A stretch of DNA of 64,000 bases, taken from positions 1 through 64,000 of the forward strand of contig CAJOCJ010000007.1 of the NCBI GenBank assembly GCA_905236635.1. Reading direction: 5' to 3'. Numbering within the stretch: position 1 is the first letter of the stretch; each line of letters starts with the position of its first letter. This DNA is from an uncultured Bacteroidales bacterium. GTDB lineage: Bacteria > Bacteroidota > Bacteroidia > Bacteroidales > F082. A program made the position numbers and the translations under genes. The notes under the pieces are model-generated. The model was given only the letters and a program-made list of their open reading frames with translations. It had not been told where the DNA came from and ran no database searches. This document shows, piece by piece, positions 1-64,000 of the stretch.

Positions 1-50
1 GCCATAACCGCCGTGAGCACTAAAGCTTTTAATGTTTTTTGTTTTTTCAT
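1..50 (-). CDS. Start of an exported protein (truncated by window edge)
   Basis: Only the first 16 codons lie in the window. They begin with ATG at 48-50 and read MKKQKTLKALVLTAVM, a lysine-rich start followed by a hydrophobic run, as in a signal peptide. A promoter box on the same strand at 103-110 would give a leader of about 45 nt. The product cannot be identified. The protease gene upstream ends at a strong terminator, so this gene probably has its own transcript. Confidence 0.6.
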   Translation of the reverse strand, partial: MKKQKTLKALVLTAVM

Positions 51-102
51 TTGTTTTAAGTTATTATTTATCAATACTTTTGTTGTTTTCCAAAATCGGC
101 TG

Positions 103-110
103 CAAAATTA
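103..110 (-). promoter_or_regulatory. Promoter -7 box for the edge-truncated gene
   Basis: The minus strand reads TAATTTTGCA, matching the Bacteroidota sigma factor -7 consensus TAnnTTTG. It lies about 50 nt upstream of the ATG at position 50. I see no convincing -33 TTTG. Confidence 0.55.
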
Positions 111-156
111 CAACATTTTTTAATATGCCCGACAAAAAAATTTTAAAAATAAAAAA

Positions 157-178
157 GGGACGTGGTGTGCCACGTCCC
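157..178 (-). terminator. Rho-independent terminator after the C25 protease; repeat family B copy 1
   Basis: The arms GGGACGTGG (157-165) and CCACGTCCC (170-178) pair perfectly over 9 bp with a 4-nt loop. On the minus strand the hairpin is followed by a T-rich run (TTTTTTATTTTT), the form of an intrinsic terminator, and it sits 40 nt past the protease stop. The same 22-bp palindrome recurs after pfk (48830-48851) and inside the GH3 gene (4710-4731). Confidence 0.75.
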
Positions 179-220
179 TACAGTGTTTTATAGTCGTATT
201 TTTTTCGTTAATGACGACTG

Positions 221-3200
221 TTATCTTTTTATCACCTTGGTGATTGCGCCATCAGTTCTCACGAAATACATGCCGGCACTCATGCCTTCCAAATTAACCT
301 GAACGGTGCCAGAGGCGTTTTCCATGCGTCTGATCTCCTGTCCGAGGCTGTTGTAGATGACAACATCCGACATCTCTTCACCTAAATCGACATTCAAGAC
401 ATCGTTGGCTGGATTAGGATAAACTATGACACCATGTCTCTCAACGACTTCGTTCACGTCGGTGATGATGGTTGTAGGCGGGAACACCACGTTGTCGATC
501 CATGCGCAGTCTTGGCCGCTCGACACTGAATAGTCTTTAGTATACTCCCATCTGAGTTCATGGGTGCCAGGTGTCAGGGTAAATACGGCCTGTGTCCAAG
601 CCACTTCGCCTGACCATTCGCCCCTTGCTGTGCCGTCGATCTTGAAGAACATCTTGTCCCAGCCGCCTTCCGATGATACCTTATAATAGAAACTCATCTC
701 GCACTCGCTTTCCGTCATCACGTTGATATACAACGATGATGTCTCACTGTCCGAAATGTTCGTCGATTTGGCGCAATACTGTCCTTCGTAAGGGTTCTGT
801 GTGGTCACCTCCCAAGCGTAAATGATGCTCGGATAAGACCAGTTGTAAGCGCTCAAGTCGCCTGTCTCAAAGCCTTCCATCGTCTGTCCGACCTGGATAT
901 AATAGGTCTCGTGACAAGTATAATTCTCGTCATAGTATGCGGCGATGCTCAGCTGATACAAAGCACCCACTTGAGCCTCGTCGCTCAACGTGAAGTCCAT
1001 GTCGGCGGTAAACTCCCCACCTGCCACGATAGTTCCGAAGTCCCATTCAGTTGTTGGAATATTTATCACATCGTGGCCGTTGAACACCACAAATGTTGCC
1101 GTCGGCATGTCGGCGCCGCCGTTGTTTCTCCATGTAAAATGTACTATTCCGCTGCCGCCAGGGTTCAAAGCCTGTCCGGATGGCGTCTCAAGCAATGCTG
1201 CGACAAATTCTATTTCAGGAGCATAAATCCTGGCATCGAAGTGGCTCTCCCATGTGTCGGTGCCGTCGGTGCAGACAATGTTGAAACGGACCATGGTGTT
1301 GTTAGGCACGTTGTCACTCACCGTGAAGGCGAAGGCATTGTCAAGGGTAATCGTCGCATGTCCTGCCATATTACCGATGTTGGCTGTTGGCTGGCTTATT
1401 GTCACATACTCACTCTCGCAGGAGATGGTGGCAGTCACGTTGCTTGCGTCAACGCTGCCGACGTTTTCCAACACCATATCAAATGAATAGTCACCGCCAA
1501 ACTCCATCTGGCTGCCGCCATTGAGTTCATAGCTTTCATAAACCACGTATGGGGTGGTGCTTGGCACAGCCATTATCTCAACATCCTGAGGATATGAGTT
1601 CACGCCTGTCACCTTCATTATCATGTTGCCTACGTTCTGCAGACCGCCGTCGATGTTGATTTCTGCCACGCCGTTCTCATCGGTAACGCCCATTGCTATG
1701 ACTTCGTCATCCATATAAAGCAGACAGCGGTAGTTCTTCAGTCCGTTGCTGTTAGGGTCGGTCACGGTGACTTCGAATGACTGTGTGCCTACGACCAACT
1801 GTGATGGGGTCTCCACCATAGCTGTAAACGGCTCGTCGAGCCACACGTTGACGGCGCCGTCGCCGAGTACGTTCAAGTCGTAGAAGTTCCAACGCAGAGC
1901 GCCTTCCTCCCACTGTCCTGGAGCTGTCACCCATGGTGCCGTTGCGCATTTGCCTTCCGAGATGGCGTTGCCAAGCAGTCCGATGCGGTCGTTCCACTGT
2001 GCGTCGGTCATCTCACGCTGCAGGTGCGGGGCTGGACCTTCGGTCTGACCCTCATTGAACCAGCCGTAACGCGAGTTGCCGATGACGGCGACGGCGAAAT
2101 TCTGCATGGTGACCATGTCTTCGAGGATACAGTTCTCATCGAAAGCGCCGCAGTCGCAACCATGAGTATGGAAGAAGGTGTAGTTATGGGTTGTGCCGTT
2201 GAGGTTAGAGAAATCGCTGTTGGAGATGCCATACCAGCCGGCCACGTAATTAGTGTTGGCGTGGCCCACGTGATGCACATAACTCGTGCCAGCGTTGATG
2301 GCGTTGCGGAAGCCCGAAGCGCTCCAGTTGCCCTCTTCATCATATAACTTAGTGAAGTTGTATGTTGCAGGATAACCCGTAGTGGTATATCCGTTGTCGT
2401 CATGTGTGCCTATGAGCAGCTCCAGATAATCAGAGCCGTTTGTGACCGGGTTGTTATAGAGATTCTCTCCGCCGAAACACACCTTATGGAACTCGCCGAG
2501 GACCGGGGTCTGCTGATATGACAAGGTCTTATGAATTATATTCTGTAACTCCGTGGCAGTCTGGAACGGCATACGACTGATACCTATCTCCGGATAGAGG
2601 TCGTCTTCGCCTGGCTCACCATAGCGGTTGTTGCCATTGTCGTTCCAAGTGCCGTCAAGACCTGAATAATAGAGGTCGGCAGGAATTGTATTGCTCTCCT
2701 GGTCGCCGCCACCCGATGTTACATAGCAATAGAAACCGCGGTGAGGAACGATATTGATATCGCCACCCAAAACCACCATCATGATACCGTTGGTCTGGTA
2801 TTCCTGGATGATGTAATTACGGATCTTGTCCTGGTTGTCGTTGCCCGTCATCTGAGAGTAAATATCTGACACTGCGACGATTCTGTTACGCAGACCGATG
2901 CTGTTGTAATAATTGCAATATTCGGTGTAGCCACTGACATACTCCGAACTTGTGATGATAAGCAGGTCATAAGCTGTCACTTCACGACCTTTTGTCTGAT
3001 AATTATCCACCATCTCTGGGTTCTGTGCAAGACGCTTCACGCTGTTTTTCACCTCTTGTGTACCCCAAAGCATATCGTCATGGCTGACCTTAGAAGCCTT
3101 AGTGTTTACACGCACTTTTGCACTTTTAGCATACATCACCCTGCCTTCCGAAGGGATATATTGCACAGGAGTGAATGAAGCTAATGCAAAGCCGTATCCA

Positions 3201-3607
3201 TTTTTGTATTGTGTTGTCACAACGCCGTGATTCTCGGCAGGATACACACTTTTTGAAGCATAAACATCTTCATTAACTATCAGATCTCTTACCACATTAT
3301 CGCCAACGGTTCTTGAAGGCTGATAAGGGAAAAGGTTGACATTTCCTTTAATCTCTTGAAAATCAGAGAGTTCGACTTCGATTGACTCCGCTTCAGTGCC
3401 TTGTGGCAGCATCAGGCTGACCATCTGATATGGCAAGGAAGGATTACCAGCTATAGCGGTCTGCATACAGCCATCGAAACCGATTTGCTGATAGCCGCGA
3501 AATTCTGTAACTTTCGGATTATCAAAGTGATAAGTCATCTCTACTGTCTGAGCCGTCATCAAAAGACTCATCATAGACAGAAGCATTACGAACATTAATT
3601 TTTTCAT
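221..3607 (-). CDS. Secreted C25 (gingipain-family) cysteine protease with T9SS sorting domain
   Basis: A protease of 1128 residues, predicted to be secreted by T9SS and anchored to or released from the cell surface. The ATG at 3607 is chosen over one 13 codons upstream because a signal peptide (MKKLMFVMLLS..., to about residue 20) starts there. The central C25 domain carries HHVGHA with His449 and HTHGCDCG with Cys484 and Cys486; the His-Cys spacing is close to that of gingipains. Beta-sandwich segments follow, then a cleaved-adhesin or MAM-like jelly roll at about 910-1045. A type A sorting domain with YPNPANDVLNVD ends in a lysine-arginine tail. Two cysteines stand near the catalytic position, so which is the nucleophile is uncertain. 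It is divergent from the GH3 gene. Substrate specificity cannot be read. Confidence 0.9.
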   Translation of the reverse strand: MKKLMFVMLLSMMSLLMTAQTVEMTYHFDNPKVTEFRGYQQIGFDGCMQTAIAGNPSLPYQMVSLMLPQGTEAESIEVELSDFQEIKGNVNLFPYQPSRTVGDNVVRDLIVNEDVYASKSVYPAENHGVVTTQYKNGYGFALASFTPVQYIPSEGRVMYAKSAKVRVNTKASKVSHDDMLWGTQEVKNSVKRLAQNPEMVDNYQTKGREVTAYDLLIITSSEYVSGYTEYCNYYNSIGLRNRIVAVSDIYSQMTGNDNQDKIRNYIIQEYQTNGIMMVVLGGDINIVPHRGFYCYVTSGGGDQESNTIPADLYYSGLDGTWNDNGNNRYGEPGEDDLYPEIGISRMPFQTATELQNIIHKTLSYQQTPVLGEFHKVCFGGENLYNNPVTNGSDYLELLIGTHDDNGYTTTGYPATYNFTKLYDEEGNWSASGFRNAINAGTSYVHHVGHANTNYVAGWYGISNSDFSNLNGTTHNYTFFHTHGCDCGAFDENCILEDMVTMQNFAVAVIGNSRYGWFNEGQTEGPAPHLQREMTDAQWNDRIGLLGNAISEGKCATAPWVTAPGQWEEGALRWNFYDLNVLGDGAVNVWLDEPFTAMVETPSQLVVGTQSFEVTVTDPNSNGLKNYRCLLYMDDEVIAMGVTDENGVAEINIDGGLQNVGNMIMKVTGVNSYPQDVEIMAVPSTTPYVVYESYELNGGSQMEFGGDYSFDMVLENVGSVDASNVTATISCESEYVTISQPTANIGNMAGHATITLDNAFAFTVSDNVPNNTMVRFNIVCTDGTDTWESHFDARIYAPEIEFVAALLETPSGQALNPGGSGIVHFTWRNNGGADMPTATFVVFNGHDVINIPTTEWDFGTIVAGGEFTADMDFTLSDEAQVGALYQLSIAAYYDENYTCHETYYIQVGQTMEGFETGDLSAYNWSYPSIIYAWEVTTQNPYEGQYCAKSTNISDSETSSLYINVMTESECEMSFYYKVSSEGGWDKMFFKIDGTARGEWSGEVAWTQAVFTLTPGTHELRWEYTKDYSVSSGQDCAWIDNVVFPPTTIITDVNEVVERHGVIVYPNPANDVLNVDLGEEMSDVVIYNSLGQEIRRMENASGTVQVNLEGMSAGMYFVRTDGAITKVIKR

Positions 3608-3643
3608 CTTATAATTTTTAATGATTAATCTTTTAAAAGTCTG

Positions 3644-3651
3644 CAAAGGTA
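3644..3651 (-). promoter_or_regulatory. Promoter -7 box of the C25 protease gene
   Basis: The minus strand reads TACCTTTGCA, a match to TAnnTTTG. It lies 37 nt before the ATG at 3607 and the leader between is AT-rich. The divergent GH3 promoter box starts 33 nt away on the other strand, so both genes share this short control region. Confidence 0.6.
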
Positions 3652-3683
3652 CATTTTTTTTTAATATGTGAAGATTTTATTTG

Positions 3684-3691
3684 TAATTTTG
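3684..3691 (+). promoter_or_regulatory. Promoter -7 box of the GH3 gene, nearly leaderless
   Basis: TAATTTTG ends only 4 nt before the ATG at 3696. With transcription starting about 5-8 nt past the box, the mRNA would have almost no leader. The alternative start, ATG at 3702, would still be nearly leaderless. Confidence 0.55.
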
Positions 3692-3695
3692 TAGT

Positions 3696-5900
3696 ATGAA
3701 AATGAGAAATTTTGCCATAATAACGCTGTTTTTGTTGGTGTCGTGTTCGTCGCCGAAGCGTGATGATATTGATAAAAAAGTCGATAACTTATTGAGTCAG
3801 ATGACTTTAGAGGAAAAAATCGGGCAGCTATGTTGTCCGATAGGCTTTTCGCTCGATGACGAGGCGTATCATCGTTTGATGGACACCCTGCCTGTTGGTG
3901 GTTTCTGGGCGGTGCAGCGTGCTGACCCATGGTCGCGGAAGACTCTCGAGACAGGTCTTGATGCGAGAGAATCGGCCTCGAAGTTCAACGAGATGCAGCG
4001 TTATGCGGTAGAAAACACGCGCCTCGGCATCCCGATCTACTGGGCTGAGGAGTGTCCGCATGGCCTCATGGCTGTGGGCGCCACGGTGTATCCAACCGGT
4101 CTCGGGCTCGCGGCGACATGGGACGAGGAGTTATTATATAAAGTAGGTGACGCCATTGGCGCCGAGGCCGCAGGCCGAGGCGCTCAGTTTGCGTTCGGAC
4201 CGGTGATAGATATAGCACGAGACCCACGCTGGTCGCGTGTGGAAGAGACATTTGGTGAAGACCCTTACCTGTCGGGAACCCTCGGCGGCGCCGTCGTGAG
4301 AGGCATGCAGAACCATCTGGCGGCGACGGTGAAACACTTCGCGGCATACGGCATCCCTGAAGGCGGGCACAACGGCGCCGCCTCGATGACGGGACCAAAC
4401 ATGCTGGCGTCGGACTATATCTCCAACTTCGAGATCGTTGTGAAAAACGGCGCCAAGAGCATCATGACATCATACAACGCCATCGACGGAACACCTTGTA
4501 CGTCAAACAGTTACCTCCTTAAAGACATCCTCCGCGAGCAGTGGGGATTCAAAGGCATAGTGTTCTCCGACCTAGGCAGCATCTGGGCGCTGCACAGCAC
4601 TCACAGGACGGCAAAAGACCAGACCGAGGCGACGGCACAGGCATTGAATGCAGGCGTTGACATCGACCTGGGCGCATCAAATTATAGGGTTTATCTTAAA
4701 AACCTTGTAAGGACGCGGCGCGCCACGTCCCTTCAAATCGACGACGCCGTGCGGCGCGTACTGCGTTTCAAATACGAAATCGGACTGTTTGACAACCCGT
4801 ATATCGAGGTGCCAGATACCAAAAATAACGAATCATTGAGTTTAGAAACATCAAGAAAATCTATCGTTTTGCTAAAAAACGACGGCATTCTTCCTCTGTC
4901 GAAAGATATCAAAAAAATTGCCGTCATCGGACCTAATGCCGACAACACCTACAACCAGTTGGGTGACTACACCGCGCCGCAGGATCCAGACGACGTCGTC
5001 ACCGTATTAGAAGGCATCAGAAATCGCGCCAGTGCCGACACTAAGATCGTTTACGCCAAGGGATGCTCCATCCGTGACACGCAAGATGCCGACTTCAGCG
5101 AGGCCATCGACGCAGCGAAATATGCCGACGTCACAATACTGGTGGTCGGAGGCTCAAGCGCCCGCGACTTCAAGACGTCATACGAAGAAACTGGCGCCGC
5201 TCTCGTCAGCGATCACATCTCCGACATGGACTGTGGCGAAGGCTACGACCGCGTCTCGTTGGAGCTCTCAGGCTTGCAAGAAGACCTGATAAAAGAAATA
5301 GCAAATCTTCACAAACCATTGATTATCATCTACATCGAAGGACGTCCATATCTGAAGAACACAGCCAACGCATCGGCAAACGCCCTGCTCACGGCATTCT
5401 ACCCTGGCGAGCAAGGCGGCAACGCCATCGCCGACGTCATCTTCGGAAACTACAACCCAGCCGGGCGTTTGCCGATTTCGCAGCCCCGTCATACAGGCCA
5501 GATTCCAGTGTATTATTCGCAGCCAAGACCTCACGACTACGTCGAATGCGAGAGCTCTCCCCTTTTCTGTTTCGGCCACGGCCTGAGTTATACGGATTTT
5601 GAATATAAAAATCTGAGTGTCAATAAATCAGATAATAAAATAGTGTTCTCGTTCGATGTCACCAACACCGGCGACTACGACGGCGACGAGGTGGTGCAGC
5701 TCTATCTGCGCGACGAATACGCCACCATCACGCCAGCCGAGAAGCTTCTGAAAGGCTTCAAACGTGTATTTATACAAAAGTCTGACACTCAACACATTAC
5801 TCTCACCATCTCAACACAGAATCTCGAGTCAGGGGAGTTCACGATAATGGTCGGCGCCTCGTCGGATGACATCCGTTTGAAAGAAAAAATTGTAATTTAA
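3696..5900 (+). CDS. GH3 family beta-glucosidase-like lipoprotein
   Basis: A glycoside hydrolase of 734 residues that should cleave terminal beta-linked sugars (glucosidase or xylosidase) in the periplasm or at the outer membrane. The N-terminus has a lipoprotein signal, LFLLVSC, with the acceptor cysteine near residue 17. The TIM-barrel domain contains KHFAAYG and the nucleophile motif GIVFSDLG (Asp292). An alpha/beta sandwich domain (from about 390) and a C-terminal fibronectin III-like domain (about 635-725) follow, the usual GH3 order. Codons 339-346 are written in a copy of a terminator-like palindrome (4710-4731), giving LVRTRRATSLQIDDAV where relatives usually have an acidic linker of the same length. 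Exact substrate is not predictable. Confidence 0.9.
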   Translation: MKMRNFAIITLFLLVSCSSPKRDDIDKKVDNLLSQMTLEEKIGQLCCPIGFSLDDEAYHRLMDTLPVGGFWAVQRADPWSRKTLETGLDARESASKFNEMQRYAVENTRLGIPIYWAEECPHGLMAVGATVYPTGLGLAATWDEELLYKVGDAIGAEAAGRGAQFAFGPVIDIARDPRWSRVEETFGEDPYLSGTLGGAVVRGMQNHLAATVKHFAAYGIPEGGHNGAASMTGPNMLASDYISNFEIVVKNGAKSIMTSYNAIDGTPCTSNSYLLKDILREQWGFKGIVFSDLGSIWALHSTHRTAKDQTEATAQALNAGVDIDLGASNYRVYLKNLVRTRRATSLQIDDAVRRVLRFKYEIGLFDNPYIEVPDTKNNESLSLETSRKSIVLLKNDGILPLSKDIKKIAVIGPNADNTYNQLGDYTAPQDPDDVVTVLEGIRNRASADTKIVYAKGCSIRDTQDADFSEAIDAAKYADVTILVVGGSSARDFKTSYEETGAALVSDHISDMDCGEGYDRVSLELSGLQEDLIKEIANLHKPLIIIYIEGRPYLKNTANASANALLTAFYPGEQGGNAIADVIFGNYNPAGRLPISQPRHTGQIPVYYSQPRPHDYVECESSPLFCFGHGLSYTDFEYKNLSVNKSDNKIVFSFDVTNTGDYDGDEVVQLYLRDEYATITPAEKLLKGFKRVFIQKSDTQHITLTISTQNLESGEFTIMVGASSDDIRLKEKIVI
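4710..4731. repeat. Repeat family B copy inside the GH3 coding sequence
   Basis: AGGACGCGG and CCACGTCCC flank a 4-nt loop, the same 22-bp layout as the terminator hairpins at 157-178 and 48830-48851. The identity extends outside the palindrome (GTA before, CTT after). The copy is read in frame and does not disrupt the gene. Confidence 0.7.
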
Positions 5901-5923
5901 TTTGATTTTTTAAATAAAACTTG

Positions 5924-5931
5924 TAATTTTG
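5924..5931 (+). promoter_or_regulatory. Promoter of the deacetylase-like gene, nearly leaderless
   Basis: TAATTTTG at 5924-5931 is preceded by TTTG at 5901-5904, a 19-nt gap that fits the Bacteroidota -33/-7 arrangement. The box ends 4 nt before the ATG at 5936, the same spacing as at the GH3 gene. Confidence 0.65.
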
Positions 5932-5935
5932 CGGT

Positions 5936-7252
5936 ATGGATATGCTCATTTTAGTACCGAAAACGACCAACCGTCTGCATTATATCTTTGACTTGATAAT
6001 CAAAGACTTACTCGGTATTTCGTTTAAGCTGACGACCGACAACGAGGTGTTTACGTCGCACAACGGCCCAAAATTTCATTACGGCGAAAACCAGTTTTGG
6101 AACGAGCCTTTTCAGAAGGCCGCCACCATACTTTATGAGCACGACATCACAGAGAAAGAGCTGAAAATCGTTGATTATAAAGACGTTAAGGCGATCTTCC
6201 CTGTCTATAACGAGAAGTCAATCTTCCCTTTTGACCTCTTCGCCGCCTCATTTTATTTCGTGTCGCGTTTCGAGGAATATCTGCCACACATCAACGACAA
6301 GTTTAACCGTTTTCAAGCCAAAGACTCTATCTTATTCAAAATGAATATGTTAGAGAAGCCATTGGTCAACATCTGGGCAATGGAATTGGGCGAGAAACTA
6401 AAGGCTTTTTATCCCGATCTGCAGCTGAAAAAACACACATTCCATTTCGTCCCAACTTACGATGTGGACGCCTCGTGGGCATACCGCAACAAAGGCGTTT
6501 TCCGCACCACCGCAGCCTTGACGCGTGATTTCTTCAACTTTGACTTCACAGAGTTCAAGCGCAGATGGCGTGTCATCACCGGCAAGGAACACGACCCGTT
6601 TGACACCTTCGACTACCAGCTTGAGGTCCAGAAAGAACTAGGACTTCACCCGAAATATTTCATTCTCTGCGGAGAATACGACCTTAACGACAAGAATATC
6701 TCATTGAGAAACAACGAGTTCCAGAACCTCATCAAGCGTCTCGGCGACTATGCGGAAGTGGGCATCCACCCATCGTATTCGTCATATCTCAACAAGGATA
6801 AAGTCAGAAAAGAGGTGAGAAACCTCTCCAAGGTGCTTAACCGCGAGATTCTCATGAGTCGCCAGCATTTCCTGAGACTCCAGATGCCTCTGAGCTATCA
6901 GATTCTCATCGACCTTGACATCACCGACGACTACACTATGGGGTACGCCACACAGGCGGGATTTCGTGCCAGCATTGCCACTTCGTTCCGTTTCTTCGAC
7001 CTCGAACACGACAACGTCACCAACCTCACCATACACCCGTTCACAGTGATGGACGGCACCTTGCGCGACTACCTCGACCTTAGCATCGACGAGTCGTTTG
7101 ACAAGACCGCCAAACTCATCGACGAGGTGAAGAAAGTCAACGGCACATTCATACTTCTTTGGCACAACGAGACACTCAGCGACGAGAAACGCTGGACTGG
7201 CTGGAAGGCATTATACAGACGAATACTCGACTACGCACTCGACAAGTCATGA
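5936..7252 (+). CDS. Polysaccharide deacetylase-like protein
   Basis: A protein of 438 residues resembling Bacteroidota proteins with an N-terminal DUF7033-type domain and a C-terminal NodB-like polysaccharide deacetylase domain. Visible landmarks are PTYDVDASW (Asp176 and Asp178, possible metal ligands), VGIHPSYSS, and LLWHNETLSD near the end. Such enzymes remove acetyl groups from surface or cell-wall sugars, but activity here is inferred from the family only. Translation may start at ATG 5936 or at ATG 5942 (MLILVPKTT), the commoner start in relatives. The stop overlaps the next start (ATGA), so the two genes are translationally coupled. Confidence 0.75.
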   Translation: MDMLILVPKTTNRLHYIFDLIIKDLLGISFKLTTDNEVFTSHNGPKFHYGENQFWNEPFQKAATILYEHDITEKELKIVDYKDVKAIFPVYNEKSIFPFDLFAASFYFVSRFEEYLPHINDKFNRFQAKDSILFKMNMLEKPLVNIWAMELGEKLKAFYPDLQLKKHTFHFVPTYDVDASWAYRNKGVFRTTAALTRDFFNFDFTEFKRRWRVITGKEHDPFDTFDYQLEVQKELGLHPKYFILCGEYDLNDKNISLRNNEFQNLIKRLGDYAEVGIHPSYSSYLNKDKVRKEVRNLSKVLNREILMSRQHFLRLQMPLSYQILIDLDITDDYTMGYATQAGFRASIATSFRFFDLEHDNVTNLTIHPFTVMDGTLRDYLDLSIDESFDKTAKLIDEVKKVNGTFILLWHNETLSDEKRWTGWKALYRRILDYALDKS

Positions 7253-8151
7253 TACGCTATTTAACTCATAATCAGATAGATACGCGACGTTGGGATGAAT
7301 GTATCGAGCAGAGTCCCAACGCCTTGGTCTATGTCTGGTCGTGGTATCTCGACGTGGTGCATCCTGGTTGGGAAGCGTTAGTCGAAGACGATTATGAGGC
7401 AGTCATGCCCCTTGCCGGAAATAAGAAATTCGGAATAAATTACCTGTTTCAGCCATTTTTTACTCAAAAATTCGGTGCTTTTGGCAAAAATGAGGTAAAA
7501 AAAGAAAAAATCGAAGCGTTTTTGAAAGCAATTCCGGAAAAATTCAAGTTTGCAGATTTCAGGATTGACGGAATCGACGGGAATCATAGGAATATCGAAC
7601 TTTCGTTGAAACAGGACTATGCTGATATTTTTGAGAATTACAATTCAAATACAAAACGAAATCTGTCGAAGGCGAAAAAAGAGGATATTGAGATAACTGA
7701 AGACGCGGAACCATCAGTAATTATTGACCTTTTCAGAAAAAACAAAGGTCAAGAGATAAAACACTGGGGCGATAAAGAATATGAGAGGCTGCTGAAACTC
7801 GTCGAAGAGGCCAAGAAACACGAAAAATGTTTGGTTTTAGGAGTTAAAAACAATGATAATCAGACAGTTGCAGGCGCATTTTTCATGATAAGCCACAACA
7901 AGATAGTATTTCTGTTCTCAGGTGCCGACGAGTCGAACAAAGACAGCCACGCTCTGACATTTTTAATTGATTTTGTCATAGGAAAATATAGCGGCACGGA
8001 TAAAATTTTGGATTTCGAAGGTTCTGACAATGACGGATTAGCTAGATTTTACAAGGGATTTGGAGGAGAAGAAAAAAATTATGCCGGCATAAGGTTCAAC
8101 AAGACAAAAGGCTTGACAAAACTTGCATTGAAAATCTTTAAAAAAATTTAA
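7249..8151 (+). CDS. GNAT/FemAB-like acyltransferase
   Basis: A protein of 300 residues with an acyltransferase fold of the GNAT, FemAB or BioF2-like type. The segment around SNTKRNLSKAKKEDIEI and the later GADESNKDSHALTFLIDF are typical of these Bacteroidota proteins. I take ATG 7249, which overlaps the upstream stop as ATGA, rather than an in-frame start 90 nt earlier that lies inside the deacetylase gene. Coupling to the deacetylase suggests a shared job in modifying a surface sugar or peptide. The acceptor and donor are unknown. Confidence 0.7.
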   Translation: MIRYLTHNQIDTRRWDECIEQSPNALVYVWSWYLDVVHPGWEALVEDDYEAVMPLAGNKKFGINYLFQPFFTQKFGAFGKNEVKKEKIEAFLKAIPEKFKFADFRIDGIDGNHRNIELSLKQDYADIFENYNSNTKRNLSKAKKEDIEITEDAEPSVIIDLFRKNKGQEIKHWGDKEYERLLKLVEEAKKHEKCLVLGVKNNDNQTVAGAFFMISHNKIVFLFSGADESNKDSHALTFLIDFVIGKYSGTDKILDFEGSDNDGLARFYKGFGGEEKNYAGIRFNKTKGLTKLALKIFKKI

Positions 8152-8157
8152 TAAACC

Positions 8158-8817
8158 ATGGTAAAAGTTATTGAATTAAGCAATTACAACAGCATTATCA
8201 ACAATTACGTAGCTGAGTTGAGGGATGTGGAGGTGCAGCAGGACAGGATGCGTTTCCGCAAGAACCTCGAGCGCATTGGCGAACTGATAGCATACGAAAT
8301 CAGTAAGACCCTTGATTATGAGAAGGTTGCTGTCACCACACCACTTGGCGAGAAGGAGACACGCATCATGGTCGAACAGCCTGTTTTGGCCACCATCATG
8401 CGCGCGGGACTGCCACTGCATCAAGGCTTTTTGAATGTCTTCGACAAGGCAGACAACGCCTTCATCGCTGCATACAGGAAATACGACAAAAACGAGGATT
8501 TCGAGATTCGTATTGAGTATTATTCCGCCGCTAACATCGACGGCCGCGTGCTGATGCTCGTCGACCCTATGCTCGCCACGGGATCGTCGCTGGTGCAGTG
8601 CCTCCATGGACTGCTTCATGACGAGATGAAGCCCAAGAAGCTGCATCTGGTGGCTGTCATTGCCAGCACCGAGGGCGTGGAATACGTGAAGAAGAAACTG
8701 TCGAGATACAACGCCACCCTGTGGGTTGCCGACATCGACGACGAGCTGACGGCGAAGGCATATATCGTGCCGGGATTAGGCGACGCCGGTGACCTCGCAT
8801 ACGGCGAGAAGGAATAA
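8158..8817 (+). CDS. upp: Uracil phosphoribosyltransferase
   Basis: A pyrimidine salvage enzyme of 219 residues that makes UMP from uracil and PRPP in the cytoplasm. The PRPP-binding motif VLMLVDPMLATGSSL, the segment ATIMRAGLPLHQGF and the C-terminal uracil-binding region IVPGLGDAGDLAYG are all present. Length is normal for the family. It begins 6 nt after the acyltransferase stop, so it is probably co-transcribed with it. A stuttering AT-rich repeat starts directly after its stop codon. Confidence 0.95.
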   Translation: MVKVIELSNYNSIINNYVAELRDVEVQQDRMRFRKNLERIGELIAYEISKTLDYEKVAVTTPLGEKETRIMVEQPVLATIMRAGLPLHQGFLNVFDKADNAFIAAYRKYDKNEDFEIRIEYYSAANIDGRVLMLVDPMLATGSSLVQCLHGLLHDEMKPKKLHLVAVIASTEGVEYVKKKLSRYNATLWVADIDDELTAKAYIVPGLGDAGDLAYGEKE

Positions 8818-8819
8818 AG

Positions 8820-8880
8820 TTTAGAGTTGAAAGTGTAGAGTTTAGAGTAGTTTAAAGTTTTAAGTTTAAAGTTCAAAGCA
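8820..8880. repeat. Stutter repeat (family C) after upp
   Basis: Successive variants of TTTAGAGTT, AGTGTAGAG and TTTAAAGTT fill the gap between upp and the symporter gene. The first 31 bases (8820-8850) match the reverse complement of 48851-48881 after pfk with one difference that I can see. Both copies begin immediately after a stop codon. Confidence 0.7.
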
Positions 8881-8884
8881 AGGC

Positions 8885-10228
8885 ATGAGTAACAAAGAAA
8901 ATTTCGGTTCGAAATTCGGAATCATAGCCGCGGCGGCAGGTAGTGCCATAGGTCTCGGCAACATCTATCGCTTCCCGTGTGAAGCTGGCGCCAACGGTGG
9001 AGGCGCGTTCTTCATCGTCTATCTGGCCATCGTGCTCTTCATGGGGTTGCCACTGATGCTGTCGGAGTTCGTTATAGGCCGCCGCTCTGGCAAAAACCCA
9101 GTGGGAGCGTTTAAAGCACTTGCTAATGGATCTAAAGGCTGGGGAGTAATAGGATATTTAGGTGTTTTAGCCGCATTTCTCATCCTTGCTTTCTACTCCA
9201 CAGTGGCAGGATGGACCATCGACGCCGTCGGCAAATCTATCATAAACTATTATCATGGTTTGGATAAGGCCACCATCCAAAATGACTTCCAAAACCTGCT
9301 TAATGAGACATGGCAACCTATCCTTAGTGAAGGTATTTTTATCTTCCTCACCGCCTTTGTTATCGTGAAAGGTGTGACAAAAGGCATTGAGAAATACTCG
9401 AAAATACTCATGCCTATATTGTTCGGCATACTTATCGTCCTTTGTATCAAATCGCTGACTTTGCCAGGCGCCAAAGACGGTTTGGTGTTTTTCCTTAAGC
9501 CCGATTTCTCAAAGATAACAGGCAAGGTGCTCATCAACGCGCTCGGACAGGCATTCTTCTCGTTGAGTCTGGGCATGGGAGCCCTCATCACCTACGGCTC
9601 ATACATCGCAAAGAAAGACAACCTCACATCCACCGCATTCGCAGTGTGTATCAGCGACACGCTCATCGCTGTTTTGGCGGGCATCGTAATCTTCCCGGCA
9701 GCATTCACATTCGGCATCAGACCTGAAGCAGGCAACGAGCTGGCCTTCGTCACCCTGCCGATGCTTTTCGACCAGATGGTTGGAGGTTATTTCTTCTGCC
9801 TGATATTCTTCTTGCTTCTTACAATCGCAGCCCTCACCTCCTCCATCTCATTGCTTGAAGTGCCGGTTTTATATCTCACAGAACAGCTGAATATGAACCG
9901 CAAAAAAGCCACCACATATACGGCAATAACAGTGTTTATACTATGTGTCATTTCAAGTGAGAGTCTGCACGACGGATCGCCACTGAGACTTTTCGGAGCA
10001 AGCATCTTCGACACACTCGATATGGTCTCCTCGACATTCCTGTTGACCATCGGTGGTTTGTTGACCGTGATTTTCCTAGGCTGGAAGATGAAAAAATCAG
10101 ATTTCATGGACGAGTACACCAACGGTGGCACCATCAGCATGCGATTGAGAAAACCCATTTATTATATCATAAAATTCCTTGCCCCATTGGCTATTACGGT
10201 GATTTTGATATCACAGTTCATTAAATAA
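8885..10228 (+). CDS. Sodium-dependent transporter, neurotransmitter:sodium symporter family
   Basis: An inner-membrane symporter of 447 residues with about eleven or twelve membrane helices. The first helix carries GSAIGLGNIYRFPCEAGANG, the unwound sodium- and substrate-binding segment of LeuT-like transporters. A later helix has LTSSISLLEVPV, also family-typical. Bacterial members usually take up amino acids with sodium. The substrate cannot be told from sequence. It lies between two AT-rich repeat stretches and may be transcribed on its own. Confidence 0.9.
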   Translation: MSNKENFGSKFGIIAAAAGSAIGLGNIYRFPCEAGANGGGAFFIVYLAIVLFMGLPLMLSEFVIGRRSGKNPVGAFKALANGSKGWGVIGYLGVLAAFLILAFYSTVAGWTIDAVGKSIINYYHGLDKATIQNDFQNLLNETWQPILSEGIFIFLTAFVIVKGVTKGIEKYSKILMPILFGILIVLCIKSLTLPGAKDGLVFFLKPDFSKITGKVLINALGQAFFSLSLGMGALITYGSYIAKKDNLTSTAFAVCISDTLIAVLAGIVIFPAAFTFGIRPEAGNELAFVTLPMLFDQMVGGYFFCLIFFLLLTIAALTSSISLLEVPVLYLTEQLNMNRKKATTYTAITVFILCVISSESLHDGSPLRLFGASIFDTLDMVSSTFLLTIGGLLTVIFLGWKMKKSDFMDEYTNGGTISMRLRKPIYYIIKFLAPLAITVILISQFIK

Positions 10229-10282
10229 ATTTAATAGTTTATTAGCTTAATAGTTTAATAGATTATTAAAAGAACTAAGAAC
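10229..10282. repeat. AT-rich stutter repeat between symporter and HhH gene
   Basis: Repeats of the unit TTTAATAGTTTATTAG with small variations fill this gap. It resembles the other stutter repeats in position and style but not in exact unit. Confidence 0.5.
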
Positions 10283-10290
10283 CAAAATTT

Positions 10291-11043
10291 ATGAAACAAA
10301 ACACCTTTAAGAACTTCATGTCTTTTTCCCGATCCGAGCGCATTGCGATAATCACGATAGTCTCGGCAATTGTTATTATATTGATTATCAAATACTTAAT
10401 TACTAATAACCCTCCCGAAAGAAACTACTACAAACACGATTTGGACTCAATAGTGGCGAGAAGGGAATTCGTGATGGACTCAGTGAGAAGAGCCGATTCG
10501 ATTGAGAGAGCGAATGTTAAGCGCAATGAGATTCCTCGCTACGCTCGGAATGACAAGGAGTCGTCATTTCGACCGAAGCGTAATGAAATGGAGCATAGCG
10601 GAGAAATCCTCAATAGCGCAAAGCAACTGAAAAATAAGGATTATCAGATTATCATCGACCTCAACGCCGCCGACACCACATTGTTGAAAGAGTTGCCAGG
10701 CATCGGAAGCTCGTTCGCAAAACGCATAGTGGAATATCGCACTAAACTCGGCGGTTTTTGCGAAAGTGGGCAACTGCTGGAGGTTTACGGCATGGACAGT
10801 TCACGTTATGAGGGCATTAAGGATTTTGTGAAAACAGATTCCACATTCACACCTAACAGGTTAAGAATCAATTCAGATGAGTTTAAAAAACTGTTAAAAC
10901 ACCCTTATCTCGAATACGAAGATGTCAAGAAAATCGTGAACCACCGCGAACAGAAAGGACTGATAACGTCGTGGGAGCAACTCAAAAAAGTCGTTGGCGA
11001 CGGGATCAATCCCAGGTTACAATATTACGTTGATTATCAATAA
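10291..11043 (+). CDS. ComEA-like helix-hairpin-helix protein
   Basis: A protein of 250 residues with one N-terminal membrane helix (about 18-42) and two helix-hairpin-helix regions, one around IDLNAADTTLLKELPGIG (about 125-180) and a second, degenerate one near the C-terminus. Related ComEA-type proteins bind DNA outside the cytoplasmic membrane; in Bacteroidota the role is unproven. Residues about 80-107 (NEIPRYARNDKESSFRPKRN and onward) are encoded by dispersed repeat family A, inserted in frame in the low-complexity linker between membrane helix and DNA-binding part. Its stop abuts the stop of the convergent GH27 gene with no bases between. Confidence 0.75.
   Translation: MKQNTFKNFMSFSRSERIAIITIVSAIVIILIIKYLITNNPPERNYYKHDLDSIVARREFVMDSVRRADSIERANVKRNEIPRYARNDKESSFRPKRNEMEHSGEILNSAKQLKNKDYQIIIDLNAADTTLLKELPGIGSSFAKRIVEYRTKLGGFCESGQLLEVYGMDSSRYEGIKDFVKTDSTFTPNRLRINSDEFKKLLKHPYLEYEDVKKIVNHREQKGLITSWEQLKKVVGDGINPRLQYYVDYQ
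10528..10611. repeat. Repeat family A, two arms inside the HhH gene
   Basis: 10528-10554 carries the right arm (GAGATTCCTCGC to GGAATGAC) and 10562-10611 the left arm (CGTCATTTCGACCGAAGCG to GGAGAAATCCTC). The conserved outer ends face each other across 7 nt. Both are read in frame. Confidence 0.75.
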
Positions 11044-12252
11044 TTAAATAGGACTCAGTCTCACCATCAGCACTCCGTGTGAAGGGATGCTGTTTACCAC
11101 ATTTTTCTTTGTCGACTTGGCAATGTTTTTGTGCTGCCAAAGGTCGTAGACTTTATAATAGAAGCCGGTTGCGCGAATCTCAGGGATGTCGTTCCAGTTG
11201 AAGTTGAGGTCCCAAGTATCGTCGCCGCGGTTGAAGAAGCATACAGCCCATTCGTCGTCAGCAAGCTGTTTCACCCATATCTGGCGGTCGCCCATCGCTA
11301 CCGACAGATGTGCCTGGATTCCAAGCGGGTCTTGGTCGATGGCGATGACATCCTTGTTGGTGAGGATACGTTTGGTGTCATCATTCATATTGCCGAGGTC
11401 GTTGCCTGCCATCAGCGGTGCTGCCAGCATGCACCACATCGAGAAGTGGCTCTGGTCTTCGATGGCATTCATGCCGCCGTTGCCCACCTCAAGCATGTCG
11501 GGGTCGTTCCAGTGTCCCGGTCCGTTGTAAGGATACAGATCCTGCACCAGGTCGATGATGTTGACCATGCCGTGACCGCCCCAGTCTTCGCGTCCGTCCC
11601 ACATATTGATGATGTCGCCAGTGGCTCTCCAGAGGTGACCGATGCCTTTGCCCCATTCCCATGGCTTGGTGCTACCCCATTCGCAGATGCTGAAAACGAT
11701 AGGGCGACCGGCTTCTTTCAGAGCCTCGCGCATGATGGTGTAGGCAGTCTTGGAGTTGGTGCCACGGTTGTTGCAGAAGTCGTATTTCAGATAGTCGACG
11801 CCAGTGCGCGCATAAAACAGCGCGTCTTGGTATTCGTGACCCATGCTGCCTGGCCGTCCGGCGCAGGTGTAGGCGCCCACACATGAATAGATGCCGAATT
11901 TCAGCCCTTTTGAATGGATGTAATCAGCCACATATTTCATGCCATGTGGGAAACGCTCAGGGTCGCACACGATGTTGCCGTCAGCGTCACGGTCAATCTG
12001 CCAGCAGTCGTCGACGACGATATACTCGTAGCCGGCGTCTTTCATGCCAGAAGCCACCATAGCGTCGGCAGCCTCCATCAGCAGCTGTTCGTTAACGTCA
12101 CAGCCGAAGCGGTTCCAGCTGTTCCAACCCATCGGCGGGGTGGAACACAGAGCCTCAAACTCGTCTTGTGTCAATGGTTGCGGTTTGGTGTTTTGTGCCG
12201 TCGCCGTGAAAGCGAGCATCATCATTAAAAGGAAAGTGAAGATGTTTTTCAT
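11044..12252 (-). CDS. GH27 alpha-galactosidase, exported
   Basis: A secreted glycoside hydrolase of 402 residues that should release terminal alpha-galactose from plant or host glycans. ATG 12252 is chosen because it begins the signal peptide MKNIFTFLLMMMLAFTATAQ; the longer reading frame upstream has no such start. The GH27 hallmarks are TPPMGWNSWNRFG, the nucleophile motif YLKYDFCNN (Asp158) and the acid/base motif RATGDI (Asp213). A C-terminal beta domain follows. It has its own promoter box at 12267-12274. A periplasmic or outer-surface location fits its signal peptide. Confidence 0.93.
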   Translation of the reverse strand: MKNIFTFLLMMMLAFTATAQNTKPQPLTQDEFEALCSTPPMGWNSWNRFGCDVNEQLLMEAADAMVASGMKDAGYEYIVVDDCWQIDRDADGNIVCDPERFPHGMKYVADYIHSKGLKFGIYSCVGAYTCAGRPGSMGHEYQDALFYARTGVDYLKYDFCNNRGTNSKTAYTIMREALKEAGRPIVFSICEWGSTKPWEWGKGIGHLWRATGDIINMWDGREDWGGHGMVNIIDLVQDLYPYNGPGHWNDPDMLEVGNGGMNAIEDQSHFSMWCMLAAPLMAGNDLGNMNDDTKRILTNKDVIAIDQDPLGIQAHLSVAMGDRQIWVKQLADDEWAVCFFNRGDDTWDLNFNWNDIPEIRATGFYYKVYDLWQHKNIAKSTKKNVVNSIPSHGVLMVRLSPI

Positions 12253-12266
12253 AGTGGTATTTTTTG

Positions 12267-12274
12267 CAAAAATA
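12267..12274 (-). promoter_or_regulatory. Promoter -7 box of the GH27 gene
   Basis: The minus strand reads TATTTTTGCA, 14 nt before the ATG at 12252. The stop codon of the HNH gene lies only 22 nt upstream of the box, so the -33 region would overlap the end of that gene. Confidence 0.55.
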
Positions 12275-12296
12275 CAAAAAATTGAACAAAAAACTA

Positions 12297-13388
12297 TTAC
12301 TTTCCACTTTTTCGCCTGTTGCACTCTTTGCATAGCATTTGGCAGTTTTCGGCAGTGGTTTTACCACCGAGATGCCACGGAGTGATGTGATCAGCTTCCA
12401 TCTGATTTAACTCAAAATGATGACCGCAGTCGGCGCAGATGCCAAGCTGACGCTCGTAAGCCGACAGTTTCTGTGCATCAGTGAATGCCCTGATGGAAAG
12501 ATGCTTTTCCTTCCCAGTTAAAAGATATGGATAAATGCCAGTTTTCTTGGTAACGTCATCATCAAGGATGAGTCGGCTAACTTCTGCATCAATCTTATGA
12601 TAATCAAACACTTGATCTTTGTATTGCTTATAAAGAAAGCCCCAATCCACGCCTTTCATTATCTTTTTGCGCTCTTTCGTTGGGCGGAATGTGGTCTCAA
12701 CCCATGTTATAACCGATTGGAAAAACTGCCACAATGGTGCAGCGCTCGGATCGTGCTGGTGGTTCGACATATACACCTCAATGTTTCCGTCTGATATCCA
12801 TTTTATTGCAGTTTCCAGATACTCCTGTCGGATTGCCGAGCCAGTGAGGTAATCGGCACCAATCTTGGCTGCTGGAGCACCGTTTTTGCTAAAATAACGC
12901 TTGGCGTCGCTCACCCACGAGCCAGCGTAAACAGCGTTACGCAATTCTTGTTCGGTAAGCTCCTTTCCAGCGATGTTAATAGTACGGAACCATTTCAGTT
13001 TCTCGCTGTCGGTGCCGCTGCAGATATACACCTGAAGCTCGTAGTTGAGAATCTGCTCTTTCTCGTCGTCTTTGAGATTATGGAAATAGCGGAAATCGAA
13101 GGCGAAATCACATGTCACATACTGGCAGATGCTGATTGTGCGCTGTTGTCCGTCGATTATCTCAAACGTACCGTCTTCCCTTGTGGCCCAATACATTACG
13201 TTTAGCGGGAATCCCTGTGTTAGCGTGTCGATGACGGCGTTGCGTTCTTTATCGCCATAGACAAACTCACGCTGGTAAGGAGGTCGCACATCCAGTTTTC
13301 CGCCGTAAGCGCGCACTCCGTTTTCGTTATTGTCCTGATAGCCTTCAGTGAGCTCACGGACTGTTATTTTATGCAGTTCTATTTCCAT
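12297..13388 (-). CDS. DUF262 and HNH endonuclease fusion
   Basis: A protein of 363 residues. The N-terminal DUF262 (ParB/sulfiredoxin-like) domain shows YQREFVYGD and the signature DGQQRT at 79-84, seen in nucleotide-driven restriction proteins such as GmrSD and SspE. The C-terminus (318-363) is a compact zinc-type HNH nuclease: CADC, ADHI with His334, Asn348 and CKEC. The gene follows the methyltransferase by 11 nt on the same strand, so the two are likely one operon. I infer a restriction or anti-phage nuclease. Whether it cuts unmethylated or modified DNA is unknown. All expected nuclease residues are intact. Confidence 0.85.
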   Translation of the reverse strand: MEIELHKITVRELTEGYQDNNENGVRAYGGKLDVRPPYQREFVYGDKERNAVIDTLTQGFPLNVMYWATREDGTFEIIDGQQRTISICQYVTCDFAFDFRYFHNLKDDEKEQILNYELQVYICSGTDSEKLKWFRTINIAGKELTEQELRNAVYAGSWVSDAKRYFSKNGAPAAKIGADYLTGSAIRQEYLETAIKWISDGNIEVYMSNHQHDPSAAPLWQFFQSVITWVETTFRPTKERKKIMKGVDWGFLYKQYKDQVFDYHKIDAEVSRLILDDDVTKKTGIYPYLLTGKEKHLSIRAFTDAQKLSAYERQLGICADCGHHFELNQMEADHITPWHLGGKTTAENCQMLCKECNRRKSGK

Positions 13389-13399
13389 AATATGAAGTT

Positions 13400-14464
13400 T
13401 TAATATTTCTCAAATTTCTCAGCCGCCATTGGGAGCTCTGTTTCGGGTTGCTGGTATTGGACTAGTTGACGACGACGGATTAAAATACGACTATATACTC
13501 TTTTATTATTAAGCACAGCACAACCGCCTCTATCTTCTGGATGAGGTGTATAAGGAACAATTCCATAAAATTTGTTTAATCTGCTATTACCAGCACAAAT
13601 GCCCAATATCTCGAATTGTGTTGGGTTATATTTGTCCATAAATGTTATTGGAACTCCCATAAAGCCAGTATAATCCACCGGAATATCCGAAGTCTTGTCT
13701 ATATTTATTGCGTCATAATTATCATATTTCGGATAATCATCAGGATTATACTTTTTAAACAGAATCAAGTTTTCGTTTCGTTTTTGTATCTCTAGATTAG
13801 TAAACCAATTAACACCAGAAACACGAATCATTCCCTCCCTATGGTCACCAGCAGTAGCCACATCCTCGTATTTGCTGTAAAAATGTCCAGCACCTCCTTT
13901 AAAACCATAACCAAGCCATATTTTATTATCTCTTATCAAAGGAAAGAAATCCTTATTTGTAATAGCATTTTGATTTCCTATTATAACGAACTTCTTATCA
14001 TATTCTATAAGTTGAGCCACATATTCTCTAAACAATGAAAAAGGTGGATTTGTTACAACAATATCAGCTTCTTTTAATAATTCTATACATTCAGGAGAGC
14101 GGAAGTCGCCATCGCCATTAAAATAATGAATACCAATTTCTTCAGGGTCAGGCACCCGATTGCCATTTTTATCGCCATAATATTCAAGCCAAATAGCTCG
14201 TTCAGAATCATTTTGACTAAATAAATCTCTGTTTTGGTTTTTATAACATGTTGTGATAAGCTTTTTCAGGCCAAGTGCTTCAAAATTATAACTAAAATAG
14301 TGGAAAAAATTGCTAACACGTGGGTCATCACAATTACAAAGTACAACTTTATCTTTAAAATGCGTTTTATAGTGTTTTAATTCATTTTCAATATCAACAA
14401 GTTGAGTATAAAACTCATCTTTTTTAGCTTTACTTGCCGCATGAAGATTAACGTTGCCTGCCAT
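13400..14464 (-). CDS. Adenine-specific DNA methyltransferase, EcoRI family
   Basis: A protein of 354 residues similar to EcoRI-type N6-adenine methyltransferases. KDEFYT (15-20) resembles the cofactor-binding start of this family, CDDPRVSNFF (45-54) lies in the next conserved segment, and the catalytic NPPF motif is at 139-142. It should protect host DNA at the site cut by a partner nuclease, here probably the DUF262-HNH product 11 nt downstream. Recognition sequence cannot be inferred. The gene is visibly richer in A and T than its metabolic neighbours, suggesting transfer. Its transcript seems to start near 14782, giving a long structured leader. Confidence 0.88.
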   Translation of the reverse strand: MAGNVNLHAASKAKKDEFYTQLVDIENELKHYKTHFKDKVVLCNCDDPRVSNFFHYFSYNFEALGLKKLITTCYKNQNRDLFSQNDSERAIWLEYYGDKNGNRVPDPEEIGIHYFNGDGDFRSPECIELLKEADIVVTNPPFSLFREYVAQLIEYDKKFVIIGNQNAITNKDFFPLIRDNKIWLGYGFKGGAGHFYSKYEDVATAGDHREGMIRVSGVNWFTNLEIQKRNENLILFKKYNPDDYPKYDNYDAINIDKTSDIPVDYTGFMGVPITFMDKYNPTQFEILGICAGNSRLNKFYGIVPYTPHPEDRGGCAVLNNKRVYSRILIRRRQLVQYQQPETELPMAAEKFEKY

Positions 14465-14468
14465 AATA

Positions 14469-14497
14469 GATTGATAGATTGTGCAATGCTATCAATC
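14469..14497 (-). promoter_or_regulatory. Near-perfect palindrome 4 nt before the methyltransferase start
   Basis: GATTGATAG (14469-14477) and CTATCAATC (14489-14497) pair over 9 bp, and ATTG/CAAT inside the loop can add more. In the mRNA the hairpin ends 4 nt before the ATG and could hide the ribosome site; as DNA it could be an operator for autoregulation. No purine-rich ribosome site is visible. Confidence 0.6.
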
Positions 14498-14500
14498 ACA

Positions 14501-14543
14501 GAACGGATATAATGAAAGGTGTAAGACTTACACTTATCCGTTC
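14501..14543 (-). promoter_or_regulatory. Switch-like hairpin in the methyltransferase leader
   Basis: GAACGGATA (14501-14509) pairs with TATCCGTTC (14535-14543), and within it GTGTAAG (14519-14525) pairs with CTTACAC (14527-14533). Bases 14539-14543 also belong to the closing stem of the neighbouring structured element, so the two folds compete. Confidence 0.55.
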
Positions 14544-14704
14544 GCCGAGGTATGTAGGAAAACCTGTACTCAGAATAAGCCGCTCACACCTTTTACAGGT
14601 ATGAGCATCAGCCTACAATTTCTGTGAGTACACGGTATATTACAATACCTCTAACTAATTATTTCAGTAGTTCATTTGAAAACTTCCTACATTTCCGGCG
14701 AACG
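14539..14704 (-). ncRNA. Structured multi-helix RNA element in the methyltransferase leader
   Basis: A closing stem pairs 14539-14547 with 14696-14704 (9 bp) and 14552-14560 with 14684-14692 (9 bp). Inside are a helix 14565-14572/14625-14632, capped by a hairpin 14582-14591/14597-14606, plus hairpins at 14634-14649 and 14653-14672. The strand is assigned because the promoter box at 14789-14796 and the methyltransferase flank it on the minus strand. It matches no RNA family I recognise. A small non-autonomous inverted-repeat element is the main alternative. Confidence 0.55.
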
Positions 14705-14900
14705 CGAAATAATAGCTAATGCTTTGTTTTACAATATGTTAAATTTGTTTTACTCTTCTATTTTTTACAATAATCGTTTATAACTTTGCAAAATTACAAA
14801 GTTTTTGGAATAAAAAGAATTTTTTGGTGAAATTTTAGAAAAATGGCGGCGATTTAATGAAAAAAATCAGAAAAATAATACTGCGTATTGAAAAAAGTTG
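14705..14900. other. AT-rich intergenic promoter region
   Basis: No gene is supported here. The stretch holds the minus-strand promoter box of the methyltransferase and leads into a plus-strand box at 14901. It is strongly AT-rich. Confidence 0.5.
14789..14796 (-). promoter_or_regulatory. Promoter -7 box for the methyltransferase operon
   Basis: The minus strand reads TAATTTTGCA. A transcript beginning about 14782 would run some 318 nt before the methyltransferase ATG, far longer than the other leaders in the window. Confidence 0.5.
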
Positions 14901-14908
14901 TATCTTTG
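14901..14908 (+). promoter_or_regulatory. Promoter -7 box for a possible small RNA
   Basis: TATCTTTGCA on the plus strand. No annotated plus-strand gene follows until 16859, so a transcript from here would be a short RNA or run antisense to the unknown gene at 14993-15418. Confidence 0.45.
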
Positions 14909-14913
14909 CAGCG

Positions 14914-15021
14914 TCATATAGGGGAATTCGCAGAAAGGACGACAACCTTTATGGCTCTCAAAGCCGTTTCGAGCCCCAAAATCTACAAGCCATCACTCAT
15001 TTGAGACGATGGCTTTGTTGT
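14914..15021 (+). ncRNA. Candidate small RNA with terminal hairpin
   Basis: Downstream of the box at 14901 the sequence can form AAAGG/CCTTT (14934-14938/14946-14950), GGCT/AGCC (14953-14956/14962-14965) and a terminator-like stem AAGCCATC/GATGGCTT (14987-14994/15008-15015) followed by TGTTGTTT. The last stem overlaps the 3' end of the opposite gene, so it may serve both directions. I recognise no family. Confidence 0.35.
14951..15004 (+). CDS. Possible 17-residue leader peptide
   Basis: ATG 14951 opens MALKAVSSPKIYKPSLI. AAAGGA at 14934-14939 could be the ribosome site and is held in a small hairpin whose other arm ends at the base before the ATG. Too short to support from sequence alone; it may be chance. 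Confidence 0.2.
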   Translation: MALKAVSSPKIYKPSLI

Positions 15022-15418
15022 TTATCTGCGGAACCGTTATACAATATTGCACCAATTCTTGGTTTGAGCGCTGCAATCCGACAGTAAGCCTTATGTTTTC
15101 ATAACCCATAACGAGCATTTTTTCAAATTGCTTCTGGTTTGAAGTATTTCGTTTAGGTGGAATCTCTTTTATAAGTCGTGCGTTTTTCATAATCTCTGTC
15201 AGCTTTAAAACAGCCAATGTCGAATCATAACTTCTGGCAGCTTTTTCGTAAGTTTCATTAATGGATAAGAACTTGACGCAAATGTATCGTCCCAGTTCAT
15301 TGTTCATAACTTTTTTGGTCGGGTTCTCTGCTATCCATCTTGCGTAAAAATCCTTAATAATTCTTTCCCTTGTCTTTATGTCTTCCCTTGTTTTTCCTAC
15401 TGGTATATCCGGTTTCAT
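14993..15418 (-). CDS. Unrecognised 141-residue protein
   Basis: I do not recognise this protein. ATG 15418 is chosen because AAAGGAATT precedes it and a promoter box (15439-15446) stands just upstream; the frame is open 33 codons further but through that promoter. The sequence is charged and probably helical (KDFYARWIAENPTKKVMNNE, RSYDSTLAVLKLTEIMKNAR), with no signal peptide or membrane helix. The base composition is AT-rich like the methyltransferase nearby. Its last codons overlap the plus-strand terminator-like hairpin at 14987-15015. A DNA- or nucleic-acid-binding role is possible but unsupported. Confidence 0.6.
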   Translation of the reverse strand: MKPDIPVGKTREDIKTRERIIKDFYARWIAENPTKKVMNNELGRYICVKFLSINETYEKAARSYDSTLAVLKLTEIMKNARLIKEIPPKRNTSNQKQFEKMLVMGYENIRLTVGLQRSNQELVQYCITVPQINNKAIVSNE

Positions 15419-15438
15419 AATCCAATTCCTTTCAAATG

Positions 15439-15446
15439 CAAAATTA
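15439..15446 (-). promoter_or_regulatory. Promoter -7 box of the unrecognised gene
   Basis: The minus strand reads TAATTTTGCA, 20 nt before the ATG at 15418, leaving room for a short leader with the purine-rich AAAGGA. Confidence 0.55.
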
Positions 15447-15506
15447 CAAAGTTTTTGAAATAAAAGGGAAATTTTTGATAAACTTTTTGTTTGAGAGGAA
15501 AACAAA

Positions 15507-15543
15507 GATTTCTCCACTACGCTATCGCTGCGGTCGAAATGGC
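15507..15543. repeat. Repeat family A, partial copy after the rhomboid gene
   Basis: GATTTCTCCACTACGCTATC followed by GCGGTCGAAATGGCG is the right arm of family A. It lies just past the stop of the rhomboid gene. Confidence 0.65.
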
Positions 15544-15553
15544 GGGAAGAACA

Positions 15554-16258
15554 TTATCGTCTGTATCCTTTAGGATATCTCGGTTGGGTCAGTTCTTCTT
15601 TTGGAGGCTCGGGGACATCCCAATAAGGGTCTTCATCGTCGAAATCGTCTTCGTCATCTTCAGGCTTTTCGCGCTGAGGTCCTTCGTTGCGATAGACGAT
15701 GGCGAGAGCCACTCCCATAATCAAGCCGGCGAGATGCCCTTCCCATGAGATGTGGTTTTCGATGGCGTAACGCGGATAGATACCCCAGATGAGGCTTCCG
15801 TATAGGAAAATCACCAATAACGAGACGATAACGAGGTTGCGGTTGCGCCTGATGAAGCCGCTCAACATCAGGAAAAACGCCAGTCCATATATTAAGGCAC
15901 TCGCCCCGATGTGGACGCCGCCGCGAGCGCCACACCAAGTGAGCAAGCCCGTAGAGAACATCAGCAAGAGCCATATCTTGGTGGCAATCGGCTTGTAAAA
16001 ATAATACAGACAAGCACCTAACACGATGATAGGCAATGTGTTGGCAAACAGATGACTCCAGCTTCCGTGGAGGAAATGAAACAGGAATATGCCAGGTATG
16101 CCGTCAACTTCCAACGGCTTTATGCCGAGAAACGAGAAATCGAGGTGAAAGACCTCCTCTACCCCTTTCACCAGCCAGCAGACGACCATGAAAGCCAGCG
16201 GCACGATGAAGCTGCGCAGGAGTTGGTTTCGTTCCTCCTTGATTTCCTCGCGATACAT
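15554..16258 (-). CDS. Rhomboid family intramembrane serine protease
   Basis: A polytopic membrane protease of 234 residues that should cut other membrane proteins within the bilayer. The catalytic serine lies in HIGASALIYG (Ser120) and the catalytic histidine in EGHLAGLIMG (His175). The upstream FHFLHGSWSHLFAN, with the conserved His and Asn, is also present. A charged acidic C-terminal tail (EDDEDDFDDEDP) follows the last helix. ATG 16258 overlaps the purE stop (ATGA); a TTG one codon earlier is less likely. The coupling to purE suggests co-transcription rather than shared function. Confidence 0.9.
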   Translation of the reverse strand: MYREEIKEERNQLLRSFIVPLAFMVVCWLVKGVEEVFHLDFSFLGIKPLEVDGIPGIFLFHFLHGSWSHLFANTLPIIVLGACLYYFYKPIATKIWLLLMFSTGLLTWCGARGGVHIGASALIYGLAFFLMLSGFIRRNRNLVIVSLLVIFLYGSLIWGIYPRYAIENHISWEGHLAGLIMGVALAIVYRNEGPQREKPEDDEDDFDDEDPYWDVPEPPKEELTQPRYPKGYRR

Positions 16259-16764
16259 CAATTGGTTTTGAATTTGTAATGAACCTCCTTCAGCTCCTCG
16301 TTGGCTTTAGCGATCTTTTTCTTAAGGTTTTCCTTATAGATAACCACCTGTTTCGCTATCGAAGGGTCGCCTACCGCGAGAATCTGAGCCGCGAGTATAG
16401 CCGCGTTCAGCGAGTTGTTGATACCCACCGTCGCCACAGGGATTCCCGGAGGCATCTGCACTATCGAGAAGAGGGCGTCCATGCCGTCGTTACCTGATTT
16501 TACAGGTATTCCGATGACAGGTATAGGCGTCATCGCCGCTATCACGCCAGGCAGATGAGCTGCCATTCCAGCCGCCGCAATGATGACTTTTATGCCACGT
16601 TTCTGGGCGTTTTTAGCAAATTCTTCAACCAGTTCAGGCGTGCGGTGAGCGCTCAAGGCATTCATCTCGAACGGTATCTCCATCTCATCGAAAAAGTTCA
16701 GCGCCTTCTCCAAAACAGGGAGGTCGGAGGTGCTTCCCATTATGACACTTACTAAAGGATTCAT
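16258..16764 (-). CDS. purE: N5-carboxyaminoimidazole ribonucleotide mutase
   Basis: A purine biosynthesis enzyme of 168 residues that moves the carboxyl group of N5-CAIR to give CAIR. The family signatures IMGSTSDLPVLEKA, SAHRTPE (catalytic His) and AAGMAAHLPGVIA are intact, and length is standard. It has its own promoter box at 16785-16792 and is divergent from hpt, so de novo synthesis and salvage of purines share one control region. Confidence 0.95.
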   Translation of the reverse strand: MNPLVSVIMGSTSDLPVLEKALNFFDEMEIPFEMNALSAHRTPELVEEFAKNAQKRGIKVIIAAAGMAAHLPGVIAAMTPIPVIGIPVKSGNDGMDALFSIVQMPPGIPVATVGINNSLNAAILAAQILAVGDPSIAKQVVIYKENLKKKIAKANEELKEVHYKFKTN

Positions 16765-16784
16765 TTTTAAAATTTTATTTTTTG

Positions 16785-16792
16785 CAAAGGTA
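16785..16792 (-). promoter_or_regulatory. Promoter -7 box of purE
   Basis: The minus strand reads TACCTTTGCA, 20 nt before the purE ATG. It lies back to back with the hpt box at 16807. Confidence 0.55.
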
Positions 16793-16806
16793 CTAAATAA
16801 ATTTTT

Positions 16807-16814
16807 TATATTTG
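16807..16814 (+). promoter_or_regulatory. Promoter -7 box of hpt
   Basis: TATATTTGCA on the plus strand, about 44 nt before the hpt ATG at 16859. Confidence 0.55.
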
Positions 16815-16858
16815 CAAAATTAATAATGTATTTAACATAAATTTATAACACTTTGATT

Positions 16859-17398
16859 ATGAGCATCATAAGAGTTTCCGACAAGGATTTTGCACCTTTT
16901 ATCCCTCAGGAGAAGATTGAAACCGAAATTCACCGAATGGCTAGAGAAATCAAGCGAGACATGGCAGACAAAGAACCTCTGTTCCTCGTTATGCTCAATG
17001 GCGCGTTTATGTTTGCCGCCGAGCTATTCAAGAACCTCGACATGCCTTGCGAGATGGCGTTTGTGAAGTATAAAACCTACGAAGGAACACACAGCACAGG
17101 CAAGGCCAACGCCCTCTTAGGCCTTGATGCTCAACAAATTAATGGCAGAAACATCGTCATAGTGGAAGATATTGTCGACTCAGGATTTACCATGAGCCAG
17201 CTGCTGAAAGACCTTGAGGCAAACGGGGCCAAGAGCATCCGCATCGCCACCATGATGTTCAAGCCGAAGGCCTTGAAACACAACATCAAAATGGACTACG
17301 TGGGAATGGAAATCGGCAACGACTTTATCGTCGGATATGGCCTCGACTACAACGAATACGGAAGAAATTTAAAAGAAATCTATAAAATTGTTGAATAA
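16859..17398 (+). CDS. hpt: Hypoxanthine phosphoribosyltransferase
   Basis: A purine salvage enzyme of 179 residues making IMP (and often GMP) from the base and PRPP. The PRPP loop VIVEDIVDSGFTMSQLL and the base-binding IGNDFIVGYGLDYNEYGRN are present. ATG 16859 is taken over an in-frame TTG two codons before. Its stop shares a base with the adk start (TAATG), so the two are coupled. Confidence 0.95.
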   Translation: MSIIRVSDKDFAPFIPQEKIETEIHRMAREIKRDMADKEPLFLVMLNGAFMFAAELFKNLDMPCEMAFVKYKTYEGTHSTGKANALLGLDAQQINGRNIVIVEDIVDSGFTMSQLLKDLEANGAKSIRIATMMFKPKALKHNIKMDYVGMEIGNDFIVGYGLDYNEYGRNLKEIYKIVE

Positions 17399-17964
17399 TG
17401 AATATCATACTTTTCGGACCTCCAGGTGCTGGCAAAGGCACTCAGTCACAACAACTTAAGGAAAAATATCATCTCACATACCTCTCGACGGGCGACATTT
17501 TGCGCGAAGAGATGGCTGCTGAGACAGAGATCGGCAAGAAGGTGAAAGACATCATCAGCAAAGGCGGCTTGGTGTCGGACGAGATCGTCGTTTCTATCAT
17601 CAAAGGCAGAGTTGGAGCCAACCTGAAATCTCCTGGATTCTTGTTTGACGGCTTCCCGCGCACGGTGAAACAGGCTGAGATGCTCGACGAGATTATGAAG
17701 TCGTTCTCATTGAAAATCAACGCTGTCTTGAGTCTGGAAGTGCCAGAAGACATCCTCATCGAGAGGATGCTCGAACGTGGCAAGACCAGCGGCAGGGCCG
17801 ACGACAACATCGATTCCATCAAACACCGTTTCGTGGAATACAAGGAGAAGACCGCTCCAGTGCTCGACTACTACAAGAAACAAGGCAACCTCAAGGGTAT
17901 CAACGGCGTAGGTGAGATCAGCGAGATTTTCGCAAACCTTTGCAAGGAGATAGATAAGCTTTAA
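17398..17964 (+). CDS. adk: Adenylate kinase
   Basis: An essential enzyme of 188 residues that interconverts ATP, AMP and ADP. The P-loop GPPGAGKGTQ opens the protein, followed by LSTGDILREE and DGFPRT. It is the short form: the LID is a few residues (GKTSGRADDN) without zinc cysteines. It overlaps hpt by one base and is followed by a hairpin repeat before malQ. Confidence 0.95.
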   Translation: MNIILFGPPGAGKGTQSQQLKEKYHLTYLSTGDILREEMAAETEIGKKVKDIISKGGLVSDEIVVSIIKGRVGANLKSPGFLFDGFPRTVKQAEMLDEIMKSFSLKINAVLSLEVPEDILIERMLERGKTSGRADDNIDSIKHRFVEYKEKTAPVLDYYKKQGNLKGINGVGEISEIFANLCKEIDKL

Positions 17965-17965
17965 A

Positions 17966-17997
17966 CGTCATTTCGACTGGAGCGAAGCGAAATGACG
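17966..17997. repeat. Repeat family A, minimal copy between adk and malQ
   Basis: CGTCATTTCG and CGAAATGACG are perfect 10-bp inverted ends of this 32-bp copy, with ACTGGAGCGAAG between them. It can form a hairpin directly after the adk stop and may act as a terminator or processing signal. Confidence 0.75.
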
Positions 17998-18005
17998 GCT
18001 ATGAT

Positions 18006-19487
18006 ATGAATACTGCATTACCATATCACGCTGGCGTCGCCGTTCCTGTCTTTTCGTTGAGAAGCGAGGACAGCTGCGGCATCGGTGAGTTTCTCGACCT
18101 GAAGAAACTTGCCGATTGGTGTGTTTTGACTGGTTTGAAACTCATTCAGATTTTACCTATCAACGACACCACCACCGACGGCGGATGGGGCGATTCATAT
18201 CCTTATAAGTCCATCAGTACCAAGGCCTTACACCCCATTTATCTTAATCTTGAGAAGGTCGGACTTTTAAAAGACGCAAACGACAGGAAGCGTTTCGAGG
18301 AGCTGAAGAAAGAACTCAACGCCAAGGAGTTTGTCGATTATCCGGCGGTCTTCGAGACGAAGATGTGGTATCTGAAGAAGGTGTATGGCCAGAAACGCGG
18401 AAAGAAACGTGAGTTTTACGAGTTTCTGCAGGAGCACTGCGATAAGCAGCTGTCGGAAGCCGTTGCCTATCTGCACGAAAGAGGCATCATGCTGAAGGGC
18501 GACCTGCCCATCGGGGTGAGCCGTGACAGCGACGACGTGAAGAAGCAGCCACATCTCTTCAACCTCGACATGGAAACCGGCGCTCCGCCTGACGGCTTCG
18601 CGCCTCAAGGCCAGAACTGGGGATTCCCTACCTACAACTGGACCGCGATGGAGGCCGACGGATTCAAGTGGTGGAAAGACCGCGTGGAATGGTTCAAGAA
18701 ATATTTCGACGCATTAAGAATAGACCATATCTTGGGATTTTTCCGCATCTGGGAGATCCCGAAAGGCAGTCCGGACGCGTCATACGGACATTATTCGCCT
18801 GAAGACCCGAGGACATGGGAAATTGAGGGACGAAAGAGGTTGTCGCAGATTTTCGATTTACCATCAACGTCATTTCGACTGGAGCGGAGCGGAATGGAGA
18901 AATCTCATTCAATCACAGGAGATTCCTCGACTTCACTTCGTTACGCTCGAAATGACGGGCTCCTAATTTGTGGCGAAGACCTCGGTATGGTAGCGCCATG
19001 TGTGCCTGGCGTGATGCGTGAATTAGGCATCCTCAGCCTCGAGGTGCAACGCATGCCGAAGCAAGGCGGCAGACCGTTCAGCGACCCGCGCGAGAACCCT
19101 TACCTCAGCGTCGACACCACAGGGACACATGACATGCCGACGATACGTGGCTGGTGGGAACAGGACCGCGACCTCTCGGCGAGGTTTTACCGCGAGCTGC
19201 TCCATCACACCGACGGTGCACCCTATTTCTGCGAGCCTTACGTATGTCAGGAGATAATCGAACAACATTTCCGAAGCAGCTCGCGGTGGGTCATCATCCC
19301 GATTCAGGATTACATCGCGATGGACGGCGACTTCCGTTGGGACCGCACCTGGGACGAACAGATCAACGACCCAAGCAACCCGAACCACAAGTGGAAATAC
19401 CGCATGCATCAGAGTTTGGAAGCTTTGATCGGAAATAAGAAACTTATAAAAATAATGAAGGATTTGAAAAAATGCAGTTCCCGATAA
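18006..19487 (+). CDS. malQ: 4-alpha-glucanotransferase (GH77)
   Basis: A cytoplasmic enzyme of 493 residues that transfers alpha-1,4-glucan segments in starch, glycogen or maltodextrin use. It consists of the catalytic GH77 domain only, without the N-terminal starch-binding domains common in Bacteroidota. The nucleophile is Asp240 in RIDH, the acid/base Glu324 in GEDLG, and the third carboxylate lies in THDMPT. Residues about 288-318 (FRLERSGMEKSHSITGDSST and onward) are encoded by a 90-bp repeat family A element; without it the Asp-Glu spacing would be near that of compact MalQ proteins. The 3' end overlaps the CPBP gene by 16 bases. Confidence 0.92.
   Translation: MNTALPYHAGVAVPVFSLRSEDSCGIGEFLDLKKLADWCVLTGLKLIQILPINDTTTDGGWGDSYPYKSISTKALHPIYLNLEKVGLLKDANDRKRFEELKKELNAKEFVDYPAVFETKMWYLKKVYGQKRGKKREFYEFLQEHCDKQLSEAVAYLHERGIMLKGDLPIGVSRDSDDVKKQPHLFNLDMETGAPPDGFAPQGQNWGFPTYNWTAMEADGFKWWKDRVEWFKKYFDALRIDHILGFFRIWEIPKGSPDASYGHYSPEDPRTWEIEGRKRLSQIFDLPSTSFRLERSGMEKSHSITGDSSTSLRYARNDGLLICGEDLGMVAPCVPGVMRELGILSLEVQRMPKQGGRPFSDPRENPYLSVDTTGTHDMPTIRGWWEQDRDLSARFYRELLHHTDGAPYFCEPYVCQEIIEQHFRSSSRWVIIPIQDYIAMDGDFRWDRTWDEQINDPSNPNHKWKYRMHQSLEALIGNKKLIKIMKDLKKCSSR
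18868..18957. repeat. Repeat family A, full 90-bp copy inside malQ
   Basis: Perfect 11-bp inverted ends CGTCATTTCGA and TCGAAATGACG enclose GGAGAAATCTC and GGAGATTCCTC inner motifs. Length is 90 bp, divisible by three, and no stop is introduced in the malQ frame. Confidence 0.85.
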
Positions 19488-20335
19488 TAAAAAAAACAAC
19501 AACCGGCAGTAAGATCTTGATATTCTTACTGTTATTCATCTTCGGACTGGTGTTTAGCACCGTCTTGGGCATGTTTTTCGTCAACATCGTCGACGTGGAC
19601 ATGACGAGTGTCAGAGGCTTACAGATATTGCAGATTTGCAACCAGGTAATCGGCTTCCTTCTGCCGTCACTGTTATATGTGATGCTAGTCAAGGAAGAAC
19701 CATTTAACTATCTGGGACTCAAGAAGTTACCTATATGGTCGTTATTGGGAATCGTGATGATGTTCACCATTGTGCCATTCAATGCATGGATTGCGGAATG
19801 GAACGAAGGCATCGCTTTCCCCGAGTCAATGAAGGCTATTGAAGAGTCGTTGCGCAACCTCAAGGAATTGAACGATGCCACAGCTGAAAAACTGATGCTC
19901 GGCAGCAATCTGGTGGTCGGAATACTGATTTTCGGACTATTGGCAGCTATCAGCGAAGAGATTTTGTTCCGCTCGGTAATACAAAAAGCGTTTATAAGAT
20001 TATTCAAAAACGCCCATGTCGCAATCATCGTGACAGCCTTTGTTTTCTCGGCTTTCCATGGCGATATATACGGATTCTTCCCACGTTTCATCCTCGGACT
20101 GATGCTCGGATACATGTTCTGGTTGTCGAAGTCCATCTGGGCCAGCATCATCATGCATTTCACCAACAACACCACCATCGTGATGCTGTACTTCTTAAAT
20201 AAAAAAGAGGTAATCAACATCGATGTTGAGAATTTCGGCAGCACCGACAACGTTTTATTGATAGTTTTGAGTTTGGTGGTGACAGTTGCAATATTTATAA
20301 TTTGTAATCGTTTGAAGTGTAAGTATGACAATTGA
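19472..20335 (+). CDS. CPBP family intramembrane metalloprotease
   Basis: A polytopic membrane protein of 287 residues of the CPBP (Abi, CAAX-protease-like) family. The metal-site motifs are all present: SEEILFR (Glu162 and Glu163), FSAFHGD and MHFTNN. Such enzymes process prenylated or small membrane peptides in some organisms; the bacterial substrate is usually unknown. ATG 19472 lies inside the last codons of malQ, and its stop overlaps the GtrA start, so expression is coupled in both directions. Confidence 0.88.
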   Translation: MQFPIIKKTTTGSKILIFLLLFIFGLVFSTVLGMFFVNIVDVDMTSVRGLQILQICNQVIGFLLPSLLYVMLVKEEPFNYLGLKKLPIWSLLGIVMMFTIVPFNAWIAEWNEGIAFPESMKAIEESLRNLKELNDATAEKLMLGSNLVVGILIFGLLAAISEEILFRSVIQKAFIRLFKNAHVAIIVTAFVFSAFHGDIYGFFPRFILGLMLGYMFWLSKSIWASIIMHFTNNTTIVMLYFLNKKEVINIDVENFGSTDNVLLIVLSLVVTVAIFIICNRLKCKYDN

Positions 20336-20714
20336 TAAGTTTCTGATATATAAATTCCTTAAGTTCGGAGTCGTAGGATTCTCGGGCGTTTTCGTCGATT
20401 TCAGCATCACGTGGCTTTGCAAGGAAAAGATAAAAATCAACAAATACGTGAGCAACGCCATAGGGTTCATCTGCGCCGCCACTTCGAACTATATCTTAAA
20501 CCGGATTTGGACTTTTGAGAGCGAGAATGCCGAGATTGCCACCGAATACGGCAAGTTCATGCTCGTCTCCGCTATCGGATTGGGTATCAATTCGTTGACG
20601 CTATATCTCTTGCACGACAAACTGAAATGGAATTTCTACCTCAGCAAGATTTTCGCCATCGGCGTGGCGACGCTGTGGAATTTCTTTGCAAATTTATTGT
20701 TTACGTTCAGGTAA
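20325..20714 (+). CDS. GtrA family membrane protein
   Basis: A small membrane protein of 129 residues with four predicted helices and the GtrA start FLKFGVVGFSGVFVDF. Family members are thought to help move lipid-linked sugars across the inner membrane for surface polysaccharide decoration. It overlaps the CPBP gene by 11 bases and converges on cdd with 3 bases between stops. Confidence 0.85.
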   Translation: MTIDKFLIYKFLKFGVVGFSGVFVDFSITWLCKEKIKINKYVSNAIGFICAATSNYILNRIWTFESENAEIATEYGKFMLVSAIGLGINSLTLYLLHDKLKWNFYLSKIFAIGVATLWNFFANLLFTFR

Positions 20715-20717
20715 ACC

Positions 20718-21218
20718 TTATAGATCTGTATATTTCTTCAGGAAGTCCTCGGCGAAAATCAATGGCATCAGGTTATCCATTTTCTCGCTGATGATGATGG
20801 GGCCTTCCTCACCTTGCATGATGACGCGCAAAGGTGTGTTATGACGGCTCTCCACCTCGATCATAGCCTGACGGCAGCTGCCACAAGGAGGCACTGGCTG
20901 CGTTATCTTGCCGTCGCTGCCGATAGCGGTGACAGCAAGGGCCACGATAGGCTGGTCGGGATGCTGCGCCTGGGCCGAGAACAGCGCCACGCGCTCAGCA
21001 CATAAACCCACTGGATAGACGGCGTTTTCCTGGTTAGAACCGATGATGATAGTGCCATCTGCGAGTCGCACCGCAGCGCCGACTCTGAACTTGGAATATG
21101 GTGCGTAAGCATTTTTTGCAGCCTCTTTTGCTCTTAACAAAAGTGAGCGGTCGTCGTCGTTTAATTCGTCAACAGAATTAAATTCCAAAAATGAGAGTGT
21201 AATTTTATGTCTTTTCAT
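20718..21218 (-). CDS. cdd: Cytidine deaminase
   Basis: A pyrimidine salvage enzyme of 166 residues converting cytidine and deoxycytidine to uridine and deoxyuridine. Zinc and catalytic motifs are GLCAERVAL and PPCGSC, and the substrate-binding YSKFRVGAAV is present. It starts 5 nt after the S41 protease stop and is the last gene of the minus-strand operon that begins with the DUF4271 gene. Confidence 0.95.
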   Translation of the reverse strand: MKRHKITLSFLEFNSVDELNDDDRSLLLRAKEAAKNAYAPYSKFRVGAAVRLADGTIIIGSNQENAVYPVGLCAERVALFSAQAQHPDQPIVALAVTAIGSDGKITQPVPPCGSCRQAMIEVESRHNTPLRVIMQGEEGPIIISEKMDNLMPLIFAEDFLKKYTDL

Positions 21219-21223
21219 GTCGG

Positions 21224-22879
21224 TTATTTTGTTCCTTTCAGGATGTTTTTGTATTCCTCTTTATTTAATATGATTTCGAAAGCTTTCGCCAGCTCAGGGT
21301 CATCGTCCAAGGCAGCAATGATTCTGCCTTTCTGATAATAATAACGGCTCACTATCTCGGTCTCAAGCATCTTCTCGATCTCATCTCTATTGTTGACGAG
21401 GTCGTTGGCCTTCTCCTCCTCTATCTTGGCAACAGCCTGATCCAGAATAGGCTGGATGTCGTCGAGATAGCCCTCGAGCTTGGCGATCTTTTCCAGTTCC
21501 TTAATCTCTGTCTCACACTGTGATGTAAACGTAAAGCCCTCATCCTTAACGAATTGCATAAAGTCTGCATACGTCTTGTCGTCAATCTTGAATTCCTTTG
21601 CCGGCTTTATCGACTTATGCTCACGATAGAACTTGTTGGCATATTTGAAGAAGAGATTCTTCGCATAGAGGTATGTCGTGATTGTCGACACCATCTCCGG
21701 CTCGATCTTCACGTCGGGCATGATGCCGTGGCCTTCATAGACGATACGGCCGTTGGCGGTATGGAACTCGGGTCCAAGGGTGTCGGCCTTCGCCACTGTG
21801 TCAGTGACGTTTTTCTTGTTCTTTTTTGAATAATCAATCTCCTGGATGCAGCGGTTGCTTGGAAGATAATAATGTGCCACTGTCACCTTGATTTGGGTGT
21901 TGTAACTCATCGGGAAGATGTTCTGCACTAAGCCCTTGCCAAAGGTGCGCTGCCCTACGATGACGCCTCTGTCGAAGTCCTGGATCGAGCCGGAGACAAT
22001 CTCCGATGCCGACGCACTGCCTTCGTTGACAAGTATCACCAGCGGGATGTCGAGGTCCAGCGGTTCGTGCTGTGTGTAGTGGTTGTAGTTGTTGTCTTTC
22101 ACCTTACCCTTCTGATACACCACGAGTTTGTTTTTCGGTACGAACATATTAACTATATCCACCGCCTCGTTGAGCAAGCCTCCGCCGTTGCCTCTGAGGT
22201 CAAGGATGAAGCCTTTCAGCTCGTGTTTCTTCTTCATGTCGACGATGACGTCTTTTAGTTCCTTGGCGCAGTCTTTGGTAAACTGTGAGAGGATGGCGTA
22301 TCCTATGCCGTTGTCAAACACTGTAGAATAAGGTATGTTGTCGATTTTTATCTTCTCGCGTTTCAGCTCTTTCACAAACGGTTCTTTCTCACCAGGACGC
22401 TGCATCTTGAGTGTCACGGTGGTGCCAGGCGTGCCTTTCAACAACTCGCTCACCTCGGCGGTGTTTTTGCCTTCCACGTTGATTCCGTTGACTTCCAGGA
22501 AGATATCGCCTGGGATGAGTCCTGCCTTGGCGGCCGGGAAGCCCTCGTAAGGCTCCGCTATCTGTGACTTGCCCTCGAAATATTGGATGATGGCACCGAT
22601 GCCGCCGTATTCGCCTGTCGTCATTAGCCTCACGTCCTCTATCTGCGACTCGCTGATGAACACGGTATATGGGTCGAGGCCGTCAAGCATGGCTTTTATG
22701 GCGCTCTCGTTGAGTTCGGCGGGGTCAATCTCGTCGACGTAATTCATGTTGAGCTGACGCAACACATTATTATATATGTCGATGCTCTTCGAGATCTCAA
22801 AATTGTTCTGCTTTTCCTGTGCGAAGGCGTTCACCGTGGTGAAGACCAACAAAACCAATAACAATCTTAAATATTTCAT
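21224..22879 (-). CDS. S41 family C-terminal processing protease
   Basis: An exported serine protease of 551 residues like CtpA or Prc, acting in the periplasm. ATG 22879 begins the signal peptide MKYLRLLLVLLVFTTVNAFA; the longer frame overlaps yidD. A PDZ domain follows (about 75-165, with GGIGAI and PGDIFLEVNG). The catalytic serine is Ser290 in GSASASE and the lysine Lys315 in TFGKGLVQ, with the family spacing of 25. A long helical C-terminal part ends the protein. Two small hairpins lie in the 74-nt gap after yidD. Confidence 0.92.
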   Translation of the reverse strand: MKYLRLLLVLLVFTTVNAFAQEKQNNFEISKSIDIYNNVLRQLNMNYVDEIDPAELNESAIKAMLDGLDPYTVFISESQIEDVRLMTTGEYGGIGAIIQYFEGKSQIAEPYEGFPAAKAGLIPGDIFLEVNGINVEGKNTAEVSELLKGTPGTTVTLKMQRPGEKEPFVKELKREKIKIDNIPYSTVFDNGIGYAILSQFTKDCAKELKDVIVDMKKKHELKGFILDLRGNGGGLLNEAVDIVNMFVPKNKLVVYQKGKVKDNNYNHYTQHEPLDLDIPLVILVNEGSASASEIVSGSIQDFDRGVIVGQRTFGKGLVQNIFPMSYNTQIKVTVAHYYLPSNRCIQEIDYSKKNKKNVTDTVAKADTLGPEFHTANGRIVYEGHGIMPDVKIEPEMVSTITTYLYAKNLFFKYANKFYREHKSIKPAKEFKIDDKTYADFMQFVKDEGFTFTSQCETEIKELEKIAKLEGYLDDIQPILDQAVAKIEEEKANDLVNNRDEIEKMLETEIVSRYYYQKGRIIAALDDDPELAKAFEIILNKEEYKNILKGTK

Positions 22880-22908
22880 ATTCCTATATTTTCCTCTTTT
22901 TCTTTCCC

Positions 22909-22952
22909 GTCGGGTTTTACCCGACTCTGTATTCTTGTCACCACTTCGTGGT
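22909..22952 (-). promoter_or_regulatory. Two small hairpins between yidD and the S41 protease gene
   Basis: GTCGGGT/ACCCGAC (22909-22925, 3-nt loop) and ACCAC/GTGGT (22940-22952, TTC loop on the plus strand). They could be RNA processing or partial termination sites adjusting protease level relative to rnpA and yidD. Confidence 0.4.
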
Positions 22953-22953
22953 T

Positions 22954-23196
22954 CTATGGTACTGGGTCGTATCCTGAGCCGCCCCATGGGTTACACGACG
23001 CTACTCGTTTTATCGTCAGCCAGCCGCCTTTGATGGCGCCATATTTCCGTATAGCCTCGATGCCGTAGTTGGAACATGTCGGGGTGTAGCGGCAGTTGCG
23101 CCCGATGAACGGAGAGAGCGTGTATTGATAAATCTTTATCAACAGAATCAGGAAGTTAGCCGGCAGCTTTACTATGAATCTCCAAACTTTTTTCAT
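22954..23196 (-). CDS. yidD: Membrane protein insertion efficiency factor YidD
   Basis: A protein of 80 residues that assists membrane protein insertion beside YidC. The conserved core is [14 protein letters not shown] and [13 protein letters not shown]. The start overlaps the rnpA stop by four bases (ATGA), the usual rnpA-yidD arrangement. Confidence 0.93.
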
Positions 23197-23582
23197 AATT
23201 TCTCGACCAGTCGTTCGACAACCTTTTTCATTTTCTCCTCAATCTCACCGTATGTGTGGATGACTGTGGCGTTATATACTAACGCAACATCCAGCGTTTT
23301 GTTGTTTGCTTGGCATAATTTCATCAGCTCCGCCTTGTTTTTTCTCCAGCTTTCGCGGATGAGACGTTTCACGCGGTTGCGTTTTATGGCATGATGAAAT
23401 CTTTTTTTGGATACCGACACTAGGATTCTTGGAATCGCAACATCTTGACTATCAGCGTCATAGAGATGCACGACAACACGAAAAGGATACAACGAGAATC
23501 CTTTTCCTTCTTCAAATAAAGTCTGGACAGCTTTTTCGTGATAAATGCGCTGCGATTTCGGTAATCCTTCCTTTAATTCCAA
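23193..23582 (-). CDS. rnpA: Ribonuclease P protein component
   Basis: A basic protein of 129 residues that binds RNase P RNA and helps mature tRNA 5' ends. The RNR motif reads [13 protein letters not shown]. No ATG lies near the start; TTG at 23582, directly after the hemD stop (TAATTG), is the best candidate and leaves the conserved LPKSQRI near the N-terminus. Context is unusual in that it follows hemD rather than rpmH and dnaA. Confidence 0.88.
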
Positions 23583-24347
23583 TTATCTCTTCTTTGCTTT
23601 TTTAATTTCAGCCTCGAGATACTCTTCAATAGCCATTGTTATTGAAGGGGCGGTCTTGGTAGGTGCGTTGAGGCTGAGGTTGAAGCCGGCGTCGGTGACA
23701 GCTTTGGCGGTGGCGGCGCCGAGGGCTCCGATAGCCACCTCGCCTTGCACGAAGTCAGGGAAGTTGATCTGCAGCGAGTTGATACCTGCAGGGCTGAAGA
23801 ACACGAGCATGTCGTATTTCGAGATGTCGAGGTCTTTCAAGTCGGACGGCACGGTGCGGAAGAGCATCGATTTCTTGTAGTTGAGCTTCGCCTCGTCCAT
23901 CATAGCAGGATGGTCCTCACTGGTGACGATGTTCGAAGTAGGCAGGAAATACGTCTCTTCGCGGTGTTTCTTCATTATCTCAATAAGATCGGCAAAAGTC
24001 TGGTTTCCGTAGAAAATCTTACGTTTGCGGAACTGTATATAATGCTGGAGATATAATGCTGTCGACTCGTTGACGCAGAAATATTTAAGGTCGTCCGGCA
24101 CAGTGTAACGCATCTCTTTCGCGATACGGAAGAAATGATCCACTGCGTTACGGCTCGTCAGGATGATGGCAGTAAAATCGGTGAGTTTGATATGATCCTG
24201 CCGTAACTCTGACGCTTCCACACCCTCAATCCTGATAAATTTCACAAAATCAATCTTGACATTGTATTTTTTGATGATACTTTCGTAATGTGTCTTGGAA
24301 ATATCAGCTGGTTTTGGCTGTGAAACTAGTATGTTTTTAATCTTCAT
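23583..24347 (-). CDS. hemD: Uroporphyrinogen-III synthase-like protein
   Basis: A protein of 254 residues with the two-domain HemD fold, which closes the tetrapyrrole ring in haem synthesis. Landmarks are KNILVSQPKP at the start, AIILTSRNAVDHF and MLVFFSPAGINSL. ATG 24347 lies 2 nt after the DUF4271 stop. Sequence identity across HemD proteins is low, so assignment rests on these segments and on the DUF4271 neighbour, a pairing common in Bacteroidota. No other haem gene is in the window. Confidence 0.82.
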   Translation of the reverse strand: MKIKNILVSQPKPADISKTHYESIIKKYNVKIDFVKFIRIEGVEASELRQDHIKLTDFTAIILTSRNAVDHFFRIAKEMRYTVPDDLKYFCVNESTALYLQHYIQFRKRKIFYGNQTFADLIEIMKKHREETYFLPTSNIVTSEDHPAMMDEAKLNYKKSMLFRTVPSDLKDLDISKYDMLVFFSPAGINSLQINFPDFVQGEVAIGALGAATAKAVTDAGFNLSLNAPTKTAPSITMAIEEYLEAEIKKAKKR

Positions 24348-24349
24348 CT

Positions 24350-25078
24350 CTATAATACACAATTAGTTACAATCAATCTGCATAGCATCGTAATAGCCAC
24401 TGCAAGTGGTATAATTTCGAGGGTGCAAAAATACAAAAAAATATTTAATAAATTCATCTTTGATAATATTTGGAACTCAAAAAACGTCTTTAGGATTCTT
24501 ATTCCATTGATTATCAATACTATAATGCTAATAATTATTAAAATAAATTTTGTTGGGTAAAATATCATAATAAGCCCCATAACTATCAACGCAATGTTGA
24601 GAAGAGCCATGATGGAAAGATGTGTCACGGCATGGTGTGTGGTAGCCGATTCTATGCCGAAAAACCATCCGTAAATGATGATAAACAGGTATTGTATGAT
24701 ACACAGTGCCATGATGAAGGTGCAGACGTCGATATAGAAGCTGAAGCTGCTGTAAAGCATAGTGTTTCCTGAGAAAACGAGAATAATCTTCTGCACCACA
24801 AGGCCTAGCAGAGCCACATACGACACGAACATCGTCAGTCCGTTGATGCTGATGACAGGGTTCCATTCACGCGTCATGCGGTCACCATCCGACGACTGCG
24901 ACAGCACCGACAGCATCATACGGAAACGCGAGGTGTAAAGCTGCTTGTTGACCACCATCAAAAGCATGGCAGCGAAAACGACTATGAAATTCCAGGAAGG
25001 CGAAATATACTCCACCACGCGAAGTGTCGGCTCGAGTGTTGAAGCGAGATTTTCTGTAACTATCTGAATATCAATCAT
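24350..25078 (-). CDS. DUF4271 membrane protein
   Basis: A polytopic membrane protein of 242 residues with about six or seven helices, matching the Bacteroidota DUF4271 family found next to hemD. Function is unknown. It leads the operon DUF4271-hemD-rnpA-yidD-S41 protease-cdd and has a promoter box at 25113-25120. Confidence 0.8.
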   Translation of the reverse strand: MIDIQIVTENLASTLEPTLRVVEYISPSWNFIVVFAAMLLMVVNKQLYTSRFRMMLSVLSQSSDGDRMTREWNPVISINGLTMFVSYVALLGLVVQKIILVFSGNTMLYSSFSFYIDVCTFIMALCIIQYLFIIIYGWFFGIESATTHHAVTHLSIMALLNIALIVMGLIMIFYPTKFILIIISIIVLIINGIRILKTFFEFQILSKMNLLNIFLYFCTLEIIPLAVAITMLCRLIVTNCVL

Positions 25079-25112
25079 TTCGCTTGTTGAATTTCATCTC
25101 AATTTTATTTTG

Positions 25113-25120
25113 CAAAAATA
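25113..25120 (-). promoter_or_regulatory. Promoter -7 box of the DUF4271 operon
   Basis: The minus strand reads TATTTTTGCA, 34 nt before the ATG at 25078. It is divergent from the pta promoter at 25154. Confidence 0.55.
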
Positions 25121-25153
25121 TTGAAAAAATTTGGATTTTTAAGATAAGATTTG

Positions 25154-25161
25154 TAATTTTG
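25154..25161 (+). promoter_or_regulatory. Promoter -7 box of pta-ackA
   Basis: TAATTTTG on the plus strand with about 40 nt of leader before the pta ATG at 25207. Confidence 0.55.
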
Positions 25162-25206
25162 CGAAATAATTTTTAAGGAATATTTCAAATCATAAATAAT
25201 TGAACT

Positions 25207-26217
25207 ATGGGACTTATTGAAGAAATCATTGCCAATGCGCAGGCCAACAAACAGCGCATCGTGCTCCCTGAGGGAGACGAACCGAGAACGTTGAAGGCCG
25301 CCGACCGTATCGTCGCCGACGGCATCGCTGATGTCATTTTGATCGGACCGGCCCAGAAGATTGCCGATATGGTGAAGGAATTCGGGCTTAAAAATATAGG
25401 CAAGGCACGTGTCATCGACCCGCAGACCAACCCCGACCGCCAGAAATATGCCGACTTGCTTTTCGAGCTTCGTAAGGCAAAGGGCATGACGCCAGAGCAG
25501 GCTTACGACCTTGCAGGTAACTTCATGTACCTCGGCATTTTGATGGTAAAAGCCGGTGAAGCCGACGGCCTCGTCAGCGGCGCCCGCTCAACCACAGGCG
25601 ACATGCTCCGTCCCGCCCTCCAAATCATCAAGACTGTACCAGGCGTGACATGTGTTTCGGGAGCTTTCACTATGTTCTTGCCTGAAGGCTGCCCTTACGG
25701 CACCAACGGACGTATGGTGTTCGCCGACTGCGCTGTGACACCAATGCCGACAGCAGAGCAGCTCGCCGAGATAGCCATCTGCACCGCCGACACCGCCAAG
25801 GCCATCGCCAAGATCGACCCTGTCACCGCCATCTTGAGCTTCTCAACGAAAGGCTCAGCAAAGCATGAGGTTGTGGATAAGGTCATCGAGGCCACACGCA
25901 TCGCCCAGGAACGTCGTCCTGACCTCGTCCTCGACGGCGAGCTGCAGGCCGACGCCGCCATCGTGCCATCGGTGGGTTCAAGCAAGGCTCCGGGCAGCCC
26001 AGTTGCAGGAAAAGCCAACACCTTGGTGTTCCCTTGCCTCGAGGTGGGTAACATCGCTTACAAACTCGTCCAGCGTCTCGCGGGCGCCGAGGCAGTGGGC
26101 CCAGTGCTCCAAGGTCTCGCCAAGCCATGCAACGACCTCAGCCGCGGCTGCTCAATCGACGATGTTTATAAATTGGTCGCAATAACATGTAATCAAGCAA
26201 TAGCACAAAAGAAATAA
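25207..26217 (+). CDS. pta: Phosphate acetyltransferase
   Basis: A cytoplasmic enzyme of 336 residues that converts acetyl-CoA and phosphate to acetyl-phosphate. It is the short form with only the catalytic domain. Family segments VLPEGDEPRTLKAA, VSGARSTTGD and FPCLEVGNIAYKL are present. ackA follows after 2 nt, so both steps of acetate formation are made together. Confidence 0.95.
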   Translation: MGLIEEIIANAQANKQRIVLPEGDEPRTLKAADRIVADGIADVILIGPAQKIADMVKEFGLKNIGKARVIDPQTNPDRQKYADLLFELRKAKGMTPEQAYDLAGNFMYLGILMVKAGEADGLVSGARSTTGDMLRPALQIIKTVPGVTCVSGAFTMFLPEGCPYGTNGRMVFADCAVTPMPTAEQLAEIAICTADTAKAIAKIDPVTAILSFSTKGSAKHEVVDKVIEATRIAQERRPDLVLDGELQADAAIVPSVGSSKAPGSPVAGKANTLVFPCLEVGNIAYKLVQRLAGAEAVGPVLQGLAKPCNDLSRGCSIDDVYKLVAITCNQAIAQKK

Positions 26218-26219
26218 TT

Positions 26220-27419
26220 ATGAAGATATTAGTTTTAAACTGCGGTTCGTCATCAATCAAATATCAGCTGATTGAGATGGACGAGAAGAGCCACTCAGTG
26301 TTGGCAAAAGGCCTCCTCGAGCGCATTGGCCTCGAGATGGGCGAGTTTACTCACAAATGGAACGGTCAGAAGCACTACGAGCAGCTTCCTATCCCGAACC
26401 ATACCGAAGGTATCAAGATTGTGCTTCAGGCACTTACCAATAAAGAATACGGCGTTATCAGCGACCTCAAGGAAATCAAGGCCGTAGGTCACCGCGTGGC
26501 ACACGGCGGCGAGAAGTTCAAACAGAGCGTCCGCATCGACGACAAAGTCATCGGCATGATTAAGGACCTCTGCGACCTCGCTCCTCTGCATAACCCAGGC
26601 GCTCTGCAAGGCATCGCAGCCATGCAGGCCGTGCTTCCTGGCATCCCGATGGCAGCAGTGTTCGACACATCGTTCCACGCCACCATGCCACCTGAGGCAT
26701 ACCTCTACGCCATCCCATACGAATACTACGAGAAATATCGTGTACGCCGCTACGGATTCCACGGCACCAGCCATAAATACGTCGCTGAGAAAGCAGCAGA
26801 ATATGTCGGAAAAGACTGGAAAAACTGCAAAATTGTCACATGCCACCTCGGCAGCGGCGCCTCCATCGCAGCAGTCGAAAACGGCAAGTCAGTGGAGACA
26901 TCCATGGGATTCACTCCTGTCGAGGGCCTCGTGATGGGCAGCCGCACCGGCGACCTCGACCTCGGAGCTTTCATGTATATCATGGACAAGGAAGGCTACA
27001 ACACCAAGGAGATGAACACCCTCGTGAACAAGAAATCAGGACTCATCGGCATCACCGGCAACTCACAGGATATGCGTGACGTGCGCGCTGGCCGTGACGC
27101 TGGTGACGAGCGTTGTACCTACGCATTCAACATGTTCGCCCACCGCGTGAAGAAATACATCGGCGCCTACGCAGCCATCATGAACGGCATGGACGTCCTC
27201 GTGATGACAGGCGGCATCGGTGAGAACGCATGGTTCATGCGTGAGGCTATCCTCGAGAACATGGAGTTCTTCGGCATCAAGATCGACAAGAAACTCAACG
27301 AGAGCATCATGGGCGACGCTGCCGTGATCTCAACACCTGACTCAAAAGTGAAAGTGGTCGTATATCCTACAGACGAGGAATATATGATTGCTAAAGATAC
27401 TTTTGACTTGGTGAAATAA
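26220..27419 (+). CDS. ackA: Acetate kinase
   Basis: An enzyme of 399 residues that makes ATP and acetate from acetyl-phosphate, the main ATP gain in fermentation. The signatures NCGSSSIKYQL, HRVAHGGEKF, GFHGTSHKYV and HLGSGAS are intact and length is standard. It is the second gene of the pta-ackA operon. Confidence 0.96.
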   Translation: MKILVLNCGSSSIKYQLIEMDEKSHSVLAKGLLERIGLEMGEFTHKWNGQKHYEQLPIPNHTEGIKIVLQALTNKEYGVISDLKEIKAVGHRVAHGGEKFKQSVRIDDKVIGMIKDLCDLAPLHNPGALQGIAAMQAVLPGIPMAAVFDTSFHATMPPEAYLYAIPYEYYEKYRVRRYGFHGTSHKYVAEKAAEYVGKDWKNCKIVTCHLGSGASIAAVENGKSVETSMGFTPVEGLVMGSRTGDLDLGAFMYIMDKEGYNTKEMNTLVNKKSGLIGITGNSQDMRDVRAGRDAGDERCTYAFNMFAHRVKKYIGAYAAIMNGMDVLVMTGGIGENAWFMREAILENMEFFGIKIDKKLNESIMGDAAVISTPDSKVKVVVYPTDEEYMIAKDTFDLVK

Positions 27420-27435
27420 AAAGTGACATTGATAC

Positions 27436-27485
27436 GTTAGACCTTAGACTTTAGCAGAATTCTGACTAAGGTTTAAGGTCTAAGT
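27436..27485 (+). terminator. Long hairpin after ackA
   Basis: Arms 27436-27454 (TTAGACCTTAGACTTTAG core) and 27466-27485 pair with two mismatches around an 11-nt loop containing GAATTC. No T run follows, so it may be a processing hairpin or a member of the AT-rich stutter repeats rather than a true terminator. Confidence 0.5.
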
Positions 27486-27517
27486 ATATAAGCCAATATT
27501 AACCATATTCATCCGTT

Positions 27518-30500
27518 ATGAAAAATAATCGTAATATGAAGAAAATCAGTGGCATCAGCTTGATAATCAGCATGTTGCTGATAGTGTTCTTGTCGGGATG
27601 CGGCAAGAGTGGATCAAACAAGATTGTGGAACAGATCAATCCGGTCAGCGAGGTCTTGCTGCCGTTGCTCGACAGCTACACCTCAGGCGTCATCACCGAA
27701 GGCGAGCCTATCGTAGTGCGCTTCAAATACCCGGAGACGCTGAAGAAACAGCAAGGCGAGGCGTTGTCAAACAAACTGTTCAACTTCACGCCGAACCTTA
27801 AAGGACAGGCCGTCTGGCTCGATGATAAGACCGTCGCCTTTAAGTATGACAACATCGACAAGACAAAACAGTACGTCTGCCGTTTCAAAGTGTCGGAGAT
27901 ACTCGACGTCCCGGAGTCGGAGACCTTGAATTTCAGCTTCGGAGTGCGCCGTCAGTCGTTTAACGTGAGCGGTGTCTATCCGATGTGCGAGAACGCCGAC
28001 GCGATGGATTATGAGATTGGTGTGACATTCGCTGCACCGGTAAATACCGACGATGCCATCAAGATTTTTGATGACGATGCCATTAAAAAATACCAGATAA
28101 ACGCAAAAGAAATCGCCGAAAACACGTATACGTTCACGCTGCCGTCAATTCAGCGCAAAGAGATGGATTATGACATCAATTTGACTTTAAACGGCAAAAA
28201 TATCGGTTCGGATTCGAAGACAAATATCAAAATGACCGTTTATGCCAGAGACAAGTTCGAACCCGTGAAATTTGAAGTGGAGAAAGCATCAGGACAAGCA
28301 GTCCTGTTTTTCACCCAGCCGGTAAAACGAGACCAAAACCTCAACGGACTCGTCAGTTTCAGCGAGAACAAACTCTCAGGAAAATATGACATTCAGAATA
28401 ATGTTATCATTTTCTATTTTGACAAATCGAATCTTTATTATTCCCAGATGGAAAACATCACCATGTATGTGAGTGGCATCCGCAGCGCTGCCAACGACAT
28501 CATGCAGGAAGACAAGAGTTTCAAGTTCTCTTTGAACGACTATGAGCCAAAGGTACGCTGGACCAACGATGGTGTCATCGTGCCAGATATCAAGGCGACA
28601 ACGGTTTATTTCGATGCTGTATGTATCAATTCCGTGACACTCAGAATCATACGTATCTATGATGATAACATTTTATCTTTCATACAAGACAATGAGCTGA
28701 GCAACACTTACAACGTGCGCAAGGTGGGCCGTCTAGAGAAGAAAATCCGTCTGGAGCTCGACAACCCTAACCTCACACAATGGAAGACCTACCCTATCGT
28801 TCTCTCCGACTACATCGACGTGGAGCCAGGTGCGATGTATCAGCTGAGTCTCAATTTCGGTCCGGCCGACTATATTCTGGCCTCTGACGAGATGAAACGC
28901 GACGTGATGGAAAGCGCCCGCCGCGAGGCAGAATACTGGGATGGCGACAGATGGGACTACAAAGAATATCGTTACGAAGGCAACTGGGGTGACCCGAATA
29001 ACTACTATTATTACAACTATGTAGAACAGAAGACCAACATCGTCGTCAGCGACCTTGCCGTCACCGTCAAGTCGGGACGCAACGATGTCGTTGATGCGTA
29101 TGTCTATCATATCTCTGACGCCAAGCCTGCCTCGGGTGCCGAGGTGACGGCATATAACTATCAGAAACAGCCTATCGCCAAAGGCAATGTCGATAGCAAA
29201 GGCCATGTGCAGCTACAGTGCCCCAACAAGGCTGCCTTCATCATCGCCAGCGACCGCAAAGGCAGCAAGTCGGTGATTAAGATCAACGATGGCAATGCGC
29301 TGTCGTACAGCCGTTTCGATGTCGACGGCGAGCCAGTGGAGAAAGGCGTCATCGGCTTTGCGTACTCCAACCGCGGGGTATGGCGCCCAGGTGACGAGAT
29401 ACAGCTCAACCTCATGCTTGCCGACGCCGATGGACAGCTGCCAGAGAACTATCCAGTAGTATTAGAGGTCACCGATGCCTCTGGTCGTCTCTATGCCAAG
29501 CAGGTGAACGCAAAGCCGATGAACGGCATCTATTGCTACACCGTGCCTACCGACCCGAGCGACGAGACTGGACTCTGGGTCGCCTGTTTCAAGGCGGGAA
29601 GCACCATCATCACAAAGAACCTCCGCGTGGAGACAGTGAAGCCTAACCGCCTGGAGATCAAGTTCGAACTGCCAGATGTCATATATCTGACACGTCCTGA
29701 AAAAGTGACATTATCATCGAAATGGCTCAACGGTCTGAAAGCCACAGGCCTGAAGGCTGAAGTAGATGTGAAGGTACGTAACGGCAGGACACAGTTCAAA
29801 GGCTTTGAGAACTATTGTTTCGACAACGAGGCAGAGCATTTCGAAGCCACCGAGCTCTCAATATTCAGCGGTCCGCTCAACGACGAAGGCACTGCCAACG
29901 TCAGCTTCGACCCGTTGAAGAACCTCTATTCACAGCAGATGATGAACGCCACATTCACCACCAAGGTGTTTGAGAAAGGCGGCGACTTCAGCATAGCATC
30001 GTTCCAAGCCATGCTGTCGCCATTCGCCCGTTATGTCGGCGTGGAGTTGCCAGAGACAACATCGAAATACGGCAGCTATTACGACACCAACAAAGACTGG
30101 AACTTCAACGTAGTCATGGTGAACGACAATGGCAAGATCTGCAACGCCACCGTCTCTCTCGACTACGCACTCTATAAACTCGACTCATACTGGTGGTGGT
30201 CGGGCGACGATGACTACACGTTAAAACGCTATGTGTCAGGCACATACAAGCGCCCAGTGAAGAACGGCAAGCTGACATGCTCAGGCAACACGACAATAAA
30301 ACTCAACATCGCTAACGCTGATTGGGGCTGCTACCTGCTCGTCGTCAACGACCCGCAAGGCGGACATACCTTCGCTAAGGTCATCAGCTTCGACTGGGGC
30401 TACGGCCACTCGTCATCAGAGTCAGGAGCACCAGCGTTGCTATCGCTCAAAGCGTCTCATAACAGCTATAACGTAGGCGACAAGGTAGTGGTGACCTTCC

Positions 30501-33016
30501 CTGCCAACGACAAGGCCAAGGCTCTTGTCACGGTGGAAGCCAACGACAAGGTGCTGGAGACATATTTCCTCGAGAATCTCGGCGAAGAAGGCAAGGTGGA
30601 GTTCACTGCCACTGCCGACATGATCCCTAACATCTATGTATATGTCGCCCTGATACAACCTCACGACGCAGGCAACAGCATGCCTGTCCGCCTCTACGGC
30701 GTATTGCCAATTAAGGTTGAAGACAAGAAGCTACAGCTGCAGCCTGTCATCGACGTGCCTGAGACCACCAACACCAAGAAGACCATCGAAGTGAAGGTTG
30801 GCGAGGCCAACAAGCAAGCCATGACATACACCCTTGCAGTTGTCGACGAGGGCATCCTCGGCTTGACCAACTTCAAGACGCCGAATCCTTATGGATACTT
30901 CAATAGCAAGCAGTCGCTGATGGTACGCACATGGGATAACTACGCCTCCATCATCGACGCCTTCAGCGGTGAGTTCGGCTCGGTCTATGCCATAGGCGGT
31001 GACGGCGTCGTCAACCAGGAGATCACTCTTGACAAGCGTTTCAAGGCATACGCCATCACCTTAGGCCCATTCGAGCTTAAGGCCGGCGACACCAACACCC
31101 ATGAGTTCGAGGTGCCGGCATGCTCCGGCGCTCTGCGCTTCATGGTGGTGTCTCATGGCAAAGGCAAAGCCTTTGGCGGCGCCGAGAAGAAGATGACTGT
31201 CATTGATCCGATAACGCTCTACGCCTCGGCGCCGCGTGTGGTGTCGCCGGACGACGAGCTAACACTGAAAGTCCAGGTGCTCGCACCTACACTCAAAGGC
31301 AAGAACCTCGAGGTGACGTTCAACAACAAGAACCTCACCGCCGTCGGTGAGCTCCCGACAACCGTCAGCATCGACAAGAACGGCGAAGGCATGATAGTCG
31401 TCAAGACGACCATCCCTGAGACAACAGGCAACGCCATGCTGAACGTCTCGGTGACAGGCGCAGGATACACCGCCGTCTCTACGACAGAGATGCCGATAAG
31501 GATGCCTTACTCCGAACGTCGTAACACCATCACCAACGAGGTGGAAGGCGGACAGACACTCAGCATCCCGTTCGAGCTCGAAGGCATAGCAGGCACACAA
31601 CAAGGCAGAGTCACAGTGTCGTCGCTGCTGCCTGTCGACCTCTTCAGCCGCCTCGACTACCTGACATCGTATCCTCACGGATGCCTCGAGCAGGTGACGT
31701 CAAAGGCGTTCCCACAGCTTTATCTCAACTATTTCGTACAGATGAACGACGACGATAAGGCCAACCTCAAAAACAACATCGAAGACGCCATCACAGCGCT
31801 GAGATCTTACCAGAAGTCAGATAACTCGATGACCAACTGGGTCGGCGGAACCTACAGTGACCCGTGGACAGAGATCTACGCCCTGCATTTCCTCGTCGAA
31901 GCCCAGAAACAAGGCTATAACGTGCCACAGTACTTCATCGACGGATTGAAGACCTATCAGGCCAACAAGGCTAAACAATGGCGCAACAACGTCGACTTCC
32001 CGCAGGGTGAGACCATCCAGGCCTACCGTCTCTTCGTGTTAGCTCTTGCTGACGCTGCGGAGATGGGTGCCATGAACCGTTTCAAAGACCTCGAGATGCA
32101 GTATCCGCTGTCGAAAGTCCTCGCCGCCGCAGCCTTTGCACAGGTCGGCAAGACCAAGATAGCACAGAACATGATGCCTGTCGTGACTGACGACGAGAGA
32201 ATGTCAGACTATTACACCTCGTTCGGCTCCAAGACACGTGACCTCGCATTCCTCACCTACGCCCAGATGCTCTGCGGCGGCGAGGATCAGGCGGTGAAAG
32301 ACAACATCAACTCCATCTGCGGCATCCTCAACACCGGACGCTGGCTCGACACCCAGACTACCGCCTTCACGCTCTTCGTCTTAGGCAAATATGCCGAGAA
32401 ACAAGGCGTCCAGAGCGAGAACCTCTCTGCCGTGATCAACGCCAACGGCGAGGAATACACCATGAACACCAACATGAGCTCAGGCGCCTTCAGCTTCATC
32501 CCGAAAGTGGGCGAAAACACAGTGGAAGTCAAGAACAACGGCAGCCAGAAGATAGTCGTCAACACCTTCACTAAGACCAGCGTGGCCGAATACGCCAAGG
32601 AGGAGAGCGGCAACTTCATCAATATGAAAGTAGCTTATACCGACAAGAACGGCAACCCGTTGAACGTAAGCAGTATGAATGTAGGCACCGACGTGACTGT
32701 GTATATGACGGTACAGAACCCGAGCGAATACCGCGTCACCGAGCTGGCATTGTCGTACTACCTGCCTTCAGGTTGGGAGCTTGTCAACGAGCGTATGAGC
32801 GGCGATGACGCCAACGCAGGCGCCAAACACATCGACTACCGTGATGACCGCGCATACTTCTACTTCGACCTCGCACCGAAGTCAAGCAAGACCTTCATCT
32901 TGAAGGCCAACGCCACCTACGAAGGCAACTACATGATTCCGGCAGTGCGCTGCGAAGACATGTATAACGACGAGATCTATTATCAGATGCCAGCCAAGGC
33001 TTGCGTCGTGAAATAA
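27518..33016 (+). CDS. Alpha-2-macroglobulin family lipoprotein
   Basis: A very large periplasmic protein of 1832 residues that traps proteases entering through a damaged envelope. The lipobox ends at Cys28 (VFLSGC). Many macroglobulin beta domains follow, and the thioester motif CLEQ begins at Cys1389 (PHGCLEQV), inside an alpha-helical thioester domain to about 1650, so covalent trapping should work. A C-terminal receptor-like beta domain ends it. ATG 27518 or ATG 27536 may be the start. pbpC follows after 14 nt, the classic bacterial pairing of trap and cell-wall repair. Confidence 0.93.
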   Translation: MKNNRNMKKISGISLIISMLLIVFLSGCGKSGSNKIVEQINPVSEVLLPLLDSYTSGVITEGEPIVVRFKYPETLKKQQGEALSNKLFNFTPNLKGQAVWLDDKTVAFKYDNIDKTKQYVCRFKVSEILDVPESETLNFSFGVRRQSFNVSGVYPMCENADAMDYEIGVTFAAPVNTDDAIKIFDDDAIKKYQINAKEIAENTYTFTLPSIQRKEMDYDINLTLNGKNIGSDSKTNIKMTVYARDKFEPVKFEVEKASGQAVLFFTQPVKRDQNLNGLVSFSENKLSGKYDIQNNVIIFYFDKSNLYYSQMENITMYVSGIRSAANDIMQEDKSFKFSLNDYEPKVRWTNDGVIVPDIKATTVYFDAVCINSVTLRIIRIYDDNILSFIQDNELSNTYNVRKVGRLEKKIRLELDNPNLTQWKTYPIVLSDYIDVEPGAMYQLSLNFGPADYILASDEMKRDVMESARREAEYWDGDRWDYKEYRYEGNWGDPNNYYYYNYVEQKTNIVVSDLAVTVKSGRNDVVDAYVYHISDAKPASGAEVTAYNYQKQPIAKGNVDSKGHVQLQCPNKAAFIIASDRKGSKSVIKINDGNALSYSRFDVDGEPVEKGVIGFAYSNRGVWRPGDEIQLNLMLADADGQLPENYPVVLEVTDASGRLYAKQVNAKPMNGIYCYTVPTDPSDETGLWVACFKAGSTIITKNLRVETVKPNRLEIKFELPDVIYLTRPEKVTLSSKWLNGLKATGLKAEVDVKVRNGRTQFKGFENYCFDNEAEHFEATELSIFSGPLNDEGTANVSFDPLKNLYSQQMMNATFTTKVFEKGGDFSIASFQAMLSPFARYVGVELPETTSKYGSYYDTNKDWNFNVVMVNDNGKICNATVSLDYALYKLDSYWWWSGDDDYTLKRYVSGTYKRPVKNGKLTCSGNTTIKLNIANADWGCYLLVVNDPQGGHTFAKVISFDWGYGHSSSESGAPALLSLKASHNSYNVGDKVVVTFPANDKAKALVTVEANDKVLETYFLENLGEEGKVEFTATADMIPNIYVYVALIQPHDAGNSMPVRLYGVLPIKVEDKKLQLQPVIDVPETTNTKKTIEVKVGEANKQAMTYTLAVVDEGILGLTNFKTPNPYGYFNSKQSLMVRTWDNYASIIDAFSGEFGSVYAIGGDGVVNQEITLDKRFKAYAITLGPFELKAGDTNTHEFEVPACSGALRFMVVSHGKGKAFGGAEKKMTVIDPITLYASAPRVVSPDDELTLKVQVLAPTLKGKNLEVTFNNKNLTAVGELPTTVSIDKNGEGMIVVKTTIPETTGNAMLNVSVTGAGYTAVSTTEMPIRMPYSERRNTITNEVEGGQTLSIPFELEGIAGTQQGRVTVSSLLPVDLFSRLDYLTSYPHGCLEQVTSKAFPQLYLNYFVQMNDDDKANLKNNIEDAITALRSYQKSDNSMTNWVGGTYSDPWTEIYALHFLVEAQKQGYNVPQYFIDGLKTYQANKAKQWRNNVDFPQGETIQAYRLFVLALADAAEMGAMNRFKDLEMQYPLSKVLAAAAFAQVGKTKIAQNMMPVVTDDERMSDYYTSFGSKTRDLAFLTYAQMLCGGEDQAVKDNINSICGILNTGRWLDTQTTAFTLFVLGKYAEKQGVQSENLSAVINANGEEYTMNTNMSSGAFSFIPKVGENTVEVKNNGSQKIVVNTFTKTSVAEYAKEESGNFINMKVAYTDKNGNPLNVSSMNVGTDVTVYMTVQNPSEYRVTELALSYYLPSGWELVNERMSGDDANAGAKHIDYRDDRAYFYFDLAPKSSKTFILKANATYEGNYMIPAVRCEDMYNDEIYYQMPAKACVVK

Positions 33017-33030
33017 TTATCGTTTGAACG

Positions 33031-35304
33031 ATGAAATGGCTCGCTAGACATAAGAAACTCAAGATTACGCTTCTGGTCCTAGCGGGCCTTTTCATTGCCT
33101 TTATATGCATACCTGTCCCGAGATTCGACAAACCCTACTCCACCGTCCTGACGGCACGTGACGGCACCTTGCTGGGTGCTAAGATCGCCGACGACGGACA
33201 GTGGCGTTTCCCAGCCACCAATAACTATTCGCAGAAATATGTTGACTGTCTCTTGGAATACGAAGACCGCTGGTTTTACTACCATCCCGGCTTCAACCCC
33301 GTGTCGTTTGTCAAGGCGTTGATCGACAACATCAAAGCCGGCGAGGTGGTTCGTGGAGGCAGCACCATCTCGATGCAGGTGGTAAGGATGTCGCGCGACA
33401 ACCCGCCTCGCACCTATGGCGAGAAGCTGTGGGAGGTCATACTGGCTATGCGCCTCGAGTTGCATTACTCCAAGCAAAGCATCCTCGACATGTATGCCGC
33501 CAACGCCCCCTTCGGAGGCAACGTGGTAGGCATCGACGCGGCTGCATGGCGTTATTTCCATACCACGCCCGACGAGCTGTCATGGGCGGAGGCGGCGACG
33601 CTGGCGGTGCTGCCGAACTCGCCTTCCCTGATACATCCAGGACGATCGCGAGAACGCCTGAAACAGAAACGTGACGAGCTACTGAAACGTGTCCTCGACT
33701 CCGAGGAAGACCTGGAGCTAGCCATGATGGAAGACATCCCCGAGCGGCCGTTCGAGATACCGATGTCGGCATATCATTACCTTTCGGAACAAGACAAAAG
33801 ACATCACGGAGAACATATCAGCTCCATGATAGACGCCACCCTGCAGCAGTCGGTGACCGACATCATGAAGCGTCATCACGAGATGAACATTCAGAATAGC
33901 ATCGACAACGCAGCGGTGTATGTCGTTGACTATCTCAACGATGAGGTCATCGCATACGTCGGCAACAACTGGGACGCCGACGACGCCCGCATGGTCGATA
34001 TGATTCAGGCGCAACGCTCCACGGGAAGCATCCTGAAGCCTTTCCTCTTCGCTGCCATGCTTGACGAAGGCACCTTGTTGCCCGAGATGGTCATCCCCGA
34101 CATCCCGATGAGCATGTCGGGCTTCACGCCGAAGAACTACAGCGGCGAATACTGGGGCGCGGTGACGGCCGACAAGGCGTTGCAGAACTCGCTCAACGCC
34201 CCGTTTGTCTATCTCTTGAAAGAATACGGACACCAGCGCTTTCACGCATTGCTGCGGCAGCTGCCGTTGCGAGGCATCGTTTTCGATGCCGAGCATTACG
34301 GCCTCGCTATCATCTTAGGTGGCGCGGAGGCGTCGCTGTATGACATCACCAACGCCTATGCGAAGATGGGACGTAAGCTCGCGTCGTATGTCAACGAAAG
34401 CTATAACGAAGAGGTCGACGACGCCGTAGCGCCGTTTTCTGCGGAGGCTATCGCCGAGACCTTCCATGTGATGTGCGGCCTCACGCGTCCTGTCAGCCAG
34501 ATAGGATGGGGAGGGTTCGCCTCGTCACGGCAGGTGGCATGGAAGACCGGCACGAGCTATGGATTCAAGGACGCGTGGGCGGTCGGTCTCACCGACCGCT
34601 ACGCCGTCGGCGTGTGGGTCGGCAACGCCGACGGCGAGGGCCGCCCCGGACTGACAGGCGTGGGAGCAGCGGCGCCGCTGCTGTTCGACGTCATCGGGAG
34701 ACTCAACGACAGCTACACATATCCAGCAAATACTAACGAAAGCATAGAGATAGAGGTGTGCGCCGAGTCGGGGTATCCGAAGTCGGAATACTGCCAGCAT
34801 ACAAAGAAGATCAGCGTGGTGGATGTCGAGAACCAGACAGGCGTCTGCCCTTACCACAAAAAGGTTTTTCTCGACGAGTCAAGGCAATATCAAGTCAAGC
34901 CCGACTGCTATGACATAGACCAGAAGAGATTTGAGATATATTACGTGCTGCCGCCCGTCATGGAGTGGTTCTACAAGAAACACTCGCCGTTGTTCAGGCC
35001 GCTGCCAGCGCTCTACCCAGGTTGTGGCACGGCGCATCCCGACGACGTGATGGCTTTCGTATATCCTAAAGACGACGCCAAGGTCACCATACCCATCGGC
35101 ATACGCGGCGACCGCCAGCAGGTGGTGTTTGAGATAGCACATCGCAACCCGCATAAGACCATATTCTGGACGCTGAACGACATCTTCTTAGGCCAGACAC
35201 GTCACAACCACCAGATGCCCATCGACGTGGAACGCGGCACCTACACCCTACGCTGTGTCGACGAAGACGGCATAGAGTTAATCAGGAGAGTCATCGTTCA
35301 ATAA
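33031..35304 (+). CDS. pbpC: Penicillin-binding protein 1C
   Basis: A bifunctional cell-wall enzyme of 757 residues. An N-terminal membrane helix is followed by the transglycosylase domain with YEDRWFYYHPG and GGSTISMQ. The transpeptidase domain has SILK at about 333-336, SLN in the next motif and KTG at 505. A C-terminal PBP1C domain (from about 660) contains FWTLNDIFLGQT. With the alpha-2-macroglobulin upstream it should act in envelope defence and repair. It converges on a small PAS-like gene. Confidence 0.94.
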   Translation: MKWLARHKKLKITLLVLAGLFIAFICIPVPRFDKPYSTVLTARDGTLLGAKIADDGQWRFPATNNYSQKYVDCLLEYEDRWFYYHPGFNPVSFVKALIDNIKAGEVVRGGSTISMQVVRMSRDNPPRTYGEKLWEVILAMRLELHYSKQSILDMYAANAPFGGNVVGIDAAAWRYFHTTPDELSWAEAATLAVLPNSPSLIHPGRSRERLKQKRDELLKRVLDSEEDLELAMMEDIPERPFEIPMSAYHYLSEQDKRHHGEHISSMIDATLQQSVTDIMKRHHEMNIQNSIDNAAVYVVDYLNDEVIAYVGNNWDADDARMVDMIQAQRSTGSILKPFLFAAMLDEGTLLPEMVIPDIPMSMSGFTPKNYSGEYWGAVTADKALQNSLNAPFVYLLKEYGHQRFHALLRQLPLRGIVFDAEHYGLAIILGGAEASLYDITNAYAKMGRKLASYVNESYNEEVDDAVAPFSAEAIAETFHVMCGLTRPVSQIGWGGFASSRQVAWKTGTSYGFKDAWAVGLTDRYAVGVWVGNADGEGRPGLTGVGAAAPLLFDVIGRLNDSYTYPANTNESIEIEVCAESGYPKSEYCQHTKKISVVDVENQTGVCPYHKKVFLDESRQYQVKPDCYDIDQKRFEIYYVLPPVMEWFYKKHSPLFRPLPALYPGCGTAHPDDVMAFVYPKDDAKVTIPIGIRGDRQQVVFEIAHRNPHKTIFWTLNDIFLGQTRHNHQMPIDVERGTYTLRCVDEDGIELIRRVIVQ

Positions 35305-35316
35305 AGCCAATAGCCT

Positions 35317-35646
35317 TTACCCTCGGTCGTAATGCGGCATCTCTTCAGGGATGATGATCGACAACTCGACAAGGCCTTTCACCTCGCCATTTTCATACCA
35401 AGGCGTCTGATAAATCAGCTTCTTCTTGCCTTTTTTCGAGATTGTATAGACATTGGTAGCAGCATCATTGAGCATATGCATGATGATCTGCCGTGAGCGT
35501 TCGTTATGGCAACCCATCATGTTCTTTCCACGTACGTCGCCGTTCACATCACACGAGCTATCATTCTGATACACAACGTTTCCGTCTTTGTCGCTCACCG
35601 TCACGGCGAGGTTCACCTCTTTGAAAAAATCGATGTTCATTTCCAT
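35317..35646 (-). CDS. Small PAS-like sensor domain protein
   Basis: A stand-alone cytoplasmic domain of about 109 residues. NLAVTVSDKDGNVVYQND, then the conserved C...GCHNERSRQII and a C-terminal strand pair with YQTPWYENGEVKGLVELSI fit a PAS fold. No output domain is attached. ATG 35646 is used; ATG 35640 is equally possible. Ligand and partner are unknown, though two cysteines and a histidine could bind a cofactor. Confidence 0.65.
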   Translation of the reverse strand: MEMNIDFFKEVNLAVTVSDKDGNVVYQNDSSCDVNGDVRGKNMMGCHNERSRQIIMHMLNDAATNVYTISKKGKKKLIYQTPWYENGEVKGLVELSIIIPEEMPHYDRG

Positions 35647-35665
35647 CAAAATTTTAATTTTTTTG

Positions 35666-35673
35666 CAAATTTA
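35666..35673 (-). promoter_or_regulatory. Promoter -7 box of the PAS-like gene
   Basis: The minus strand reads TAAATTTGCA, 19 nt before the ATG at 35646. It is divergent from the box at 35707. Confidence 0.55.
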
Positions 35674-35706
35674 CATATTTTTATATAAAAATCAAGAAAT
35701 AATCGT

Positions 35707-35714
35707 TATATTTG
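35707..35714 (+). promoter_or_regulatory. Promoter -7 box of the LptF/G-glycosyltransferase operon
   Basis: TATATTTGCA on the plus strand. The in-frame TTG at 35712 lies inside this box, so translation must start later, most likely at TTG 35733. Confidence 0.55.
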
Positions 35715-35732
35715 CAGATTATTTCGTTTGCT

Positions 35733-37199
35733 TTGAAGAAGCTGAACATCTATATCATCAAGCAGTACATTGGCACGTTTATCTTCACGTTTTTCGTTGC
35801 CATCTTCATCCTTTTGATGCAGTTTTTGTGGACTTGGGTCGATGAGTTTATCGGCAAAGGCGTGGAGTTTGCGGTGATGTTCAAGCTTCTGTTCTATACC
35901 TCCGTCACCTTCGTCCCCATGGCGTTGCCTCTGGCGATTCTGCTCTCGTCGTTGATGTGTTTCGGCAACCTCGGCGAGTATTATGAGCTCGTCGCCATGA
36001 AAGCCAGCGGCATCTCGACCTGGAAAGTGATGCGTCCGCTCCTCTATTTCTCCTTGACAATGAGCATCTTAGGATTTTTCTTCTCGAATAACGTGATGCC
36101 TGTCGCCAACCTGAGGATGCAGTCGACGCTCTATGACGTCAGTCATAAGAAGATGACCCTTGAGATTCCGGAAGGCGTGTTTTACCGCGGCATCGACAAA
36201 TATGTCATCAAGGTGGCGAAGAAAAGCAAGGATGGCAACTGGATGTACGACGTGATGATCTACGACCACACCGACGGCAAAGGCAACGTCAAGGTCACGG
36301 TGGCCGACTCAGGTTATATGGCTATGACGCCGAGCCAGCATGACATGATCTTCACCCTTTATGACGGCTACAACTACAACGAGATGGTCGATGACAAGGA
36401 CTATCGTAACCGCAGGCCGTTCCAAAAGATGTCGTTCAAACGCCAGCTGGTGTCGTTCGACATGTCGCAGTTCGACATGAAACATATGAACGAAGACGCT
36501 TTCAAAAAGCATCAGACAATGTTGAATATCAAGCAGTTGAATGTCGCCATCGACTCGCTCAACGTGGCATACGAAGAGAAGATCGAGTCGAACAACAGGA
36601 CGCTGGTAGGCAAGTTTCAGTATCTCAACCTCGGCAAGGACGACTTCGTCACCGCCGACAAGAAACTCAAGAAGAAATACGGCGATGCTGTGAAAAAAGA
36701 CACCATTGAGGTGTTTCAGTGGCCGTTGCTAAGCAATATGCCAAAAGACGAGCAGCAGCCTATAGCTAACATCGCCATGGTGAGCACCACCAACATGAAG
36801 GAGAACCTTACCGTCATCAGCAACAACATGCATCGCGACCGCATCAACATACGGAAACACGAGCAGGTGCTGAACCAGAAGTTCACGCTCAGCGTGGCGT
36901 GTATCCTCTTCTTCTTCATCGGGGCGCCACTCGGAGCCATCATCCGAAAGGGAGGACTGGGCATGCCCGTGGTCGTCAGCGTGGTATTTTTTGTGATATA
37001 CTATGTCATCACAATCATTGGCGAACGAGTGGCGGTGAACGGCGATATGTCGGTGTTCCTCGGCGCCTGGATCTCGTCGATAGTGCTCTTCCCTATCGGC
37101 ATCTTCCTGACATTCAAGGCCACCACCGACGCCGCATTGCTCGACGCCGAGTCGTGGAAGAAGTTTTTCACCAAACGCAAAAAAAGTACAACGATATGA
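35733..37199 (+). CDS. LptF/LptG family permease
   Basis: An inner-membrane protein of 488 residues of the YjgP/YjgQ family. LptF and LptG form the membrane part of the ABC exporter that moves lipopolysaccharide to the outer membrane. Three helices, a periplasmic beta domain and three C-terminal helices are visible. No ATG opens the frame; TTG 35733 gives KKLNIYIIKQYIGTF, the usual start of relatives, and lies about 18 nt after the promoter box. The stop overlaps the next gene as ATGA. Confidence 0.9.
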   Translation: MKKLNIYIIKQYIGTFIFTFFVAIFILLMQFLWTWVDEFIGKGVEFAVMFKLLFYTSVTFVPMALPLAILLSSLMCFGNLGEYYELVAMKASGISTWKVMRPLLYFSLTMSILGFFFSNNVMPVANLRMQSTLYDVSHKKMTLEIPEGVFYRGIDKYVIKVAKKSKDGNWMYDVMIYDHTDGKGNVKVTVADSGYMAMTPSQHDMIFTLYDGYNYNEMVDDKDYRNRRPFQKMSFKRQLVSFDMSQFDMKHMNEDAFKKHQTMLNIKQLNVAIDSLNVAYEEKIESNNRTLVGKFQYLNLGKDDFVTADKKLKKKYGDAVKKDTIEVFQWPLLSNMPKDEQQPIANIAMVSTTNMKENLTVISNNMHRDRINIRKHEQVLNQKFTLSVACILFFFIGAPLGAIIRKGGLGMPVVVSVVFFVIYYVITIIGERVAVNGDMSVFLGAWISSIVLFPIGIFLTFKATTDAALLDAESWKKFFTKRKKSTTI

Positions 37200-38416
37200 A
37201 TATCCTTCTGTTATGTAACAAATCGCCGTTTCCGCCCAGCGAGGGCGGCCCGATGGCCATGAACAGCGTCGTGACAGGACTGCTCGAGGCGGGACACACC
37301 GTGAAAGTGATGGCATTCAACAGCGAAAAGTATCATGTCGACATCGACAGCATACCGGAGGATTATCGTAAGAAGACAAGGATAGAGTTTGTCGACATCG
37401 ACTTGAAGATAACGGCTAAAGAGGCATTTAAGAACCTGTTTTCCGACGAGTCATATCATGTCAAGAGGTTTATCTCCGAAGAGTTCAAAGAAAGGCTCAT
37501 CAAGGTGTTGAAGAGAGAGCGTTTCGACATCGTGCAACTCGAGATGATTTACATGACGCCGTATATCGACATCATCAGGAAATACTCGAAGGCGACGATA
37601 GTGTTACGTGCCCATAACGTGGAGCATAAGATATGGGAACGCATGGCGAAGAAGACGTTTTTCTTTGCTAAACGCTGGTATCTCAACCACCTGGTGCGCA
37701 CGCTGAAAAAATATGAGATGGGAGTCCTCGACAAGGTGGACGGCATAGCGGCCATCACCCTCACCGACGCCGCCTACTTCCGCCGCGTGACGGCGACACC
37801 GGTCATCGATTTGCCATTCGGCGTCGACATCGACAAGTTTAGCCCTGTCTTTGAGGTAGGCGACACCCCGACGTTCTATCACATCGGCTCGATGAACTGG
37901 ATGCCTAACGAAGAGGGTATCAAATGGTTCCTGAAGAACGTTTGGGACGAGGTGTCAAAACGTATACCCGACGCACAGCTGTATCTGGCGGGACGCAACA
38001 TGCCACGATGGCTACGCAGGACGAGGAAAAAGAACGTATTCATCGTCGGCGAAGTGCCCGATGCACATGAGTTCGTAAACCAGCATAACATCGCCATCGT
38101 GCCTCTGTTCTCGGGCAGCGGCATGCGAATCAAGATTATTGAGTCGATGGCGTTGGGTAAGACCGTCATCACCACGCTGGTGGGCGCCGAAGGCATACAA
38201 TACAGCGAGTTTGAGGATATCATCATCGCCGACAACGAGCCGAAGATGGTGGAGAACATCTGCAGGCTGTACAAGCACCCTGAAGAAGCCGAGGCGATAG
38301 GTCTCAACGCCCGCCGTCTGGTGGAAGAATTATATGATAACAAAAAGATTATCAACAGGTTGGAGATATTCTACAACGAGTTGATGTCAAAAAGAGAAAT
38401 AACGATATTAAACTAA
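37196..38416 (+). CDS. Glycosyltransferase family 4 protein (first of two)
   Basis: A GT-B glycosyltransferase of 406 residues. The N-terminal domain starts MNILLLCNKSPFPPSEGGP and contains RAHNVEHKIWERM; the nucleotide-sugar domain has GSGMRIKIIESMALGKTVI with the conserved glutamate. ATG 37196 overlaps the permease stop; a much longer frame upstream is only a shadow. The next transferase overlaps by one base (TAATG). Work on lipopolysaccharide or another surface glycan is inferred from the permease. Confidence 0.88.
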   Translation: MNILLLCNKSPFPPSEGGPMAMNSVVTGLLEAGHTVKVMAFNSEKYHVDIDSIPEDYRKKTRIEFVDIDLKITAKEAFKNLFSDESYHVKRFISEEFKERLIKVLKRERFDIVQLEMIYMTPYIDIIRKYSKATIVLRAHNVEHKIWERMAKKTFFFAKRWYLNHLVRTLKKYEMGVLDKVDGIAAITLTDAAYFRRVTATPVIDLPFGVDIDKFSPVFEVGDTPTFYHIGSMNWMPNEEGIKWFLKNVWDEVSKRIPDAQLYLAGRNMPRWLRRTRKKNVFIVGEVPDAHEFVNQHNIAIVPLFSGSGMRIKIIESMALGKTVITTLVGAEGIQYSEFEDIIIADNEPKMVENICRLYKHPEEAEAIGLNARRLVEELYDNKKIINRLEIFYNELMSKREITILN

Positions 38417-39600
38417 TGAAGATCTTTGTACTATTACCCCGAATCCCGTGGCCGCTCGAGAAAGGCGACAAGCTGAGAGCTTACAACCAGATCAAGCAGC
38501 TCGCGAAGAACAACGAGATAATACTCTGTGCCTTGAACGACGACAAAAAAGTCGACAAGCAGGCAGCCCTTCAGGCGATGCAGCCTTATTGCAGCTCGGT
38601 GCATTTCATCGACCTGAAGAAGACTGGCATCCTGTTTAATGTCATAAGGTCGTATTTCCTCGGTCTGCCGATACAATGCGGTTATTTCTACAGCTCGAAG
38701 GCAAAACACAAGGTGCATAAGCTCATAGAGCAGTATAAGCCTGACATGCTGTTCGGCCAGCTGCTCCGTGTGGCGCCATATCTCCATAAGGTAAAACTGC
38801 CTAAGACCATCGACTATCAAGATGTCTTCTCGATGGGTATGAAACGTCGCGCTGAGATAGCGGGCATCTTCGCCAAGCCGTTCTTCGAGATGGAATACGG
38901 CCGCCTGCGCCATTATGAGCGCCGTGTCTTCGACGAGTTCGACGTGAAGACCATCATCAGCGAGCCCGACAGGGCAAATATCGACCACCCGCAGAGAAAA
39001 AAGATACTCATTGTGCCTAACGGCGTCGACCACGACTATTATAAGCCGATGGAGATGGAGAAGAAATACGACATCGTGTTCACCGGCAACATGGGCTACG
39101 CTCCTAACGTCAACGCGGTAGAGTTCCTGGCATACGAGATCATGCCGAAGGTGTGGGAGAAACTGCCTGACGCAACGTTGTACATAGCCGGTGCCCAACC
39201 CGACTTGAAGGTGAAGAAGGTGGCAGGCGACAACATCATAGTGAGCGGCTGGATCGACGATATGCGCGAGGCCTACGCTCAGAGCCGTATCTTCATAGCC
39301 CCGATGCGCATCGGAACGGGATTGCAAAACAAGCTTCTCGAGGCAATGTCGATGAAGATTCCTTGCATCACCACGGCGCTTGCCAACGGCTCACTCCATG
39401 CTGTCAACGGCAAAGAGATCCTTGTCGACAACAGTTCCTCCGAGCTCGCAGCCGACATCGTATATCTCTTGAAACGCCCCGACAAGGCCTCCGAACTAGC
39501 AGAAGAAGGTTATAACTTCGTAAATCGCGTGTACGACTGGGAAGCAGCGACTAAAATAATGGAAGACGCGATGAATCAGGTGTTGGATAAAAACAAATAG
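38416..39600 (+). CDS. Glycosyltransferase family 4 protein (second of two)
   Basis: A GT-B glycosyltransferase of 394 residues resembling its upstream neighbour. It opens MKIFVLLPRIPWPLEKGDK, a pattern of sugar-transferases acting on lipid carriers or surface glycans. The C-terminal half has FTGNMGYAPNVNAV and GTGLQNKLLEAMSMKIPCI. The two genes look like an ancient tandem pair with divergent acceptor domains. ettA follows after 3 nt. Confidence 0.87.
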   Translation: MKIFVLLPRIPWPLEKGDKLRAYNQIKQLAKNNEIILCALNDDKKVDKQAALQAMQPYCSSVHFIDLKKTGILFNVIRSYFLGLPIQCGYFYSSKAKHKVHKLIEQYKPDMLFGQLLRVAPYLHKVKLPKTIDYQDVFSMGMKRRAEIAGIFAKPFFEMEYGRLRHYERRVFDEFDVKTIISEPDRANIDHPQRKKILIVPNGVDHDYYKPMEMEKKYDIVFTGNMGYAPNVNAVEFLAYEIMPKVWEKLPDATLYIAGAQPDLKVKKVAGDNIIVSGWIDDMREAYAQSRIFIAPMRIGTGLQNKLLEAMSMKIPCITTALANGSLHAVNGKEILVDNSSSELAADIVYLLKRPDKASELAEEGYNFVNRVYDWEAATKIMEDAMNQVLDKNK

Positions 39601-39603
39601 AAT

Positions 39604-41276
<1,673 letters not shown>

Positions 41277-41277
<1 letters not shown>

Positions 41278-41576
41278 TGAGCGACGAACATCCAACAAAA
41301 CTACAAATCTACAGATGGTACAGGCGCGGCAAGAAAGCCTTCCGCGGCAATTTCAAAAACCATTATGAGGTCGCCGTTGAGTGGTATCGTAAAGCCGCCG
41401 AGGCAGGTCACAAAGACGCACAGTACGAGCTCGGAATGTGCTATCTCCGTGGAGAGGGCGTGCCAAAAGACGACTACACAGCATATAGCTGGTTCAGAGA
41501 ATCAGGACACAACGGTCATCCCGAGGGACAATACCTCGCCGACGACATGCTGAGAGTACATGAAATGATGCTATAG
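41277..41576 (+). CDS. Small Sel1-repeat protein
   Basis: A protein of 99 residues with about two Sel1-type helical repeats (AAEAGHKDAQYELGMCYLRG and a degenerate second). Such repeats mediate protein binding. No signal peptide is present. It overlaps the ettA stop by one base and ends the operon; a family A repeat arm follows the stop. Confidence 0.8.
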
Positions 41577-41581
41577 GCTCT

Positions 41582-41620
41582 CGTCATTTCGACCGAAGCG
41601 AAGCGTTGTGGAGAAATCTT
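41582..41620. repeat. Repeat family A, left arm before the GLUG gene
   Basis: CGTCATTTCGACCGAAGCGA through GGAGAAATCTT is the left half of family A with no matching right arm. It ends 13 nt before the ATG at 41634 and so would lie in that gene's leader. Confidence 0.65.
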
Positions 41621-41633
41621 AAAAGATATAAAT

Positions 41634-43226
41634 ATGAAGAAAACTATTACATTATTAACAGCTATTTTATTAACAATCAATGCTTTAGCGTTGGATGTTT
41701 GGGATGGCAGCGCGGCACCGTGGACCAACGGCAGTGGCACCGAAGACGACCCTTATCTCATCGAGACAGCGGCAAACCTTGCATATCTCGCCCAGAAAGT
41801 GAACGAAGGATATCAGGCACAGGGCATGGAAGTCTTTGCCAATGAATATTTCCTGATGACCGACGATTTAGACCTTAACAACATCAGTTGGACGCCGATC
41901 GGCAACGTCGACTATGACGGCTCATCATTGTCCGGCTTTTATTTTGCAGGCATTTTCGACGGATGGTATCATAACATCGACCATCTCAGAATTCAGACAA
42001 GCGCCAGCCTCACCGGGTTGTTCGCCGGTCTCGGCGGCAACGGCGTCATCCAACATCTGTCGCTCACCAACGGCAATATCAACTCATCAGGTTTTGGAGC
42101 CGCAGGTATCGTGGGAGCTACAGCGGGGTCGGCAATAGTAGGCCAATGCAGTTTCTCGGGCACCATCAGCATCAGCAACAGTGATCAGTTCTGTGGTGCG
42201 GGCGGCATCGTAGGTGCAGCAGCAGAAAACAGCGCCGTCATAGAATGCAGCTATAGAGGAAGCATCACAGCATCCAACAGCAACTTCATGGGTGCAGCAG
42301 GTGCAGGCGGCATCGTAGGAGTGGCAATAAACCAAGCCAACATCCGTGCATGCTACAACACGGGCAATATCACGGGCAGTGCCATGATAATAAGCGTGGC
42401 AGCAGGTATCTTGGGAGCCACCTTAGATGACGCAAACATAAAAATCGAGGACTGCTACAACACAGGCACACTAAGCGGCAACACCAAAGGCGGCATCTTC
42501 GGCATGGTGAGCCCGATAAACCCATTCAAAGGAGAGGCAGAAATCAACGTCACAAACTCCTATTACCTCAACACCTGCGGAGGCACAACAAGCTACGGCA
42601 CAAGCAAGACATCAGCCGAGATGCAGACAGAAGAGTTCAAAAACACATTGGATGGAGCCTCTTATGTCTTCACCATGGATAACGGCGGCAACAACGACTA
42701 CCCGATACACACTCTCGTCGGCGTGAGACTTAACGACGCCGAGAGTGTCACGGCACATTCAGCCATACTGTCAGCAGAGGTACATAAGGTGAACCTCACG
42801 TTTATGAACCTCACCTTCGTTTATGCGGAAGAAAACAGCACTGACTATCAGGAATTTGAAGTCGCTCAAAACGACCACGTCGAACTCGCTATCGAAGATT
42901 TGGCAGGCAACACCACCTATAGCTATTCTATCGTATGGAGATTCGATGATGTGAACTACAACCAATGCGGTCCAAAATACTTCACCACTGAGGTTGACGA
43001 CATCAATGAGGTTTACTATCTGGATATAAATATCTATCCTAATCCCACCTCAGACTTCATTTATATAGAAAGCATTGAGCCGCAGCAGGTTACAATTTAT
43101 TCTCTTGACGGAAAAATGATAAAATCCATTGAGAACACCAATATTGTTGATGTCAGAGATTTGGATAAAGGTATTTACCTTATTAATATAGACGGAATTG
43201 TCAAGAAATTGATAATTGAAAATTGA
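41634..43226 (+). CDS. Secreted GLUG-repeat protein with T9SS sorting domain
   Basis: A surface or secreted protein of 530 residues. Signal peptide MKKTITLLTAILLTINALA. The region 60-330 is a beta-helix-like array with repeated GIVG and CYNTG units of the GLUG type, common in adhesins. A fibronectin-like segment follows, then a type A sorting domain with IYPNPTSDFIYIES ending KKLIIEN, so it should leave through T9SS. The last codons run into an AT-rich repeat that continues past the stop. Ligand is unknown. Confidence 0.87.
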   Translation: MKKTITLLTAILLTINALALDVWDGSAAPWTNGSGTEDDPYLIETAANLAYLAQKVNEGYQAQGMEVFANEYFLMTDDLDLNNISWTPIGNVDYDGSSLSGFYFAGIFDGWYHNIDHLRIQTSASLTGLFAGLGGNGVIQHLSLTNGNINSSGFGAAGIVGATAGSAIVGQCSFSGTISISNSDQFCGAGGIVGAAAENSAVIECSYRGSITASNSNFMGAAGAGGIVGVAINQANIRACYNTGNITGSAMIISVAAGILGATLDDANIKIEDCYNTGTLSGNTKGGIFGMVSPINPFKGEAEINVTNSYYLNTCGGTTSYGTSKTSAEMQTEEFKNTLDGASYVFTMDNGGNNDYPIHTLVGVRLNDAESVTAHSAILSAEVHKVNLTFMNLTFVYAEENSTDYQEFEVAQNDHVELAIEDLAGNTTYSYSIVWRFDDVNYNQCGPKYFTTEVDDINEVYYLDINIYPNPTSDFIYIESIEPQQVTIYSLDGKMIKSIENTNIVDVRDLDKGIYLINIDGIVKKLIIEN

Positions 43227-43287
43227 TAATTGAAAATTCTATTTTAGTTAATCAATTGTCAACTGTCAACTATCAATTGTCAACTAT
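43207..43287. repeat. AT-rich repeat between convergent GLUG and deoC genes
   Basis: Two tandem copies of ATTGATAATTGAAA are followed by several copies of ATCAATTGTCAACT. The two units are roughly reverse complements, so the whole can fold into a hairpin and may end both transcripts. The first copy encodes the last residues of the GLUG protein. Confidence 0.65.
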
Positions 43288-44126
43288 TTGGTAAGTTCAT
43301 CCATCACCTTGCCGGCGAGACGGCTGGTTCCGACACGGAAGTAGTTCTTATTCAACCACTTATCACCTAAGACGTCCTTCACTATGTAATAATATGTAAG
43401 GGCGTCTTCTATTGTCGACATTCCGCCGGCAGGCTTGAAGCCGACCATCTGACCTGTGGTCTCGTAGTATTCCTTGATAGTGTCGCACATTATCAAAGCC
43501 GCCATTGGCGTCGCGTTGACTGCGATTTTTCCTGTCGAAGTCTTGATGAAATCCGCCCCTGCCAAGATAGCTAACTCACTGGCTTTGCGAATATTTTCGA
43601 CGGTTTTGAGTTCACCTGTCTCAAGGATGACCTTCAGATGAACCGGCGCTTTGCAGATCTCGCGGATTGCCTCAATCTCATTATAAACCTCATCGTAATT
43701 GCCCTCTAGGAAAGTACCTCTCGAAATAACCATATCGACCTCGTCGGCGCCCTGCTCAACGCAATATGCAACCTCTTTCTTCTTCAAGTCGAACGGCATC
43801 TGTCCCGACGGGAAACAGCATGCCACCGTGGCGACCTTTATTCCGCTGCCTTTCAACAAGCCTTTCGCTTGTTTCACAAACGGACTGTAGATGCAGATGG
43901 CTGGAACCGAAATCCCCATGCTATTCTTTTGAAAATCAATGGCTTTAGCGCAAAATTCCTCAATCTTCTTAGCATTGTCGAAAGCCTCGAGAGTGGTGAA
44001 GTCGATGCTCTGGAAAATGGTCTTCAAAGCCTCACGACGATCGCTGTTTTTGCTTTGTTTTTCAATAATTTTCTCAATCCTGACCTGAAGATCTTCTTCG
44101 GTATGTTTATAAGGTTTGAAATTCAT
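43284..44126 (-). CDS. deoC: Deoxyribose-phosphate aldolase
   Basis: A cytoplasmic class I aldolase of 280 residues splitting deoxyribose 5-phosphate into glyceraldehyde 3-phosphate and acetaldehyde. The Schiff-base lysine is Lys195 in DFIKTSTGK, and the second lysine lies in GFKPAGG. It belongs to the longer DeoC group. It has its own promoter box and is divergent from the porin gene. Confidence 0.93.
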   Translation of the reverse strand: MNFKPYKHTEEDLQVRIEKIIEKQSKNSDRREALKTIFQSIDFTTLEAFDNAKKIEEFCAKAIDFQKNSMGISVPAICIYSPFVKQAKGLLKGSGIKVATVACCFPSGQMPFDLKKKEVAYCVEQGADEVDMVISRGTFLEGNYDEVYNEIEAIREICKAPVHLKVILETGELKTVENIRKASELAILAGADFIKTSTGKIAVNATPMAALIMCDTIKEYYETTGQMVGFKPAGGMSTIEDALTYYYIVKDVLGDKWLNKNYFRVGTSRLAGKVMDELTK

Positions 44127-44149
44127 AATTTTAAATTTATAATGACTTG

Positions 44150-44157
44150 CAAAGATA
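44150..44157 (-). promoter_or_regulatory. Promoter -7 box of deoC
   Basis: The minus strand reads TATCTTTGCA, 23 nt before the ATG at 44126, and faces away from the porin box at 44171. Confidence 0.55.
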
Positions 44158-44170
44158 CTGTTTTTTTTAC

Positions 44171-44178
44171 TAATTTTG
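44171..44178 (+). promoter_or_regulatory. Promoter -7 box of the porin gene
   Basis: TAATTTTGCA on the plus strand with about 30 nt of leader before the ATG at 44210. Confidence 0.55.
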
Positions 44179-44209
44179 CAGCAAATTTATAACGAGTAAA
44201 AAATTATTG

Positions 44210-45280
44210 ATGAAAAAATATATCCTTTCGGCTGTTTTCATGATTTTTGCCATGTCGTCGTTCGCTCAGTTAACGAAGGAAAACGACTACGGTATCAACA
44301 ACTTACGCATCGAAGTGCGTACCGATTTCGACTGTTTCTCGGATGACGGCAAACTCAAATCGGGATTCACCGGAAAATATCTTAATTTCATCCTCACTGG
44401 CGACATCACAGATAATCTTTACTACGCTTATCGTCAGAGAATCAACAACATACAGAATCAGGCCAAGTTTTTCGACGCCACCGACTACCTCTATCTCGGA
44501 TGGCGTATCACGAAGAACCTCTCGCTGACGGCAGGAAAGGAGATTGTGGCCATCGGCGGTCTGGAATACGACCTCGCCCCTATCGATATCTACTTTAACT
44601 CGCGTTTCTGGGATAATATCAACTGTTTCCGCTTCGGAACGAACCTCGAATACACCACCAACAACGGTAAAAACACCTTCGTGCTGCAGTTCACCAACTC
44701 GCCTTTCGACAACAGCATCGTCTACGGCAGTCTCTACGGCTACAGCTTCCTCTGGCGCGCCAACTTCAAATACTTTACCCCTGTTTGCTCGGTCAACATG
44801 TTTGAGGTGAAGAAAGGTGATTTCCTCAACCTCATCGCACTCGGAACAGCATTCGACTTCGGTGCTATCGAGGGTTATATCGATGCCCAAAACCGCGCTC
44901 ATGGCGACCAGAAAGACTATTTCTTCAAGGACATCACCGTCATCGGACGTATCGGAGTGAAATTCTGGGGCGAGAGGATGCATATCTTCGTCAAGGGCGG
45001 TACGGATATCAACGACTCGCAGGACTACACCATGGAAGCCATCCGGATTCTCGATCCGCTCGTGATACCGGGCACCAACGTGATGTTTTACGGCGGCGGC
45101 ATCGAATATTGGCCTCTGCAAGGTAAAAACGACGTACGAATACACGCCTTCTTCGCAGTGAGCGACGTGCGTCAGGATGCGAATGTGGACCAAGGAATGC
45201 TCACCGTCTCAAAAGAAGGCGAGATATCGTATCAGGCCAACGTCGGCTTGACATGGCGACTGAAATTCATCGACAAATAA
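44210..45280 (+). CDS. Outer-membrane porin, OprO/OprP-like
   Basis: A beta-barrel protein of 356 residues with signal peptide MKKYILSAVFMIFAMSSFAQ and alternating aromatic strands. The segments YLGWRITKNLSLTAGKEIV and GVKFWGERMHIFVKGG resemble the phosphate-selective porin O/P family. ATG 44210 is chosen over the TTG just before. The inner-membrane transporter follows after 9 nt, suggesting one uptake route across both membranes. Confidence 0.75.
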   Translation: MKKYILSAVFMIFAMSSFAQLTKENDYGINNLRIEVRTDFDCFSDDGKLKSGFTGKYLNFILTGDITDNLYYAYRQRINNIQNQAKFFDATDYLYLGWRITKNLSLTAGKEIVAIGGLEYDLAPIDIYFNSRFWDNINCFRFGTNLEYTTNNGKNTFVLQFTNSPFDNSIVYGSLYGYSFLWRANFKYFTPVCSVNMFEVKKGDFLNLIALGTAFDFGAIEGYIDAQNRAHGDQKDYFFKDITVIGRIGVKFWGERMHIFVKGGTDINDSQDYTMEAIRILDPLVIPGTNVMFYGGGIEYWPLQGKNDVRIHAFFAVSDVRQDANVDQGMLTVSKEGEISYQANVGLTWRLKFIDK

Positions 45281-45289
45281 CATTTCATT

Positions 45290-46438
45290 ATGAAGATAAA
45301 AAACTGGCAGTTTTTAAGTAAGAGACGTCTTGAGGCAGGTATCTTCCTTCTCATCTTCGCCGTCTTTTTCGGATTCTTAGGAACAAAGATGGGCACAGCC
45401 AATATGCTGAACACCATCATGCAGACCTCGTATCACCTCCTTTTGGAGACCGTCTTCTTCCTGATGGCGGTGTGCGTGGTGTCGGGTGCTCTTGGCAAGC
45501 TCCTCGTCGAGTTCGGCGTGGTACGACTCATCGAATACATCCTCCGTCCGTTGATGAAGCCTATCTACAACCTCCCAGGCGTCGCCGCCCTCGGTGGTAT
45601 CCTGACGTTCCTGTCGGACAACCCTGCCATCATCACCTTGTCGAAAGACAAATATTTCTCTCATTATTTCAAGAAATACCAGCTCGCCTCATTGACCAAT
45701 TTCGGAACCGCTTTCGGAATGGGTCTGGTGGTGATTTTCTATATGCTCGGTCTCGGATTCCTCAAAGGAGCCTTGGTCGGCTTGCTCGGCGCCATCATCG
45801 GAAGTATAGTATCCACAAGGCTTATGCAGCGTTTCACCCTGAAGGCATATCCTGAGCTCGACACCCTGGAAAACCCCGAGGGCGGCGACGAACAGAAGAT
45901 CTCATTCAAGTCGCAAGGCAACGTGTTCCTTCGTTTTCTCGACGCCATCCTCGACGGCGGTAAGGAAGGCGTAGCGATAGGCTTGGCTATCATCCCTGGC
46001 GTGCTTATCATCTCCACCATCGTGATGATGCTCACCTTCGGTCCGGCTGTCGGCGGCGAATACTCTGGCGTGGCCTACGAAGGCGTGCCTGTGCTGCCTT
46101 ACCTCGCAGGAAAGATCGACTTCATCTTCGACTGGCTCTTCGGCTTCAAGAACCCTGAACTCGTGGCATTCCCTATCACCTCGTTGGGTGCTGTCGGCGC
46201 CGCCCTCGGTCTGCTGCCTAAGTTCATCGCCGAAGGCATCGTCAACAACAACGCTATCGCAGTGTGCACCGCCATCGGCATGTGCTGGAGCGGATTCCTC
46301 AGCACACATACCGCCATGCTCGACTCACTCGGACACCGCGAGCTCATCCCTAAGGCCATAGGCGCCCACACCATAGGCGGCCTTGTGGCAGGAGTGTCAG
46401 CCCACTGGATTTATGCCTTGTTGGCATTTATTTTTTAA
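45290..46438 (+). CDS. Gate-domain (nucleoside recognition-like) membrane protein
   Basis: A polytopic membrane protein of 382 residues with about nine or ten helices, resembling the CD0519/CD1768 family with nucleoside-recognition gate domains. Conserved-looking loops are GGILTFLSDNPAIITLSKDK and the C-terminal MCWSGFLSTHTAMLDSLG. Substrate is unproven. The porin just upstream and deoC nearby make nucleosides or related compounds a reasonable guess, but this is inference. Confidence 0.7.
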   Translation: MKIKNWQFLSKRRLEAGIFLLIFAVFFGFLGTKMGTANMLNTIMQTSYHLLLETVFFLMAVCVVSGALGKLLVEFGVVRLIEYILRPLMKPIYNLPGVAALGGILTFLSDNPAIITLSKDKYFSHYFKKYQLASLTNFGTAFGMGLVVIFYMLGLGFLKGALVGLLGAIIGSIVSTRLMQRFTLKAYPELDTLENPEGGDEQKISFKSQGNVFLRFLDAILDGGKEGVAIGLAIIPGVLIISTIVMMLTFGPAVGGEYSGVAYEGVPVLPYLAGKIDFIFDWLFGFKNPELVAFPITSLGAVGAALGLLPKFIAEGIVNNNAIAVCTAIGMCWSGFLSTHTAMLDSLGHRELIPKAIGAHTIGGLVAGVSAHWIYALLAFIF

Positions 46439-46454
46439 AATTCAAAATTTTTCT

Positions 46455-46462
46455 TATTTTTG
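46455..46462 (+). promoter_or_regulatory. Promoter -7 box of the aspartokinase gene
   Basis: TATTTTTG on the plus strand, about 32 nt before the ATG at 46495. Confidence 0.5.
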
Positions 46463-46494
46463 TGACGTTATTTTAGAAAAATCTCAATTTCGTC

Positions 46495-47763
46495 ATGATA
46501 AAAAGAGTCTATAAGTTTGGTGGAGCCTCGGTGAAAGACGCCGACGCGGTAAGAAATCTCAAGAATATCATAGAGAAGGAAGACCGTAGCGACCTGATGC
46601 TCGTCATCAGCGCCATGGGTAAGACCACCAACGGCATCGAGAAAGCCCTCAAGGAGTTCCGCGACAACGACGGACATCTCCCCATCGGAGCCTTGAAAGA
46701 CCTCATGGAATATCATGAGAAGATAATGCTCGAGCTCTTCAATGGCGACAGCGAACATCCTGTGTTTGAGGCAGTTACGAATCTTTTCCTGGATTTATAT
46801 CTCAACCTGAAAGAGACAGGCTACGACTACGACTACCAGTACGACCAGACCATCAGCTTCGGCGAGATGCTGTCGACGACGATAATCTCAGCTTATCTGA
46901 ACGACAACGGCATCAAAAACCAGCTTCTTGACGCACGAAATTACATCATCACCGATCATACCTTCCGTGCCGCGAATGTCGACTTCGACGAGAGCCGCTT
47001 GAGAATCGAGAAATTACAGCAGGAGCATGACGGTACGATGTATATCACACAAGGTTTCATCGGCTCGTCGACGAAGCCCGTGGTGACGACAACACTCGGT
47101 CGCGAAGGCTCCGACTACACTGGTGCCATCTTCGCCAACCTATTGGATGCCAAGGAGTTATCAGTATGGAAAGACGTTGACGGAGTGCGTAACGCCGACC
47201 CGAAGCGTTTCCCGACCACGGTGAAGATTCCGCATCTATCCTACTCCGAAGCCACCGAGCTGACGTTTTATGGAGCAAGTGTCTTGCACCCGAAGACCAC
47301 GAAACCGTTGCAAAACAAGAACATCCCGCTGAAGGTGCGCTGTTTCCTCGATGCCTCATTGGAGCCTACAATTGTCGATGGCAGCGACGAGTTCATAAAC
47401 TACGTGCCGTCGTTCATCGTGAAAGACAATCAGACGCTTGTGACAATCCGTCCGCGCGACTACTCGTTCATGAACGAGCAGAACCTCGGCATCCTCTTCG
47501 CTATGCTCAACGAGCTGAACATCCACGCCAACATGATTCAGACCTCCGCCCTCGACCTCTCCATCTGCATCGACGAGAATGAGAAGAAGCTCCAGCAGCT
47601 TATTTCATCACTGGAGCAGTCGTTTATAATTCGCTATAATATTGGTTTACAATTATTTACAATCCGCCATTACCAACCAGGCATCGAAAACGATTTCATC
47701 AAAGGGAAAAAGGTGTTCGTGGAGCAGAGAAGCAGAAGCACGCTGCAGCTTGTAATAAATTAA
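46495..47763 (+). CDS. Aspartate kinase, monofunctional
   Basis: An enzyme of 422 residues that phosphorylates aspartate, the first step to lysine, threonine and methionine. The kinase domain has KFGGASV, VISAMGKTTNG and GREGSDYTGA; a C-terminal ACT region (about 310-422) would carry feedback control. It lacks the homoserine dehydrogenase part. No other gene of the pathway adjoins it. Confidence 0.93.
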   Translation: MIKRVYKFGGASVKDADAVRNLKNIIEKEDRSDLMLVISAMGKTTNGIEKALKEFRDNDGHLPIGALKDLMEYHEKIMLELFNGDSEHPVFEAVTNLFLDLYLNLKETGYDYDYQYDQTISFGEMLSTTIISAYLNDNGIKNQLLDARNYIITDHTFRAANVDFDESRLRIEKLQQEHDGTMYITQGFIGSSTKPVVTTTLGREGSDYTGAIFANLLDAKELSVWKDVDGVRNADPKRFPTTVKIPHLSYSEATELTFYGASVLHPKTTKPLQNKNIPLKVRCFLDASLEPTIVDGSDEFINYVPSFIVKDNQTLVTIRPRDYSFMNEQNLGILFAMLNELNIHANMIQTSALDLSICIDENEKKLQQLISSLEQSFIIRYNIGLQLFTIRHYQPGIENDFIKGKKVFVEQRSRSTLQLVIN

Positions 47764-47812
47764 TTTTTCAAATTTTTAGTTGCTTGATAATGAATATTTT
47801 ATTACTTTTGCA

Positions 47813-47820
47813 AAGTAAAA
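47813..47820 (+). promoter_or_regulatory. Promoter -7 box of the toxin-antitoxin operon
   Basis: TACTTTTGCA on the plus strand, 12 nt before the antitoxin ATG. The short leader carries a strong ribosome site, AAAGGAGAAAA. Confidence 0.6.
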
Positions 47821-47832
47821 GGAGAAAAAAAC

Positions 47833-48033
47833 ATGTCAACAATTACATTAAGTTACGATGCAAGAAACAGCAATGCAAAAAATCTTGTCAACTTTCTCAA
47901 AACACTTGATTTTGTGATAGTTAGCGATAGCGATGGTTATAATGATGAGTTTGTTAAAAAAATTGAAAAAAGTAAAGAGGAAGCAAAAAACGGTAAAGTA
48001 AAAACCATCAAAACCGAAGATTTATGGAAGTGA
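47833..48033 (+). CDS. Antitoxin, YefM-like partner of YoeB
   Basis: A protein of 66 residues placed directly before a YoeB-type toxin and overlapping it by 10 bases. The N-terminal STITLSYDARNSNAKNLVNF should form a DNA-binding dimer that represses the operon; the lysine-rich C-terminal part (IEKSKEEAKNGKVKTIKTED) would wrap the toxin. It is short for the family, so naming rests partly on position. Confidence 0.75.
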   Translation: MSTITLSYDARNSNAKNLVNFLKTLDFVIVSDSDGYNDEFVKKIEKSKEEAKNGKVKTIKTEDLWK

Positions 48034-48284
48034 AATACACCCCGACCGCACTTGAAGACAGGGATTTTTGGAAACGAAGCGGTCAAAAAATTGTTATTGA
48101 AAAGATAACAAACCTGATAATTGACATCTCAGAACACCCAACAACAGGAATTGGAAAACCAGAACAACTGAAACATCGACTTTCCGGATTATGGTCCCGT
48201 AGAATTGATAAAGAAAACAGAATTGTTTACGAAATCCAAGAGGACTGTGTTATAATTCATTCATTGAGAGGACATTATAATTAA
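48024..48284 (+). CDS. YoeB/Txe family mRNA-cleaving toxin
   Basis: A ribosome-dependent mRNA endonuclease of 86 residues. It keeps the family pattern: GIGKPEQLKHRLSGLWSRRI, then ENRIVYEI and the C-terminal SLRGHY with the catalytic histidine. ATG 48024 overlaps the antitoxin end, so the two are coupled. It belongs to an AT-rich stretch (47770-48825) between aspartokinase and pfk that looks acquired. Confidence 0.9.
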   Translation: MEVKYTPTALEDRDFWKRSGQKIVIEKITNLIIDISEHPTTGIGKPEQLKHRLSGLWSRRIDKENRIVYEIQEDCVIIHSLRGHYN

Positions 48285-48297
48285 AATCTTTCTTGCC

Positions 48298-48816
48298 ATG
48301 AAAAAATATGCTATAGTATCGTTATTGTTTTTCTTTTTCAATGTGACGTTGTTTTCTCAAGAGATTAAAATTGATAGCATTTCTTTAGTTTACGAATTTC
48401 CCGACAACTCAATCTTTGAGGATTATACAATCATCTATTCAGAATCAAACGGATTAACTGTCCAAGGAGATTCTAGGATGAAGGATAATCCTTACAAGCT
48501 AAGCTTCCCAAAATACAAAAAGAAGTTTCTTTCTGATATAAATGAATTTTATATTGCAAAAACAACACCAATTATAGAAAAAAAGATCAATAAGAATGAG
48601 GTTTGGGTAACAGACCATGCCTATTTTAGAATAGAATGTTTCTATTATAAAAAAGTATTATCTGAGCGCACACCATTATCACATGAAGTTTACGATTTGA
48701 TTTTTAATAAAAAATATGAAGATTTCGTTGATTTAATAAAGACAATGACTCAAAAATACGATAGAACAATCTACGATACAGATACACTTAGACAAAAATA
48801 TTGGAAAACTTATTAA
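48298..48816 (+). CDS. Unrecognised exported protein
   Basis: I do not recognise this protein of 172 residues. It has a clear signal peptide (MKKYAIVSLLFFFFNVTLFS) and a mature part rich in lysine, tyrosine and acidic residues without cysteine pairs. It starts 13 nt after the toxin stop and shares its AT-rich composition, so it probably arrived with the toxin-antitoxin genes. It is followed by the pfk terminator on the other strand. Confidence 0.6.
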   Translation: MKKYAIVSLLFFFFNVTLFSQEIKIDSISLVYEFPDNSIFEDYTIIYSESNGLTVQGDSRMKDNPYKLSFPKYKKKFLSDINEFYIAKTTPIIEKKINKNEVWVTDHAYFRIECFYYKKVLSERTPLSHEVYDLIFNKKYEDFVDLIKTMTQKYDRTIYDTDTLRQKYWKTY

Positions 48817-48829
48817 ATTTATAAAAAAT

Positions 48830-48851
48830 GGGACGTGGCGTTCCACGTCCC
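48830..48851 (-). terminator. Terminator after pfk; repeat family B copy 3
   Basis: GGGACGTGG (48830-48838) and CCACGTCCC (48843-48851) pair over 9 bp around a 4-nt loop. On the minus strand it is followed by ATTTTTTATAAATTT. It could also end the plus-strand transcript of the unknown exported gene. Confidence 0.7.
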
Positions 48852-48881
48852 TACTCTAAACTCTACACTCTCAACTCTAAA
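48851..48881. repeat. Stutter repeat (family C) after pfk
   Basis: The reverse complement of this 31-bp stretch matches 8820-8850 after upp with a single difference. It joins the pfk stop codon directly to the family B terminator. Confidence 0.7.
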
Positions 48882-50102
48882 CTACTCGGCCCAATTGAGG
48901 ATCTTCCTGAAATCGTATTCCTCCGGTCTTTCCACGTATTTCTTAGCGCCTTCGTAATCGGCTGGGGTGATGTACTGCATGCAGTGGTTGAACACCAGCT
49001 TCGCCTTTTCGCCTTGCATGTTCACAAGACGCGGTTTCACCTTGCCATTCTCATCTTCCACATCCTTCAGATACAACGGGCTGACCTGTCCCTTCGGGTC
49101 GGCGGTAACCATCGCGCCTGTGATGCCCTGATCGAACAGCTTCTTCACGCCGTAGCCGAGGATTGAGCAATATTGCAGGTCGAAAGCACATGGATCGACA
49201 CAGCGGATCTCATAACCCACCTCCACCGGACGGCTCTTGATATTCAGACCTAACATCTTCAATCTCTGTTGCAGCAACATATTGAAAATATGAGCCTTAC
49301 TGACGTTGCCAAGCTCCGGATGGCCGTGCTCGTCGTAAGTGAAGTTCACGCCCGAGTTGTGAATCTCCTCATCTGTCATGAAGTGGAACACTCCTTCTGA
49401 AACGCTCGCCACGCCGTAGTTGATACCCAGCATCTTACGTTTGATCATCGAGCTGATGATGAGCTTCAAAATCTTATCGAATGTCACCTCTGTCTTGTAG
49501 AACATCTCTGGGATGATAATCATCGGGTAATGGCAGGCATAACCCATTCCAAATGCCAGGTGACCTGCCTCACGGCCCATGGCCGACACCACGAACCAGT
49601 TGCCGCTGGTGCGTGCGTCTTCGTAGACGGTCTGCAGGATCTTCACGCCCGCTTCCTTGGCTGAATAATAGCCGAAAGTAGGGCTGCCTTCAGGCAACGG
49701 AAGGTCGTTGTCGATAGTCTTCGGCACGTGGATATTTTGCACATGCACGTTGTTTTTCATCAAGAACTTGGAGATGCGGTTCGCTGTCGAAGCAGTGTCG
49801 TCGCCGCCGATAGTCACAAGCAGGTTGACATCGTTTTTCACGAAGAAATCAACGTTAAACTCCTCGTCTTTCGGTTTGTAACGGCTCATCTGCAGTGCCG
49901 AGCCACCCATCTTCATAATCTGGTCGGCATAAATAAAGTCTATATCGACAGTCCTAGGATTCGGTTTGAACAGGTTTTTATAGCCTTCATGGAGTCCTAT
50001 GACACGAAAACCATCGTTCAAAAATGTCTTAGCAACAGTGGCGACCACCGTGTTGATGCCTGGTGCCGGACCGCCGCCGGCGAGAATTACTATTGATTTC
50101 AT
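48882..50102 (-). CDS. 6-phosphofructokinase, predicted pyrophosphate-dependent
   Basis: A glycolytic enzyme of 406 residues. The active-site motif is GGDD (99-102) and the later motif is VPKTIDND with Lys128. In the family, Asp and Lys at these two positions mark use of pyrophosphate, whereas ATP enzymes have glycines. ILAGGGPAPGIN opens the protein. ATG 50102 is chosen over a GTG two codons before. Its leader contains a full repeat family A element. The reaction would be reversible and save ATP in a fermenter. Confidence 0.88.
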   Translation of the reverse strand: MKSIVILAGGGPAPGINTVVATVAKTFLNDGFRVIGLHEGYKNLFKPNPRTVDIDFIYADQIMKMGGSALQMSRYKPKDEEFNVDFFVKNDVNLLVTIGGDDTASTANRISKFLMKNNVHVQNIHVPKTIDNDLPLPEGSPTFGYYSAKEAGVKILQTVYEDARTSGNWFVVSAMGREAGHLAFGMGYACHYPMIIIPEMFYKTEVTFDKILKLIISSMIKRKMLGINYGVASVSEGVFHFMTDEEIHNSGVNFTYDEHGHPELGNVSKAHIFNMLLQQRLKMLGLNIKSRPVEVGYEIRCVDPCAFDLQYCSILGYGVKKLFDQGITGAMVTADPKGQVSPLYLKDVEDENGKVKPRLVNMQGEKAKLVFNHCMQYITPADYEGAKKYVERPEEYDFRKILNWAE

Positions 50103-50137
50103 ATTCACGAATATTTATTAAACTTTCAATTAAACTT

Positions 50138-50261
50138 GTCATTTCCTTGTCAAGACCTGAGCTTTGCGAAAGCATTCACCTTGGTGAATAAATCCTCCAT
50201 ACCTATATGCTTTCGTTGATAGAGGATTTCTCCACTCCGTTTCACTGCGGTCGAAATGACG
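50138..50261. repeat. Repeat family A element in the pfk leader
   Basis: A degenerate left end (GTCATTTCCTTGTC, 50138) and a well-kept right end (GGATTTCTCCACTCC ... GGTCGAAATGACG, to 50261) enclose a stem-forming middle with GAAAGCAT and ATGCTTTC arms. It lies between the pfk promoter box and start codon. Confidence 0.7.
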
Positions 50262-50265
50262 AATG

Positions 50266-50273
50266 CAAATTTA
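50266..50273 (-). promoter_or_regulatory. Promoter -7 box of pfk
   Basis: The minus strand reads TAAATTTGCA. The predicted leader of about 155 nt to ATG 50102 consists mostly of the family A repeat. Confidence 0.5.
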
Positions 50274-50330
50274 CAAAAATAGTTTTGAAAACAAACAAAA
50301 AATATTCGTTTTTCGTACTGAAATTTTTAT

Positions 50331-50338
50331 TATTTTTG
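50331..50338 (+). promoter_or_regulatory. Promoter -7 box of ruvA-sprA
   Basis: TATTTTTGCA on the plus strand, 30 nt before the ruvA ATG at 50369. Confidence 0.55.
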
Positions 50339-50368
50339 CAAGTTTAAAGATAACAGACAATTTTTGAT

Positions 50369-50953
50369 ATGTATAGTTTCATTTCGGGAACCGTTGTTGA
50401 GAAGAATCCAACTTACGTAGTGCTTGATAATCAAGGGATTGGGTATTTTATCAATATCACCTTGAACACATTCACGGCCATTGGCGAACAGCAGCATGTG
50501 AAGCTCTATGTGCACCTCGCGATACGTGAAGACGCGCATACTCTGTATGGATTTTACACCGAGAGCGAGCGCGAGTTGTTCCTCCAGCTCATCACGGTGT
50601 CGGGAGTGGGATGCAACACCGCCCGCCTCATACTATCATCGATGACGGTGAAAGAAGCGGTTGACGCCATCGCCACCAACAACATCCGGATGATTCAAGG
50701 CGTGAAGGGCATCGGAGCGAAGACAGCACAACGTATCGTCGTCGACCTGCATGACAAGGTGGGCAAGCTCGAGGCGGGCGGTGATGAAATTTCTCCATCA
50801 GGAAACAATACATTGAAAGATGAGGCGTTATCAGCATTAATGGTCTTAGGTTTCAACAAATCAAGTATCGAGAAAGCCCTTGACAAGCTGCTGAAACAGA
50901 TGGAGAACCCGTCGGTGGAGGATCTTATCAAGGAATCGCTAAGGCTTTTGTAA
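50369..50953 (+). CDS. ruvA: Holliday junction DNA helicase subunit RuvA
   Basis: A protein of 194 residues that binds Holliday junctions and loads the RuvB motor. An OB-fold (about 1-62), tandem helix-hairpin-helix motifs (LITVSGVGCNTA and IQGVKGIGAKTAQRI) and the C-terminal RuvB-binding domain (ALSALMVLGFNKSSIEKAL) are in the usual order. sprA starts 10 nt later, a linkage kept across Bacteroidota. Confidence 0.95.
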   Translation: MYSFISGTVVEKNPTYVVLDNQGIGYFINITLNTFTAIGEQQHVKLYVHLAIREDAHTLYGFYTESERELFLQLITVSGVGCNTARLILSSMTVKEAVDAIATNNIRMIQGVKGIGAKTAQRIVVDLHDKVGKLEAGGDEISPSGNNTLKDEALSALMVLGFNKSSIEKALDKLLKQMENPSVEDLIKESLRLL

Positions 50954-50963
50954 AAGTAACGAA

Positions 50964-53900
50964 ATGATTATCAGGAGGTTAATATATATTTTAACTGTTT
51001 TACTGGTCTGTGCGACATATACTGTTCAGGCACAGAGCGGCGACGACCCGTTTGGACAGGGCGAGCAGTCGGGCATCATACTCCATGACCCGGACAACAT
51101 CACCCGCACCATAGAGTACGATCCCCTCACAGGACAATATGTCTTCGTCAGCAAAATCGGCGACTTCGTCTATCGCGAGCCATACACGATGACGCAGGAA
51201 CAGTACTCCGACTACATGCAGAAAAAAGCAGTTAAAGACTACTGGAAAGAACGTCGCGAGTCGTCGATGGGCAACAACAACGGCAACTCTCTGATACCTC
51301 CTATCTTCATCGGTGGCAAGGTCTTCGACAAGATCTTCGGCAGCAACACCATCGACATCAAGCTGCAGGGTTCCGCAGACGTGACATTCGGTCTGAAATA
51401 CCAGCGCCGCCGCGACCCGTCGCTCACAGTGGCACAGCAGCGCACCACCAACTTCGACTTCAACGAGAACATACAGATAAGCGCATCGGCGAAAATTGGT
51501 GAGAAGATCACGTTCAAGATGAGCTACAACACCAAGACGCAGTTCTCATTTGAAAATAAATTCACATTGAAATACGAAGGTGATGAAGACGACATCCTGC
51601 AACTCATCGAGGCAGGTAATGTCAGCATGCCTCTGCAAAGCACCCTGATCACAGGTACCCAGTCGCTTTTCGGCTTTAAGACCAAGCTGAAATTCGGAAA
51701 GACGACAGTCACCGCCATTGTGTCATACCAAGAGAGTGAGACACAAAACATAGCAGTGAGTGGCGGCGCCATGACGCAGGAGTTCGAACTCGAAGCCAGC
51801 GACTATGAGGAAAACCGCCACTTCTTCCTCAGCCAGTATTTCCGTGAAAACTACGAGACGGCACTCTCCACCTTGCCCACCGTGTCATCCGACATCAACA
51901 TCACCAAGATTGAAGTCTGGGTCACCAACACCAACTCAAACTACGAAAACTGTCGTAACATAGTGGCATTCACCGACTTAGGCGAGGGCAAGGAAGAATG
52001 GATATACAACAAGACGAAGGTTCATTCCAACGTATATGCAGGTCAGAAAGCCTTCCCAGACAACAACGCCAACGACCTCGTACAGAGGATGGACACCACG
52101 CAGATACGTAACCTCAACACGGTGACAGCGTATCTTACCGGCGAAGGCTACATCTCGGGTCGTGACTTCGAGAAGATTCAGAAAGCCAGAAAACTTAACG
52201 CCAACGAGTATACCCTGAACCGCAAATTGGGTTTCATCACCTTGAACATCACCCTCAACTCCAACCAGACATTGGCCGTGGCATACCAATATACCGTCAT
52301 CGGACAAGATGGGGTGTTCCAAGTCGGTGAGTTTTCCGATCAAGGCATTCAGGAGCCTAACCTGCTGACAGCAAAGATGTTAAGAAGCACCACCATCAAC
52401 ACCAAGATGCCGATGTGGAACCTTATGATGAAGAACGTCTATAACATCCGTGCTTTCCAGGTGGCTTCTAACAACTTCACGATGAACATCCTTTATCTCG
52501 GCAATGACAATGGCGTCGCCACAGGTTATTTTGCCGACGCTCCTGAATCCATAAGGGAATATTCATTGTTAAACCTCATGGGCATGGACCGCTTGAACAG
52601 TCAGAACAACCCTATTGAGGGCGGTGATGGAATGTTCGACTTTGTCAACGGGGCGGCTACCACCGGCGGTACCATCAACGCGGCGACAGGACGTATCTAT
52701 TTCACTGTGCTGGAGCCTTTTGGCGGGACGATCCGAAAGATCTTCAAGGACAATCCGGAGCTAGCCGAGAAATACGCCTACGATTCACTGTACGCCCTGA
52801 CCAAGGTCATGGCGCAGCAATATACCGAGAAGAACAAATTCCGTTTGGAAGGTCGTTACACCTCCTCTTCCGGCAGCGAGATCAACCTTAACGCGCTCAA
52901 CGTACAGCCAGGGTCCGTGCGTGTCACGGCAGGCGGCATCCCACTAGTGGAAAACGTCGACTATACCGTCGACTACACCCTCGGACGCGTGACGATACTC
53001 AACGAGGCGCTGCTTAACTCGGGTACGACCATCAACGTGTCGCTCGAAAACAACACAGCGATATCGACGATACGGAAGACGTTCCTTGGGGCGCGTGTGG
53101 AGCATGAGATCAACCCGCAATTCATACTCGGAGGAACGATACTCCATCTGAGCGAGCGTGCCTACACCACTAAAGTCAACTACAGCGACGAGCCTATATC
53201 CAACACCATCTACGGCTTTGACGTCAACTACCAGACACAGTCGCAATGGCTCACCGACATGCTTGACAAACTGCCGCTCTACGAGACCAGCACGCCGTCA
53301 AGGATCGTGGCATCAGGAGAGTTCGCTCGTTTCATCCAAGGTATCAACAAAGACTCCGACCAGGCAGGCACCTCATACATCGACGACTTCGAAGGTGCCA
53401 AGTCGACCATCGACATGCATCAATGGAACTTCTGGCGTCTCGCCAGCACGCCTCAAAACCAGAGCAACCTCTTCCCTGAAGCAAGCATGGTGGGTCTCGA
53501 TTATGGCAAAAACCGCGCCAAGTTAGCATGGTACACCATCGACCAGTCGGTGTTCTACGACAGATATGGCAACCTGTTGCCTCCTAACATCACCAACGAC
53601 GAGCTGTCGGACAACCGCGTGCGTCAGGTGCTCCTCACCGAGGTCTATCCTAACAAAGACATACAGGCGGGAACATCGACGAACATGTCGGTGCTCAACC
53701 TCGCATATTACCCGAAAGAACGTGGTCCTTACAACTACGACACGCAACACCTCAACGATGACGGCACCTTCGACAACCCAGAAGACCGTTGGGGCGGTAT
53801 CATGCGTGCCATCGAGTCATCTGACTTCAACTCCACCAACGTGGAATATATCGAGTTCTGGATGATGGACCCATTCTATGACGGTCAAGACCAGACCAAC

Positions 53901-56900
53901 GTAGGTCAGCTGTATTTCAACCTCGGTGACGTCTCGGAAGACATCCTCCGTGATGGACGTAAAGCCTATGAGCATGGCTTGCCTACCACTGCCGTCGTCG
54001 AGAACGTCGACACCACAGTATGGGGACGTGTGCCGTCGCTACAGGCTCTCGTCGACGCCTTCAACACCGACCCCGACTCACGTCAGTATCAGGATATCGG
54101 CTATGATGGTTTGAACAGCACCGACGAAAGTGACTTCTTCAGCACCTACCTTGAGAATTTAAGAAACAAGGTCAATGACGATGCTTATAACTTAGCAGCT
54201 GCCGACCCTTCATCCGACGACTATCACTATTTCCGTGGCAGCGACTACGACAGTAACCCTGTGTTTTCAAGCATCCTCGAACGTTATAAGAGATATAACG
54301 GCAACGAAGGCAACTCGCCGTCAGAGACACAGTATAACGAAGATTATACCACCAACAACAGCACGCTTCCAGACCAGGAAGACATCAACAACGACAACAC
54401 CTTGAGCGAGTCGGAGAACTACTATCAGTACGTCATCGAACTTGACCCGACCAAGATGCAGACCTCGGGACAGAACTTCATCTCTGACATCCGCGAGGCG
54501 GTGGTACAGGTAGCCAACGGCACGACAAAACGTGTGAAATGGTACCAGTTCCGCATCCCTGTGCGCGAGCCAAGCCGTGTGGTGGGTAACATCGAGGGAT
54601 TCAACTCTATCCGTTTTATGAGGATGTTCCTCAAAGGCTTTAAAGACGATATCGTGCTTCGTTTCGCCACCCTCGACCTCGTGAGAGGCGAATGGCGTAC
54701 ATATACCAACGCCATCCAGGCTCCAGGCGAATACCAGCCAGGCGACCAGACCAACCATACGGTGTTTGAGATGTCGGCTGTCAACGTGGAAGAAAACAGC
54801 GGCCGTTATCCAGTGCCTTACTGCATCCCTCCAGGCATAGAGCAGGAGGTATATACTGGTGCCACCTCAACGGTGCGTCAGAACGAGCAGGCACTGCAGC
54901 TCACAGTGAAGAACCTCGTCGACGGCGACGCACGAGGAGTGTATAAGACAACGGAGTTTGACTTCCGATTCTATAAACATCTGAAGATGTTCGTACACGC
55001 CGAGAGCCTGTACGAAAGCAGCCCAGTACAAGACAACGAAGTCACCGCCTTCATCCGCTTCGGCTCCGACCTCACCGACAATTACTACGAATACGAGGTG
55101 CCGTTGAAGATCACTCCATGGGGCACGTCAATAACCGACGAATATGGCATCTGGCCTGAATCGAACAACTTCTACATCGATTTCGATAAGGTTGTGGAGG
55201 TGAAATCGAACCGTAACACCGCCATCGCCAACGGCAACACCGAGGTGCGCCCTAACAGACTCTACACCGAGAGCGACGGCAAGAACACCATCAAGGTGCT
55301 CGGTAACCCGACCATCAGCGAGGTGCGTTCCATGATGATAGGTGTCAGAAACCCGAAAGTCGAAGGCGAGGTGCCGCAAGACAAGAGCGTGATAGTGTGG
55401 GTCAACGAGTTACGAATGACCGACCTCAGCAGCAGCGGAGGCTACGCCGCCACAGGACGTGTGGAAGCCTACCTCGCAGACCTCGGCCGCGTGGCAGTGG
55501 CAGGATCATATAAGTCGGCAGGCTATGGCTCGCTTGAGACCAAGATCACCGACAACGACATGCGTGCCAACAGATACTACAGCGTATCGACCGACCTCGA
55601 CCTCGGTAAGTTTATGGCACCACAGAAGACCGGCATTACAGTGCCAGTGCACTTCGACCATAACAACACCACCATCACACCGGAATACAACCCTCTCGAC
55701 CCTGACGTGAAGCTGAAACGTTCGCTGCAAGACCTTGACCAAAGAGGCAAAGACTCCTTGAACGCATTAGCGAGAGACGTGACGCGGCAGACCAACTTCA
55801 ACGTCACCAATGTGCATAAAAACCGTGTGGGACAAAAGAAACCGCATTTCTGGGATGTGGAGAACCTCAACGCGTCGTATGCATATACCAACCAAGAGCA
55901 GACGACACCTGACATAGAATACAACCGACAGAAGTCGCATCGTGGCGGAATAGGCTATTCCTATACCACGGGCGCCAAGCCATGGACACCGTTCGCACAG
56001 AAGAAATGGGCGGCATCGCCATATATGGCACTCCTCAAGGACTTCAACCTTTATTATCTGCCAAAGAGCTTCTCGTTTAACACCGAGATGTACCGACAGG
56101 TTCAGACACAGAAGATGCGTAACAAGTCATCAGGCTTGATAATACTTAAGGAAACGACTGCCAAGAGTTGGGACTGGACACGTAACTACGACTTCCGTTA
56201 CGACATCACGAAGAACCTCAACTTCACTTACACGGCACAGTCACAGGCTTACATCTACGAGCCTGCAGGAAATCCCGAACGTGACAGCGACGCATGGAAG
56301 GCAAACAGAGACACTGTACGCAATGAGCTCATGCGCTTCGGTTCAATCTCACGATACAACCAGTCGGTGAAGCTGAACTACACCATACCTATTAATAAAC
56401 TGCCGTTCTGCGACTGGCTTGGCTCGACAGTAAGCTATACTGGCAACTACCGCTGGATCGGCAACTCACGTTATACCCAGGCACGCCTCGGTAACACCAT
56501 CGAAAACGACAAAACCATACAGTTTACCGCCTCTGCCGACATTACAAAGCTGTACAACAGGTCAGAATATCTGAAGGAACTATTCACGCCAAAACGTACC
56601 GCTCCAAACAAAGGCAAACAGGGTTCAGGCATGTCGCTCGAAAACCCCAAAGATAATAACGACACTATCAAGAAAAACAAAAAGGACGGACCTAAGTTCG
56701 GCAAGGTCATCATCGATAACACCTTACGCATACTTTGTAGTGTCAAGAAAGTATCGTTCACCTATAACAAGACCACAGGCGTCGGATTGCCAGGTTTCAT
56801 GACAGAGCCTAATATGTTCGGTTTGGACCATGCAGGGGCACCAGGCTGGGGTTTCGTAGTGGGACAAAAGAACAACGTGCTCAACAACGCCATCAACAAA

Positions 56901-58082
56901 GGATGGCTGACCACCGACTCCACCTTCAACCAGGCATACGTCGAACGACTTAGCGAGACATATAATTATAAGGTAAATCTCGAGCCATTCCAAGACTTTA
57001 AGATTGAAGTCTCAGGTAACCGTGCCTATGCCGAGAACTTCTCGGAGTATTTCCGTGCCGACGAGATGGGCATCTTCCAGTTCTACACCCCTACCAATGG
57101 CGGCAACTACAGCATCTCATATATGATGGCTAGCACCTCTTTTGCCAGCGGTGACAAGCTCTTCGAGAACCTCTGCAAATACCGTCTGGAGATAGCCGAA
57201 CGTCTCGCTCACGATAATCAGACATGGGTCAATATGGGCGAGCCATACGTCGACGACGCGGTGGGACACGCCAAGTACCCTTACGGTTATTCCGCATCCT
57301 CGCAAGAGGTGTTAACATATTCATTCTTAGCAGCTTATAGCGGCCAGAGTCCAGGTCATGTATCACTCGGCCTGTTCAAGACCGTAGCATTGCCAAACTG
57401 GAATGTCACCTTCACCGGATTGACGAAGATTCCTGCCTTGAAGAAACGCTTCAAGACCATCTCGCTCACCCACGGATACAAGTCGACATTCGCCATCTCG
57501 GCATGGTCAGCTAACGTCAACTACAACGCCAGCAACAACATGGCGGTATATGCCGGAACCAACACCAGAATACCGGAATACGACATGTCGCAGATACTCC
57601 TCAGCGAGCAATATACGCCTCTCATCGGCGTCACCTTGGCGTTTAACAACTCCCTCACGCCTTCGTTTGAGTACAAGAAATCGAGGACGATAACGCTTGG
57701 ATTCAGCAACAACCAGATCACTGAAGTCAACGGACGCGAGATCATCATCGGATGCGGATACACCTTTAAAGACTTAGGCTTCAGCCTGTCGCTCTTCGAC
57801 GGCAGCGGCTCAAAACAGGTAAGCAACGACCTCAAGCTGAAACTCGACATAGGATTCAGAAGAGATGTCACCACCCTGCGCAGCATCGACGAGCATCACA
57901 GCCAGGTCTCGGCAGGTCAGAACAAGGTCAACATCTATCTCACTGGCGACTACAACTTCAGCCAGCGTCTCGGCATGCAGGTGTTCTTCAAATACGACAT
58001 GACCAACCCATTCATTGCCAATGCCTACAAGACAACCAACGTATTCGCAGGCATCACGGCGCGCTTCAGCTTGACGCAATAA
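50964..58082 (+). CDS. sprA: T9SS outer-membrane translocon SprA (Sov)
   Basis: The giant outer-membrane beta-barrel of the type IX secretion system, 2372 residues, within the normal range. A signal peptide (to about residue 23, VQAQ) is followed by a plug-like region and repeated long strands with the conserved QGINKDSDQAGTSYIDDFEG. The C-terminal barrel ends in an aromatic strand (TARFSLTQ). It should export the C25 protease and the GLUG protein of this window. No other T9SS component is present. The frame is uninterrupted over 7.1 kb. Confidence 0.95.
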   Translation: MIIRRLIYILTVLLVCATYTVQAQSGDDPFGQGEQSGIILHDPDNITRTIEYDPLTGQYVFVSKIGDFVYREPYTMTQEQYSDYMQKKAVKDYWKERRESSMGNNNGNSLIPPIFIGGKVFDKIFGSNTIDIKLQGSADVTFGLKYQRRRDPSLTVAQQRTTNFDFNENIQISASAKIGEKITFKMSYNTKTQFSFENKFTLKYEGDEDDILQLIEAGNVSMPLQSTLITGTQSLFGFKTKLKFGKTTVTAIVSYQESETQNIAVSGGAMTQEFELEASDYEENRHFFLSQYFRENYETALSTLPTVSSDINITKIEVWVTNTNSNYENCRNIVAFTDLGEGKEEWIYNKTKVHSNVYAGQKAFPDNNANDLVQRMDTTQIRNLNTVTAYLTGEGYISGRDFEKIQKARKLNANEYTLNRKLGFITLNITLNSNQTLAVAYQYTVIGQDGVFQVGEFSDQGIQEPNLLTAKMLRSTTINTKMPMWNLMMKNVYNIRAFQVASNNFTMNILYLGNDNGVATGYFADAPESIREYSLLNLMGMDRLNSQNNPIEGGDGMFDFVNGAATTGGTINAATGRIYFTVLEPFGGTIRKIFKDNPELAEKYAYDSLYALTKVMAQQYTEKNKFRLEGRYTSSSGSEINLNALNVQPGSVRVTAGGIPLVENVDYTVDYTLGRVTILNEALLNSGTTINVSLENNTAISTIRKTFLGARVEHEINPQFILGGTILHLSERAYTTKVNYSDEPISNTIYGFDVNYQTQSQWLTDMLDKLPLYETSTPSRIVASGEFARFIQGINKDSDQAGTSYIDDFEGAKSTIDMHQWNFWRLASTPQNQSNLFPEASMVGLDYGKNRAKLAWYTIDQSVFYDRYGNLLPPNITNDELSDNRVRQVLLTEVYPNKDIQAGTSTNMSVLNLAYYPKERGPYNYDTQHLNDDGTFDNPEDRWGGIMRAIESSDFNSTNVEYIEFWMMDPFYDGQDQTNVGQLYFNLGDVSEDILRDGRKAYEHGLPTTAVVENVDTTVWGRVPSLQALVDAFNTDPDSRQYQDIGYDGLNSTDESDFFSTYLENLRNKVNDDAYNLAAADPSSDDYHYFRGSDYDSNPVFSSILERYKRYNGNEGNSPSETQYNEDYTTNNSTLPDQEDINNDNTLSESENYYQYVIELDPTKMQTSGQNFISDIREAVVQVANGTTKRVKWYQFRIPVREPSRVVGNIEGFNSIRFMRMFLKGFKDDIVLRFATLDLVRGEWRTYTNAIQAPGEYQPGDQTNHTVFEMSAVNVEENSGRYPVPYCIPPGIEQEVYTGATSTVRQNEQALQLTVKNLVDGDARGVYKTTEFDFRFYKHLKMFVHAESLYESSPVQDNEVTAFIRFGSDLTDNYYEYEVPLKITPWGTSITDEYGIWPESNNFYIDFDKVVEVKSNRNTAIANGNTEVRPNRLYTESDGKNTIKVLGNPTISEVRSMMIGVRNPKVEGEVPQDKSVIVWVNELRMTDLSSSGGYAATGRVEAYLADLGRVAVAGSYKSAGYGSLETKITDNDMRANRYYSVSTDLDLGKFMAPQKTGITVPVHFDHNNTTITPEYNPLDPDVKLKRSLQDLDQRGKDSLNALARDVTRQTNFNVTNVHKNRVGQKKPHFWDVENLNASYAYTNQEQTTPDIEYNRQKSHRGGIGYSYTTGAKPWTPFAQKKWAASPYMALLKDFNLYYLPKSFSFNTEMYRQVQTQKMRNKSSGLIILKETTAKSWDWTRNYDFRYDITKNLNFTYTAQSQAYIYEPAGNPERDSDAWKANRDTVRNELMRFGSISRYNQSVKLNYTIPINKLPFCDWLGSTVSYTGNYRWIGNSRYTQARLGNTIENDKTIQFTASADITKLYNRSEYLKELFTPKRTAPNKGKQGSGMSLENPKDNNDTIKKNKKDGPKFGKVIIDNTLRILCSVKKVSFTYNKTTGVGLPGFMTEPNMFGLDHAGAPGWGFVVGQKNNVLNNAINKGWLTTDSTFNQAYVERLSETYNYKVNLEPFQDFKIEVSGNRAYAENFSEYFRADEMGIFQFYTPTNGGNYSISYMMASTSFASGDKLFENLCKYRLEIAERLAHDNQTWVNMGEPYVDDAVGHAKYPYGYSASSQEVLTYSFLAAYSGQSPGHVSLGLFKTVALPNWNVTFTGLTKIPALKKRFKTISLTHGYKSTFAISAWSANVNYNASNNMAVYAGTNTRIPEYDMSQILLSEQYTPLIGVTLAFNNSLTPSFEYKKSRTITLGFSNNQITEVNGREIIIGCGYTFKDLGFSLSLFDGSGSKQVSNDLKLKLDIGFRRDVTTLRSIDEHHSQVSAGQNKVNIYLTGDYNFSQRLGMQVFFKYDMTNPFIANAYKTTNVFAGITARFSLTQ

Positions 58083-58122
58083 AAAATATTTTAAAATATT
58101 TATTTTGATGCAAGAAAAATTG

Positions 58123-58130
58123 TATTTTTG
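58123..58130 (+). promoter_or_regulatory. Promoter -7 box of gcvH
   Basis: TATTTTTGCA on the plus strand; the leader to the gcvH ATG at 58181 is about 45 nt and AT-rich. Confidence 0.5.
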
Positions 58131-58180
58131 CAGTGAAATTTTGTGATTAAATTTTTGAATTTCAATTTTAAATAAAAGAT

Positions 58181-58558
58181 ATGAATATACCTACAAACTT
58201 AAAGTACACTAAGGATCACGAATGGATCCGTTTAGAAGGAGACAACGCTTATGTCGGCATCACCGACTACGCACAACACGAACTTGGCGACATCGTTTTC
58301 GTTGACGTTGACACACTTGACGAGACACTCGAGGCAGAAGAGACATTCGGCACCATCGAGGCAGTGAAGACATCATCAGAGATGTTCATGCCAGTGGGCG
58401 GCAAAGTCATCGAATTCAACGAGGCTCTCGCCGACGCTCCTGAGAAAGTCAACACCGACCCATACGGCGAAGGCTGGATCATCAAAGTCGAAGTCACCAA
58501 TGCAGCCGAGATGGACAACCTCCTCGACGCTGAAGGCTACAAGGCCCTTATCGGATAA
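58181..58558 (+). CDS. gcvH: Glycine cleavage system H protein
   Basis: The lipoyl carrier of glycine cleavage, 125 residues. The lipoyl lysine is Lys63 in [15 protein letters not shown], and [16 protein letters not shown] precedes it as expected. Other gcv genes are absent here. The ruvA-sprA-gcvH order is recurrent in this phylum. The stop runs straight into a TTG start (TAATTG). Confidence 0.95.
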
Positions 58559-58963
58559 TTGGAACGTCTGACAAGACATATCTACCCCGGTTTGATCTGT
58601 GGTATCATCATCATGATACTGTGCGGTCTGCCGGGGTCTTACTTTCCTAGAGTCACGACATTTTGGGAATGGCTCGGACCTGACAAGATACTGCATTCTG
58701 TCATGTTCGTATGCTTCGCTTTGTCAATCATGTCCGGCTATAGAAAAGAATACTGCGAAAGAGGAAAAGCCTATCGCATTAAGCTTCAACTGATTACATT
58801 GCTCGTCTCGATGTCTTACGCAGCTTTGACAGAGATACTTCAACGCTATGTTTTCATAGGCAGATGCGGTTCTATCTACGATTTTTTCGCCGACGTAATC
58901 GGCTGTGTATTAGGCATTTTCATCTTTAAAATTATTTTTCGAAAAAAAATGATAAAAAATTAA
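58559..58963 (+). CDS. VanZ-like membrane protein
   Basis: A membrane protein of 134 residues with four helices. PDKILHSVMFVCFA, LTEILQRYVF and DFFADVIGCVLG fit the VanZ-like family, whose bacterial role is mostly unknown (some confer teicoplanin resistance). The only early start is TTG 58559, touching the gcvH stop, so translation depends on gcvH. Confidence 0.75.
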   Translation: MERLTRHIYPGLICGIIIMILCGLPGSYFPRVTTFWEWLGPDKILHSVMFVCFALSIMSGYRKEYCERGKAYRIKLQLITLLVSMSYAALTEILQRYVFIGRCGSIYDFFADVIGCVLGIFIFKIIFRKKMIKN

Positions 58964-59027
58964 TTCATTATTCAATAATTTTTGCTAACTTCGCAGCGTT
59001 AATTGTATAGGAATAAAATTTAGAATC

Positions 59028-59711
59028 ATGGAAATAAAAAAATCACCAAAAGCGGATCTTGACAGCAAGAAACTGACTTTTACGCTTATCGGACTGGTTA
59101 TTGCATTATTTGTCGTTTGGCGTGTGTTTGAATACAGAAGCTACGACAAGCAGAACCTCGACGCTTTTGCCCGTCAGGTGGAAGTGATGGAAGAGGAAAT
59201 GGTTGAAATAACCAAGCAGGAGCAGCCAAAGCCTCAGGTCCAGACTCCTAAACCACAGGTGACTCAGATCCAGGTTGTGGAAGACGACGTCGAAGTCGAG
59301 GATATCGATATCAACGCTGAGGTCGACCAGAACGAGGAAATCGAGGAATACGTCTACGAAGCTCCAGAGATCGAAGACGAGGATATCCAAGAAGAGGAAG
59401 TGTTCCTCTCAGTGGAAGAGAACCCTGAGTTCCCAGGCGGTCCTGCCAAGCTTCTCGAGTATGTCCAGAAGAACCTCAAATACCCTATGATGGCTCGTGA
59501 AAGCGACATCCAGGGCAAGGTGTTCGTGGGCTTCGTCGTCGAGAAAGACGGTTCCATCTCCAACGTGAAGGTGCTCCGTGGCATCGGCGGCGGCTGCGAC
59601 GAAGAAGCAGTACGCGTGGTGCAAAACCTGCCTAAGTTCAAACCAGGTAAACAACGCGGTAACCCGGTGCGTGTGGCTTACACACTGCCTATCGTGTTCA
59701 AACTTCAGTAG
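59028..59711 (+). CDS. TonB family energy transducer
   Basis: A protein of 227 residues linking the proton motive force to outer-membrane transport. One N-terminal membrane helix (about 14-34) is followed by a periplasmic stretch rich in Pro, Gln and Glu (PKPQVQTPKPQ, then an acidic run) and a TonB C-terminal domain (PEFPGGPAKLLEYVQ to the end). The stop overlaps the GTG start of the next gene (TAGTG). Confidence 0.92.
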   Translation: MEIKKSPKADLDSKKLTFTLIGLVIALFVVWRVFEYRSYDKQNLDAFARQVEVMEEEMVEITKQEQPKPQVQTPKPQVTQIQVVEDDVEVEDIDINAEVDQNEEIEEYVYEAPEIEDEDIQEEEVFLSVEENPEFPGGPAKLLEYVQKNLKYPMMARESDIQGKVFVGFVVEKDGSISNVKVLRGIGGGCDEEAVRVVQNLPKFKPGKQRGNPVRVAYTLPIVFKLQ

Positions 59712-60616
59712 TGGATACTAGAAAGTATAAGCTAAAGATTTTTGGTAACAAGGAGCTGCCAAGCTACCTCCTTGAAAAAAACAATGTGGTGAGGATGATA
59801 CTCTTCACCACTGTTTATTCTTTGATATTCATAAACATCTTCCGGCCATTCAACTCGGAGACATGGATTCCCAACATCAACGGCACCAACTACGTGCTTT
59901 ATTCGTCACTGATGGTGCTAGTCGGCATGGTGGTGGTGTCGCTCAGCCGCGTGGTGATGAACCTCGTGGTGAAGAAAGTGCAGATCACCTACCCCGACTA
60001 CGTGCTATGGCTGGTGCTCGAAGCAGTGGTGCTGTCGATGTTTTACGTATTCATCGCCTATAAGGTGGGATTCATCGACAACTACATCAAAAGCAGCAGC
60101 GAGGACATCAAGTTGTGGGAGGCTATCTTCGACATCTTCCGCAAATCCAGCGCCAACACCGTGATGATGCTCCTCATACCCTACACCATCTCACTGCTTT
60201 TCCTTGATAATCAATATCTTAAAAATAGAATTAAAGAACTTGACACCCACAGCGGTGAGAGTAACATCGTGCATCTGAAAGATGAGAAAGGCGAGGCACG
60301 TCTGGCCATCAACATCGAAAACGTTCTTTATGCCGAGGCAGCGGATAACTATGTGATTATCAAATACATAAACAACGATAAAATCGTCGACTTCTTCTTG
60401 CGCACCAACCTCAAGAAACTGTCAGAAGACCTCCGCAACACCCCGATACAGCGCTGTCACCGCTCGTATATGATCAACCTGCTCCATGTCACGTCGCTCA
60501 AGAAAGACCAGACGGAGTTCACCATACAGTTCGACACCACCAGCATCAAAGACATCACCGTGTCGAAGACCTATCAGGAAGCCATCATGGAGGCTTTCAT
60601 GAAATACCAGAAATAG
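59711..60616 (+). CDS. Membrane-anchored LytTR DNA-binding regulator
   Basis: A protein of 301 residues with four N-terminal membrane helices (to about 165) and a C-terminal LytTR domain (about 200-300) containing NVLYAEAADNYVIIKY and RCHRSYMIN. It would bind DNA from the membrane without a receiver domain, a type common in Bacteroidota. GTG 59711 overlaps the TonB stop. Target genes are unknown; regulation of its own operon is plausible. Confidence 0.87.
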   Translation: MDTRKYKLKIFGNKELPSYLLEKNNVVRMILFTTVYSLIFINIFRPFNSETWIPNINGTNYVLYSSLMVLVGMVVVSLSRVVMNLVVKKVQITYPDYVLWLVLEAVVLSMFYVFIAYKVGFIDNYIKSSSEDIKLWEAIFDIFRKSSANTVMMLLIPYTISLLFLDNQYLKNRIKELDTHSGESNIVHLKDEKGEARLAINIENVLYAEAADNYVIIKYINNDKIVDFFLRTNLKKLSEDLRNTPIQRCHRSYMINLLHVTSLKKDQTEFTIQFDTTSIKDITVSKTYQEAIMEAFMKYQK

Positions 60617-60618
60617 TT

Positions 60619-62565
60619 TTGAAAAAGCTTCTCGTCATAGTGTTTCTCCTCATTATCCCCTTTGCGGAAATGAGCGCTCAGATCAACCACAAGCATTATG
60701 TGCTGATGGGTAAGATAGAGCTGTCGAAGGAGAACTACACCGAGGCGATACAGAATTTCAACGTCGCCGTCATCGCGAAACCCAACGACTTTGAGGCTTA
60801 TTTCCTTCGCGGGATAGCAAAATACAGCCTCGGTGACTACAGCGGCGCCGTCGAAGACTTCACCAGGACCCTCGAGATACACCCGTTGTATGTTCGCGCC
60901 TACCATTACCGTGGCGTCGCCAACGACCGCCTCTCGAACTACGCCGACGCCATGGCCGACTATAAGAAAGCCATCAGCCTCGACCCGTTCAGCGAGGAGC
61001 TGCACATAGCCTCCGGATCCACCCTGATGCATCTCAACGACTACCCCAAGGCCGTCGCGGAGTTCGACACCGCGCTGATCATCAACCCGGAGAACGCCAA
61101 CGCATACATCTCACGCGGCATAGCCAAACGATATCTCAACGACCTCGACGGATCGCTCGCCGACATGAACAGCGCGGTGTATAATGACTTCTTCAATATA
61201 GAGGCGGTCGTCAGACGAGGCATGATAGAACTCGAACGCGAGGAATACGAAGCCGCAATGCGCGACTTCAACGCCGCCCTTCGGATGGACAAGGACAACC
61301 CGCTGATATACTTCAACCGCGCGGTGGCATACCTCAACCTCGGAGACACCACGGCGGCGTTGAAGGACTACGAGAAGGTCAACAACCTCGACCAACGTAA
61401 CGCCCTCACCTACTTCAACCGAGCCATCATATACTCCATCCGCAACGAATACGACGTCGCTCTCGCGTTATATAATAAGGTGATAGAAATCAACCCGCAA
61501 AACATCTACGGATACTTCAACAGAGGCATTCTTTACTATAGGATGAAACAATGGGACGACGCCGAAGACGACTTCACCAGAGTCATCGAGCTCTTCCCCG
61601 ACTTCATCGACGCATGGATCAACAGAGCGGTGGTGAAATACGAGAAAAACGACGTCAGAGGAGCGGAACAAGACCAATGGCATGCCAAGCAGATCATGGC
61701 ATTCGTGAGCCAAGACGAGGCTAACGTCGACTCGCTCTACGCCCAGTATTCCAAGATGGACTACAACAAGATCATCAGCTTTGAGTCGGACTTCGTCGAC
61801 GGCAACAGGACGAAAGCACTGGTGCAGTTCTCCGACATCAACATACGGCCGCGCGGAAGCCTCATCGTCAATATCACCGACAAAAAAGATTACTACATCG
61901 ATGCCACGCTCAGCCAGATATCAGAGAGCAACGACCTCGGCGGAAAGCTTGCATTCGTGGTCAACGACCTGTTTGACGAGAACCATAAGTCGTTTATCAA
62001 CGACAAAGTCATTGAAGGTGTTGACAATGAATCGCTTAAGAAATTCTTAAATGCCTTATATAACTTCGAAATCTTCAACTACCAGCGTGGCGAGATCATG
62101 TTTACCGAGCTCTTGGACGACCCTGTATTAGGCGTGTACGCCGGCATCAACCTGTCGGTGCTGCAGAATGCCAAGGCCGAGCTCGTGGTGACCGACAAAA
62201 ACTACGACAACTCCATCTACATCACACAGAAACGTGCCAGCGAGAGCTTCACCCAGACGCAGGAAAAACCCGACTATCAGCAGTCGCTGACAACAATAAC
62301 AAAGCTTCTAGGCAAAAACAAGAGAAACCCGTACGTGTGGTATAACATGGGCAACATCCACTTGCAGATGCAGGAGTTTGAGAAAGCCATCGACGACTAC
62401 ACCAAAGCAATACAATATGAGCAGAACCTCGCCGAGGCCTATTATAACCGCGCGTTGACTCTGCTTTATCTCAACAAGAAGTCACAGGCTATCAAAGACT
62501 TAAGCAAGGCGGGAGAGCTGGGCATCCCCGAGGCTTACGTCGTGATGAAGAGGTTTACTGAATAA
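60619..62565 (+). CDS. Exported tetratricopeptide repeat protein
   Basis: A protein of 648 residues. A signal peptide (KKLLVIVFLLIIPFAEMSAQ) follows a TTG start at 60619, 2 nt after the previous stop. About ten TPR units occupy 20-350, with typical AYFLRGIAKYSLGDYSGAVE; a unique central part and two further TPR units near the C-terminus follow. Likely a periplasmic scaffold. It is the third gene of the TonB-LytTR operon and overlaps the convergent gene by 11 bases. Confidence 0.88.
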   Translation: MKKLLVIVFLLIIPFAEMSAQINHKHYVLMGKIELSKENYTEAIQNFNVAVIAKPNDFEAYFLRGIAKYSLGDYSGAVEDFTRTLEIHPLYVRAYHYRGVANDRLSNYADAMADYKKAISLDPFSEELHIASGSTLMHLNDYPKAVAEFDTALIINPENANAYISRGIAKRYLNDLDGSLADMNSAVYNDFFNIEAVVRRGMIELEREEYEAAMRDFNAALRMDKDNPLIYFNRAVAYLNLGDTTAALKDYEKVNNLDQRNALTYFNRAIIYSIRNEYDVALALYNKVIEINPQNIYGYFNRGILYYRMKQWDDAEDDFTRVIELFPDFIDAWINRAVVKYEKNDVRGAEQDQWHAKQIMAFVSQDEANVDSLYAQYSKMDYNKIISFESDFVDGNRTKALVQFSDINIRPRGSLIVNITDKKDYYIDATLSQISESNDLGGKLAFVVNDLFDENHKSFINDKVIEGVDNESLKKFLNALYNFEIFNYQRGEIMFTELLDDPVLGVYAGINLSVLQNAKAELVVTDKNYDNSIYITQKRASESFTQTQEKPDYQQSLTTITKLLGKNKRNPYVWYNMGNIHLQMQEFEKAIDDYTKAIQYEQNLAEAYYNRALTLLYLNKKSQAIKDLSKAGELGIPEAYVVMKRFTE

Positions 62566-62992
62566 GCTGGAGTTCTTCCACCTTTGAGAACACGTGCTTC
62601 ACCCCATAGTCATCTTCATATCTCATAGTATCAAGCTCGAGTTCCTTCATAGTATAAGCTTTTGGGATGATTCCGCCAATCTCCATCAGATAATAATGGG
62701 TGAATAAATCGCCTTCCAACGTCCATGTGAGTTCAGTGCCTTCGTCTTCCATCACATCGTCGGCGAGATCCCAGGTAACAGCGGTACCGTCATCGTTATA
62801 ACGATAATAGACCTCGTCTTCCTTCCATAACCCTATCAGCAATTCCTCGTCGAACTCAACATCGTGATATGTAGGGGCGATGTCAACCTCAGGTTCCACG
62901 TAGTCTTTGTGAAACCAGATATAATACGATGCCACTGCGACACCTGCTGCCGCCAATATTATTATGATTATTATCCAGATTTTCTTTTTCAT
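62555..62992 (-). CDS. Unrecognised membrane-anchored small protein
   Basis: A protein of 145 residues with one N-terminal membrane helix (IWIIIIIILAAAGVAVASYY) and an acidic extracytoplasmic domain. ELLIGLWKEDEVYYRYNDDG, then TWDLADD and LTWTLEGD suggest a small lipocalin-like beta-barrel of the kind common in Bacteroidota. Function is unknown. It follows the transglutaminase-like gene by 21 nt. Confidence 0.7.
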   Translation of the reverse strand: MKKKIWIIIIIILAAAGVAVASYYIWFHKDYVEPEVDIAPTYHDVEFDEELLIGLWKEDEVYYRYNDDGTAVTWDLADDVMEDEGTELTWTLEGDLFTHYYLMEIGGIIPKAYTMKELELDTMRYEDDYGVKHVFSKVEELQLIQ

Positions 62993-63013
62993 ATCATCAA
63001 ATAATCTATTAAA

Positions 63014-64000
63014 CTATTTCTTAGAAACCTTAATCACCTTCGGCGTCTTTCCTTTGTATTGTGGCATTGTCATGCCTATTGACGCGTTGATGTATGTAGG
63101 GTCGCAAACGTAATATTTCTTGCCGCCGTACATAAACCCGTCGCCTTTCACGTCGGCGTTGTCGCCGAAATAAACCGCGGTGGCTACGTGTCCTTCGTAC
63201 TGCAGTCCGATGACTTTCGCGTCGGTGTATTTCTGCACCAGCCAGGCGAACAACGCCGACCGGTCTTCACAGTCGCAGTAAGGATATCCTATGACTTCTT
63301 CAGGATAGAAATACTTTTCATACCCAAACTGTTCCTCGTCAGTTTTATATTCGAAGGCGGTCTGCACGAAATGCAGCAGCATGCTGATAAACTGCGTCGG
63401 GGTGTAGTCTTTTTTCATCGCGTCGAAGTTCTTAAGCAGCACTTTCTGAGCCTCTATCGACACCGGCGAGGTGAAATAAATCGGGAACACCGTCATCGGG
63501 ACGTCATTGAGATATGCCATGTGCGACTTGTTGTAAGGCAGTGTTATCTGCTTGTCTTTGGTAAGTTTCAGACTTCTGTTCATGTCGCACTCGCCCATAT
63601 TGAGGTTCTTGGTAAAGTCGAGTGTCATCTGGCGTTTCGCGGCATCCTGTTCCGAGAAGCTATACGAATACACCGGCTCTTTGGCCTTGCCGCCACCATA
63701 CACGCAATAGTATTTCACCTTATTGCCTTTCGCGTCGTCGTCGAAGCGGAAGAAGGTGTAGGTGTACACCTGTTTGCTGTTGTCGAGGGCGAGCAGCAGC
63801 GTGAGGTTGCCGGATTCTTTGCCGCGACCGATACGGGCCTTGAAGTTACCTTCATTACGGAGCATGTAGAAGCAGAACATCACCCTCTCGTTGACGTCGG
63901 TGAAGACCTTTTCCGACAAGGTGCGAAGCAGGCAGAAATAGCCCCATTCGTTGAGTCCGAAATTGTTGACAATGCCAGTAAGTTCTTTCCATAAGGACTC
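63014..64000 (-). CDS. Transglutaminase-like protein (5' end outside window)
   Basis: The frame is open to the window edge, so the 328 residues seen lack their N-terminus; the first candidate start inside (TTG 63919) is probably just a leucine codon. The C-terminal half carries a transglutaminase-like cysteine protease triad: Cys in YPYCDCEDRSALFAW, His in EGHVATAVYF and Asp in YVCDPTY. Such domains cut or crosslink peptides, often outside the cytoplasm. The specific function is not known. Confidence 0.8.
   Translation of the reverse strand, partial: ESLWKELTGIVNNFGLNEWGYFCLLRTLSEKVFTDVNERVMFCFYMLRNEGNFKARIGRGKESGNLTLLLALDNSKQVYTYTFFRFDDDAKGNKVKYYCVYGGGKAKEPVYSYSFSEQDAAKRQMTLDFTKNLNMGECDMNRSLKLTKDKQITLPYNKSHMAYLNDVPMTVFPIYFTSPVSIEAQKVLLKNFDAMKKDYTPTQFISMLLHFVQTAFEYKTDEEQFGYEKYFYPEEVIGYPYCDCEDRSALFAWLVQKYTDAKVIGLQYEGHVATAVYFGDNADVKGDGFMYGGKKYYVCDPTYINASIGMTMPQYKGKTPKVIKVSKK

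Follow-up and report, generated by a model that had tools for sequence, protein, structure and literature searches.

A predicted 5′ leader RNA family with mutually exclusive conserved helices upstream of DNA methyltransferase and other genes in Bacteroidota

The window analysed here, a stretch of 64,000 nucleotides from a contig of an uncultured Bacteroidales bacterium, contains a pair of minus-strand genes that PADLOC recognises as a type II restriction-modification (R-M) system. One codes for an EcoRI-type adenine DNA methyltransferase (MTase; 13400–14464; PF13651, E = 3.6e-138; PADLOC MTase_II) and its R-M partner for a protein with GmrSD_N and HNH nuclease domains (12297–13388; identified by Pfam and as PADLOC REase_II PDLC03418, E = 8.7e-137). 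The MTase start codon is an ATG at 14464–14462, and a predicted Bacteroidota −7 promoter box, TAATTTTG, is located at 14789–14796 on the same strand. From the position of this box transcription is predicted to start at about 14782, giving a minus-strand leader RNA that would extend down to 14465 and be about 318 nt long, in agreement with the length of about 320 nt given in an initial annotation of this DNA. An LPD3-domain gene (14993–15418, minus strand) is located upstream of the R-M pair, and its promoter-like stretch (15438–15458) is nearly identical to that of the leader (14787–14808). Inspection by eye also suggests a possible short plus-strand transcript at 14897–15025, partly antisense to the LPD3 gene, with a promoter-like TTG...TATCTTTGC near 14902 and, at about 14990–15024, a hairpin that resembles a terminator and precedes T residues.

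Covariance models distinguish two classes of related elements, class I being the type present in the window (about 285 nt) and class II being shorter (about 205–265 nt). The class I leader RNA element of the window is at 14463–14748 on the minus strand and occupies a 5′ UTR position directly ahead of a same-strand gene. The covariance model R1 finds it in its own genome with E = 2.5e-42, the window sequence itself being a member of R1, and the class II model R2, which was built without it, still scores 86.5 bits at 14471–14748. The predicted fold is unusually stable on the minus (transcribed) strand (z = −6.6, with none of 300 shuffles as low) and on the plus strand (z = −6.1, with none of 100 shuffles as low).

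Pairing and covariation were counted in an ordinary sequence alignment of 72 leaders, obtained from 84 full-length leaders that were reduced to 74 by a redundancy filter and from which L046 and L111 were then left out. Towards its 5′ end the leader has a near-invariant 5′ block (AACAUAUUGUAAAACAAAGCAUUAGCUAUUAUUUCGC; 14704–14740; all leader features are on the minus strand), followed by two closing stems that the initial annotation had described and that are present in the window with nine of nine pairs each. The first, P1, joins 14696–14704 to 14539–14547, has changes on both sides in all seven of its alignment pairs and is paired in 97.0% of cells. The second, P2, joins 14684–14692 to 14552–14560 and has both-sided changes in seven of eight alignment pairs; the window's own alignment row is out of register here, with two of eight column pairs, its true nine pairs being present nonetheless. 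P4 is formed by strand X (14598–14606) and strand X′ (14582–14590), and a third hairpin, P6 (14469–14497), ends 4 nt before the start codon, just as had been annotated. Across the 72 leaders these four helices together have 95.7% of their cells paired, and 24 of their 33 pairs have changed on both sides, in 260 cells against a shuffle mean of 70.8. Judged by this covariation, P1, P2, P4 and P6 are conserved helices, and the comparison with homologues that the initial annotation had called for thus yields many compensatory changes in P1, P2 and the ATG-side hairpin among the 72 relatives.

A further strand, X″ (14518–14525), is a third copy of the repeated strand and is complementary to X′; it is followed directly by a U-rich tract (14507–14517). 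The X′:X″ pairing and an additional helix, P8, are together paired in 91.4% of cells, with double changes in 11 of 13 pairs and in 124 cells, compared to 37.3 in shuffles, and two of the four column pairs of P8 are formed in the window. In 48 of 66 class I and 64 of 81 class II elements, X″ is a better fit to its own X′ than to the X′ strands of other members. The same helices emerge from a mutual-information column scan that was run before any structure was put into the columns; P2 and P1 pairs rank at the top, and next come pairs of X′:X″, P8 and P4, plus some that fit no helix. A helix PA, between 14716–14723 in the 5′ block and 14604–14611 just before P4, is paired in 86.6% of cells, and was rejected as a covarying helix because its covariation in the 72-leader alignment is no higher than in shuffles.

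Not all of these pairings can coexist. Since X′ also serves as the 3′ strand of P4, P4 and X′:X″ exclude each other, and compensatory changes are found in each of them. A second exchange involves P7, in which part of the 5′ block (CUAUUAUUUCGC; 14704–14715) pairs with 14489–14499, a segment that includes the 5′ strand of P6. P7 is paired in 98.3% of cells and slides of the register give only 25–58%. There is a single double change in P7 among the 72 sequences, whereas P6 covaries, and the case for P7 therefore rests on a nearly invariant block being complementary to its partner; changes to G-U on one side agree with its pairing and are no proof of it. At alignment columns 320 and 321, 88% and 100% of sequences have the P7 pair, as against 46% and 63% for P6. 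The initial annotation had seen the geometry of a switch in this leader, placing the competition between the closing stem and the next hairpin, here P5 (14501–14543), whose outer stem has nine of nine pairs in the window and reuses 14539–14543 of P1. That overlap is real in the window and recurs in only some rows of the alignment (by eye); mutually exclusive helices are indeed conserved, and the conserved alternatives are P4 versus X′:X″ and P6 versus P7.

The order in which these helices would arise was modelled with equilibrium partition functions on transcript prefixes (ViennaRNA), a treatment that ignores pseudoknots and is not one of kinetics. For growing prefixes of the window leader the predicted order is PA, then P4, P2 and P1, then P7 and finally P6. 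P7 reaches a probability of 0.98 in the prefix that stops within the P6 loop and is afterwards replaced by P6 at 0.93–0.96; forcing P7 costs 2.9 kcal/mol (−96.1 versus a minimum of −99.0). Over all 72 leaders, P7 is at 0.5 or above in 67 at this stage of transcription; in the complete leader, P6 is at 0.5 or above in 56 of them and P7 in 12, and the median cost of forcing P7 is 4.2 kcal/mol. Because those 12 leaders favour P7 over P6 at full length, the resting state would differ between copies. Pairing of the block with the P6 strand is at 0.89 in native leaders and 0.07 with the block shuffled (one shuffle each), the native value being the higher in all 72. Forcing X′:X″ into a nested fold costs about 22 kcal/mol in these pseudoknot-free calculations.

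Could a single working fold account for the same conservation? X″ and the 5′ block would then be held in fixed tertiary contacts, as pseudoknots, forming a site for a protein or small molecule, and there would be no exchange between P6 and P7. The near-invariance of the block would suit such a fold, as would the topology of PA and P8, which by crossing P1 and P2 would form pseudoknots, and P6 and X″ could be kept for protein binding instead. Nonetheless, X and X″ cannot both pair with X′ at once, yet both pairings covary, and one strand is common to P6 and P7; we therefore regard a single fold as unlikely.

Expression signals were counted around the elements. Where 110 nt of distinct sequence is available on the upstream side, this stretch contains the box TAnnTTTG for 45 of 68 class I and 60 of 91 class II elements; shuffling gives means of 3.0 and 6.7, respectively, and on the opposite strand the box is present for 13 of each class. 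It is most common 40–50 nt ahead of the element, which is the distance of the window's box, and the presence of a predicted box upstream of the window element and of so many class I relatives speaks against a transcription start downstream of 14539. Of the 8 nt that follow X″, five or more are T in 53 of 66 elements of class I and 68 of 81 of class II, where the background is 2.4 (class I) and 2.8 (class II) T per 8 nt. If X′:X″ acted as a terminator stem with this U-tract, its loop would enclose about 60 nt occupied by other helices.

BLAST comparison with the element gives matches in 26 of 100 genomes, most commonly to the far-5′ block and next to the ATG-side hairpin, the middle being diverged. 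Among the best 80 of 515 loci found by a protein search with the MTase, from which R1 was partly built, R1 places a strong class I leader, scoring 124 bits or more, upstream of the MTase in 44, and four more have a weaker match in place (30.8–51.5 bits), two of these being from Chitinophaga pinensis and an Alistipes sp. according to their record titles. Several of the leaderless loci begin at the gene itself, and R1 finds no leader at those of the 80 loci whose titles name other phyla. Throughout 503 kb of MTase loci, every R1 match of at least 30 bits is upstream of the MTase and within about 190 nt of it. When class I loci are instead collected with the models, best-scoring first (L155–L198, window included), 35 of 44 hold an EcoRI-type MTase; one of the nine others, L168 (the same as L141), is truncated because its contig stops shortly after an MTase-like frame begins. 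Complete or almost complete class I leaders are also located before GtrA-like, glycosyltransferase 2, DUF2334, GDSL lipase-like, acyltransferase 3, helicase-like and other genes (named through Pfam for five proteins and by eye for the rest). A leader specific to the MTase was therefore rejected, and MTase timing cannot be its whole purpose.

The R1 scores split into two groups, the lower of which corresponds to class II, whose members have the same 5′ block, P1, P2, P4, X″ and U-tract as class I. R1 finds matches in 74 of 99 genomes of the genus at E ≤ 0.01, the weakest of them possibly by chance, and in 34 of 295 genomes of the order, five of which have best scores below 31 bits and may likewise be chance. 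With R2 there are 2–29 matches (E ≤ 0.001) in each of 49 genus genomes that are at least 90% complete, some of which are class I elements since R2 finds these too, and at the level of the phylum 41 of 296 genomes match, own genome included. The window's genome has six R2 matches, and the five inspected are the window element, two before small HTH-like genes and two before secreted or lipoprotein-like genes (named by eye, with HTH confirmed by Pfam for one).

An association with DNA modification is apparent among the class II elements of the genus. First, a DNA-MTase domain scores above the Pfam cut-off in 13 of 20 proteins encoded directly behind class II elements, and these include C5, Eco57I, N6_N4, type III and N6_Mtase types. 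The 20 proteins, 19 from the genus together with the order-level L207 (an MTase), were drawn from 54 class II loci; of the remaining loci ten at order level and two of HTH-like type were scanned, and further members of an HTH-like sub-class, near-duplicates and small or uncertain frames were left out. Second, another set of 40 proteins (A3, from overlapping loci) has nine N6_N4, seven N6_Mtase, one C5 and four D12 matches, and as the weak D12 matches probably overlap N6_N4, some 17–18 of the 40 are counted as MTases. Third, an element is present upstream and on the same strand in 10 of 30 loci with an N6_N4 MTase (the 30 retrieved out of 69 matches across 30 genomes), eight of which are also found by R1, compared to none of the 30 integrase loci returned (one-sided Fisher p ~4e-4, calculated by hand). 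Leaders within one genus precede MTases from four or more Pfam families (PF13651, PF01555, PF02384/PF07669 and PF00145). No MTase was found behind the ten order-level class II elements, which gave one ResIII match, nor any DNA MTase among 22 proteins behind phylum-level ones, where TonB plug (four) and sigma-70 (two) domains occur. The MTase association holds within the genus and fades in more distant Bacteroidota, where other genes follow. The initial annotation had reasoned that RNA control would suit the timed MTase expression of R-M systems, and this link survives for the wider family, as a tie to DNA MTases in the genus, and not as an MTase-specific role of the leader.

These gene associations bear on whether the element might be a stand-alone, trans-acting small RNA that ends at the U-tract after X″, the gene behind it being just a neighbour or reached by read-through. 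The element has its own predicted promoter box and a U-tract, and some copies in distant Bacteroidota have no reading frame starting directly behind them; however, class I ends a few nucleotides before the start codon, where P6 covaries, and DNA MTases are the first frame behind the majority of the 20 class II elements just described, and we consider such a small RNA quite improbable.

Comparison with Rfam 15 at the gathering score gives no match anywhere in the window. Loci of 40 relatives give four matches (DUF805, DUF805b, rteR and tRNA), none of which covers the conserved 200-nt domain, and a known Rfam family was rejected for the loci scanned on this ground. Permissive scans give no match at E up to 2 for L238 and L301, and for the window element a single chance-level CRISPR repeat match (20.1 bits against a cut-off of 50). 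A description of this family was not recognised in the open-licence literature searched, and PMC9723704 describes other RNAs.

The window element has no match in plasmid or phage collections, and a class II 22-mer used as a check on such an origin likewise gave none. Matches to an 18-mer are present in 22 viral stretches, seven of them with weak R1 scores of 20.1–26.5 bits, and the eight stretches inspected look like chance, mostly coding coincidence. A phage or plasmid origin was therefore rejected, and R1 matches below about 30 bits are taken to be untrustworthy because of these chance-like viral scores.

Some loci have a more complex arrangement. In loci L102, L125 (6906–9175), L126 and L131 single genes (DUF1016, RhuM-like and others) follow one another in the same direction as arrays, and in front of each gene is either a full leader or the 5′ block alone, as a short form lacking the remaining RNA. 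The short forms before DUF1016 or RhuM-like genes are unexplained by pairing in cis. The 5′ block coincides with the start or end of a contig in L130, L132, L133 and L102 (G125:C9, G059:C15, G059:C21 and G001:C28, respectively), as if the block were repeated in those genomes. L126 and L131 represent the same site in two genomes and have the preceding gene and the leader in common up to the start codon, beyond which one has an acyltransferase and the other an EcoRI-type MTase; by eye, their P2 stems differ on both sides. The arrays are suggestive of integron-like cassettes, yet this was rejected as there is no fit, by eye, to a known attC consensus. That the element is a DNA-level boundary for gene-cassette exchange, with the RNA incidental, would agree with the block ahead of each array gene, the divergence of L126 and L131 at the start codon and the contig ends, but is highly improbable given that the stems have compensatory changes in all their parts, which suggests selection at the RNA level, that no recombinase was recognised by eye among the open reading frames beside the arrays and that the 30 integrase loci lack the element.

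We think it probable, from the sequence comparisons and modelled folds, that the element is a bistable 5′ leader RNA that acts in cis, has two folds in competition and in class I gates the start codon. Of the readings considered, this one is favoured by the conservation of mutually exclusive helices and by where P6 lies. We infer that the leader switches and that this affects expression; the balance might be tipped by a ligand, a protein, the ribosome, temperature or time alone. With the start codon immediately after it, P6 would hinder translation, whereas P7 would capture the 5′ strand of P6 and leave the AUG open. Because P7 would form before the 3′ strand of P6 is transcribed, a new transcript may be open at first and then tend to close. 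Pairing of X′ with X″ followed by the U-tract could add premature termination, above all in class II. Within the genus, the device would have been reused on DNA-modification and other exchangeable genes.

A broader and doubtful extension is that these are self-timing leaders throughout the phylum, in which strands of the 3′ half repeat those of the 5′ half so that partners are swapped during synthesis, allowing a brief window of translation before the leader locks; on the unrelated MTases of the genus, to which it would have been attached repeatedly, this would constitute an R-M timer without a controller protein. Were the bistable-leader reading right, a large structured-RNA family not found in Rfam would control exchangeable genes of Bacteroidota, and RNA control of restriction-modification would be directly testable with dozens of natural variants.

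The proposed leader has parallels among several known systems. Attenuators of transcription and translation include the expression platforms of riboswitches. They are similar in having a 5′ leader strand with two exclusive partners, a U-tract and a hairpin at the start codon; the elements here differ in that neither a known ligand nor an aptamer was identified, unsystematic inspection showed no leader peptide, and many unrelated accessory genes follow. The DUF805 and DUF805b RNAs (RF03081 and RF02914) are classed by Rfam as cis-regulatory, like the role proposed here, and their motifs are located directly downstream of two class II copies (L202:1811–1876 and L264:1473–1508); however, with 68 and 35 model positions they do not cover the conserved 200-nt domain, and neither has a match in the window. 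The FopS small RNAs of Bacteroides are, according to PMC11697453, a multicopy family with their own canonical promoters that acts in trans on SusC mRNAs. Compared by description, they are likewise multicopy Bacteroidota RNAs with promoters of their own, and differ in that the element here is a leader.

Control of R-M systems is usually explained by controller (C) proteins, which act on DNA, and by promoters. The likeness to C proteins lies in the control of R-M genes and in a sub-class of leaders that precede small HTH-like proteins; the difference is that the common part here is an RNA leader. This HTH-like sub-class comprises L214–L217, L219, L220, L223, L225, L226, L242, L315, L317, L250, L206 and L274. 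Ten of its proteins were aligned, one type being strongly conserved in the genus, and the small HTH-like proteins could be partners or regulators of the RNA.
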